This document shows positions 1-64,000 of a DNA stretch of 64,000 nt, in pieces. Positions within the stretch are counted from its first letter, which is position 1. Every line of letters begins with the position of its first letter. The stretch is from NCBI GenBank assembly GCA_034687125.1, contig JAQGBZ010000006.1, positions 124,001 through 188,000 on the forward strand. The letters are read 5' to 3'. Position numbers and translations under genes: made by a program. The notes below the pieces were generated by a model. The model worked only from the letters and a program-made list of their open reading frames with translations, was not told where the DNA came from and ran no database searches. The DNA comes from Neelides folsomi (taxonomy: Eukaryota > Arthropoda > Collembola > Neelipleona > Neelidae).

Positions 1-872
1 TAAAAACTAAAACATTGACCGGATTATATACTCTTTGATTGTAATTTAAATGTACTTACGTGTAATTGCGATTGTACACATTGTGTAATTGAACCGAATG
101 AACGAGAAAATAAATCCGATGTATGAAATAACACAAGGAAAATATTATGTTCGAATATTCGCAATAAAACATTCATTGATCAATTGCATTTCTCCCTATA
201 TAATATGGGCAAAATGAGAAATTGAAAATTGGCATATTCCTATCTCCTGTTCCATGTCATATAAGAAATACATTGAGCGAAGAGACGCAGTCGCTGTTGT
301 GAGAAACAATGCCATCGACGCGAGATTTTTTGCTTCACGCGCTCTTACAAATATTTGGGTACAACTTCAAAATTCCACCTTTCCAATTAGGAGATTTATC
401 TTGAGCGTTCTCGTCCTCGTCACCACACCTGTCCCGGCACTTTCCAGCGGCCTCGCCCATGACACCCCAAGAACCACCCGGATGACATTTCCCCGTTACA
501 GGTCTCATCTTTTCATTGCTCCCTTCAAGAACCCTCCCAAACTTCTCCGCTCCTTTTGTTGTCAAAAATCATAATAAATAATTGACGTTAGTGAAGTGGT
601 TCAACTAGGGAGATTGGGTTCGTGTCACCTTTGTGTCTTTGACATTATATTGTTTTACATGGTAGGCTGAAGCAGGAAGTTAGCAGGAATCTTATAAAGG
701 TAAATATTTTAAAAATTAGTTCCACCTGTCACTTCGGCTCAATTAATTGTAAATAATTATACAATTCTCGGTTAATTCTCCTTTTTAGGGGATGATTTGG
801 AGTTTAAAATTGTACTAAAATGGAGTGTTTATGGGGAGGTTAAATATTAATTTAATTATTTGTCTGTTGAAG
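1..872. other. 5' spacer and probable RSF1 5' UTR
   Basis: No protein gene is supported here. The stretch at about 420-500 is richer in G+C than its surroundings and open on both strands, but the translations match no family I recognise. A candidate 5' UTR intron for the downstream RSF1 gene runs from the donor at 700 (AAAG|GTAAAT) to a pyrimidine-rich acceptor ending at 788, which would place the transcription start upstream of 700. This is inference from splice-site appearance only. Confidence 0.4.
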
Positions 873-3800
873 ATGTCTGTCAAGTCAGCGGACCATTCGT
901 TCAATTCAAGTTGCCTCGATGATCCCAATTTTGCCACGATTTGCTCTTTCATTGAAAAGTTTGGAGAAATATGCAGCATTGGGGTTTTATCTATAGGGGA
1001 TTTACAAGAAATGCTTGAAAATACAAATGATGGTAAGGAAAGGAGTGGATTAATTAAAATAAGGAGATTTGTGTGTTAAATGAGATTTTAATTGTTTTTT
1101 TAATTGCAGTCCACCCTATTTTGGTCCAACTGCATATAAAGCTACTTCGCCGGGTGTTTAAGTCAATTCAAGCTGATAAATGGGAGCGGTCCTTGGCCAA
1201 ATTTGGGCATACTTATAGTTCACAAGACGGGTGGGAAATTGAGAGGTTTGGATACAAAAAGTCGAAAATGCAGACGAAGCTGCGACTACTGAAGAATCTC
1301 TTAGAATCTCAATTTGATTGTAATGTCAAGTTTAAAGGAGAAGTTAACAAACTCCCTCCTTCAAATTTAAGACTTTCCCCTTTAGGTTAGTGTTGACAAA
1401 GACAATTTTGAACCTGTATTTATTTTATAATTAATGAGAATAATTTTTGTTTATTTTTATAAACCGGCATTTGTTTTTTTAGGTCGAGATACAGAGGGCC
1501 AAGTATATTGGCTTCAGGTTGACGATGAAGCATCAATAAGGTATAAAATTGTGATTAATTCTAACTACAAATCGTTTAGCTTCACTAATTAAATCATTGT
1601 ATAATTTCCAAATTTTTACTAATTGTGATTTTTTTCATTAATTTCACAATAACCACAATGCATATACCTACTTAATTTAATTTAAATCTTTTATAGAATT
1701 TACAAAGAAGACATTGATGATGATACATGGGAAGTTGTTGCAACGAACAAAGACGAAATGACGACCCTCATCGAACAACTTAAAAAGGGAGAAGTGAGAA
1801 AGAAAGCCCTTGAAGACATCGAAGAGGAACTAAACGGGAATGGAACTGAAACTGACCCTAAAGAAATCATTTTAGATACCGGAAAGGAAGAAATTCCACA
1901 AGAATCCGAAGAAGAAGAAGAGTCTGACGAAGAAGGGCCAATGGAAATTGATGAATTTTCTGATGATGATAATGAACTTTCTCGATCTTCATCTGGCCAT
2001 TCAAAAACCAATGGAGAAATTGCACCAGTGGATATTATTCCACCCCCTCAATTAATCCCAGAACCTTCGATTCCTAAAGAAGAAATTGAAAGTAAAAAAG
2101 AGCTTTCTATGGAACCTTTAGAGAAGTCACCAGAAGCTGAACCTGAAGTAATGGAAGAAGAATTGCCAACTTTAACTCCTTCTCTTCCTTTACCTAAAGA
2201 GGTCATTGAATCTTCTGTTGACCTTCCTGAGCCACCCAAGGAAGAACTTAAAGTTGAATTAGAAACTAAGGTAGAAAATCCATCAATAAAAGAAGAAGCA
2301 AATGAAGCTACAGAAAAAGAAACAGTAAAAGTCGAAATTAAAGAAGAAGCAAAACCGACAGTCGAAGCTTTAAATCCAAGAAAAAGTTTAGAGATGGAAG
2401 ATCGTGTAAAACCTGAAATGTTCACACCATTGAAATTGGAAACATTGAAGGATGTGGATTCATACGATACTGAATCAGAAATGTTGATTCCATCAACATC
2501 CCAAGCCCTCGTTCCAGAATCTGAAACAGACAAAATCAGTTTGAGTTTAAAAATTGAAATTATCCCCACTGCTGATTATGACAAGTCTCCTAGGAAGTTT
2601 GAGCAAGATGGGCTTTCAATCAATCCTCCAATTGCTCTTGGGGCTGATGAGGGACAAAAGCTTGTTTTTACACTTGAGCAATCTGAACAAAATGGAGAAT
2701 CTGAATTAGAGGACTCTGAAATTGATTCTAAGCTAGTTAATGAATCAAATGATGAACTTTCTTCACAAATTGACGAAAATAAGGATGAAAATTCGGACCA
2801 AATTCCTCAAGAATCTACAAGTAAAGTTTTGAATGTAAATGACAAAGTTGACAGCAAAGGTGAAGAGGAAGCTACGGTGGTAAATACTGAACCATTGGCA
2901 GAACTTATTAATGAATCTTCACCTATAAATGAGCCAAATACAGATGAAACGAAAAATGATGATATTCTTACACAAAAAATATCAGAAAACATTGAGGAAC
3001 AGAGTGAAAAATTTTCTGAACCTGCAGCTGAAGTTTTAAATCCCGCATCGGAGGAAAGTCCTATTACGGCTCAAGTAAAGAAATCAGAATCTACGAAGTA
3101 TCTTGAAATTTCCGAGCCTCCTTCCGAACAATCAGAAATTATTTCCAATGTTATTATTTCGTCATCAGATAAGGAATCCGAAAAATCTGCTCCTGAAGAA
3201 AAAGACGGAAATCTTAACGAAACAAAACCTGATGAAAATAAAGAAATCATTTCTGAACAAATTGTCGCTGTTTCATCAACGGTTGAAAAACTTAAAAAGG
3301 ATGATTATTATGATGATATTGACTCCGCCGACTCGTCCGATATGTTCATCGATGAAGAGAAAAAAGATGCACCGGCAGGATTGGGGGCTTTGGGAAATCT
3401 TGGTTATGATTCTTCTGATGAAGAAGAAGAGAACAAGGAAAAAGAAACTGAGAGTTTAAAAAGAAAGGCTGAAGACGAACCTTCATCTTCTGATCCCAAA
3501 AGTTTAAAAATTGAGGAGAAATCTGAAGAGAAGGTTGAAGAGAAAAACGAGGGAAAAGATCCAAAAGAGAATCCAATTGTTGGGGAAGCTATTGAAGAAG
3601 AAATGATCCTCATTGTTGGAGAAGGAGCTGGGAAAGAGAATGAAGGTGGAAATGAAGAAGTTGAAGCCGACGATGAGGAAATATCCGATTCTATGGAACC
3701 AGTCAAGCCTAAAATGAGAGGAAGACCGAAGAAGGCAGGCGGTCGTGGTGGTGGTGGAGGTGCTGGGAGAGGAAGAGGAGGAGGAGGAGCAGGTCGTGGA

Positions 3801-6800
3801 AGGCCGCCTGGTGCAGGAAGGAAAAAGAAAGAAGTTCCCGTTTCAATTTCAATCATTGAGGATGATTCGTTGAATGGAGATGATGGGGGTCCGCCGGTGA
3901 GACAAAGTCGTAGGATTGCTCAAATTCGGCAAAAGGAAGAGGAAGATCGGAGGAAATTAGAAGAAGAACGACTCATACAACTCAAGGAGGCTCAAATTAA
4001 AAAGAAGTTAAAGGAGCAAGATAAAACCACTAAGCCAGTAAGTTATTATTTTTAAATTAATTTTATTATTTGTTGGAATGTTTAGAATTTATAGTTTAAG
4101 TTGTTATCTGAAATTTTAATTTATCTGAATTGCTAAATTAATATTACAAAATAGTAAATTAAATCACATCTTTTTATTTAAACTTATTTGTTAATTCATA
4201 ATTTGGATATTTAGGACGGGAAAAAAGAAAAGAAATTGAAAAACGATAAAAATTATTTGCCAACTCCATCGGCCAGTGATTCCGAGTCTGGGGAAGGAGG
4301 AGATGAATTTGAAGCAGTTGGAAAAGAAAAGAAAAAGAGGAAGAAGAGGAGGAAAAACGGTAAAGGAAGAAAAAAGACAGGAAATCCATGGGCCACATCT
4401 TCAGACGATGATGATGAAGAGGATGAAGAAGGTGTGGAGGAGGAAGAGGAAGAAGAACATGAAGAAGAAGAAGAACTCGTTTTCAACAGATCGGACCATG
4501 AGTTTTCACCTGAATCTGATCTTGGAGAAGACGATGAAGACTTTTCACCCCGTCATGCCAGAACTGCTAAACGAGGTTAAAATTTATTATTATTATACTC
4601 AATTATATAATTGTTATCAGGATATTATAATAACAAAATTGAATATATTTTAGGAGAGGAAATTGTGGATAAATACGCCACGACCAATTGTAACAAATGT
4701 TACAAGGGCGATCATCCTGAATGGATTCTTCTCTGTGATGCGTGCGACAAAGGTTGGCATGCTTCTTGTCTTCGTCCACAACTTTGGGTTATTCCTGAAG
4801 GAGAATGGCATTGCCCACCTTGTCAACATGTAAATTTTAATTTTAATTACTTATAATCATTACCGAAATTGTAGTTAATTAATTGGGTTAATTGTTGGAT
4901 TAATTATTAGTAATTGAGTTAAATGTTTGGTTGATTATTTTCAGAATATGCTGGTAGTAAAATTGGATGAGAATCTCATAGAATATGATAAACTTCTCAA
5001 ACGACGGGAAAATGAAGTCTTAAGGAAAGAAAGACTTGCTTATGTTGGGATAAGTTTGAACAACGTCATTCCATCCGCTCCTGAAATACCTGAAGAAGCC
5101 GAACCTGAAACAAATAAACATCGTAAAAGGCGTTATCATTCTGATGACGAAGATGAACTTTCAGGTGATTTTATCGACGAAAACTCAGACCTTTCGGCAT
5201 CTGATGTTTCCGAAGATGAGCCAATTTATAAACTGAGGGCTCGGAAAGCGACGAAAAACTTTTCCTTCCAAGAATATGATGACATGATCAATTCTGCTCT
5301 GAGGGTATTTCTAAAACCAATCATTCAATCAATTTATTATATTGTATTCATGCTTTTATACTTCGTTCTTTCATTTTTTAAAAAATAGCATTCAGTAAGT
5401 ATTAAAACCACTTGTTTATAATAGGAGGAGGATGAAGAAAATCAAAATGAAGTGCCGAATGAGAAAGTGGAAGTTCCACCAGAATTGAGGGAAGAAGGAG
5501 CTGAAGCTGAAGAGAATGAAGTCAAAGAGAGCGAAGGCGAAGGTGAAGAGGAGGTCGAAGGCGAGGGTGGAATTAAATCCTCGAAAATTAAAATTGTTAG
5601 TGACGAGGAAGAAGTCACTTTAGAAGAGTTAAACAGAAGGAAAGAACTTTTGAAAAATAGTACTCGAAAGTCTCGTAGGCGTCTTAATGACCTCGACGCG
5701 ACAAGTGAGGAAGATTCTGATGAAGACTTCAAAGGTAAGAGTTTACGATATGGAGAATGTTTACATTTTCATAGTTAATATTTTAAATTACATATTATCT
5801 ATTATTTGTTTCATTAGGCTCTGGAGGAGAAGACGAAGAAGAGGAATTGGAAGAAAAGGAAGATTCTGAGTGGTCAGGAGGGAAAGACGACGACGAGTCG
5901 GACGATTCAATTGCTCGAGTTACAATCGCTCGAACTAAAATCAAAAAGCAAGGAAGGCTTGGAAGAAGAGAGAAACTTACCGACTCTGGAACCGTCCGTC
6001 GATCAACAAGGAGAAGAAGGAATCGAGTTTCTTGTAAGATCAATTTAAAAATAACGAATCATTCAAAGTAAAAATATAAAAGATTTTGTAGTTATAATTT
6101 TAGAAAAAACTTAATTTGAAATTTTAATTTAGACGATGAGAGTGATGAAGATGAAGAAGAGGAAAAGGGAGCAGAATGGAATTCAAACACAGAGGAAGAA
6201 TCTGAGGATGAAGCTTCTGGCTCTGGATCTGATTCTGAGTCTGACGATGAAACTTGGGGAAAGCGCAAGAAAAGACCGCCACCTCCGAAGAAAATGTCTT
6301 CTGCCTTCTTTACCAATGTCGCTAAACTTGGGAAAATTGCTAATAAGAAGCCTCCGGCAAAGAAGAAAAAGAAGGTTGATGACGAAGAAGTCGATCGTCC
6401 ATGGAGTAACGTAAGTCATTAATTTCGTTTATAATTTATTGCAATTATTTTAATCAAATCAGTTAAATTAGCGGTATTTGAATTTATTTATATAATTTTT
6501 TTAATAATTTTAGAAGCACGGGAACAAGTCCAAGACTGAAGAGGAACCTGTTGAAAGGAAAACAAGAGGAAAAAAGATCAACTTTAAAGACATTTTAGAT
6601 TCTGGAGAATCTGATGATGATGGAAATATTCGACCGAAAAGGAGGTTAATAATTTTTGAATATTTATCCCTAATATTTATTATTGTTGACGATTGTTTAT
6701 CTTTTCATTATTCCTTCGAATCGTGATTAACTCTGAAAATATAATTTTGATTGATTGTTTTTATAGGAGAGTCTTGTCAGAATCAGATTCAGATGGTCCT

Positions 6801-8268
6801 TCCAGTTCAAAGAAACTGGTAGCTGCAAACAATAGAGCAAAGATGGAAAAAATGGAAAAGATTGAAGTTGAAGAAGCGGCCGCTGCAGCTTCAGCCGTCG
6901 TTCAACCTAATTTTGACCACAAAATGCCATCACCATCAAATGCGGAATTAAAGCCAGTTCCAGCTCCTCCGTTCCCTCCAAAACGAAGTTTCATCCCTTC
7001 ACCTGTTCCAATGTCTCAACCTCCACCTCCCAAAGTTACTCATGTGACTGGAGCTCCTGAGATTATGGGCCTTCCTTCTGGTGCCACTTTGGTTGCGAAG
7101 AAGTCTGTACCTTCACCATCAAATACCGTCCCTGGTTCCGGTCCACCGAAACCTCACGCTTCTTCCCCTCAACATCATGCATCCTCTCCTCAACAACATA
7201 CTTCATCTCCGCAACATCATACGTCTTCTCCACAGCATCATATGTCTTCACCTCATCATATTTCATCACCCCAACCTCAAATTCCAAATCTTCCCGGCGA
7301 CCTCACAAAAATTCCTAATTCTGGACCTGGGCATTTTCATAATCCTCCTTCACTACAAAATACTCCTCCTATAAGGTTCGAATCTTTATTTATATAATTC
7401 TTGTTAAAGTTATCTGTAATAACATTAATGCTTAAACTATGTAAATAGTAAAATTAATTACTTGTATTATTTTAAAAAAGTAGTGGAGGGCTCAGACCAC
7501 CTTTTCATCCTTCATGGATTCGAGGTGGTGCTCCTGGTGGTGCTCCTCCGCCTCCATATCATACAAACTCGTCCCCGTCCATTGGGAAGCCTCCGCCTTT
7601 GAGTAATACTCCTTTCATGCAACAGCAACAAATTCCTCGGTAATTTTCATATATAATTTCTTTTTGTTATTTTATGCATTTATGTTTTTGTTTGAGCAAA
7701 TTAATTAAAACTTTTAATTTTATTATTAAGTATATTTGATTATATCAGACCTGGGTACTCACATGGACCACCCCCATTGAGAATTCCAACTCCTTCAACC
7801 GTCAGCGGAGCCATCCCATCCTTCCATCAATTTAAAAGGGATGGGCCGCCGATGTATGGGAGATTCACTTTGGGTCCTCAGCAGCTTCTTCCAGGACAAC
7901 ATCCAGGACAAGTTGGAGCTGAAAGATTTTTCGTGCCTCCTGGTGGGGCTCCATATTACTCCGTCCCTCCTTCCAATCCTCAAATGCAACATCATCCTCT
8001 TTTTGCAACCCCACCTTATGAATACAGGTAAGAATATTTAACTTTAAGCGATAGATAACTTTTTTAATATAAGTTTTTATGTTAAATATTAATTATGTAA
8101 TCTAATTAAAGGGGAGAAGAGGGTCTTGGTCATCCTTCCGCCCATATGAAAGAAGAAGGACATTCCCCAGGTTCCCATCAACACCCCGGCGGTCCTGGTG
8201 CTGATGGAGAATTTGGAGGTCTCGTCTCCTATTTCAGCCAACGATCTACAGAAGATATGGACAGTTAA
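873..8268 (+). CDS. RSF1: RSF1-like remodeling and spacing factor (PHD finger)
   Basis: Large subunit of the RSF nucleosome-spacing complex (partner of the ISWI ATPase SNF2H), nuclear. Exons: 873-1032, 1110-1385, 1483-1540, 1697-4037, 4215-4575, 4654-4829, 4945-5304, 5425-5734, 5818-6033, 6133-6410, 6514-6644, 6767-7375, 7481-7639, 7749-8027, 8112-8268; total 1956 aa (human RSF1 is about 1440). Residues about 12-165 match the RSF1 N-terminal DDT/WHIM-like region (for example [30 protein letters not shown]). The 2.3-kb exon 4 encodes a long Glu/Lys/Ser-rich, probably disordered segment with a Gly/Arg tract near residues 844-871. The PHD finger lies at about 1078-1123 (Cys4-His-Cys3, with [16 protein letters not shown]). 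Acidic and basic blocks follow, then a Pro-rich tail with SSPQHH repeats and the RSF1-like terminus [10 protein letters not shown]. The start at 873 is chosen because it opens the conserved region; 831 is an alternative in frame. Confidence 0.9.
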
Positions 8269-8744
8269 ATAGTCATTTATATTCCACATTTAAAGAAATT
8301 AATATTCATTGTTTAAGTGTTTTGGCAGCTTATAAACATTTTTTAAGTATTTACATTGAAAGCAAAAGCTCTCAAACTTTTCTATCTTTGCTACCTCTTC
8401 AATCAATCTCAATTATAATTTTTGCATTTGAAAGGGGGTTTAGGATCATTTTTTTGTATTTTGAAAAACTATGATAGTTACAATTTAATTTTGATTTCAT
8501 TGTACACTTGTGTATGTAAATCTAATGTAATTGTAAGTGTACTCACTATAAATAAATAATATATTGTGTTTTTGTTTGTTTTTGTAAAATTTTAAATTTT
8601 GTTATCCAGATATGGTTGTTTAAAATAAGTAGGTTGATTAATGTTGTGGTTCTTTAATTCTACCTACTAATTTATTGGTAAAATGTTCTAGTGAAACTCG
8701 TTTCGTACCAAATACTAGTTTTTAATGATTTGAATTAATACTTA
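8269..8744. other. RSF1 3' UTR and spacer
   Basis: AT-rich 3' untranslated sequence. A canonical AATAAA lies at 8551-8556, about 285 nt after the stop codon, and is the likely polyadenylation signal of RSF1. Nothing else is visible. Confidence 0.5.
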
Positions 8745-9061
8745 CAGCCATATTCATAAACATCAAACAAAATTACACTCAAAATCACTTTCCTGCAGTT
8801 TAATTCGCTCCTGTCCTTTTAGCTCCTCCTCTTTGGAATAAAAATGATCAAAAACGTATTGTTTGAGACTCAAAATCACTCAAATTGATTGAGAGAAGTG
8901 ATCCTCTTAATGAGCAGAATCACTTTCCTTTCAATCACTTTGAGACTCAAACAATACGTTTTTGATTCCAATGAGGAGGAGTTAACAGGGCAGGAGCGAA
9001 TTAAGCTGCAGGATAAGTGATTTTGATCGGTGATTTTGATCGAGGTTTATGAATATGGCCC
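8745..9061. mobile_element. Near-palindromic MITE with TTA target duplication
   Basis: A 317-bp element whose two halves are near-complete reverse complements, so it can fold into one long hairpin. The left end CAGCCATATTCATAAAC pairs with the right end (reverse complement GGGCCATATTCATAAAC); internal blocks such as CTGCAG...TTAATTCGCTCCTG, CTCCTCCTC and AAAACGTATTGTTTGAG recur on both arms. TTA flanks both sides (8742-8744 and 9062-9064). It carries no reading frame. The 3-bp TTA duplication and GGGCC-type end suggest a PIF/Harbinger-derived MITE, but the family is inferred. It sits between the RSF1 poly(A) signal and the zinc finger gene. Confidence 0.85.
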
Positions 9062-10275
9062 TTAACTGTAAAATCCTTTGTCAATGATTTTTGTTGTATT
9101 ATACACAATTAAAAGTGAATAATTTGTTATATAAGAAATCATGAAATATCTTAATTGCTTAACATGCAAATTAATGTTTAGTGTTTAATGTTCATTTTTG
9201 TATATCTTAAATATTGAAATAATTTCTACATTTATGCTATTATTATTATAACTTAATTACTAAATAATGATGATAATGAGTTAATGAGGAATTTTTAAGT
9301 GCAATTTTGACAAAGAATTATCTAATATATATATATATATATATAATTAATATCTAATGTTATAAAATATAACTATATTTAAAAATAGAATTGCAATATA
9401 TTAATTTAATTTCATTATTAAACATAACTCGACTTCAATCGATGGCTCCCAATTGAATCGATCTTGAAGGAACTTTTATTGTTGTTTAACTTATCGTTTG
9501 TTTGAATTTCTAAACATATGACTTATTGAGGAAAAATCACCTTCGACTTATTAATTTTATTTTAGGAATTACAAACTACATTAAATTATAAAATGTGTCA
9601 AATATTTATCATGCAAATTTTTAATGTCAATGAAAGATACCTAAATATATCTAATTTACAATAGTATATCGTAGTTTTAATTTTTTTAATTATAGGTTAC
9701 AAGGCTGTAAATTAAGATCAGTGAACAAACGGAGTTCTCGTATAGCTTATAAGTTATTAAAAATGTATCTTTATCGAGGATCTGAATGATCAACAGAGTG
9801 CATCAGCTATATTAAAAGGTAAATAAGTAATTTAATTAACCAAAGTATTTTGGGTCATTTTTGAATACAGAAGTACCAAGTTTTTATTAAGGACTTAACC
9901 TGCATCTTAAATAAATTGTACTTTAATATCATTATTTGATAACTACATTTTAATTATTGGCATTAATTTGGCACTTTTTACATTACATACAAGGTAATAA
10001 TTTAACAATCTGTAAATTAACACTATAAACTAAAAAACCAAAATCGTTATAAAACGCAAAATGCAATGCAAAAGTGCTATGCGAAAATGGCAAATAGCAA
10101 AAATGAAAGCGAAATGTTCATTTTGCATGTCCCGCTCTCTATTGATAAGAAAAGGAGTTGGAAGAAAAGCGTCGAGGAGAGAAGTTGCGAGAGTCGTAAA
10201 ATTCTTTCACGTCTCTCACGCCCACACTTCCGATTACGATCACCCCGAAACTTGATGACCTGAACCTCTTGGATA
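9062..10275. other. Spacer upstream of zinc finger gene
   Basis: AT-rich sequence with no supportable gene. It contains a short (TA)n microsatellite near 9328-9345. The reading frames at 10061-10263 have no family resemblance; this part probably contains the promoter and 5' UTR of the following gene. Confidence 0.4.
9328..9346. repeat. (TA)n microsatellite
   Basis: A run of alternating T and A of about 19 nt in the spacer after the MITE. No further structure is seen. Confidence 0.8.
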
Positions 10276-13200
10276 ATGGCAAATCCATCACATCAAGGAC
10301 GCTCGTCTGCATCATATTACAAAGGTCCATTAGATTTAAATACAACTAAATATCCACCTCTTGTTTAGACCCCCACGAACTTTGTACAAATATTTCTTCC
10401 AATTCCTTTAAATATCCTCTCCTCTTTAATTGACACACTTACGACTAATTGCCAAATTAAATAACACACGTGGGTTAAAAACAGTTGAATAAACTTTAAA
10501 ATTTTAATACACGTAGTTTAAAAGTATAAAGTAAACAAATCTTTATTTTCTTACAATATCGAAATTTTTCAATTTCAATTTATTATTATAAAACAATTGT
10601 TTATCATAAATCATAACTCAATATGGCATCTATTTCTGACTAACTATCAACCATTGTTGGATTACAAAATATCGGATTGAATTAAATTACTTAATATGGT
10701 TTGTTTACGTGAAATTTCAGGGTCTTACGAAGGTTCATCGAAGAGATATCATTTACCAGCCGGAGTCAGCAGCTCGCTCTCTACGATGCACAATTTCTAT
10801 GATGAGGGGCGGAAGCGTCCCCGGACTGACAACTACGGCTCGGCCAACAATGGGAATTCACAGGTAAAAACTTACAACCCCCAAAGTCCCTCCCGAGTTA
10901 GTATGAGAAGACTCTTTGGATGGACCTGCCGGAATTGTTCGAGAACGGAGAATTTCCTTTTTGCAATTAAAACCATTAAAAAAAGCTAGATTAAAAAAGC
11001 GAAGCATTGCCAATTTGCCAAAGTAAGTCGACTTGTCCGAGAAGAACCCAACCATCTGTCTTTTACACCATATTGACGTATACTCGTATTGAAATGAAAT
11101 TCGGAGAGAGTAGACCCTTGATCGGAACATGTATAGCAAAGTTCGGGACTCATTTCCAGACCTACAACAAAGAGTACAGCAGCGGGGGAGGGCGTGGGTC
11201 ATACAAGTCGTACTATGAAGGCGGCAGCGGCCGCACGGCCCATTCGTCCCTCACCAAAGATCTCCCCTCCTTCTCACGAAGAGAAGATTTCGGACGAGCC
11301 AAGTACGTGGAGGAACCGAGGACCTCAGCCCCCTCCGGCCGTCTTCCGACCAAGAGCATTGTGCGAAGAATTCCTCCGCCCCTCACACCGCCCGCCTCGA
11401 AGGCCTCGCTCGGAACCAAGAAAAGTTCATCTGACTATCGGCCTATTCCCCTCATGCATAACATGAGCGGCAGCTCGGCTGGAACCTCGAAGGAGTTTTA
11501 TGGATCGCGGTAATACACACCTCACTCACTGGCTGTTTTTTCCATCCCGTCCCTTAGCGGCCACTGGACCCTCCAACTGCCACCACCAAATAACCCCAAT
11601 TCTTTACTTCCCCCAACCAGACGGACGGAATCAGAAGACAACGTGGCCAGATCTCAACAGACAATTTATTTCCCATGCTAATTGTGCTAATTGGAATTAT
11701 CTTTACAGGATGCGCCAAGCCCCGCCGGAATACCATGGACATCACCAGAGCTCGGGGAAATTTGCTGGAAATTCTTCCTCGTATTATCAGTCTTCAACGT
11801 ATAGGAAGCCGACGAGTGGATTCGTTAGGTCACGTCTTCCAGGAGCAACCAATTCGAAATTTGTAAAGCCGTACACGTCTTCGTCTCATGCGAATTACTC
11901 CTCTGCATCGGCTTCGCTTTCAAGGTATCCTATTCATCTTTTTCGTAGTTTAAAACACTTTCATGCACTTTACCTTTAAGTTGTTATTAAACACTTTTGA
12001 ATTATTTACTTTTATTTTACAATTTTGCGTTTTCCTACAATTTTACAATAATAAATATGATTTGCAAGTTACAAGTAAAAAGACATGCATTTTAATTTAT
12101 CAGTTTATTAATATTGCGCATGAAAAATATTGTGTTTTAATATTTAATCGAAAAAGTTGCAAATGGATGTAAAAATGTCCATTTTGTCCATATTGTGTCA
12201 GTGGTGATAATATCGCTGCACTTAGGAGGGCAACCCAGAAAGCTGCTGAAAATGTGACGTCAAGAATCAGAAAACGAGCAGCTGCTGCTGCTTATTCAAC
12301 TCCTGATGAAAAACGGAGGTCATTGAATCTTATTTTTACTATTAATTGTTTACACTTTTGTTCATTTTACAGGTTATTAAACTCGTATATTTAATATTAT
12401 TGTAGGTTCATTCGACGGAGGCCAATACACCATGATGGAGCAGATAAAGAAAAAATAAAATCAAAAGCTGAACGTGCTGATTGGGACAAGGAAGAGAAAT
12501 CTGGAGAACATGTTGTTGAAGAACTTGTCGAGGATGAAGAAGCTGCAAAGACACGTAGAGCTGGAGAAAAAACAGCTGAGGATGCCGTGGATGGGAAAGA
12601 TGAGGAAATGGAAACTGATTTGATTAAAGACATCAAGAAAGAAAAAGTAGAGGGAGAGGAAACTGAAAAAGCTGAAGAGAATGTGAGTGAGAAATCGGAT
12701 GAGAAAAGGAAAAGGTCTGACAGTGGACATAAGTCATCTAAGGATGGACGAGATGGAAGATATGGGAAAAGAATAAGGACTGCGAAGGATGAGGAAGAAG
12801 ATGCAACTTTCCATAAACATCTCTTGAAGCTTCATTGTCATTATTGTGACATTCGTTGTATCAGCTACAGAGTAAGAATAAGATGGATAAATGGCAAATT
12901 TGGATGACAAAAAACGTCATTTTTATGCCTGATGCATTTCAATAATTTGGTTACGATTTTTAATCGTTCGTTTTATTATTAAGGAGTTCAGTTTACATCT
13001 TCGATCATTTGCTCATAATAAACTCATCAATGGAGCTGTGTCTGAAATGAGGAAGAAGCTCTCAAAACTGAGAACTGAACAGCGTGATGAACAACGCAAA
13101 TTAGAGAAATCGGCAAAGACTCTCTTGGATACGACTTCTTATTGCCGAGTTTGTGAACTCAATTTTAGAACTGATCCAACTGATCATGAAGCTAATGAAG

Positions 13201-14423
13201 TTCATAACGTGAGAATCTTAATATTTAGTAATTTATGGTTCAAAAGTAATCTACGTTAATTTTTATTGGTGGCAAATGAAAAAATACTTAACTTTGATTT
13301 TAATTTTATTTGCAGGAAATCAAGACGTTAATTTATAAGAAATGTGATGTTTGCAACATTGAATTTCGCATTTGGAAAGTTTATTTGTATCATTTGGCCG
13401 CTCTTGAGCACGCGAAGGTATTTTATTTTACTGAAAAAAATTCAATTTAAATTCCCTTGTGAAGATTTACAAATTAAGTAATTGATTTTTTATTATTTTT
13501 AGCGTGTTGCATTGAAGGAGTTGCACGAAAATGGGGATAAGGCAGAAACCGTGAAGGGCACAAATCTGTCTCAAGAGGAATTGGGTAAACTTTGTTGTTT
13601 ATATATATATATTCAATCTATTTAGTCATTGTAGTGGAAAATTGGAAATGTAACATTTTACCAACTAAGCATTTGTATAAAACATTTTGTATACCAATAT
13701 TTATATATTTGGTATTTGCAGGTTTGGATCTTGTGGAACAACGTGTGGTGTTTTTCTGCAATGCTTGCAATCGGTTTATCCCAATCAAGGGAGATGAGGA
13801 AGAAGTGAAGAATCGGCATTGCATGACTCTAACTCATATTAAACAAGTTGATGAGTTTCGTGAGAGAGAACGGAAGTACGCAGCGCGGAAAAAGGAAGAG
13901 GAGGAGAAACGTGAACGAGAAAAGAAAGCTGAAGAAGCCAAGGGAGAAACCTCGGAAGCGGATGTCAATAATAGTGAAAACAAAGGCGAGGAGTCTGCTG
14001 CAGATGAAAGTGGAGAAGGAAAGGCAATTGAAACTTTGGTATGTAAAATATTTGATAAATCATGATAAATTTCTCTTTTGTGAAAATTCTTTTGTTGGCC
14101 GAGTTGGCTCAATTCAATAAAGGAAGGATATATAATATTATATAATAAATAATGTTTAATAGTATGGAATTAAGGATGAGGAGAAGAAAGGAGTTGAAGG
14201 AGAAGGAGAAGAAGAAAAGGATGAAGATTGCGGTGAAGAGGAGCAAAATGAGGAGGAAATGGAAAATGAAACTGTGAGTGAAAATGAGGAACATGACGAG
14301 GATGAAATTGAACTTCATGCTGATGACGACGTGGCAGATGATGGAGATGAGGAAATTGAAGAAGCACGCGGATGGAGCCGAAGGACCAGGTCCAGTCAAA
14401 GGAAATCTGGGAAGAGAGTTTAA
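10276..14423 (+). CDS. Matrin/U1-type multi zinc finger nuclear protein
   Basis: Exons: 10276-10324 (weak GTCCAT donor, least certain), 10721-10863, 11160-11509, 11709-11924, 12202-12318, 12406-12871, 12984-13208, 13316-13417, 13503-13584, 13722-14038, 14163-14423; 775 aa. The first 290 residues are rich in Ser, Tyr, Gly and Arg (low-complexity, RNA-binding-like). Four Cys2-His2 fingers of the matrin/U1 style follow: C436/C439/H452/H458, C501/C504/H515/H521, C532/C535/H548/H554 and C596/C599/H616/H622, each ending His-x5-His. Basic tracts such as KRKRSD and GKRIRT look like nuclear localisation signals, and the C-terminus is strongly acidic before a basic end. The architecture resembles CIZ1, ZNF326/AKAP8 and related splicing- or chromatin-linked proteins, with the last finger (CNACNRFIPI) closest to the AKAP95-type. 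A nuclear RNA/chromatin role is inferred; I cannot assign an orthologue. Confidence 0.8.
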
Positions 14424-15351
14424 TTAAATTTCTTCTGATATGGAACCTGAAGAAATTAGCTTCAAATCATGACTTCCGTTTTCAATTCCACGAAAATTAT
14501 AAAAAAGCTAATTTTTGGATTCATGTTTAAGTTTAATGAGTTGGAATATATTTAGGTAGTTAATTAAAATTTAGTATTAGTGTTATTGATGGTTATTATT
14601 TTATGATACTTAAATTATAAGTAGTGGAAAATTAGCTAAATCATGAATTATTAGATGAAATCGATTAGAATAATAAATGTGAATTCACTTCACTTTAAGA
14701 TTTAATGTAAATAATTTATATTAGGGTTGAGATTTTTTGGCACGGATTCCTTTGATAATATGAATAATGTTTTTGATGAAAAAGTGCCAAGATTTGGAAC
14801 TATCCTCGCATGAGTCATTTTATAAATTATTGAAAATGAAAAACGTACTAGCTATTATTCGTTTCTCATTTACTTTTACTTGTTATAAGAGATGATGTAT
14901 TATAAAATGATTTTTTGAATAGTTGTAAAGTTTTAACATTTGTTTTTTATTTGACTTTAAGTTATCCTCTTTTTCTTTAATCAATTTTAATCGATTTCTT
15001 ATAAAAATAAATAAATTAGATATAGAAAAGTGGTTCTATACATTAATAATATTCGTTTAAAACCCTTCTTGTAAATATGTGGATAATTTACAGAACTAAA
15101 AATAATACCAAAATTGCAATCTTCTATCAAAAACACAATTATATAACTAATAATTACAATTATTTACAATGTTATTTAAGTTGGTAATATGAAATATAGG
15201 AATATTATAATACGTCCTAATTAAATAATTTAAATTACCGACTTTGTTATCCTAATAAATACAGAATAGTTAAATAAGATTAACATAAGGTAAATTTTGA
15301 TGAATTTGATTGTTGATTGTAATTATAAAGTAGTTGAATAAAGATTTAATA
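14424..15351. other. Convergent 3' flanks
   Basis: AT-rich sequence between the zinc finger gene (+) and the esterase gene (-), which converge here. An AATAAA at 14672-14677 is a likely poly(A) signal for the zinc finger gene. No further gene is seen. Confidence 0.45.
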
Positions 15352-18300
15352 TTAGTGATATGATTCTTCTTTCCCGTCTTTACTTTTTGAACAGTGAAAT
15401 CGAATTGATTCAAGCTCAGGAATGAATTTGGTCCAAAAGAGCATTTTCCTATGTTGGAATGAATTTTGAAGCGAGATCTCGTCATGAGCTATTTTGAAGC
15501 AATATGGTTTCCTCTCTGAGAATGGTTTCCAATTCGGAATCACGAAACTCGTCCCGTTCACCATCGGAGTTGGCAACCTACATAATTTAATTACGTTTAA
15601 TTTATTCAACGGATCCAAATCAAGGGATTTGAAGTTTCCTTAACCAATCCCATTAATATTGCATTTAATATAGTCAATAGTGGTTTGTGCTATGTACGTA
15701 TAATTACTCTATTAAAAATGATTATTTTACCCGTATTTAGCAAGATTTGACCAAAGCGTTGCTAAAAGATTTCTAATTCCTCGCCCTTCATCGTCGTTAA
15801 TTTCCACGACGGTGCCGGTGGCTGGATTCCTAAATCTGAATAGGTACAGGAGCTCCTCTGAAAGTATTACAAATCATCCCGTCACGTAACCTACTTTGTA
15901 ATGAGGTTTTAAAGGGAATTGGGAATTGAAAGGGTGATTAAATAATCGCTTGGGTTGATTAAATGGGAAATGGATATACCTAAGTTTAAGTATACTTACA
16001 ATTAAATACAAGTATAAGTATCCGTATAAGTACAAGTATAAGTAAGGATATAAGTATATGGTACATAAGTAATAAGTCAAGTATTTAATGGAAGATACTG
16101 ATTAAGGTAGGAGTTTAAACATATTTGAGTAGTTGAAATAAATGTAATGTATAACCTCCATGTATGACATATCTCTGATCGTCTGAAGACAAATCCAGTA
16201 TTTCCGGCTTCACTGCTCCACTACTTGACGTGTGGTTGAGGAGAGAAGAGTTGGTCTGGGGATCGTAAGAACTCCTCACGTTACGTTTAGAGTTCTTCTT
16301 CGAGATGCTTCTTCGGCTAAACTCCCTCATCGTCAATTCATTCGCTCTCCCTTGGGACTTCATTAGTAGGTCAAAGAGAGACACTTGGCCCTCGTATTCG
16401 AAGGTGTAGAAGTAAACTCGGGTTTTCCGGGAGAGGAGAAGAGCAGTTCGGTAGACTGGAGCGATGATGGAGAAATCCGAGTGGAGATTGATGTATCTGT
16501 CCTTCAATTCAATCATTTCGGACATGTTGTAGTCACGGAAGTACTCAAACTTCACAGCCGCCCTTACGGCCTCGCTGTTCCGTGACGTTCCGGAACTCTT
16601 GACGATTTTCTTAAGGAAGACCCGCTCCGGGTAAGAGCTATCATTCTCAGTCGCATTCAACACTCTGAAATTTCCATACATAACATAATACATACCATTA
16701 AGCTTGAAAAGGAAAATAAAATAAATATTTTTTCCAACTAAACTCATACAATGCTACACTGAACGCCATATAATAAATATTATACAGTATACAATACAGT
16801 AGCAAAACAACATTATAAAAGATATATTCGTATAAAAGTAATGGTGTGTGTGTATTTGGTTCATATTGACTTTATATTGATGGTTATATTGCCATATGGT
16901 TATATGGATGAATTTAATACCTTGGCAGGACGTTGTCTGAAAATAAAATAAATTTTGTAAGTTGAGTGCCAAGATCAGTGAATGGTTAAAATGGTTCGAT
17001 GATAGAAGGGGAAAAGTGTTTTTACTTAAGAATGCACTCGCGCTCTCATCCCGAGTCACTCCGATGATGACGGGTATTTGGTGAAAATGACCTTTCTCAA
17101 GAGCTTCAGCTAAAACAGACATTAAAGTAAAGAATGGAATTTGAAAGCCATTGGGAAAAAATTACTTCCTTTAAACATCAAAATCCAAACATGAAAATCC
17201 AAACCTGGATCGTCGTCTAAAAATATAGGCCAATCTGTGTCCATTTTCCTTTGAATGACCGGCCCAGGGTTTGTCGGTCTTTTGTGTCCTTTGATTTTCT
17301 TCTCGCTTTGTCCCGAGTTGGCGTCAAAGAACACAATGTCTTTGGGATCCGCATTGTAAATGCATTGAAGGAGTTCCTTGGTCGCTCCGGTGCATCCGAG
17401 GTTCTCCGCCAATTTCTCAACATGAGAAATTGGACTTTTCTGAATGGCATGAGGAGCCAAAGGGCTCCCGCTTTCGATCACAGCAGCTCTGAATAAACCT
17501 ATTTAAAAATCACTGGCGGTGAATCAAGGGCGAGTCATTTCCAATTACTTTACCTTTTGTTAATGGAGACATCAAATGCATCCCGACGGAAATTGCTCCT
17601 GAGCTGTGACCTAACCCAAGTAATAAAAATAGAATAAATACATATTTCATAATATTTATGCAGAGTATCACTACAGATGAATTCCCACATTTGCAACATA
17701 ATGCTCTCAAGTTTATCAAGCACAGTTGGAGTTAATGTTGACAGTTTACATAAAACAGCTTTTATAACTATCCTTATAAATAAAGGATAAACTTATGATT
17801 TTATCTGAAAATCTTATATCTGTAATCTTATACGATATACGATAAATCGTATTTAATATGAAAAGTCATAAGAGATGAAATCTCACCAAAAATGGTAACT
17901 TTTGTTGGATCTCCGTCAAAGTTCTTGATGTATCTTTTGACCCATCTGAGAGCTTCAACTTGGTCCAAAAGGCCCATGTTCCCTGGCTGGAGTTCATCAC
18001 CTGAGGATAGGAATCCAAGAGTGCCGAGACGATATTGAACTGTCACGACCACCACACCTTTCTGTACAATATGCCCTGGATGGTATGTGTCCGACTGCCC
18101 CGCAATGAACCCAACACCACTAAAAAACCTTTAGGGTGAACAACAAAATTGTAATTATGACATTTCTCAGTGTCCATTACCTACCGTAACGGAGGACCAT
18201 AAAAAGATAAATATGTTTGTTTCTTACACCATAACGGGGAGAAGATCTTCCTTCTTTCGTCTTCGAGCCATATTTGCCTTTGTTTTATCATAAGGTTTAA

Positions 18301-19072
18301 AGATATTCAGGAAAAGACAATCCTCGCTTCCAATAACGGCCCTTTGGTAAAAATCATATTGGAGACAGAATGAAGGTTCGAATAATGCATCCCGAATTCG
18401 CGTTTCAATATACGGCGAAGGAGGCTGGACCAAATTGGACAATTAAATAAATTAGCACATTATGGACTTTAACGTTATAATTCATAAATGTGCAATTGGC
18501 AATTTGGCATTTATATGTAATTAAGCATTAAATGTGGAATTTAGCATTATATAGAATTTAACCTTAAATATGGAATTTAGCTTTATATGGAATTTAGTCA
18601 ATTTAGCATTAAATGTATAATTAAATGTGTTATGTAAGATTGATTTAAATGTGTGTCATTGGTGCATTTGTAACCTAAAATGGATGTAGTTAATGTAGTT
18701 ATTATGTAGTTTGTTATGTAGTTGAAATACTTATGTAAGTACAAATAACTTGAATTACGGTAACAAAGGGGAAACGAGAAATGTTACCTTGAATCGGAGC
18801 TCGCCAATTGGAGCCGTGGCGTAAGGGATCCCTCTGAATGTCACGATAGGCACTTTGGAGTTTGACCCCGGGACTGTTTCCACAACCCCCTGGTAGCCCC
18901 GGTCTTCCTCTTCCCGGATGAGTAAAACGGTCTCCATATCGTCCCGATCTTCGGCGGAGACGTAGGAAGGAGATGCAAAATACCCGTCAGCCACCGCAAG
19001 GAAAGAAATAAGGAACAAGAGGTAAATTCGGAGATTCCCCATTGTGAAAGAAAGGGGATTTTTGGTCGACAC
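15352..19072 (-). CDS. Secreted carboxylesterase/cholinesterase-like protein
   Basis: Alpha/beta-hydrolase of the carboxylesterase B family, probably secreted. Exons in transcription order: 19072-18788, 18424-18228, 18119-17887, 17610-17554, 17498-17205, 17109-17026, 16936-16921 (16 nt), 16664-16156, 15857-15731, 15577-15352; 675 aa. A signal peptide follows the second Met ([20 protein letters not shown]), so 19042 is an alternative start. Family marks: [54 protein letters not shown]. The catalytic triad looks complete: Ser241 in GHSSG, Glu377 in GVTRDES, His557 in VIHGEELLYLF. The oxyanion loop, normally HGGG after PVMV, is missing in this model (PVMVGVGFIAG); see findings. A Ser/Arg/Asn-rich insertion precedes His557. 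Substrate unknown; detoxification, hormone or cuticle ester hydrolysis are all possible. Confidence 0.85.
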
Positions 19073-19959
19073 GCTCCCGACCTTGTCCCGACACTCGTCT
19101 TGAGAGCTCTAACTTAATAATGTCACATCCACCGATGGGAGCCGAGCTTATACAAATGAGGATCTCCCACTTATATTTTTTTGGAGTCTGAAACAAGCTT
19201 AACTCGTTTTCTCATTATTGACAGCGACAGCCTACATCCGTGGGTCAACACGAATTCATTTCATTCATAATTCACCATTAACTATCTGTAATATTAAAGG
19301 CCTTACACTAAGGACCGGCATTGATTTCTCATATTACTTGCCGATATAAAATAATTATTCCAAATTGTTTAACCCTAGTTATCATTATGTAAATAAGGTT
19401 AAATTAGGCTGACTGAATGACTGCCCCTGTGCAGAACCAGATTCAATTTGAATTTCTGAGTTACAGATAACGAGGGAAAAAAATAAATGTGTTTTTGACA
19501 CGGCTCTTGATTCCATCATTTATTACATTTAACATTTATAATCACAATGTGCAAAGAAGCCAAATTGTTTTGGCGGCTTTCAAGGTAAAGGCCAGAGGAT
19601 TTCTCCTTTGCGATCTTCTCAAGTTTCATCATGCCAATCTCAATTTTTTGTTCTCAAATCCTCATTATTGGGCGAAAAAAACTTTTACCGAGCTGATTGC
19701 ATACAGTTAAGAGAAAACATTCAGAACAAGTAAAAACAATTTTATTCATCTTTTCTTTTCACTACATTTATGTATACACATCATCGTACATACAGATGTA
19801 CAATGTCAACCCGTAGTTTAATCTTAATTGTACAATTGTACTAAATATTATCAACTCTGTATAAACTTTTACTAAACTACTTAAATACTATAAATTGTAT
19901 TGAAAGTGAAAAAATACTAAAATATTTGATATTTTTTATTCTTCTATTTTATTTTTCTT
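19073..19959. other. Esterase promoter region
   Basis: Spacer between the SLC19 gene end and the esterase start, both on the minus strand. A TATA-like TATAAG lies on the minus strand at about 19147-19152, roughly 75 nt before the esterase ATG, and may be its core promoter. On the minus strand AATAAA occurs at 19741-19746, a plausible poly(A) signal for the SLC19 transcript. No gene is seen. Confidence 0.35.
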
Positions 19960-22543
19960 CTATTCTTCAGTGTCGTCTCTCAAGTTTCTCGTCGTTTCAT
20001 TCGTCTCTGTCGACTCAGATTTCCAGAATAAAGAGACAAAGGCTACAATTAGAAAGATGATTCCCAAAGCTCCATAATAGCAGCCATACACTTGGAATTG
20101 GGTTTTAATGGAGAGCCCAAGGCCCAGTTCGTCGACGACAATAAGCGTCAGAATAGTTTGGACCGAAAGAGCCACAAATGTGTTGATTCCAAAGATGAGC
20201 CCGTAGCTGTCTTCTCTGATTCCCTCTGCCACTTCCGCACTATTATTCCAGGAAGGAAGTGAAAGACATTAATCATCCCAAATTTCAAGCCCAATTACCT
20301 CCATGACATTTAGTGGGAAATGAGAGATTAATTAAAGAACATGAACATAGAACAAGAACAACTATTCTATTCATCCTATTCATTAATATGTATTCAATAC
20401 TACTCAATAAGAGATTTACGGGTATAAGGAATAAATACTAGATTGTATACCTAAGTATTATTGTATAAGGAACAAATAGATCCGAACCTTGCCACCGTAA
20501 TCACGACTTGATAAAGCGTCCGAAATATCACGTATGAGATATATGCCAGAGTTATATTCCCAGTGATGGCCGAAAGGAACAAAACCACGCCTTGGAGTAA
20601 GGAAATAAGCGATAGGAAAATTTCACCGTATTTGGACCAAGGCAGCTTTACGTGACCGACTCCAAACGCCAAGAGTGTGCCTGAATTAAAGGGATTAAAT
20701 AGGAAGTCCTTTGGCATTTGTTTTCCTTCACTCACTCAACAACGTATGGGTGGCCTCGACAGCTCCTGAAATCCATTAAAACCTTCATTTGAGCCCTTCA
20801 TGCGGGAGAATCGGAGAATCGGGGAAATAAGGGGAGTTAAAGTAAAGTAAAAGTACCGTTGTAAATTTCCCCGTCTGTGTAAGGATGGATAGACTCCCAG
20901 AGCGGTTGGATATAATTGATCACTTGTAAGTGACCCGAAGTGGCAATGGCCCACCAAAGAGACCATTTCACAACATAAGAGTTTGAATACGCCTCTTTGA
21001 AGTCTTTCCATAGGATTGGATAAGCTTCTTTGACTCGCTGTGTAAATGAGAGACCGGTGGGGGTTTGGCGGTAAAAGTACATGGACTGGTCCACCGGTGG
21101 AAGGAAGAGAGAAATCCCGAGAGCAATGGAAGTAGTGCAGAGAGAGATGTAATTCAGCTCATGGTAATTCATCAATTTGGTAGAGACAAGAATTTGAGCA
21201 AAAACACCGGCCAGGAAACGGCCAAAAAATATGGCACTGTAAGTGTAGGAAGTCACCTTCTTGTAATGTTCTCGGTCCACCTTGGCGTAGATGTATGTGT
21301 AATAGGCGACTTCGGTCGAACAAGCAAGGCCGTAAAGTGTCTCCACGATCTGTCCCAATTACTTTGAGTTAATTTATGTAAGAGGATTATCAACATGGGT
21401 GAACGTTGTGTGGTGAACGTTGTGTAGTAAAGAATTTGGTAAAATGGCCAATTTCCATTTTTTATCAATTGTTGATAAAATGGATATAGCCGGTTTTCAC
21501 AATAAAATCGGACCATGTTAATTGCAAGTGAAAAGAGAATAAATTATTTGAATGAGATTGAATCCACAGATGAAAAAATTTGTATTTCATTTTCTATGTC
21601 CTCAAATAACACATATTTCGCTCTCATTCAATAGAAATGAAAGACAATGTCGAAGATTTTAAGGTAAGATTTTAAATGGGGAATTTAATAAACTTGAATT
21701 CCCTCCTACTGCTCTTCCAAGATTGAACGATAATATTTTATTACTTGACAGTTATCCTACATAGATATAATATACATTTGCTTATTAAATCTCTGTATGA
21801 AACCGAGATATCATAATGTTGAGGTTATTGAAGTGTTCCATCATCATTGGTCATCTGCATCGGGCAAAAAAGTGTAATGATGAAATGGGGGATATTAAAA
21901 GAAACTCGTTTGAAGCCTTTGATGTTAAGTAGATATAATATGTGGGGGGAATCCTTTGGTATGGAAATCGGCTAATAAATATTGAAGCCGCTCGAACTCA
22001 AACCTAAAGACTAAATAGCTAAAAGCTAAAGGGAAATGCTAAAGGGAAATGAAATGAGTAAATGAAATGAGATGTATTGAGTGATTCAATTTCACTTGTA
22101 CTAATTAAGTAAGGTAAAAAGGGTCGAAGCTTGAATTTAGTCAGAATGATTAAATCATGATTGAGTTGGTTTACTTTGATGGTTGTGAGATTTGGACCCC
22201 AAATGATGGTAACCCATGTGGCGACATAGGCGAATCCTTCCAAGATAACGATGGATCGATAGCGAAGAAAATCCGTCACGAGGAAGACGATGGCCAAAGT
22301 TCCCAAATAGCTATAAGTGGAGATCGGATATGCTTCATTGACAAGCTGCGAAAAATTAAAATTGCACACGTGAAGTGGGATGATTCCTCATAAGAGATTT
22401 AAATTACAAGAAATTCTTACCGTTTCCGCTGTCACGTTCTTGTAATGTATGAGATATTCGGTGAAGTAGGGCTCAGATGGACGGAATTCTTTAAAGAGAC
22501 CAAAACCGCAAAGAATGAGAGCCGTCAGTCTCCATTTCTCCAT
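19960..22543 (-). CDS. SLC19-family folate/thiamine transporter
   Basis: Plasma-membrane vitamin carrier of the reduced folate/thiamine family. Exons in transcription order: 22543-22421, 22345-22175, 21349-20857, 20765-20736 (30 nt), 20680-20488, 20239-19960; 429 aa, close to the short end of family length. The first exon carries the SLC19 membrane-segment-1 signature (ILCGFGLFKEFRPSEPYFTE) and a glycosylation site NVT; exon 3 has STEVAYYTYIYAKVD and YKKVTSYTYSA, typical of SLC19A2/A3; the micro-exon encodes AVEATHTLL, part of the family's YNGAVEA motif; the last exon has GLIFGINTFVAL. About twelve hydrophobic segments are expected. The cytoplasmic tail is short and acidic. The closest resemblance seems to be the thiamine carriers, but substrate cannot be fixed from sequence. 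The gene lies upstream of the esterase on the same strand with its own spacer. Confidence 0.9.
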
Positions 22544-25500
22544 TATCAAAGGAGATTTCCACCGATCCGGAATCCCCCTTTAAATTCTCGTGACCTACTC
22601 GGGAAGAAGGTCTCCCGGAGACCGAGAGGGAGTTACCCGGGTTTTATTCAAACTTTCTCTTCTCTTACCTTCCCTTTCTCCTTCGACCCGTGTGAAAGAT
22701 GAATAGGAAGGCTGAGGGGAAATGTGAGAGGTTGGGAGAAACGCGGCTGGGAAATATTATTCTTCCTTAAATCCCATCTTATTTCACCTGCTAGACCATT
22801 AGAGAGGTGAAATGGGGTGTAAAGTTGAAGGTGTTCTCTTTTCTTACCGCTTAATATCACTTTCCCGATTCTTTTCAAATCCTTTGTTTCCCTTCACTGT
22901 CTCCCAGAAATTCTTAATGTTATCTACGGTGTAATAAATAATTTAATTTTTCCCCACTTCAGCATTGCTTTCCAAGATGAACATTATCTTTTAGTGGATA
23001 ATAAATATTCTTTTTTATTTAATTTTGTATTGTCGGAAGAACTCCACAGATAATAAAAATAAGAAGAAATAAAGAATAAAACTTGGGATTTTTAATAAAA
23101 AAACATTTATGTTGACTAACTCTAGAACTTTGGATCACTGACTGAAGTAAATATTGAAATACTTACAGCTTAATTACATACAAAAATCAAATATCATATC
23201 ATGTCCTAATGATATGGATATTAGTCACATTGGATTATACCATTTATTATTGGCACGTTATAACGCCTTTATTTATTTGCAGACTACAGTATTACTGTAT
23301 TACATTATACATATAAATGAGTATTGGTATGATAGTAAATTATTGTAATAAAATATTGACTCTATTCATGCTACATTGAACACTAATACTAACCTAACTA
23401 ACAAATGACCAATTAAAATACAACTAATGTATTTGCAACAAAAGTAATTAGCATTGAACTTTAAATGGATGATATTATAAATAACAGACACTTAAATCTA
23501 ACCAATACTAATTTGATAAGCTTAACCACAAAGATATTTTTAATCTTCTCAAGATGAAAATTAATTCAATGGACAAATCCCAGTTAAACAATGGATTTGT
23601 TCAATTGGCTTAATTTGATATATGGTTTGGTTTTTCCTATCATTTGCCCTTCTGAATAGTTCTGAATCCATTACGAAAATTAAAAATTTATTTTATTTAC
23701 TCAATGCGAAAATTATGCCAATGTATTCTTGTACATACATATCTAGTTTTAACAGAAATATTTATAAATACACTGTAATATGTAATGTATCACATTTGTG
23801 TTAAATAACTAGCAACATATATCTATGTATGTATATATTTTCCTATAAATATCTTAAGAATTTTACAACCCATTAAGGGTTTATTGGGCTGTTTATTTTA
23901 AGAATAAAATCTCGATGAACCGATAAACATGATATGTTGATATCAAATTGCAAATATTTAATGTATGTGTATATTTACATTATTTGCCCACACACTCAAT
24001 TCAAATTACTTAAATAAAATCGTAAAATCATTCAAAGTGTTCGAACCGCATTCTCCACAATCCAATAATATACAGATGTTGTTTAGTCAAATATTTTACT
24101 AATTGCTTTTTAACCTTTGCATTACAAACATTCGAATCGTTTGTTTATCTTTGAATGTTGTAAAAGTACTTCTAATACATATAAATGTTTCCTTTACAGA
24201 ATAAAAATCGTAATTAACTTTTTCACTAATAAAAATGCGAATACACACATTAGTAGTATATTTGTAGTTCTCATTGCAGTTCAATTATAAAAATAAACGA
24301 AGAATGTAATGAACAATTTGTTCATAATTCAGTTCTATTATTTTATTCAGAGGTTTTGGATTGCTTGGGTCGAGTAGGCCGATTTATTGATCATTTAATA
24401 ATATTAATGAATTAATGAACCACTTGAGCATACCACGTAATATTTTCCACTTATCCGCGCACAATGTTCGCATGCACTGGGACATAACAAATATACTAAC
24501 TACTACACTAATATGTATTAATACTTGCTATTTGGTATAAGATACACACATTATTAAGCAGTTTACACTTCATGCATTATGTGGATAAAAAGATAAAATG
24601 GTATTATTGACTTGTCTCCATTTACTTTAAGCTTAATATAAAGCAATATAAGACATTGAGTAATTGTCAAGTAAAAGGTCCGAAACAGAGAGGTTTGCTA
24701 TTGAACAACCTCTTTGAAATTTGTCAGTTAAAGACCGAACATTTGTAAACGTCTGTTGTATTATCCAAAAATCCATTATTTAATTGATCAGTATTGTTTC
24801 TTGAAGAGGATTTAGAAAGCAGAAAGTAAAGAATTCATGGCAGCCGGGTGAACACGGCCAGACTAATTCTTATTCTCTAAAGAATTCCCTTTTAACACTC
24901 CCCTCTTGTTACATTATTCAAAATTGATCAGGGAAATGGATTCATGAAATAGGAGGAATAGACATTCGTCTTAAATATTAAACAACAAAATAGAAGAGTT
25001 AAATTCAATGGGGAAAGTTTTCACGCGGAACTCCGAGGCCCCGAATCATTGAATGTTAAACAGATTGAAAATTGCAAATAGAAATTAGAAAACTAATTTC
25101 ATTTCACTTCTTTCATTTCTCCTTTGCATTCAATTAGATTTTATTGGAATTCATTTTATTGAATTCTCCTCATTTGCAAATTTAATTTTCAAGGCACATT
25201 TTTAAGTATTTGAAAGAGGTCTCAAATCTATTTAATGATTACAACTTATTGACAAAATTAAATATTCATTTATATTTTATTCGTCGTTTTAATAAAGAAT
25301 TCTTTTAAACTGCCAGTTGCAATTTTCCAACACCAATTTGAAAGGAATCGTTTTTCAAACTTTTGAAGCTTACATGTATGCAAATAAAGCCTTTTATGAA
25401 TAATGTACCTATGCATTTGACATGTTCTTTATCTATTCCTCCTACATGCACTTATAATATACTTATTACATTTACTTTATACATTTAACGTAGTTATATC

Positions 25501-28500
25501 CTGAGCCAAGTGTCGGTTTCAAGAAGGTTGTAATTATGTCGACAAATAAGGGATAATTTAAAAGTAAAGTGGAGAAAGAGCGGCGGTGGCTGTCACTCGC
25601 ATTTCCATTAATTGTATTTGTCCTCAGAAGTAAAATAAATCGTGAAGAAATTGTAAAGAAAGTGAAAATGGAAAAAATGACGAAATTTCGAGTTGATTGA
25701 GTGTCGAGAATAAAAGGATGCATTTTAACTCACAGCTTGTAAGATACGTTTAAGGTCGAGTGTGTCTCTGGGAGTCTCAATGAAGATTCGCGTAAGATGT
25801 GCTCCAGTGCTGCAGTCCTCCTATTCGGAACGGCGCTTTAGGAATTGCAGATGTATGGCCAGGGCAAAATCGATATATTCTCTATAGGCAGGCCCAGCAT
25901 AGAAACAGCCCGGCCGTTTTCTTCCTCACACTCTCAGTCTCTCCGAGTCGTCCGATTGACCCACTCAGCCCCCGCAATGCCCCTAATAACTCAACCTCCG
26001 ACCCGCACTCGTCCGCCCTCAACCATTTAAACCTTCGCACAAGTAAACAATCTCATTTCATACTCTTAAAAAATTATTTCCTCCACCTTTTCCCTCTAAT
26101 TTAATTTTTCCCCCTTTTCTCCCAATTCTCCTCAAGTCCTTTTACGAGAGTGGTTTAAGTGATGAGAGTTTGCAATCATCGACTTGGTGAAGAAGTCGGG
26201 AAGATGAGGAAAACTTTCTTTTCCAATTTACGTCCGCGGTAGTTAGTTGGGAAGTGAAGAGGGAAGCAAATATCTCTCTTTGGTTCTAATACCAACTTCA
26301 CTTATCCTTCAAGGGAATTCACTTTCAGGCTCGAGAGAATTCTTTTGACAAAGTTACACTCATATGGCTATATGCATACTATATATACCTACTTTCATAC
26401 AACTATTATTAACTAAAAGATCTTGCCTTATACTAATATACCTTTGTGCATTTCTGGTGTATAAATACTACGAGTAATATTGTACATAGTACCCGGGTTT
26501 TGTATTGAACCAACTTGAGGACTTATCTTTATCCAAAGCTCATATCTCAAATCCTCGACCGTTGGCCCTGCAATTTATTTACACTAATCTATGAATAGGA
26601 TCATAACATTTGGAGTCCCGAGGAGTTCAATTCAATCCTTTTACTTCCTTTTAATAGGAAGTTATTAGAAGAATCTTCAACCAACATGTACGAGCTTGAA
26701 GCTTATATTTCCATCATTTACTCTTTAACTTCTCAATGGCAAATAAGATAAAAGTTTTTTTGGGGAGAGAAAAGCGTATTAAAGTAAGACATGAAAAAGC
26801 ATTAAAAAGTGACAGATGGGGATGTTCGTCCTTTCCATATTTTTCCCCCATTTAAGCTTTTCGGTGTCTCTTACATAAAAGGATAGTTTTACATCAAAAC
26901 CAGGTAGATTAAATAGAGAGATATTTCATAAATCATTAAAATTCACCATTTCCCCATCCTTTTACCATTTAAATTCCAACTGGCATATAAATTAGAAAAG
27001 GTGGAGGGGGAATTGATGAAAAGAATTAGCTTGAATTACATATATTCCCTAAATGCCAGTGCCAATTTGCGTAGAAGACTTTTAAAAAACATTGGTTGTT
27101 TTCCTTCTGTTTTCCCTTCCAAATTAATTTGGTTGCTACGCCTTATGCATAGGAAAAAAGGAAAATTAAGGGTTTTACATGCACTAATTGTACTATACCA
27201 ATAAGGTATATTTAATAGATGTGTGTATATTAGATATGATACAATAAATAAACACATTATGATATTATTTAGAGTAGAAGGATAACCACAAACAGACATA
27301 TTTCTTGCTGTTCCGACCCTCATGGCAGACTGTGAATTTAGAAGGCAACCTTGATTAAGCAAAGTAACTTTATAGCAAAGTAATAGCAAAGTAACTTCAT
27401 AGCAAAGTAACTTCATAGCAAAGGTTTGCAAAGTGAGTAGATTCAGCAAAGTTGGTTTTTGAGAAGGAATCTCCAATAACCTTCTAAACCCTTTCTTCTT
27501 CCCCAACTCTCTCACGTAAGGCATTGTGGCCCCAAATGACCTTGCCGGCTCCCAACCTCCCGACCGTTTAAACAATGCACAAATATCAAAAGTAGTGGAA
27601 GGAAGATGAGCACAATCCGCATTTTTATTTTTCTCCCGTAAGTTTAATTAGCTCCGATTTCTCTCCCAGTGTCTCTCTGACGTGTTGGGTGGGATATAAA
27701 ATTAACTCGTTCAAACTCTCATCCACCACTTTTAATTTTTTTGTGCACACAGTGAGCGAAGGGTTTTGTGGAGTGGAAGAAGAGCAGTTCGAGCTTGGAA
27801 CTCAATCACACTTATCGGACAAAATAAACTTACGTAGTCGGCGAGACCAACACGCACACTTCCATGTATTTCCCCCTTAATCCCCCTCAGTCAAATCTCA
27901 CATGACATCATTCCATAATAAAAACCCGAACCCTCGACTCACATTACGACCAAAGTCGAAGCTCAACTGTGAGAGGTAAGAAAATAAAGGATATGATTAT
28001 ATTTAATTAATTCAAACTCAGGCTCCTGAAACACTTCTCGAATTACGCGAATAATTACCAACCTCCTTCCCAATTGATTTTGCAAAATATGATCCATTTA
28101 TTAGTCCCCAATCTCAATTCTTCAGCACATAATTTGACTTGATTCCTAGCTTCATAAATATATTCCTAACTTCCTAAATAAACCAAGCAAAATAACCTGA
28201 ATTCTCGACTGGGTTAAAATATAAATCCCAATCTCAATTAAATTCACATTTTCCTCATTTACGTTATTTGCGTAGCTCGGTAGTATTCCCTGCTGGCGTA
28301 CGTTAATTGCATTTTACTTCATATTATATGATTAGGTATACATATTACACCTACTGAAATAAGTATAAAAACGGCGTTATCAGGATTATTTGCATATAAA
28401 GTATATTTTTAATTAGACAGCTGGAATTTATTGCTAATTAATGGAATGTTTATTTATGATTACATGTCTAGCTGAAAGTAGAAGTCAAATAAACAGAGCC

Positions 28501-30769
28501 GATGAATGATTCATTTATGAGGCAAATTGAATATTTAGGAAAGATATTATCAGATTTCCTTCATTGATCCTTTGATAAAGGAAAGTAACAAGGGACCGAG
28601 TCATCTGTGCTTAAACTCAATCCTACAGCCAAAGGATGTAAACAAAGGAGAGCAAATAACCAACCAAGCCCGGGTTTTATGCTTCATGGTGTTAGCTTGC
28701 TGTTTACCTTTTATAAAATGTTAAACCTTTATCCAAATAGTTACTTGAATTATAAAGAAAAAAAGTGTCTGCGGTTCTTTTTTACAAATTCCCCGATGGA
28801 TCGTAAAATCCGGGCCTTTGGATTTAATAAAAGTAATATTTTATCTAAAGTTCAACGGAGGGCTCAAACTCATTAGCGAATTCCTTTGTATTTTATAACA
28901 TAAAAGACGAATACAATACCTCCATTTATTGCATATAGAATACACACAATGAACCGCTTAAAAAGTTAATTAATTATTTTCTGCATTTTAATTTCTCTAT
29001 ATTCCTTTCCTAAATTTTTATCATTTTTTTCATTTTTTCTTGTGATTTAATCGTACAATCATCGCATTCATTACATTTTATAGCTAATAGTTAAAAGATC
29101 GTAAAAGGGGGGATATTGATCAACGGAGGAATTCCAAAGGACAGATTGAGGAAAAAGGTTGAAGAATTTCCTTAGAAAGTGTTTCATCGTGTTTTTGAGT
29201 CTTTTTTACTACACAGTGTATTACTTACTCTCTGTAACGATCTTTACGGTTGTTATTGTAAAAAGGCTAGGAGCAATATCGAAATAGACTACAATGGGTA
29301 AACGGTGGATGGGAAGGGGCGTATAAATAACGTGAAGACGCTATTTATATTCCACTTCGTCTTTGCCCTTTGTAATCTCTTCATCCTCACGAATTGAAAT
29401 CTTCTCATTGGGAGTCGGAGATTCAGCTGGGTTGAATTGGAAAACCACAATAGGGACTTTTCTCTTACCACATTAAGCCTTCGACTTTATTATTTCTGGC
29501 AAAAACGCAGAAAACCATAAACTTCCCAAGTCTCATCCTTTAATGCAATTTTATATAATATCCTCCCCTCATCCGATCATTCCCATACTCAAGTAATTAA
29601 TTTAAAAGATGCTTTTATACATTCGTACATTATGCTTATACGTAACTGTAAACTGTATTATGACAATTTGGTGAACTTTAAACACTTTTAATGAATGGGT
29701 TGGAATCGAGGAAATTAACAGACCTTGTAATGGGCAAAGTGTACAGAGGAAATGAATCATATTTGGACGAATGATTTAGCTCAATTAAATGAATATTAAA
29801 CTTTATTAAACTTATCAACCCGGGTTTGAACAGAATTATGAACAGAGTTATACAATGAACAGAGTTATACAGACACAGTTATAAGTTCTAAATATTTATT
29901 ACTTATTATGCATACAGCTCGTTTTCATACAATATTCAAATTTGCAAGTTGGAACATTTTCAACTTTGCCAGATTTCCATATTAAGGGAATTAAAGTCTA
30001 TTTAATAATTTTTTAACTTATGGAGTAATAATATAAAGTTGAGGATTATTAAGACTTTTTAAACCCATTTTGATACTTTGATACTTTACAGCCTTTATAG
30101 TGACGTATTTAGCACTAGGTTTTTGGGGAGAGCACTCGGCGTATAATTAAATATGCAGTGTGGGACATGAGCTATAACATGCATGCGGAACTTCAAGGAC
30201 GCATTTAAACCTTATTGAGTTTACAAGAAGAACGAAGCTCTGCCAAATGGAGGGAAATAGCAAATTGCAATCTCACGAAAAAAATAGTGAGCCAAACAAC
30301 TTTTTATTATGAGGAAAAACCCGGGAAAGTTTATTGCATATTCATTCGCCTTCCAACCCCGAACATCCAATTCATCTCTTTACATTCTCAGAATTCTGAA
30401 CAAATATTCTTTGATAGATCCCTTTTTCATTCTTCTCATTGCATTGAAAATGAACTTTGCAGAAAACGTAGGAGGATTTTGCTCAAAGGAGAGAATTCAT
30501 TCATTTTGGGAGGCTTCTCCTGTCCACTTTATTATTTATCCTTCTCGGTTTCTTTTATTTCAGATTCCTCGCACTTGGGTGTTCATAATCAAAAGTGAGT
30601 TGACGCGATCTTCAAAGCACGCTCGCGCCTTCCAAACCTTCCGCAACATTGTCCAATAGACCTCTTTGGAAACTTCCGAAACTTCTATGATTTATGCCAA
30701 AATGAGCCGAGGTGTGGTGGGGAGATGATGAAGAATTTGACGGCCCATCGAGAGGGGTGAAAAGCAAAG
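22544..30769. other. 8.2-kb gene-free region
   Basis: Between the divergent SLC19 (-) and MCTP (+) starts I find no exon chain with phase-matched splice sites and no RNA gene I can support. Local G+C-richer patches occur near 22560-22720 (probably SLC19 5' UTR/promoter) and 25880-26030. At 27973 the sequence GAGAG|GTAAGA is a strong donor-like site on the plus strand, preceded by CTCAACTG, and could end a non-coding first exon of MCTP. A short tandem repeat lies at 27357-27432. Open frames in this region look random. Confidence 0.5.
27357..27432. repeat. 16-bp tandem repeat
   Basis: About four imperfect copies of a unit like AGCAAAGTAACTTCAT, with one shortened copy. It lies in the large gene-free region and has no visible function. 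Confidence 0.75.
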
Positions 30770-33700
30770 ATGTCGATGGAGGAGAGCGGTCAGGGGTCTT
30801 CGACTCCGGGGATCGCGTTAAATGTGAAGGGCATCGTGTCTGGCACGTTGTCACAGCCGTCATCGCCGCGACTTTCAAGACTTGGGAGAGTCACGCGTCT
30901 CATCTCTAGATCCGATGCCAGCCTGTTACAAAATTCAAAGGTGAGACTCTCCGACCGTTGTTTTTTATCTAAATGGTTTTAATAGGGAAAACGCGTCCGG
31001 AATGATTCGGGAGATTCAGGGCCAAGGATCAGCCAAACTCCAGAAGAAGGAAGTCCTTCAAAAAGTTCTTCACTTATAGCCAAAGCTTCGGGATATATGA
31101 CGCATTTAAAGGCAAGTACTTATAAATTAATTGGTATTAATTTTATTATAATTTATATTTAATTGTTAATTTATATAAATTAGCTAACGATGAGAAAATA
31201 TAATATTTTATAAATTGCAATTACACAACAAAACTACACTAGATGAATTTATTTAAAGTTAATTCGAAATATTCATCCAACAATGCCCGAACCCAACAAA
31301 TCGTGATTTAATGATTAATACTATTTTACCGATAAATGAATAGTATTATTTTATTTGAAGTGGCAATTAAGAGAAAAATCTATCTGAATAGAAATGTATT
31401 GAATGGGGAGAGCTGTAAAAGATAAAAGAGAATGTTTTGAGTAATTTACCGGAGTTTTGTTTATTATTGGAAAGAAACACTTGTTTACAAGAGCAAGAAG
31501 AGTCTTGTGAGGTTCTTTAGATCTGTATGCAAACGTCTCCCGGTGAAGTTGAGCATCATGCCGTCATTTATTTATAGTTTATTCCAACTCGAAAAAGTTG
31601 ATCTAAAAATGTTAGTTGGATCGGGCAATAGAAAATATAAATGAAGAATGCGAATTCTTCGCTTTTCCTCAAAAGCATTCTCCCCATTGGTGTACATTTA
31701 AAGGGGATTTTCTTGTAGTCGCGGATCGGGAAGCACCGAGATAAGTCAAGGGAAAAAGACACGACGCAACAAACGATTCAACAAACATTCCACTGCTGCG
31801 GAAATAAAAAACAAGACGAATCATTCGACACAATCTCTGGACCTCCCGGTAAGTTATAAATATTTTCATTTCCTTAAACTGCAATTTGTTTTACTTGAGT
31901 AATAAAATTGTCAATTATACAAACAGTGTTTATAAAACATTGATAGTGAACTACATATTGCTACTTAACTTTTAAGCTCCTTTAAACCAACTTTTAAACG
32001 CTATTTTTAATAATAGATTTATTCAAGTTAAGAAATTAAAAATTAAATCAATTAAAATGCACGCTACCCGATTATCGGCGATTATGCAAAAATTCTTGTT
32101 ATTTTTCAATGTTTATGTAATTATAGTTTAAATACTGACATTGTGTACGACCACATGTAATTCTCGTGTTTAAGCAAAGATTGCGTGTAATTAAATGTAA
32201 ATAGATAAAACTGGTAAAGCGCAAAGAGTGTAATTAAAAATTGAAATATTTAACCTTTTTGAACAAATAATGATACACAATAGAGTTAAATAGAGTACAT
32301 GGAAGTTATATGGCTCAAGGTGAAAATGACACAAGGGAATTTAAAACCCATTTACCGATGAATGTCTGTGGTTGTAACGATAGTTCATTGTGTGGCAAAC
32401 TTCAAAGGAATAAGCTCCTTAGAAGAGCTATTAGACAAATTGGTCAAATATACAGGACGTTTATTTAACAAAGATCTCTTAATTGAATCCTCCTCGCTCA
32501 TCTCCTGGAGAGGAAAAGGAGGGGCCGAGTGTTTGCACAGATGTTTTCTCAAATTCATATTTTATTCAAGACAACTTTCATAGTTTATAAGGATGACCCA
32601 GTTAGACTTTGCGAATTTAACTTCATCTCTCCTCACCTTTATTTCTATCCATGTAACTATACTTTAACTATACCCAAGTGCCACGTCCATTCCTTAAATA
32701 TTTGACTGGATTCTTTCCTAAATAAGCTTTAATTAATAGAATGTAACCAATTAGATAATTTCGAATATTACATTTTCAAATATTTAAAATTCAAATATTT
32801 TAAAATTCAAATATTCCATTAAAGATCTAATCTAAACAATATCAGTAACATTACCAATTAAGATAAACATAAGCTTAAATAAAACATTAAAACATGAATG
32901 TATAATAAATCCTTGTTTCATTAATATAGATTTATTATTAAAAGTGTTCTTATTATAGTGTTCTTATCATCAATTTAAGCTTAAAATTAACACTTCATTT
33001 AACTTACAATAAATATTCAATTTTGACCACATTGACGTATATTTAATCATCCTGATGTCCTGACAGTTGGTTTGAAAGAGTCGAACCAGCGCGTGTTAGA
33101 TTACATGACAAGTGCTTTCCCACGTTTCCCGTTGACTGAGATAAACCAGGCAAATAGGAGGAAAGTTATTGAATAATATATGATTAATTAAATTCAGAGT
33201 CGGGCAGGAACTCGGTGCCTTCGATCATGGCGGATAGCACCAGTGGAGCGGCAGAAGGCTCAGCTTCAATCTCCGTCTCAGTCAATGTGAGTTCCAATAG
33301 TGAGTTTGACGCTGTGAGCGCCGACGGCGACGAAAATCGTCCTCCGTCTGTCATTGACAACACGCGATTGGGGATGAACAACATCATGAAAACAGCCACG
33401 TATCCTTTCTACACACTCAGCGTTCATCTCCAACGAGGGAAGAATTTAGTAGCTCGAGATGCCTGCGGTAAGAAACTGATTAAAAGTCCATTTATTAAAA
33501 TCCAAAACAAAATCCTAAACTTTCTCTTTTGATAGCCCAATTAATAAAAATAAACATTGTATCATATTAATTTCTCTTCCTATTTTCATCACATCGCTTT
33601 CATCTCTTGTTAATGCTCGAGCCTTATTAAAAGTAAAGCTCAAGCATTATAAAATTGTTCGATGAGATAACCCAAAACCCAAATACATATACATTACAGA

Positions 33701-36700
33701 TATCCTAGAGGTCTTTCGTCTTTACTTTAAGTGAATTTAAATGAGAAATGCACTCTTAAAATTTTCAAAGGCTCCTCTTTAAGATCTATTTTAAGTCTAT
33801 ATATTTCTTGTATTTATCTTCCATCAACAAGCGGGTTTTAGTTTAGTTTAGGTTAGAATATAGAAGGAAAATGTTATTATTGAAGTTTGAAGAACTTTTT
33901 AATGAAAAGCTGAGGGTATTTGCATAGCGGTGAAAGCCATGAAAGATTTGAGATTTTTTAGAGAAAATTTTCGAATTTGTGAATTTGAAGAGTATGAAGA
34001 GGATTTTATATGCTCTAGATATTCCTCAAAATTTGGAAAGGAGTGAAGAGGCTCTTAGGGAAATGACTGAAAAGAGAATGATCGAGATATAGAATTTATA
34101 TTGGATTTCAGGGAGCAGCGATCCTTATGTGAAAGTCAAGATTGGCGAAAAGCTTCATTACAAAAGCAAAACGATATACCGGGACCTGAACCCCTACTGG
34201 GATGAAAGCTTCATTTTGCCTATCAGCGACCTCAGTACAAGGATCATCTTCAAGGTAAAAAGTTTGAGCCTTAGTTTGCCTTTTGAAGGTTTAAAACTCA
34301 GTTTTGTGAAGAGGTCGTTGAGTAAATGAGAGACGAGGAAATTGGAGCCCCTTAAATATTCAAGCCCTAGGAGAGTAATTTGATGGTCGTTTGGACTAAT
34401 TTGCTCCCTTTAGGTTTTCGACTACGACTGGGGTTTCCAGGATGATTTCATGGGAATGACGAGTCTCGACGTGTCCAGTTTCCCACCGAATAAAAGCCAA
34501 GATGTTTGCCTCACTCTCACGGAAAATAACACGCCAGGGGAGAAGTCGATGGGGGAAATATTCCTTTTAGCGACTCTCGTCCCGAGAACGATCGAAGAAA
34601 GGGAAATCGTACGCACTATCTCCATACATAACATTAATACTTTAGAACACTTTCTTTTATCGGGCGAAATTCCGATCCGAGCTTTACATATCAATGTTAT
34701 CGCAATTTCCCAGTTTCCAACAATGCGTAAAATTCAATGCTTTTAGTTTCTTATCTTTGTTCAAGAATTCAATAAATGTCATTTTTGCATGCTTATTAGG
34801 CAATCACTTTTACTTTTACTAGTAATATCAAAATACTCGTAGTTTATTTAAAATAATCGTAGTTAGTTCATAAATATTTATGTATCGAATTTTAATGTTT
34901 TTTTCCCACTTTTACATTTTAATTTTGCACACGTTTTACTTTTATTATGATTATGATTTAGCATATGAAGGAGAATGAGCATGAACAAGCACGAACACCA
35001 AGTTCATTAAGAAAAGTAATAAGAATTAATTTTTTATTGTTTGTCCGCACTTGTTATCAAATGTTAACTGTAAAATTTTAAATATTGATTAAAATCTTAA
35101 TTAACGATTAAATTATATAGTGGTTTAGTGATACACAAGGAGGGTCTGGACGTTTAGTAGATTCACAACGGAGATTAAAGGGTCAAATTTGGACAAGTGT
35201 TCTTACAATCCTCCTCATCGAAGCAAAGAATTTATCCCAATGTGAAGAAGAAAGACTCCTCATGGACCTTTATGTTAAATTTCGGTAAATAAAAACATTG
35301 GCCCACTCTTGGGAAACCCTTCAACCTTTTCATGTCAAATGAAGAGGAATGAAATGAATAAATAAATTAATGATTCCTTTTCATCTCTCCACAGCCTCGG
35401 GAATCAGAAATACAAGACACGTACAATCCCCAAAATTTCTGTGCCGAAATGGTTGGAGCAATTTGATTTCTACATTTATGAGGGCCAACCGCAGATATTG
35501 GAGATCCAAATATTTGACGAGTCCTTCAGTCGGGATCACATTGGGCGATGTTGCATAGACATTGGTCTTTTAGCCAAAGAGGAAACTCATACGGAAACTC
35601 TGCAACTCCAAGACGGCCCCGGAGAAATTACAATGCTTTTGACAATTTCTGGAACCTGTGGAGCTGAAACCATCTCCGACCTCACTTCCTACAACCCTTC
35701 CGACGAGGAAACCCAGAAATTGAAAACCCGCTTTGTAATTATTAAAATGGAAATAAAACCAAAGCTCATGTTTAAATCTTTGTTTCCAGTCCTTGGCCAA
35801 GAGTCTTCATTCAATTAAAGAAGTTGGCTATTTGACGGTGAAAGTGTACGAAGCTCAAGGACTCGCTTCTTTGGACATTGGAGGAAAATCGGATCCTTTT
35901 TGCGTCCTTGAGCTCGTCAACGCAAGGCTCCAAGTAATTCTCATCCATTTAATTTAATTGTTGGCCGAATAAAATTTCGAATAAAAATAATTTTATTAAA
36001 AAATGAATTTAATTAATTAGATGGAAGATGTTTATTTGATTTTTACAATTATTAAATATATGCAAGTAGATTAATTTAACATTGAGTTAATTTGCCTTTA
36101 ATTTTTATTAGACCCAGACAGAGTATCGAACATTGAATCCCTCCTGGAACAAGATATTCACTTTTGCAGTAAAAGACATTACGTCCGTATTAGAAGTCAC
36201 TGTCTACGACGAGGACAAAAACCACAAACAGGAGTTTTTAGGAAAACTCAATTTCCCTTTGCTCAAAATTCGAAATGGGGAAAAGAAATGGTGGGTTTTG
36301 AAGGATCAAAAACTCACACATCCTGCAAAGGGAACAAACCCTCAAATCCTTCTAGAAATGGACCTCGTCTGGAATCCCGTAAATAACAAATCAATTTAAT
36401 CAATCAATTAAACCATTCGAGTTAACTTGGATTTAACCATCCGATTTATCTCGGATTTAACCATAGAATTTATCTCGGATTTAACCATCCGATTCATCTT
36501 GGATTTAATGATCCAATTCATCAAATAAATCTCTGAACAAATTGTAAAAATGTCTTGTTGAAGGTTCGAGCCGGAATCCGTGTGATGGATCCTCCGGAGC
36601 AAAAATTCATCCAACCTGATTTGCGACTCAAACGGGAAGTTTTCCTCCTTAACATTGACAGACTGAGGAAAATTGGAATGGTGGCTTTTGACATGATGCA

Positions 36701-38029
36701 GTATATTCAGTAAGAATGAAGTTAATTTTATTTCACTCACGACTTACTTTGTTTTAACTTATCCTAGGAGCTGTGTTGAATGGGAGTATCCTCTCCGGAG
36801 CATCATTGCCCTCGTTATCTACGAACTCCTGGTGTATTCATTCCAACCCTTCATGATTCCCTTCCTCCTCATGATTCTCATATTAAGACAATGGGTGGTA
36901 AGTGCTAAAGCTTAATGTCTAAATTTCCTATTATGTATATTTACTAGAATATAACTAAAGTACTAAAGAACAAAGAAAATATGGACATGTCAAAATATGA
37001 AATTCATATACAGATAAGCTCAATAACTGGAGCCTCGTTGGATGAGTGTCCCGACGACGACACATTCGTGCTGGATGAGGATGATGAGGAAGATCAAGAG
37101 AAGAAAATGAGTTTAAGACAAAAACTTCAAGCCGTTCAGGACGCGACTCAAACCCTCCAAAATGCACTAGGCAGCGTAGCTTCCATTTGTGAATCCACGA
37201 GAAAGTAAGATAATAAACTAATTAAAATTTATACCTTCTCATTTAAGATCATTATAACTTTATAGCTTTTGAAAACATTACCACAGTTCTATATATCATT
37301 TCGCTATACTAAAGTGCTATAAATGTTTTAATTCAGTTTGAGCTTGCTTTCATATCAAGTTATAAATACAAAGTAAAATAGGGTTCTTTGTTTTTTGGGG
37401 AAAACTTTAGGGGTTTGTGTGGGATAGTTTGAAAAGAAGCTTAATTGAATACGGTGAAAATAATTGAGAAAAAAACTTTGTTTTTCAGTACTTTTAAGAT
37501 GACTGTTCCGTTCATATCATGGTTAGCTATTCTGGGCCTCTTTGTTGGCACGATCTTATTGTACTTCATTCCACTCCGGTATCTGGCTATGGGCTATGGA
37601 CTCCACAAGTTCCTCCGCCCGCTCCTTCGACCTCATGTCACACCCACTAATGAAGTTTACAACTTAATCATGAGGGTTCCAGACAGCCAAGAATTGGTAA
37701 AAAATTACTTTTCACAACTTTATTACTTTAATACATACATTTAATATTTATATACTGTATTGTATACATAAATATTATTCTATGTACCTTACATGTAAAA
37801 ATATTTGTATAAAATCCATAACTTATTTTATTTATTTTTTATATTAAATTTATATAATATGAATATTTTAATAGATCTAGAAGGTCCCCGCCTTTATCAT
37901 GTTTTGACAGTATTTGTTTTATTTCAGCAATTGTACAAGCCGCTAAGGCCGAGTAGCTCAGATTCCCAAAGAAATCGAAGTCCTCCAGGAAAAGCCCCAC
38001 CAACGAAGAAAAAGTACAAGTTTTGGTAA
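30770..38029 (+). CDS. MCTP: Multiple C2 and transmembrane domain protein (MCTP)
   Basis: ER/vesicle membrane protein; family members act in synaptic homeostasis and lipid-linked trafficking. Exons: 30770-30940, 30986-31111 (GC donor), 31719-31848, 33198-33467, 34112-34254, 34414-34608, 34962-35015, 35121-35284, 35395-35734, 35790-35933, 36112-36378, 36564-36709, 36768-36897, 37014-37204, 37489-37696, 37928-38029; 926 aa. C2A about 214-320 (RDACGSSDPYVKVK, FDYDWGFQDDFMG) and C2C about 545-650 (DIGGKSDPF, VYDEDKNHKQEFLG) keep the calcium-binding aspartates; C2B about 386-490 does not. Two membrane segments lie near 728-757 and 832-854, separated by an acidic loop and the family motif LRQKLQAVQDATQTLQNALG; TFKMTVPFISW and LLYFIPLRYL are typical. 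Exon 3 is the least certain, but its 3n+1 length is exactly what the flanking phases need. An internal ATG at 33227 could serve as an alternative start. Confidence 0.9.
36407..36522. repeat. 24-bp minisatellite in MCTP intron
   Basis: Five tandem copies (last one incomplete) of a 24-bp unit beginning ATTTAACCATCCG and ending ATCTCGG or a variant, at 36407, 36431, 36455, 36479 and 36503. It fills most of the intron between 36378 and 36564. Because the unit is a multiple of three it creates a repetitive open frame on the minus strand, which I regard as spurious. Confidence 0.9.
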
Positions 38030-40424
38030 AAAAGAAACAAGGAACATGCCAAAGTCAAAATGTTCAAAATGAGCACCTCTAGTCAGATTCTCCAAATTTA
38101 ATTATTCTTAATTGTCTTTGGAACAGATAACGAATCCGTACTTAATTCGAATTTACTATATCTATCAAAGTACGTGCATGTCGTGTACATGAAAGTATGA
38201 AAGTACATTGAGAGAATTATCCAAATGTTTTAATTCAGAGTAACGTAAATTTTCATACTTCCTATTTTAATCAATAATCAATTGATCGAAAAAATATAAA
38301 CGCACATTAGCAGTGTAGCTTTAACACAATTAAAATACTTACACTACACAATGAACAATGAAGTAACTTATCCATGACGTATTCAACATTGTTCATTAAA
38401 AATACTTCCCTCTAATACAATCGAAAATCCTATTGCTACATGAAATTCATCTGCCTACAAGTAGCCATTTGAACACATATTAAATGTAATTGTAATCCTA
38501 TGTACCTTATTGTTCATTCAGATTGGAAAAATACTAACAAGGATGGATCGGAAACTTCGTGGTTTTCCTCAGACATTCAGAACAGAGAAAGGAAGCGAGA
38601 AAGGTCACGAGCTTACCGAACCACCTGAGATGTTTAACATATGCGCTCCATTTTTGATATAAATTATTAAATTATTAATATTAATAATCTTATATTTTAA
38701 ATATTTTATATCTAACCTAAATGTACCTTCACTAAAATATGTAAACTTTACTTTGAACATTACTTTAAACCTAACTTACTCCTTTGACCTGTAAACATTA
38801 CATACCTAAATACATACCTAATCATGGAACACGTAAGTAATCAAACCTAATCAACTAATCACGTTCACATACAGTGACTTAAAATTTAAATAGCGACACT
38901 TTTCTAGTTAACACATTGCCTGCCTAATTAATATATTATATAAACTAGAATTAAAATGATATCTACACATGTTGACATGATGTACGGAATCAATGTTCAT
39001 AATGAGGAATGAGATGACCTGATGTTTTTGTCCGTCAATTCGGAAATGGCAATTAGGAAATTACCGGTAAATAATATACCTGGTAGACCCAGGACGCTTG
39101 CATTTTCTCGATAAATAAATAATTAGCTAATGCTGCACATTGTTCTGCGAATTCTGACATCAGTAATATTGTATATTGTATTAGCGATAAATACTTTACT
39201 TGATATTACGCACGTCAGGCATGATTCTAATAAATACAATGTATAATAGATTTATTAAAAAAACGTGGTATTAATACCAAATGCATTTTGTGAACTTAAA
39301 AGATAAATGGCCAGAGAACTGCGAAGAATGACATTATAATTATAAGTATAAATTACATGAATGTTTAACATGATTTCTGTGTATTAGCTTATTGAAAAGC
39401 AGAATTAAAATAATTTTAATTATTACCGACTGTGTATATAAGTATAATATATAATATACACTTTGCATATTAAATAATGGAACTTTAATAGCTAATTATT
39501 TATTAAGTATGCTTTGGAACTGCGGTTTATGCAATATTGTAGTTTATAGCTTTGACTGGGTTTTGACAAAGTTAAAGACTTGTAGAAATAATTTCTTGAG
39601 CTGCCTTTCTCGACAATGAGTTGTGAGGATTACTAAATATTTAAAGTTAATAATTGCAGAGAGTTTTAAAAGACAAACTTCCCAGCTTTGACACTTCAGC
39701 CTTTAAGTCAATTTCTGTATTTTCCAATGACACAAATACCTTTATATGTGATATACTGAAAGTGCATGCACGCGTCGACATACAACAAACAATCAAATTA
39801 TGTGATTCAATTTTAGTAATGGAATGTAATTTACTAAGTATACCTAAGTGAATTTACCTAATTGAGTTAATTGTAAGATTGTAAGTGAATTTGTCAAACC
39901 GTTCCAGCGGAGCATTGGAGGTAAAAAAATCAAGTAAATGTCCTCGGAACGAACATATCCTTACAAGATTGATTATTCTTATGTAGGTTCCAATCCTACT
40001 TTTATTGTATACTTTTATCAAAATGCAACTATGTAATATATTTAATATAACATATGACTTATCTTATTGTCCATTCGTACTCTTTTTCATTGATGATTAT
40101 TATATACCAAAAAATAGATGAATTATGTTGATTTGCATAATAAAATGACAATTCGTTTAAACAATTCTTTCTTATTTTTCATATAAACTTTTCATACGTA
40201 TAAAACAGGAGTATAAAAATATAAAATAGACTCTATAATATCAATATGTAACTGTACATAATATTAGCAACATTTGTGAACCGATAGAAAAAAGTACAAT
40301 AATATTTCGAGTTTGGTAAATGCAGTTATTTTTATAAGCAAAGTTTGCTCCTTTTTTAAATTAAGGTAAATATTTAAAAGGACATATTGAACAAAAATAT
40401 AGATATTTAACAAATTGACCAATT
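38030..40424. other. MCTP 3' UTR and spacer
   Basis: AT-rich sequence between MCTP (+) and the GH16-like gene (-), which converge here. No supportable reading frame or RNA gene. Part of it is presumably long 3' UTR of either gene. Confidence 0.45.
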
Positions 40425-41413
40425 TTAAGGTTTTTCAAATATTTTAACCCAATCAATTTCTAATGTCGGTTTAGTCCAAGTGTCAGCATCTTCAGGTGTC
40501 AAAGTTCCATATTTAGCAGGTGGAAAAGCCCGTCCACCAACTTCCAAGCTCACGACCAATTCAAAGTGTCGATTAAACGGTCCAATTTCCCTTTCGGACT
40601 CACAGGGTGGTTCAGAATTCGGTTTGGTCCAGTCCGATATGAAATGAGTATTCATCTCATGGACTTGTCTCCCATCAACATACCAAATTAATTTAGTTGA
40701 CCTCCACTCCAAACCAAACTCGTGGAAATCGTTGGTAAAATCAGTGCGAGGGAAAACTTTTTCGCTTGCTCGGCTGGAGGCAGAATAAAAGTTCCGTCCA
40801 TGATAAGCTGAGAAAATCAAAGTGGCTGGTCTTTGGCCACGCAACTTTGCAATGTTCACTTCTTCATAAATGCAATCAGAGGCATTCGGAGCTCGGAGCC
40901 AAATATTTGATAAGAGTTGTTGTCCACGGGCCATTCGGGCCCTAACGACAATGCTCCCATATCTGATGTTCGGCTTCTTGAGGCGGATTCGTGCAGAAGT
41001 GAAACGTTTATGTTGCCACAATTCGGGCATTGCTTTTATAACCAACGAGCCCCCTTTGACATCAATATTCTCGTTTTGAACAAGTGTCCAAGGATCAAAT
41101 GCTTTAAAACACTCCATGTTTACATCTCCATCTCCTCGACCTATACAAAATAAAATTAAAAAATTGAAATGTTAAAAAATTGAGATTTAATAATGTAAAA
41201 AAATGAAGATTAAAAAATGTTTAAAAAATTAACTAAAAGAATAATTTGTTTTATTTTATGAAAACCTTTGCACGAATCATCCGAGTCCCAAAAATTCGTT
41301 CCGAGAACGTCTCCATCAAAGTCTTCACTAAAGATCAACTTCCCCCTTTTTTGCCCAAGAGATCCAGTAGAAAAAATTGTGATTAATGCTAAAACGAATA
41401 TTGCCACTTCCAT
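40425..41413 (-). CDS. Secreted GH16-like beta-glucan-binding protein, probably non-catalytic
   Basis: Two exons, 41413-41266 and 41140-40425, joined in phase; 287 aa. A signal peptide (MEVAIFVLALITIFSTGSLG) leads into a glycoside hydrolase family 16 jelly-roll: LIFSEDFDGD, WTLVQNENIDVKGGSLVIKA, FTSARIRLK, YGSIVVRARMARG, FHEFGLEW and IDWVKIF are family landmarks. The active-site strand, normally EIDIME, reads EVNIAK at residues 143-148: the presumed nucleophile Glu143 remains but the Asp and the acid/base Glu are replaced by Asn and Lys. It is therefore like the arthropod GNBP/beta-glucan recognition proteins, extracellular sensors of fungal or bacterial glucans, though it has no N-terminal carbohydrate-binding module. 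It may alternatively be an inactivated digestive glucanase. Confidence 0.88.
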
Positions 41414-42984
41414 ATTTTTTTAAATTAATGATGTTTAAAAAAATTATTTTATTATTTTGTTTATTATGGCTGTGGAGCAGTTGGCCCCAACCAACGTTCT
41501 GAATGAATGGCAGTGAGGAACTGTGAAGTCAATAAAGCCAATCTGAACCTTTTAAATATTATAAAGTTCGTAAAGGAAACGGAAGGAAGGATCAGAGATC
41601 ATTATCTAAATGTCATTAGTGTAACTTTCATTTCTAAAGTGGTTAAAGTGTGATGTAGCCGTCGTAGTAAATTATCATATAATGGTGAAGTCCAAGGTAT
41701 TGTTACAAGAGCTCCACATCTAGAAAGTTGCATAAAAGAGAAATCCCCTTCGCAAAAAACGACCGATTAAGATATTCCACATGGGGAATATTACGAGAAT
41801 GTTAACAGAGTTAACAGTTAACACCAAATGAGAAAAAGCCTCCTGGCCATTTTCTCCCATCATATCATTAAATAAGTAATTTGACATTTGAGATTCGTTT
41901 TTGTTTTTTGGATTTCTCTTACGTCTTTGGCGGAGGTTCGGAAAGTCATTGGCAAATTGGCAATGGTAATGATATTGAAAAGAATGATATTGAAATCCAT
42001 ATACTCAATTCAAAAGCCAGCCATGTAAAGTAATATGTGGGTTAACAAGCTTATCATGTTCTGACAGTTTAAATCTCAATAAACTTTAAAGCATTGGCAC
42101 ATATTGGCCCGTATAGTAATATGATACATTTTAATATAAGCATCGTAATATCGTAGTATCGCAATATAATTTACGTATTACATTGCATGGGCGTTTAATC
42201 CAATTGACTTTCCTTCTCATTCAAAGGAGATGAAACTTGGAGTTTAAGAGTTTATTAAAAGACTAAAAGACATCTGGAGATTTAATGAGATTTAATGAAC
42301 AAATGTCAAGATCGTATAGCAAAGTTCAAGCTAAAGAAATTAATGAATGGTTAAAGAAGATTAAATGTAAAAGAATAGGAGTTGAAGCATAAAAAGAGTA
42401 AAGATGAGACGTGTGCTGTTTTTGCCATCTAGGAATGTTCTTCAATAGAATGAAGTGTAGTAGAAGCATATGGACATTTATTTATAATATTAACCCTATC
42501 TTAAACTCCCATTATCTTACTTTTATTGTATAATTAAACTTGAGTTATTGATTTCTAGTACATTCCTCATCACACTAATTCCATGTTAGTTAAGGATCGT
42601 AACGCCACTTATTTTCAAATCACATTAATTTATGAATAATCTCGAAAGTTTATTCCCAGTTGTTTTAAACAATTAAATTTAGAGGAATGGGATCGGGATG
42701 TCGTGAAAAATATTTAATTAATTCTTAAAAATAGAATATCGTAAATATATTCTCAATTAGATCACTTCAATTTTATGTCAGCCAAGTTAAGTAACGGTGC
42801 TTTATGTAAGTAACTTTTGAAATCTCGACTCAACTCAAAAATTAAAATTCGACTGTCAAGTGTGTGCGTGTGACTCAATTTTGATGCCAATTTGTATTTT
42901 CTATTATTAAAATTGTTGGCCAATTGGAATTGATAGTATTAGAATCAAGAGTGATATTTAAGAGATCCTTAAATATAATCAGCC
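41414..42984. other. Divergent promoter region, GH16-like / AP-3 delta
   Basis: AT-rich intergenic DNA between two divergent genes, so it must contain both promoters and 5' UTRs. No obvious TATA box, repeat or further gene can be supported. Confidence 0.4.
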
Positions 42985-45900
42985 ATGGCTTTGAAGAAAG
43001 TTAAAGGGAATCTTGAGCGGTTGTTCGACAAAAATTTGACAGATCTTGTCAGAGGGATTCGGAATAATAAAGATAATGAGGTAATCACCCTATATATGGC
43101 CAGTGAACTATTAAATATAAAATGGTTTATTTGATTATTTATTGTAAAATTTAAATTTTAAAATGGTTATTTTGTTCATTTAGGCCAAATACATTGCGCA
43201 ATGTATGGAAGAAATTAAAGTTGAGCTTCGGCAGGATAATATTGCGGTCAAGACGAATGCTGTGACAAAATTAGCTTATGTAAAATCCAAATCTCAATAA
43301 TTTTAATTATAATTACCATTTTAAAGTACAAAGAATCTTATTCGCATTGGTATCTTTATATATTACCCTTAAATAATTATATTTAAATATTAAATTTAAA
43401 TATATTTTGACTTCCAGCTTCAAATGGTCGGATATGACATATCTTGGGCAGGATTCAACATCATTGAAGTCATGAGTTCAACAAAGTTCACTCATAAACG
43501 GATCGGATATTTGGCTGCTTCGGTGAGCTTCCACAGTGATTTGGAGCTTCTCATGTTGACCACAAATATGATCCGGAAAGACTTGAGTAGTCAGAATCAA
43601 TACGAAGCAGGAATGGCTCTTTCAGCTCTATCTTGCTTTGTGTCCCCTGACCTTGCCCGTGACCTCTCCAATGATATTATGGTCCTACTCACTTCAACGA
43701 AGCCTTACTTGAGGAAAAAAGGAGTTTTGATGCTCTACAAAATATTCCTCAAATACCCTGATGCTCTCAAACCTGCCTTTCCTCGGTTAAAAGAAAAATT
43801 AGAAGATCCCGATCCAGGAGTTCAATCTGCTGCCGTAAATGTCATTTGCGAGTTGGCGAGAAAAAATCCGAAGAATTATTTGAGTCTTGCTCCGATTTTC
43901 TTCAAGCTTATGACTTCTTCCACCAATAATTGGATGCTCATAAAAATTATTAAATTAGTAAGTTTCTGCACATTACATAACATATTTTGGAGATTCAACA
44001 TTTTACCAACTAATGTTAATAAATAGAGTTATTTTTTTAATTAAACATTTTATTCTTTTTTAGTTCGGAGCCTTAACTCCACTAGAGCCGAGATTAGGAA
44101 AGAAACTCATCGAACCTTTAACCAATCTTATTCACAGGTTAGATTCGATTTAGTAAATTAAAACTGTTTAAATATGATAACACACATTATTATTAATATT
44201 TTCCCAATTTTTAATCGTTAAATTAAAAAGGGTTTATCGGTATTTGTAATAAAATAATTTTTACCTTTAGCACTTCTGCAATGTCTCTACTTTATGAATG
44301 TATCAACACAGTCATTGCAGGTATTCAATTCAATTTACATATACTTTGATTATAAAAGTTAAAATATATCAATCATGTTTTAAATTATATCTGAAAAATT
44401 TAAATAATGATTTTTTTATTTAGTATTGATATCGATAAGCAGTGGGATGCCAAATCACAATGCGGCAATTCAACTTTGTGTCCAAAAACTTCGAATTCTC
44501 ATCGAGGACTCAGATCAAAATTTAAAATACCTTGGACTCCTCGCCATGTCAAAGATTTTGTCTACACATCCAAAGAGCGTCCAAGGGCATAAAGATCTCG
44601 TCATGAGATGTCTGGACGATAAAGATGAAAGCATTCGCCTTCGTGCCCTTGATCTTCTTTATGGGATGGTGGGAAAGAAGAACCTCATGGAAATCGTAAA
44701 GAAATTGACAGTCCATATGGAAAAAGCAGAAGGGACGACGTACCGAGATGAACTTTTATCAAAAATAATTCTCATTTGCTCTCAGAATAATTATCAACAC
44801 ATCACAAACTTTGAATGGTACACTTTAATTATATGTACTAAATACTATAATAGACGGTTGCGATCAATCTAAATATTATTAAATGATCATTTTTTTATTT
44901 TAAAAAACAATAATTTATTTAAATGACTTTGCAGGTATGTGAGTGTTCTTGTGGAACTCACAAGGTTAGAAGGAGTGAGCCATGGCGATGTTGTAGCGAG
45001 TCAATTAATGGACGTAGCAATTCGTGTCTTGGCCATCCGTCCCTTCGCCGTCCAACAAATGAGTCTCCTTTTGGAAAATCCTGCTGCTGTTTTTGGATCT
45101 TCATTTACTAATACGAACAGAGTCCCTTCAATGGTTCAAGTACTCTACGCTGCAGCGTGGATTGCTGGAGAATATGTAAAGTAAGTCTGCTTTGAATTAC
45201 GTTAAACATCATAATTTAATAAATAAGCATTATTAAATAAATTGTAAATTAAATTTAAAAAATATTAGAAACAAAAACCGACTTCGTCTAATTGAAAATG
45301 AATGAGATGATAAATAATAAATGTAAATGAATTTTTTCTTAGATATTTGCCAAATCCTCGAGATACTCTTATGGCATTAATCGAGCCAAAGATGTCTCAG
45401 CTTCCACACAACATTCAAGCCGTTTTTCTTCAAAATGCTCTCAAAATCCTCGCTCATCTCATCAGCATTAAAGGGAAGAAACCAGAGGCATCAGAGGGGG
45501 ACGAAGATTTTAAATTAGAAACGAACAGAGAAGGATTAGATATCAATTTCGAAGAGATTCAAGAAAGACTCAAACCATTCATTTCCTCAGAGGAACTTGA
45601 AGTCCAAGAGCGGGCCTGTACACTCAACAATGTCATTCGTCTCTATTTGAAGTTAGAAGCAAGAGGGGAAGATGTGAGTGATCTTGGAGATGAACTCATT
45701 TCCTTCTTCTCATCCGAACTCAACCCTGTGGCTCCCAAAGCTCAAAAGAAAGTTCCAATTCCTGATGGCCTTGACTTGGACGCGTGGATCAACCAACCGC
45801 CTTCAGATTCTTCATCAGAAGAAGAAATTAGTGGACACTCGGAAGTGTTTATTAAAGATCACCAAGCTCAAGCGAAACAAACTTATTATGAGCCAACTAA

Positions 45901-46640
45901 AGAAGAAATATCTAAAGTAAGCAACAATGCAAAAAGACAATAGCTTGATAATAATAAATAATAATAATAATAATACATCTTTTGAGCTGTGAAATCTAAA
46001 ATAATATAATAGATATTTTAATATTAAAATAATAATTAAATTTTTTCAGCAACGAGATACTCGTATCGCTGAAAAGGAACTCAATCCCCATTATCTGAAA
46101 AGTAACAAGAAGGGGAAGATTGAACGTGAGGAATCTGGTGAGATGCCGCCAATTGAAAAGCTGGATCTTTCTGTTTCACTCCAAATCCCTTCGTTTGCCT
46201 CCTCCGACTCGTACCTCAAAAAGGATAAGAAAAAGAAGAAAAAGAAAGAGGAATCTCCCAAGAAGAAGAAAATGAAGAAGGTGAAGGAAGAAAAGGAAGA
46301 ACCATCCCTGTTGGGAGATGATATCCAATACGAGGAACCCAAAAACAATGGAGACGTTGAGATGGTCGAGGAAGTTCATGAAGTCCTCAACCACGAGATC
46401 GAACCAGAGATGGCTGACGTGAAGAAGAAGAAAAAGAAGAAGGAAGTGAAGAAGAAAAAGAAAAGGAAGGAAGTAGTCCTGAGCGAAGAAGATGAAGATG
46501 AAGAAATGGCTGTTGATCATGTCCACATTGTGAATACATATTCCGACATGCCTGAAGGAGCAACGCTTTCTGATAACGATGATTCCGCCCTTCCTCATGA
46601 TGACCCACACAGGGCCCTCAATATTGATTTGGATAATTAA
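42985..46640 (+). CDS. AP3D1: AP-3 complex subunit delta, ear-less
   Basis: Large subunit of the AP-3 adaptor, which sorts cargo from endosomes to lysosomes, pigment granules and related organelles. Exons: 42985-43080, 43184-43279, 43418-43957, 44064-44137, 44271-44320, 44424-44817, 44935-45180, 45343-45916, 46050-46640; 886 aa. Residues 1 to about 600 are an intact adaptin trunk of helical repeats, nearly identical to animal delta subunits in stretches such as LQMVGYDISWAGFNIIEVMS, LCVQKLRILIEDSDQNLKYL and RLRALDLLYGMV. The hinge includes the signature NPVAPKAQKKVPIPDGLDLD, then Lys-rich tracts and the end DPHRALNIDLDN. Human (about 1150 aa) and fly (about 1030 aa) proteins continue past this point into a lysine-rich linker and ear domain; here a stop follows at once. 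An AATAAA lies 79 nt downstream at 46719. The protein could still assemble with the other AP-3 subunits through the trunk. Confidence 0.92.
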
Positions 46641-46718
46641 TTAATTAATTTAATCAACGTTAATTCACTACATCATTTGTTTAATATTTAAATTATTTAT
46701 TTATGCATTGCAGTTACT

Positions 46719-46813
46719 AATAAAATACAATCACTATTATATGAAATATTTATATCTATAAATATTATATATAAAATAAAGAAGTTTATTTGAAGGGAAC
46801 TCTTGTTTTTATT
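46719..46813. promoter_or_regulatory. Bidirectional poly(A) region of convergent genes
   Basis: Plus-strand AATAAA hexamers at 46719-46724 and 46775-46780 (AP-3 delta side) and minus-strand AATAAA hexamers at 46785-46790 and 46808-46813 (Ig-protein side) lie within 95 bp. The stop codons of the two convergent genes are only 224 bp apart, so their 3' UTRs probably abut or overlap. Confidence 0.6.
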
Positions 46814-46864
46814 CGTCAGTTCATCAGATTGCATTTAATATTAATTAGAGTTTAATTAGATTCG

Positions 46865-49800
46865 TCAGTGGCAGAGGAAGAGGAGGGTGTCGGATCGAAG
46901 CGTCGTGCTTCCATCTGACACTTCGCATTGGTAAGTCCCTGTGTCCGGAACTGTCACTTCTCGGATGAGAAGAACCGAACGGAGCATTGGGGAGATCCCG
47001 GGAGCAAGGGTCACATTGAACTTGTCATGGAAGTCAGCAGCATCGACAACACTTCTGTTCAAAGCCACGACCACGTCTGGCTTCGTCTCATTGTGGAATT
47101 TGCGGCGCCAACCGACCATCTATTACATTACAATCATCAATTAAATTAAATTTTAATTAACACAAGAGAAATAATATATTCTCTAATCCAATAAAATATA
47201 AGTATTTTATACGTAACATATTATATTAATTATATTGTATTAATGTAGTCGTATATTTAAACAAATTAAATTATATATATTATAATTATAATATATAAAA
47301 TAAATAGATTAAAGATTCTTTAAGTTTGGATATTTATATTTATTGTAAAGGTGCAAATAGCATCAACAAGGTGTTTTAAGTGTGTGTACATTTTGTGAGA
47401 TATTGTGTAAAATGTGTATAGATTGGATCTACATAAATATAGTTTGGATCTCCCGACAATTCACCAGATCATTCCTTAAGAGTTAACGAAGAATTAAGAG
47501 GTTAATACTAAATACATGATCTTGCTCCTTTTTATAAATCTCTCTATATAAGGATTTTATAGACAGGTAATAATGATATATGGAGATAATGTCGAATGCC
47601 CTCGTTAAAGTTTATAGAAGATTTGTTCGTTTCCTATCAGATTCTCCCCCAAACTGTGCCATTGTAGAGATATGTTGAGGATTAAACCTCTGTTTGGATC
47701 AAAAGTGTATTGAGAGAGAAAATATTTCTTCATTGGGTTTAAACCAAGTTTGTGAAGGTTGAAAGTTAAAAAAGTAAAATGGGACGAGCGTTGTTCGACA
47801 GATGGTTTGATGAATCGGCTCTCTTTCCTACCCTACATCCCACCCAAAGGAACAATGCAACCCAAAATTGCAATATGAAAGGGAAAATGATAAGATCCCG
47901 ACACAAAGAATGCGCTCGCAAACAACGTTTACGCCATTCACTCATTCATACATACATGAGAGAAGATTGGGAATGTATCATAATCGATCCAACAATTAAT
48001 AGCATTGCAATTATCACTCCCACCATCCATGCACATTTACAACAATATCAACACCAAGCAATACTTAGTGTTTCCACAAAAGGATTTAAGTCTGACATGC
48101 ATTTTTACATTCTACTAATGTATTTTATTGTTACTCCATCAGGGCCACCTTCATATTCACACTTTACCAATAATTGAGGAATTAATTAATTTGCAATGTT
48201 ATGAACATCATTGAACCTTTGATGGGAATTGGAATCACCATTGCATTAATGCATAAACTCAGCTCTTGAACCTTTAAAAGTATAACAATGAACTTCTCAA
48301 TTTCTCAGAGTAAAAATAAAAAAAACCATTTCAATTATTAAATCTTAAATGGGATTTCTCATTCTCCATTTTCATTCAAGATTCGAATTACAAGTAACAG
48401 GCCGAAAACAGGCAGAACAGCAGGCAGAAAAATCTAATATAGATAATTATAAAATCGTTTAATTTAATGAAATTAATATTAATTTTTAAACGATAAGATA
48501 AATAAAAATTCATTTCTTGAAATATTAAAGTAAAATCTTAGCCAGAATTGAAAGTCATTTTAAAATCATCAAAGCAACTGAAGAATAAGTGCGTAAATGA
48601 AAGTTGTTAATTTGAAGATTTCAATTAAGAGAATTAAAAAAATGTCTCTTCGTCATCAACGCATTTATAAGAATACTACACACCTTTAAAAGCTATGTTC
48701 ATATACGGAGCAATTTTAAGTAGTCTAAAGATAAAACATTTGCATTTAAATCTTAATAGCATTCCACTTGCGAGGTTCGTAGATCTAAAGATAAAACCAA
48801 ACTCAACGAACCGTTTGCTCACTCAACAATGAAAATTTTTACTACAAATGAAAATGTGCTCTATGAATAATTCATGCACCCATATCATAAGTATTTACAC
48901 TAAACTCCTATAAAGAATCCAAGATTTCTCTCTTTCTCATTATGGTTTTATAAGCTTTGATTATGAAAACTATATAATTAGTTCAAACAATTTAAAATTT
49001 TTAAATTTTAGTTTAAAAATATTCAAACCTATCCATAGTTAAGTAATACTTACATAAATTAATGCAACTAAGTATAAATAGTATTTACACAGTATTAAAT
49101 AAAGTAAAAGTAATGCAAAAAGCCATTATGCGTATTTACATATATAAAGCAAGATTAATAGTGCAAAATTTTACAATTTACTAAATTTTTAAATAGTCTA
49201 AATTAAAAATTTAAATTAGTGATTAATAAAAAAAATGAAAATTACGAGTTGTGGAGTTGGGTTCATGTGTTTGTCTCGTATATGAACATCACAGATGATT
49301 TCAGCTTGTGTTTGGAGTTTAGGACAATTTGAGATGTGTGCATGGACCGAAGAAACAATTCCAGCCGATGAAGAAGATCTGCTCTCTTGGGTCACTTCCT
49401 CATTCCCTTCATAATAAACGCTCATGGCCGAATCCACATTATTCCTCCGTCCCTTTTTCTTCGCTTCTCTTCTCACTTCACTCTTCACCCTCATGACCCG
49501 AATGACATTTCCATCTCTTCCAGTTCTATGTACCGGACTGTACGAACTCTCATTTCTCGTCACAAAGGTCGACTCACTGCTTTCAAGTATCACCGGCCCT
49601 TTGACTCCTCCACCCCCGCGGAACGGAATAGAGAAAGTGACCGGGTCTGGAGGGAGCAAAGTTATTGTTTCGAGTTTCCGTGAAGAATAACCCTCTTCAT
49701 CAGTTGCTACAAAATCGGATGTTGAGGTCCGTTGGGTATCTTCGGAAAACTCAATAGGAACGTCATTAGTATTAGGAGTTACGCCACCAGCTGGGCCAAC

Positions 49801-52800
49801 AGTGACGGGGTCTTCGGTTGATGCAGAATTGGTTGTGATGTCACTTGTGAAATCATTCCCATGTTCGACCTCATAAGGACGCAAAAGTGTCGGCGTGGTT
49901 CCGGTCAATTTCTCAGCTTTCGTTTTCCCATCTTCTTTGGAATTAGTTTTGATCTTTTTGGACTCCTTGCTGGTTACACGTGTCGAGGATGTTGATTTGC
50001 TCACGCTGGTTCGCATATTTCCAAATTCTACCTTGTCACCTTTATTGCCACCCAAAGAAGATTGTTAGTAAATGCAAAGCATTAAATTATAAAGTTACAC
50101 CAATGCAAAAAACGGCATTTTATAATAAAAAATGACATTTTGCTAATAGTATATTTTAGTAAAAAAATTAGATGAAAAAATGTTAAATGCAAGTTAATAA
50201 ACTGTTAAAATGCATGTTAAAATACAAGTTAATGCTAATGAAGATATATAAATAAAGAAAAAATTGTCAAAGAGGAAGCAATGTTAAACCTATAATTATA
50301 CATTCAAGAAAATAAAAAAAAGATGATTTTTGACAATGACAGGAGCTTCACTCATTTAAACTCATGATTGTTTGAATGCTTTGAATGTTATGAAGAGTTC
50401 CGTATGCAAATAGTTCAATGTCAGAATGATTTCCTCTCAACCAACCTACAGAGTTTTTGTCACATTGGCAGTTCTTTTCTTTTAAAGTGCAGCATAGAGC
50501 GGAATGAGATTGGTCTTCTATCCTTGTGGAGGTGCCACAAAAACCTAATTGCCAATTTATTTCCTTTTGTTAACACGCGTTCTCATCTCCCTCACACCCT
50601 TTACCTATTCTTTAGCTATAGCCCAATTACACACTTAAATTACTCCCATTTAATTTTATTCCAACAATGCATAAACACCGCAATTTATGAATACCAGAAT
50701 ACCTAATAGATAATGTGTAAGTTAATTTCCAATCTAAGTAGAATAATATAGTAAATAGATTTTTCTCATAAAACGGAAATTTGATTTACCAAGCCCGAGG
50801 GACGCCTTAAATGCATTTTATTTAAAAAAAATAAACAATTGTAATTAAATACATAACACTCACCTACTATTGGTAATAATATACATGCGTGTTAAATCGG
50901 ACAAGTGTGAAATGTAAATTATGTAAAAACAATGTTTTGAACTCAACCTGTTTGATTCCCATAAATGGATTAAAATGCACTCTTAAAATTTAAGATCCGC
51001 TAAAGGAATAAATGTACTTAAAAGCCTGTATTATTCCTTATTCCAATCTGAGGTGTAAAATAAAAGTACATTCATGTAAGAAAAATGAAAGTGATATAAG
51101 TTTTGCATTATTATAAAATACCTTCACATTCATGTACTTGTGTGTAGTTAATTTGCTTTGGCATGCACGACTGCAATAAGTAAAGTAATGAATCTTCGTC
51201 GAATGAGAAAATCTTCACCGTGAATCAAAAACATCAAAAGTAAAGAGGAAATGAAAATTTCCCAATGGGGTTCTACACTTTTAATCCCACATATTTAATA
51301 CTAAGAAAAATCCAAAGGCTAACGAGTCAAGTTCCGGATTCCTAATTCGTGTATTTTAGAATCGTGTAAACATGTGAATGTATTCTCTTATTCTGTATGG
51401 GTATAAGATATGTATGAGTATATTCTGAATGGGTAGGGTATGAGTATATTCTGTATGGGTGTGATTGTATGTATGTAATTGTAAATGCATTAATTTTTGT
51501 CTTTAAAATTCATGAGGTTTCTAATCCAATGAACTTTCATGACATTCATTAAATTCCGGTCATTAGCAATCCCCCAAATAAGTCTCAAACAATGAGAGAA
51601 TGGAGAAATTGATCGTTTGGTCCTTATAAAGAATTAAGAGAGATCGACTTACTCCTACTGAAATGATGCGGGGCGGGAATTGGTAAGAATCCTCCTTCAA
51701 GACTCGGCTGGTTCGGCCGCGGATGTGTGTCTTGGATTTCCTCTACGGCCTTTCCCAATCTTGAGGTATCTTCCGTTATAGGGAACAAGCTCGTGATGTC
51801 ACGAGAATAATTAGGCAATGGATTGAATCCTGTTCCTGTGTTGGCTGGTCGAGAATAAACAATCTTCGGTTTCTCGTTCTCTTCTTCGTCAACCTTATTC
51901 ATAAACATGAATTAATAAAATAATAATAACTACACTGTAATCAAATTAAATAAAATATCTAAAGTCTAAAAAAACTGATCTTTTAAAAACTAGTTTAATT
52001 TAAATTTAAAATATAATTCTTATTTTTAAATGGCTTTAGACTAATGGCTTAAAATATTGATTAATAAAATAAATAAACAGTAGTTTTTACAGTTAAAGAC
52101 AACTTACCTTTTCATCCATTTTTGCTAAAGCGATTTTGGTATGATAATCTAAATATTGGTCATGATTCAAAAACGGTTTTTCCCCTTCTTCTTTCGGGAG
52201 GTCATTGTTGTAGACTTTATACGGTGTCACTTTTTGCTGTTTCTGTTTCTCTTCAAAAACTGTATTTTGGTCGTTTTCGCCTTTTCCTCTTGACTGAGTA
52301 TCAAATATGTGGAATCTTGTAGGGAATTCTTTCCTTGGTGGGAGTTTGGCCTCCGACTTCCCAAAGTACAAAATGTTTGGATCTTTGGACGGAAGAAACC
52401 CTCCATTGTTCCCTCGGACGTCGTTCTCAAACCTGTTGAAATCATCGTACCGGGTGGAATAAGGCTTGAATCGCACAAGTCGATCGTCGTCAAAATAAAC
52501 CCGAGCTTTGTGTGGATATCGGCTATGATGTCCGGAATTGGGTGTTAAACTGTTGTAATTGAAGGAATGGAAGGGATTAGGATAAGGCTGGCGTTGTCGG
52601 TGAAAATCAACTGTGTCGACCGTTCGTTCTCGGTCTCTTGTAGACGAAGCGCCGTCGTCGTCAAACCTGAAGAAATTCATTCTTCGCCCAGTTCGGAGAT
52701 CTTCGTTGGGAAACAAGGAGTAAACGCCGTCTTCGGGGAAACTCATAATGGCTCCACATTGGGACAAACCAAGAGAAAAGAGGAACAAGGAGAGAGAAAA

Positions 52801-52815
52801 ATTTAAATTCTTCAT
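46865..52815 (-). CDS. Secreted protein with one C-terminal Ig domain
   Basis: Exons in transcription order: 52815-52108, 51893-51653, 50039-49246, 47119-46865; 665 aa. I do not recognise the family. A clear signal peptide (MKNLNFSLSLFLFSLGLSQC) is followed by some 500 residues rich in Arg, Asp, Pro, Ser and Asn with no obvious fold and several basic pairs, suggesting an extended extracellular or processed segment. The C-terminal end forms one Ig V-type domain split across the last intron: Cys in AEIICDV, Trp in VGWRRK, then DTGTYQCEVSD with the second Cys. It ends soon after the Ig domain with LLFLCH and has no membrane anchor or GPI-like tail. The Ig part resembles those of arthropod cell-surface receptors such as the beat/DPR class, so a secreted ligand or matrix role is possible. 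The acceptor of exon 3 (after AATAAAG) is weak, and the last intron is 2.1 kb. Confidence 0.75.
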
Positions 52816-55800
52816 TTTTCTATTTTAAATCACAGAATTATTCAGAGTAAAATTATTTAAAGTAAAATTATTATAAGTAAATTATCAAAATATTAAAAAT
52901 TATCAATTAAAAACAAGAATTTGACTAAAAATATAACAATTTTTCAAAACGATCCAAACTTGATTTACCACATTAACAATTAAAAGCGTTTAATAATTAT
53001 GTCTAATAATTATAAAGTCTTTAGGATTAATATGGAAGAAGTAAAAAGTAAGTATAATATTTCCTTTTTGTTTTTGTAGAACAAGATAATCGGATTGAAG
53101 GACTAAATAAAAGTCCCATTATGAAATAATCCAAGATCTCTCAACGTGTTCACATGTTGAGTAGGAGAAGGGAGGAAGTGTGAAAGGGAAAGACTCAAGC
53201 TCGACTGAAAGTTTCCACGAGGGGAATTGACGACTCGTTCACAACTCCACCCACATGACCAAAACACGTTGAACCAAAGGGTGTCCCGACGCTCTTTCTG
53301 ATCCTCTCAACAACCAAAGGATTCGCCCTCAACTTTGTTAAGCTTCGCTTTCATGCTTCACGCTCTGTACAACAACACTCCTTTAAATAACTACATTTCT
53401 CCTTTAATGCTCAAATCAAAGAAAGTTCTTCCATTATTATTTAATTGTCGTTGTCGATTATTGACATTATTAACATTTTTAATGAAATTAGCTAAACTTG
53501 AATTTAAATACATTTACTATAAAAGATAAATATTACAAATTTGATCCAATTCGAGCAATAACAACTTTTTCAATTAAATAGCTAAAAGCGCATTAATTGA
53601 CAATTGACTACTAAAATCTATGATAGATTCCATGAACCTAATTTAACAATGTGTAATTTGGAAAAATTAAATTAAATTAAATCTATCGGATAGAAAATAA
53701 ATCAGATATTTTATATTTCCGAATAGAGGAAATAATGTCCAAAGTTTCGAACGTGTTGAGATTAAGTCAAAGAAAAATTGATGTGGTTGTGGATGAAAGC
53801 ACAAATTTTAATTAAAGTTATCTCGGAGTTGGCAAATTGTGATCTAATGGGTTAGTAGGATATGTAGGGCTTGTGAGTGAGCGAATTCAACTCATCAAGC
53901 ATTGTGGAGCGAGTTGGGGCGTGGGAGATAAAACGAGATGGAAATCTTTACTTTCCTTTTCGGCAGAGTGTCCGAATCCCCTTTGTGCCCCATTTCACTT
54001 GTGGACCATGAGGGTTTACGCAATGACATAACCCACCTATACTCACAATTAAAGCAATTATCACCTTCCACAAATAATCGCCCCCAAATTACGCCGACAA
54101 AATTACACAAGTTGGAGTTCATCCATCCGTGCTTTGTTCCTCCTCTCCTGGTACAGGCTTTAATAACCGACAATAATGACTCCGTTTACTTAACAGTCGT
54201 AAATAAATGGAGATTATACAAACTTACTTTCAACTTAATTCAAAGAAATTCGAGAAATTGACCTTAAATAATTCCACATAGAGAGATCATGTTGTTCGTC
54301 ATAACGTCAAATTTGGGTAAAAGTGAAAACTGGCTTTTGCTAAAATTATATGCAAATCTGAGCCAAACATTAATTCATCGAATGTGACTTACAACTTTTA
54401 CAACGCTTCATGCTACGCGGTAAAAATATTTTCCTGGTACATAATATAAATACCATACATATTAAATGTATATACAGTATATAGAATTGTTAGCATAAAA
54501 TTCATAAAATTATGCTTCTTTCAAATATCATAGAATAAAAAAATTAATGTGAGGAATTTTGCCGGAACAAACAAAAACATACGATTTCATCTCAAGGTAT
54601 TTAAAATTTTTGAGTAAATTTTTCATATTATAGAATCTTGGTGATGTGGTGGGACCTTAAATGCTATAATGTAGATATGATTCATCATAATCGGCAGCTC
54701 AAGATCAACCCTATGACTTTTTAATCACTCAAAATGTAACCTTATACATGATATCCATTTATCACTAGTTTGGTAAAAAAAGATAAAATGTATGAAATTA
54801 CTTGTTTAAAGACACATCCTGGAATTTGATAATCTTTGCTATTTGCCTGGATCTTAAATTGTCTTGTGTTCCTCTTTCCTTCCTCTTTAATGTACATTCT
54901 GAATTGTCTCTTGATTGCAGTTTAAGAACGAGGACTTGAAGAATGAAAATGAAGTCGAATGGTTCTATCTCTCCCCATTCTTCATTATTGACGTTTCTTC
55001 TCCTCTTCCTCCGATCTTGAACTTGGATAAGAAAAAAAGTATTTTTAAACAATGAAAAAGGAAATTGAGCAAGAGGGGCATTGAGTTTAACAAACGTGTC
55101 CGTTTCATATCTCTGAGCCATTGAATCTCCCTTCCTTAATCATATATACCTCTTTCGATATGCCTTTCAGCAAAATTTTGCACGTACAATTAATAAAATT
55201 TAAAATGGTAATAATAAAATACATACTCCTGTATATTATAATTTTATAAGATATCATTTAAAATATAAAATTACATTCTGTATAACTAAATTGAAATGTG
55301 ACTCCTCATCGATTTAAAGTCCACATTCTCTTTTCACCTATGTAATCTTAATATTATATTTAAATCACGTACATCTCAAAATAATATTGAGATCTTCTGT
55401 AATCAAAATAGCGAATTGTTTCCATTTCCATATAATGAAAACTCCATACTATTGTCAGCATACTAGGCATGCAAAGTTTCAAAAACGTTGTACAACAAAG
55501 ATAGGTAGGAAGTACAAGAATTAATCTGTAAATATGTATCAGTAGCTCAATAAAAAGACCAATGAAGGAATTGTGTTAAAGAAATACAAAAAATCTAACA
55601 TATCCTCAGAAATATTGCATTTTTATAGGCAAATATTTTTAATTTGGTAGTTTGGTAATTTATACTAAACTTGTTAGACATGCATAATATGTATACCATA
55701 CATAATTAATTTAATTATTAAGGTATAACTTAATGAATAAAAGAATTCCCTGAATAAAACAAGGAAATTGTTTTAAATGCTTTGCTTATAAACTTATAAT

Positions 55801-56853
55801 GAAAGCAATGCATAATGAGATGATATTGCTTTTACATAAATACTTATAATGACGACGATAAGTAAGTTTTACTTTCATAATAATATTATCAGTATAAGAA
55901 GTATAGCTGCACAGATACAGTATGTTGACTAAATACGCATAAATAAAGTATGCTCAAATTAATTTTAGTTTACTTTCTTTATCATGACAGGTTGTATTCT
56001 AAAAAATGAAGAATCTTGACAAACATGCGAACATTCATTGCAAGATAAACTTTAGTAAAGCTACTTTACGTTATTCCAATAAGAATGCTAAAAACTGTTT
56101 CCTATCACAGACATTTTGCCATTCCATTCCCATTCTTGCTCCGTGTGGATTCAAATCCCTTTTGTGAGCAATTGCGATTTCCGTCAAATTCATTTAATCT
56201 CTTCATCTCTCAACGCGTGAGATCTAGTTTAACATAAAATTAAATAATCGAATCTGTAACCATCCGGTCTCCAGTTCTCATTGTCAATCACAAATTTTTT
56301 ATCCTTCATTATCTGATTCCAATTTTGTAAAAACACAAGTTTTTCTCATACAGTTACAATTATCATCTTTCGCAAAGTTTCCATTAAAAGGTAGGTGTAA
56401 AAAACGAACAAGATAAAAATAAATCTGACATTAAAATTTTTATCGCCATTAGCCATCAAATATTGACTTTTACTACTTTCATCTTTATTGTGATCTCTAT
56501 TTTGTTTGTCCTTGAGATTCAGTCCCAATTTGACATCAACAACACATTTCCACACTCTATTTCCCTCCAAGCCTCTCGATTCAATCCAAATTGACGGCTT
56601 TCAATTTTATATCAATTGCTCTTATTCATTTTATATTTATCTTATTTCTGCAAAGTTGGAATTTAGCCCTGAGCCTCGAGTACTAGAAATAAATGATAAA
56701 AAATTGAACTTTGGACTATCATTGAGAAATACGCAAAAGTACCGGTTATTAATATTCCACGAACCTCATAAGTTCTTTATTCTTTTAATCAAGGTAGTGA
56801 AATCTTGCAGTCAAAACCATCCTCATCAATTTCACAGTTAAAATTCCTACATC
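52816..56853. other. 4-kb spacer
   Basis: AT-rich DNA between the Ig-domain gene (-) and the HSDL2-like gene (+), which diverge. The open frames at 53938-54261 and 54798-55121 show no family features or neighbouring phase-compatible exons. Promoters of both flanking genes must lie here. Confidence 0.4.
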
Positions 56854-57804
56854 ATGTTGGCGAATACCGGGTGAGCTTTATAATAAACACAAAAGCAATC
56901 GAATTTTAAATTATCAAACAGCTTTAAAAAATAAATAATGACATTTTAACTATTGACTTTAACAGGAAACTTGCTTGTCGTACTGTCACAAGGGGAATTG
57001 CTCTCAAATTGGCCAAGAGCAACATTGGAGGAATTGATATTTTGATCAGAAATGCGAGTGCAATCAGCTTGACAAAAACGGTCCAAACTTCGATGGAAAA
57101 ATATGATTCAACGCATGGCATTAACGGAAAGGGAACATTTTTAGTGTGAGTATTCATTTTAATAATATTTAAGATGTGCTACGTTTAGGGTGATTTTCAA
57201 TTAATTTTTTTGAAACCTGTATAAAGTCCATCATTGAATCTTAACACTCGATGGTTCGCGAGCGATGCAAAAAATGAAGACGGGTCTAATTCAGCTGGCA
57301 CGGATGAAATTGGAGGCATTATGAAAAAGATTGAAGGAATTCTTTCCCCAGATGTTGTGAAAACGACGAATGCGATTTTTCAATTCGACATCAAAGGTAA
57401 ATTAGTAAACGTAAATAATATCACACATTCGAAATGCATTTATAAATATGTAATAATATGATATTGGTACGTGTGAAAGTAGTTTTTATATTTATGCGAA
57501 TAAAAATGTACTTATAATTTATATGTAATATATTATAATATAAAAAATGTTTTTAAACCCGATAGGCGACAATGCTGGAAAATGGTATTTGGATCTGAAA
57601 ACTGGCGGTGGAAGTGTTGGACAAGGAGATTCTCCAGTAAAGTCGGACGTTCTTCTTTCAATGGCCTCCGCTGATTTTGTAAAAATGTTCACCGGAAAAT
57701 TGAGCCCAACTTCTGCTTACATGACTGGAAAACTCAAAATGAAAGGAGACATCACAAAGGCCATGGCTCTTGACAAACTCATGGGAAAAATGAAGACAAA
57801 ATAA
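56854..57804 (+). CDS. HSDL2-derived protein: collapsed SDR plus SCP2 domain
   Basis: Exons: 56854-56870, 56966-57145, 57227-57396, 57566-57804; 201 aa, half the usual HSDL2 length (about 418). It begins like HSDL2 (MLANTGKLA), keeps fragments of the short-chain dehydrogenase domain in order (RGIALKLAK, GGIDILIRNASAISLT, PSLNLNTRWF) but lacks the dinucleotide-binding TGxxxGxG loop and the catalytic Tyr-x3-Lys. From about residue 90 it is a well-kept sterol carrier protein 2 domain (LSPDVVKTTNAIFQFDIKG, GKWYLDLKTGGG, FVKMFTGKLSP, MTGKLKMKGD), the lipid-binding part of the peroxisomal/mitochondrial parent. Introns of 81-169 nt are too short to hide the missing 200 residues. It may be a working SCP2-like lipid carrier or a fading duplicate. 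The end KTK lacks a clear peroxisomal PTS1. Confidence 0.8.
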
Positions 57805-58438
57805 TAATTTCGTATATCTTAATGTATATCCAGTAAGCTTTTTTTCATTTTGTTAAACATATTTATCAAACTACAAAATATAAAACTTGGACTGGGACCC
57901 ACAATTAATATTTGAATGTTAATCGTAATTAAATTATTTATGTATTTAAACTTTATAATCGTTATTAATTATATTATTTAGTTATTAAACTTTATTGTAC
58001 GTCGTTCGTACCTATCCATTTCAAAGATTAAAATTGTTATATTCATCTGAAGCCAGTAGCATTCTTTAAAAACTTTTCATCCGTATTTCATTAAAATACC
58101 TATATTAATAATTTTAATTTCATCTTTATTAAAATGAAAATATTAAAGATTATTTGGCCTAATGGTTTTATAAACGTAAAACAGGATTTAACTGAAATAA
58201 ACGCAATGTAATGAAACTGGATAGTGGTTATTGAACTGTGGTAGAGGAAACTTCCTCACTGGGGTATAAGGAAAGAATAGGATAAGATATGATGATAAAT
58301 GGCGGTTAGTGGACGGGAGTTTTAAAATATTGTGATAAAGCAGTCATAAATTGACTTTCTCCATTTCTCCCTGTCTGTTTGCGGAATGAGTTGGCCGTAT
58401 GGACGGAGGAAGTAAAGGATTGTCACAGGAAGGTCAGG
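57805..58438. other. Spacer and SLC35E1 5' region
   Basis: 3' flank of the HSDL2-like gene, with a variant poly(A) signal ATTAAA at 57984-57989, followed by the presumed promoter and 5' UTR of the next gene. The frame of the next gene extends upstream to about 58379 but has no ATG there. Confidence 0.4.
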
Positions 58439-59949
58439 ATGCACGGAAGTGTCAAGGTAGCACTTCTCATCATCACTTGGTATGGAATTTCGTCCATCAA
58501 CAATGTGGTGGGGAAGTCGCTGCTCAACCAATTCCCATTTCCCATGACCCTTACATTTGTCCAACTCCTCTCCATATCTATTTACTCCGGATTCTTATCA
58601 CAAGGTAGAAGAACGGAGAAATCTGCAGCGCTACAACCATTTTACTATAAGGTAAATAATTAATTAACAAGCATACTATACCTATCAAAATTAAAATAAG
58701 AATTTAGTATAAGAGAAATATAATTATTTATTTTTACAGCTCATAGTTCCACTCGCAATTGGGAAGTTTCTTTCGTCCGTTTCTTCTCATTTTAGCATAT
58801 GGCTCGTCCCGGTATCATACGCTCACACTGGTAATTGAATCGAATTTGATCAAATTAAAATTATGTTAAATATTGTATTGAATATGTTAAATACAGGAAA
58901 AATATTTATTAATAGTATTATAAAAATTATAATGATTTTTTGGGGATTTCACAGTGAAAGCTACGATGCCTCTCTTCACGGTTCTCCTGGCGAGAGTTCT
59001 ATTGAAAGAGGTCCAATCTACGTCGATATACTTATCACTTGTCCCGATCATAGCAGGAGTCACGATTGCGACAATGACAGAGTTCAATTTTGATGTGATG
59101 GGATTAATAGCTGCTCTGATTGCAACATGCGGGTTTTCGCTCCAAAATATATTCAGCAAAAAACTGATGAAAGACACGGGAGTTCACCATATCGCACTTC
59201 TTGTAATTTCCTACGAGAACATTAATGATCTTTGGATTTGGAAGTCATTAAAGTAATTCAATTAAATAATAATATGAAATATTTTATATTTTATAGGCAT
59301 TGCTCGCAAGACTTGCACTTTTCATATTTACGCCTATTTGGATCATTTTTGAGGGTTGGACATTACTTTTTAAAATGGTAAGATTTTATACATATATTGT
59401 ACCCATTATTTAAACTTTTACAGCATACTGAAATCAATAGTATTTTTGTAGAGTACTCTACATAATGTTGATAATAAATTAATTTTTTTAATTTAACAGG
59501 GATCGTTCAATATTGAAGCCTATGGGCTTTTGTGGTTGGACGGAATGTTGAATTTTCTCCAGAACATTTTTGCTTTTACAATATTATCTCTCGTGACGCC
59601 GTTGACTTACGCTGTGGCAAATGCCACAAAAAGGATAGCAATCATTGGAGTTTCTCTTTTTATAATGAGAGTAAGTTAAAAAAATTAGACGTTCTTCCTT
59701 CTAATGTAATTAGAGTATGTATTACATTTTAACACATTAACTACCATTAAGTAATAAGATTTATCTAATGGTTTTCTTCTAATAAAGAATCCTGTGAGTG
59801 GTACAAATGTTTTTGGAATGTTTGTCGCAATCCTCGGAGTCTTCCTCTACAACAGAGCAAAGTTCCTTGAAAAGAAAATGAAACTTTTACCTACAACGAC
59901 TAAGGACGACCTCAACTTCAATCGAATTTCCATGAACGCTGTGGTTTAA
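58439..59949 (+). CDS. SLC35E1: SLC35E1-like nucleotide-sugar/triose-phosphate-type transporter
   Basis: Golgi/ER-type solute transporter of the triose-phosphate translocator branch; the substrate of SLC35E1 is not established. Exons: 58439-58651, 58740-58830, 58955-59202, 59297-59377, 59500-59670, 59788-59949; 321 aa. The start at 58439 gives [19 protein letters not shown], directly at the first membrane segment, as in the family. Family landmarks are [93 protein letters not shown] and [16 protein letters not shown]. About ten membrane segments are expected. It is slightly shorter than human SLC35E1 (about 410 aa) because the cytoplasmic C-terminal tail is short. All catalytic-pore-type conserved stretches that I can see are kept. 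Confidence 0.92.
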
Positions 59950-60768
59950 TCAAAATCTGAAAGATATTATGTATAAACACTGGATTATTAATTTGAAAAT
60001 ATTAAAATTTTGAAGCTCATTAAGATGACTTATAAATACTTTTTAATTGTTTCGATCTGTTTAGCGAAGTTCATAAGAATGCTTAAATTCGGAAGAAAAA
60101 GAATTAAAAGACATGTTTATGATAAGCACGATTACTATACTTGTAGGTACTATTTATCAATAATTATCAACTACCATTTGTGATAAACTTATTTTATTAC
60201 TTTACGATAAATTCATAAAGAATAAGGAGTGCCGCTTATTTCCCATTTAGACTTTAAACAAGATTGACAAATCAACAATTGTAGAGGCAATATATTCAGC
60301 TATTCAGTTAATTTAGTTAGTTAAATTAACTTAACTTTGTAATTGTAAGTTATACTACATGAGGTTTTAATGTTAAAGTTGAGTGCTTATTACTTTGTAT
60401 GTTAAAAACATACTGAATATTCAATATCTTTACATTTGAATAAAAGTTATTTATATAAAATACTCCTTTAATATTTTTCCATATTTCGATTGCATTTTCA
60501 TGATTAAAAAATTACAAAGATCTTTATGGGATAAAGATTAAAAATACAAAAACCACAATGTTAGTTTAATGCATTATGGTATATGGAAACAATAGTTTTC
60601 ATATAATCCAAGAGTCTTCTATTCTATAGCTCTTTTTTACATTTTACTTATTACATTAGTTGATTTATAATATTGCCTTCAACATTTTTTTAACTGTTCC
60701 TTGTTTATGCTTATTAAGTATAGCTTTTTCTAACTAATTAGAATTAGAAAACGGATATAAAATATTTC
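59950..60768. other. SLC35E1 3' UTR and spacer
   Basis: AT-rich sequence with an AATAAA at 60439-60444 that could end the SLC35E1 transcript. Nothing else is visible. Confidence 0.4.
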
Positions 60769-62674
60769 ATGTATAAGACGAATGCATATAACGACAGTGA
60801 TAACAGAAGCACTGGCGAACCGTTGAGATCCAATCGCCACTTTTCGTCATATTCATCCGCATCAGGAATGAAACTCAAGAATTCTTATACGGAGAAATAT
60901 CGCCAGAGGAAAAGTCACTTCAAAAGTGCAGGGGTTCATGGATTGAGTAAAATCAACATTTCCATTGGGTTCGAACCGATTAATTCCAAAAGAAGGAGGA
61001 AAGTTCCTTCAAAAACAAACGACGATCGGACAATCAAACACTTCGCCAAGTCAATCATGAACATCATTGACGAGAAAGAAAGGGAGAGAAAGAAAATGTA
61101 AGGAGTAAAGGGAGAATGGAGAAACATCTATTATATTATGTTTTAAGGCATTATATTATTTGGAAAATATTTTTAACATTGAATGTCTTTTAAAGGTCGA
61201 ATCAAAATACTCAAGTTAAACTTGACTTAAGCGAGACGAAATTTAGAATTGAAAGCGATATTTCAAATAAAGCCCAAGATTCTTTATTCTTACAAGAGAA
61301 GAAAACGTGAGGAAGAACATCCAAGAAAAGCAAATGTTTAATAAATATAAATATGCATAATTTGTTAATGTGTTTGTTTTAATAATATAGGTCAAACCAA
61401 TTCACTCAAGTTACATTTGAATTGGACGCATCTATCATTGAGAATGAAAAAAGTGCTAGTCCACGAAAGGCAAAGGCTCCATTACTTCGCCAACAAGTTA
61501 AACTCGTAACTGATACGATAAACAGCTTAGAGAACAATTTGGAAGGAATGATGAACGACAAAGTTGGTGATGATAATGGGAAATTTGAGAATGATTATTT
61601 AAAATACGCTGCAAGAGAATGCGTCTTTGATCACATAAATAAAAAGTTCAAGGTTTATATAACAAAGAATTTTAACGATTAGAATGAGCGAGATTTGAGT
61701 ACTTATTTTAATTAAAGTTATTTATTCATAAGAATAATGCTAACAAATGCACGTTTTAGAGAGGATGCCGTTACCTGGAAAGTCGCGTCCGAAAAATCCT
61801 CTACCCTTCGGAAGGGGAAGTTGAGATAGAAAAGCTGGAGCGTGTCGTTTTTCAAAGCATTAGATTCTCGCGAAAGCTTACAAGGTGCTTCCAAGTTCTC
61901 TCGCAACACCTGAACAAATTCAACGATCTCGATTGGGCCAAGCTAAAAGAAAAAAAATACATCGAAGATCTCAAAACCGAAGACCATCTTGAAGGAGTAT
62001 TCATTCCCAATGAAGCTGGGGAAGCGAGAAGTAACGTCTTGGCATTTGAACTTAAAAATCATAATCCAGTTGAAGAACCGCGTCCCATTATCAATAATTA
62101 TTATGAAAATCGATCATTAGAGATTGAAGGCATGGGAGAAGTCAAAGGGACATTCGTTCCTAAAATTCCACTTAATTCCAATGAACAAGAAAAACCTGAA
62201 CGAAGACTCAAAAGGTCAAAATTTTTCGATCCAAGTGAGCTCTTCAAAAATATAGAAAAAATGGAATATAAGGAAATTGATCAAATTAAAAAAATCGAAG
62301 AAGAAAAGCCAATTCTAATTAAAGACGAAAATCCAGCCCAATTAGAAAACGAGGATTCAACGCCGTTAGACGAGAACTCAACACAGTTAAAAGACGAAAA
62401 TTCAACACAATTTAAAGACGAGAATTTGACAGAGTTAAAAGACGAGAATGCAATGCAAACACAGATAGAAAACAAAAGACTTACGCCAATTGAAGACAAC
62501 AACTCCAACCAAGTAGAATACGAGAAGACAGTACAGATGGAAAACAAAGAAAAAGAAAGCAAATATTCCATTGCAAGCAAATTCGAAAGAGAAATACTAA
62601 AATTAAAGAAAGAAAGCGCACACAAATTATTTTTACAAGAATTCGACGAAGAAGCAATTCCCAATTTAAAATAA
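60769..62674 (+). CDS. Unrecognised highly charged protein
   Basis: Exons: 60769-61097, 61196-61306, 61391-61652, 61760-62674; all four join in phase to give 538 aa. I do not recognise the family. Residues 1-110 are basic (QRKSHFK, SKRRRKVPSK) and end in a KERERKKM cluster, with a possible nuclear localisation signal. The middle has a helical segment around VKLVTDTINSLENNLEGM and, from the start of the last exon, a mixed-charge region with several Leu/Val positions (CRYLESRVRKILYPSEGEVE, LTRCFQVLSQHLNKFNDLDW) that looks like a small folded helical domain. The C-terminal third is Glu/Asn/Lys-rich with degenerate repeats around KDEN (LKDENSTQFKDENLTELK). There is no signal peptide or membrane segment. 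The clean splice sites and continuous frame argue that it is a real gene. Confidence 0.7.
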
Positions 62675-64000
62675 ATTTTCTACACAAAACTCAAAATTAA
62701 ACAAGTTCAATCTATCCAAACTTACTTTGTTCCCCAATATTATATAAATAATTTAATACTCAACAATGCAACAATAACTCTGAACTCAAATGCTAAAAAA
62801 AAGTTGTAGACAAATAAAACTTAACTGTTTCTGTATAAAATAAATATTTGCACTCACTGAAGTAATTGCAGTATTAATTTCATATAATTTTGTTCTTTTG
62901 GCATTTTGCATATCTGTATATTTATACCGCAGCAATTGCTTTCATAACTTTCACGCTATGCTTTCCCTTTATTTGAAAGCAACATTTAATTTGAGGTTAG
63001 CAGAAGGAATTAGCAAAAAAAATCCACAATTAAGCAAGCAAGGACAAGTCTGTAAAGAATAATAAAAAAATATGGATTAAAATCAAGAAAATACTTTATG
63101 TAAGAATTTAAAAATATTATTTTTTCATCTCTTTGATATTTATTTTTCATCTTTATTCATTACATGTCATGATGTCATCATTGGGATAATAGACTAGCCA
63201 CACAAATATTTTGCAACCATTAAGTTAATATAGGAAAGGTAAACCATTTGGAGATACTTACAGTTAAAGTTAGATTAAAACTTTTTATTTTATAACATTG
63301 AATTGGAACGTTTATAGTGAATTCTTAGTGCACCATTTATAATATTAGAGATTCTTGTTATAGTATTAAGTAATTAACCACATTTATTAATAATGTATTT
63401 TTTACTTTTAACAATTAACTACTCTATAATATTTGCGTTTTAACATACTTCACGATTCATTATTATTATTATATCTGTATATAATACTATTGGTATCTGT
63501 ATTTAAGTGACCCTCAATCCTCCTTTACTTTCATTGTCAATTAATACATTTAGAATGTGATTAATACGTATTTAACTTGGACTAGAATTTTTACATGGTA
63601 GGATACATAGGTCATTGGTTATTTTATTAGGTAATTCATGATATTACTTATAATTATGTTTTATATATTTAGAACGTATTATACATAGTACCTTACAATA
63701 AATAACACATTCTTGTACAATTTTATATACTTACGTGTTGCACCGATTTGCAGCTCAAATAATATTAAATAATAATTTAATAAGCTTTATATCTTTTAAG
63801 TTGTGCATTTTTGAATAAGGTCATTAACGAAATCAGATTTATATTTTAACAAAAAATGCTCACGGTAAATAATCTTTCATTAAAATAATGGTTTTTGGGA
63901 ATAAGGTTGACGCTAACAAAACTACTAACAATTTGGTTCCTTCAACACAAATGTAATAATATAAAAAGTTAATAAAGAGCAAAGTAGACGAGCTAAATCT
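62675..64000. other. Terminal spacer
   Basis: Very AT-rich sequence after the last gene. Several AATAAA hexamers occur, for instance near 62839-62844, that could end the preceding transcript. No gene, RNA or repeat family is supported. Confidence 0.4.

Follow-up and report, generated by a model that had tools for sequence, protein, structure and literature searches.

HSDL2 proteins join a short-chain dehydrogenase (SDR) domain to an SCP2 lipid-binding domain. SCP2 domains also occur by themselves, in stand-alone carriers such as SCP2D1 in mammals and the SCP2-like proteins of mosquitoes, and in other enzyme fusions: that of HSD17B4 belongs to a multi-domain peroxisomal enzyme, and SCPx yields an SCP2 product able to function apart from its enzyme partner. 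Human HSDL2 is described as carrying the PTS1 ARL and as located in both peroxisomes and mitochondria, the mitochondrial location being blocked by an N-terminal tag (PMC3583843). A second source predicts an N-terminal mitochondrial sequence in the human and mouse proteins (PMC11141617), and a third reports that triacylglycerol is mobilised by HSDL2 in vitro (PMC12979188). A literature search, mostly of titles, recognised no description of an HSDL2 paralogue without an SDR domain.

The window analysed here is a 64,000-nucleotide stretch of the springtail Neelides folsomi (GenBank assembly GCA_034687125.1, contig JAQGBZ010000006.1; C6:124001-188000 of a 75.1 Mb genome). It contains a four-exon gene on the forward strand (56854-57804) that is open from ATG to stop and encodes 201 amino acids plus stop (Table 1). 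Its product is an SCP2-only protein that derives from HSDL2 and does not constitute a new system. We favour, with a probability of roughly 70%, the reading that the gene is an old, dispersed HSDL2 duplicate that is not dying but would now serve as an independent lipid carrier of the SCP2 type.

Table 1. Features of the SCP2-only gene, in window positions ("old" refers to the exons and introns of the full-length copy)
Feature	Position	Strand	Remarks
Exon 1	56854..56870	+	17 nt; ATG, MLANTG; matches exon 1 of full-length copy in length and phase
Intron 1	56871..56965	+	95 nt, GT-AG
Exon 2	56966..57145	+	180 nt; remnant of old exons 2 and 3, fused by a loss that includes old intron 2
Intron 2	57146..57226	+	81 nt, GT-AG
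Exon 3	57227..57396	+	170 nt; PSLNLNTRWFAS (SDR remnant), 13-residue linker (79-91), SCP2 start
SCP2 part, first stretch	57303..57396	+	from Asp92, in exon 3
Intron 3	57397..57565	+	169 nt, GT-AG; counterpart of the full copy's intron 5
Exon 4	57566..57804	+	remaining SCP2 domain and stop
C-terminus	57787..57804	+	...KMKTK, TAA, second TAA; full copy ends KLKSKL; PTS1 lost

All three introns run from GT to AG, and the gene shows no frameshift, stop or broken splice site of the kind that would mark a pseudogene. In the middle intron the frame is kept solely with the acceptor before 57227 (CCTGTATAAAG), which looks weak when judged by eye; splicing to any of the other three AGs would leave an intron of 5, 28, or 43 nt and run into a stop after 70-75 residues. 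The acceptor before 57227 aligns with the AG that ends the opening 60 nt of old exon 4, and a search for those 60 nt inside the window intron gave a similarity not above that of shuffled sequences (299/500 reach the score). Pfam finds an SCP2 domain in the protein (84 bits, E = 1.1e-23, covering positions 13-100 of the 101-position profile), i.e. the predicted domain is nearly complete by profile, together with short-chain dehydrogenase traces that are sub-threshold only.

Two further places in the genome carry SCP2. At one (C481) lies a complete HSDL2, split into six exons and encoding 428 aa, with SGASRGIG, NNAS, YTMAK, an SCP2 domain, and a terminal SKL. A whole-genome search with this full protein recovers the SDR middle at high identity at C481 alone among the best candidates scored, with the window supplying the retained HSDL2 parts. 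The remaining matches outside the window have 25-37% identity: six places match the SDR region and presumably belong to other SDR genes, and the rest is the SCP2 of the second place (C36). At C36, C-terminal pieces of thiolase occur together with an SCP2 fragment whose last residues are TTASKL, and we therefore take it as an SCPx-type (thiolase-SCP2) gene; the window protein matches it with 35% identity over residues 138-194 of a 198-aa query. The contig of the full-length HSDL2 also holds, 1.6 kb downstream of that gene (C481, L011 5277-5490), an exact run of TTAGG over 15 nt (5277-5291), directly preceding a 74-bp tandem repeat in about two copies (5338-5490).

The homology of the window gene greatly exceeds chance, as seen from the Pfam SCP2 match and from comparison with this full-length HSDL2, with 157 of 188 aligned residues identical (63/78 in the SDR remnant), the 13 linker residues 79-91 being left out of identity and codon counts as unalignable. 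Both proteins share the MLANTGK start, the order of retained motifs, the phases of exon 1 and the last exon, and a C-terminal SCP2 domain; the homology is colinear, and both copies have in common the end of exon 1, the donor of old intron 3, and old intron 5. The window copy differs in lacking the glycine loop, a strand that probably carries the catalytic Ser, YxxxK, and the PTS1, and in having 201 rather than 428 residues. Specifically, it has lost 227/428 residues: 5, 4, 2, 55, 20, and 140 between successive anchors, and 1 at the C-terminus. Where the full copy has SGASRGIG the window copy retains just TRG, i.e. no TGxxxGxG-type loop, with IALKLAK and GGIDILIRNASAISLTK...GTFLV still present in exon 2. 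YTMAK (from 168) and HILNIS (from 147) of the full copy fall in segments absent from the window copy; we take the Ser of the HILNIS strand to be the catalytic one. Exon 3 is the remnant of old exons 4 and 5, and old introns 2 and 4 are both missing.

Each net loss comprises whole codons in the codon alignment, as judged from net lengths between anchors, and it is on this level that our claims about losses rest. When the two coding sequences are aligned freely as nucleotides, the losses break up into gaps whose lengths are in most cases not divisible by three and are compensated further along. Because the two alignments place gaps differently, events can be counted only roughly: at least four are separate, or six if the glycine-loop gaps are counted apart. 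Missing SDR parts hidden in further exons were rejected, given that the introns (95, 81, and 169 nt) are too short to hold them, and the SDR middle is found with high identity at C481 alone among the best candidates. The initial annotation had described a spliced HSDL2 relative with an SCP2 domain at exactly these coordinates, had argued the same from intron length, and had proposed looking for a full-length HSDL2 in the genome, all of which agrees with the open frame and the sister gene reported here; its view that the glycine loop and YxxxK were lost in frame also stands, with the estimate of about 200 missing residues corrected to 227.

Are the two halves of the protein preserved alike? Both were compared with bacterial outgroups. 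For the SDR part, all 23 bacterial matches found by the family profile in 21 of 143 genomes were used (one lies below the family cut-off). For SCP2, 36 domain sequences taken from 34 of 49 loci served as outgroup, after shorter, duplicate, and weak ones had been dropped; 30 of the 49 were the best among 171 genomes that gave a match. Counting only sites of at least 50% consensus to which the full copy conforms, the window copy breaks 9/42 in the SDR remnant and 0/30 in SCP2, for which the outgroup is remote (35/65 consensus sites are broken even by the full copy) and where poorly covered columns were omitted in both halves, with 14/15 differing remnant sites and 12/16 differing SCP2 sites counted. 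The halves differ significantly (Fisher two-sided, P = 0.008 at 50% consensus and P = 0.014 at 80%). At sites with 90% conservation in the same 23 SDR sequences the window copy breaks 5/16 and the full copy 0/16, and at the differing SCP2 sites the commonest outgroup residue is matched by the window copy at five and by the full copy at one. A first SDR outgroup (66 bacterial loci; profile 64/66), in which the window copy breaks 7/31 conserved sites and the full copy 0/31, was set aside for this claim because the peptides used to fetch it (e.g. MKKYDLMH and KDKANIVI) contain four of the seven broken sites.

Profile scores point in the same direction. For the remnant, the window copy scores below the full copy with NCBIfam NF006133 (43.6 vs 62.2 bits) and with a profile of the 23 family-found SDRs (46.4 vs 61.6 bits), while Pfam adh_short does not separate the two (16.2 vs 16.3 bits). 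For SCP2, it scores above the full copy with Pfam (86.1 vs 82.8 bits) and with a profile of the 36 bacterial domains (101.7 vs 96.9 bits). Single-sequence comparisons lean slightly toward the full copy: against HSD17B4 in PDB it reaches 68.6 bits and the window copy 65.3, and with tblastn it scores higher at all six loci common to both (e.g. 57.4 vs 57.0) and alone finds three more. From the outgroup breaks and the profile scores, the dehydrogenase half would therefore have been released and the carrier half kept, and we read the latter as apparently without measurable damage.

Divergence between the copies, compared over 188 shared codons (78 in the SDR remnant and 110 in SCP2), amounts to 79 synonymous and 41 nonsynonymous differences in the NG86 count. 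dS over all shared codons is 1.43 (NG86), 1.06 (YN00), or 1.26 (ML), and since it lies between 1.1 and 1.4 the copy is not young. The overall dN/dS of 0.069 (NG86), 0.098 (YN00), or 0.077 (ML) is far from the value of 1 expected of a pseudogene, although these ratios are pairwise, dS is close to saturation, and some of the constraint predates the SDR loss. The remnant has 0.072 (NG86), 0.10 (YN00), and 0.09 (ML), and SCP2 has 0.066 (NG86), 0.16 (YN00, where dS is only 0.67), and 0.066 (ML), i.e. with YN00 the order of the halves is opposite to that expected. If every nonsynonymous change is placed on the window branch, and that branch is taken as half of dS, our own arithmetic gives it a ratio of about 0.15 (ML, all codons) or at most about 0.31 (YN00, SCP2).

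How long the gene could have evolved neutrally was simulated for two branch lengths combined with two background ratios, each setting being run 300 times, assuming equal branches and a simple mutation model. Under these settings SCP2 rejects neutrality in the last part of the branch (P < 0.05) once that part reaches 10-15% of the longer branch or 30% of the shorter one, and for the remnant the corresponding limits are 20-30% and 50%; neutrality over half or the whole of the branch is rejected in every setting. Of the two possibilities raised in the initial annotation, a young decaying paralogue is thus disfavoured, as synonymous sites are near saturation and SCP2 rejects the longer neutral phases, and selection for an SCP2-only carrier gains from the low dN/dS, the intact SCP2 consensus, the broken sites in the SDR remnant, and the whole-codon losses.

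An older paralogue that was functional until selection ceased not long ago, and that is now in early decay with its frame intact by luck, is a different matter, and it is the strongest rival. Such a gene could well have lost its SDR core and PTS1 and broken conserved sites in the remnant, its single-sequence SCP2 scores could lie slightly under those of the full copy, and a short neutral phase is compatible with the substitution counts in the simulation. We nonetheless consider it unlikely. At least four separate losses, or six with the glycine-loop gaps apart, all removed whole codons in the codon alignment, for which the chance is about 1/81 to 1/729 if neutral indels fall evenly over the three frames (our own arithmetic). 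Luck would also have to account for 201 codons without a stop, and for an unbroken SCP2 consensus (0/30) beside a remnant with 9/42 sites broken.

The protein could also be shorter than the open frame suggests. Translation from an internal start at Met98 in exon 3, or transcription from a second promoter, would yield a 104-residue SCP2-only product and leave the SDR remnant as an untranslated leader. SCPx yields an SCP2 product, and the internal-start product would work likewise; its ATG lies right at the start of the domain (GGIM), and a relaxed remnant beside a kept SCP2 is what this arrangement would produce. A leader, however, needs neither in-frame losses nor an exon 1 with its ATG, and a remnant dN/dS of 0.07-0.10 is equally unneeded, which makes an internal start improbable in our view. 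Least credible of all is that the shortened SDR part still functions as protein, e.g. by binding or regulating full-length HSDL2 or forming a heteromer with it: the low remnant dN/dS and the 63/78 residues shared with the full copy agree with such a role, but a fold without glycine loop and catalytic core is unlikely to be stable, and conserved residues have changed.

We return to the stand-alone carrier. As the sequence shows, its SDR half has lost the cofactor loop, the probable catalytic Ser strand, and YxxxK in several frame-keeping losses, what remains of it is altered at otherwise conserved sites, SCP2 has kept the family consensus, and the C-terminal PTS1 has gone. The protein would be translated from the original ATG, would be incapable of dehydrogenase activity, and may bind lipid or acyl-CoA in its SCP2 cavity. 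It would work outside the peroxisome, in the cytosol or mitochondria, and the full-length copy would retain the enzymatic, PTS1-bearing role.

The loss of the C-terminal PTS1 is an addition to the initial annotation. The window protein ends in KTK and both other SCP2 genes of the genome end in SKL, i.e. among the three SCP2 genes found the signal is missing from the window copy only. Because the PTS1 is lost and human HSDL2 is both peroxisomal and mitochondrial, we infer that the product may be a cytosolic or mitochondrial SCP2-only carrier. Mitochondria are a possible site because the basic N-terminus is acid-free up to residue 29, an argument made from charge only: the first 25 residues hold five K/R and no D/E, but the full copy likewise has four K/R and no acid in its first 24, and its acidic residues 25 and 33 fall in segments lost from the window copy. 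Tentatively, the duplication may have split a dual-targeted HSDL2, with dehydrogenase and PTS1 retained by the full copy and both given up by the window copy, leaving the latter as a mitochondrial SCP2-only lipid or acyl-CoA carrier with the basic start of its eroded SDR as presequence; we regard this as possible but doubtful. If true, a targeting peptide would have been made from the remains of a defunct enzyme domain.

Among known systems, the candidate carrier resembles the stand-alone SCP2 proteins in that one SCP2 domain is the sole recognisable functional unit, and differs from them in being visibly HSDL2-derived, with 78 residues still alignable to SDR. Chains named 'Sterol carrier protein 2-like 2', presumably from mosquito, are among its weak PDB matches; its best solved-structure match by sequence (65 bits) is the SCP2 domain of HSD17B4 (multifunctional enzyme type 2), which, unlike the window copy, is part of a multi-domain peroxisomal enzyme. 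An SCP2 product serving without its enzyme partner is a likeness to SCPx, whereas the SCPx-type gene of this genome retains thiolase and SKL. In our judgement it is unusual to find an SCP2-only protein part-way out of an enzyme-carrier fusion, in which the in-frame losses of the enzyme half can still be traced against a sister gene that remains intact. Such a case is a natural experiment on whether HSDL2's SCP2 part has a use once the dehydrogenase is gone, and on the purpose of the two organelle addresses of HSDL2.

Other genes were also noted. The next gene downstream in the window (58436-59679, +) is a multi-exon member of the triose-phosphate-transporter family, with three exon pieces matching PF03151, and we take it to be SLC35E-like. 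Upstream, at 43400-46640 (+), the first open stretch (43400-44026) contains an Adaptin N-terminal region (PF01602); the Lys-rich tail of the later stretches suggests, as we assume, AP-3 delta. Open stretches on the reverse strand match glycosyl hydrolase family 16 (40425-41171) and a reduced folate carrier (20837-21358). Elsewhere in the assembly, a mitochondrial COX1 (C742, L135 1501-2841, -) that is open under code 5, as is probable for an invertebrate animal, has 11 in-frame TGA codons, which indicates an animal mitochondrial code.
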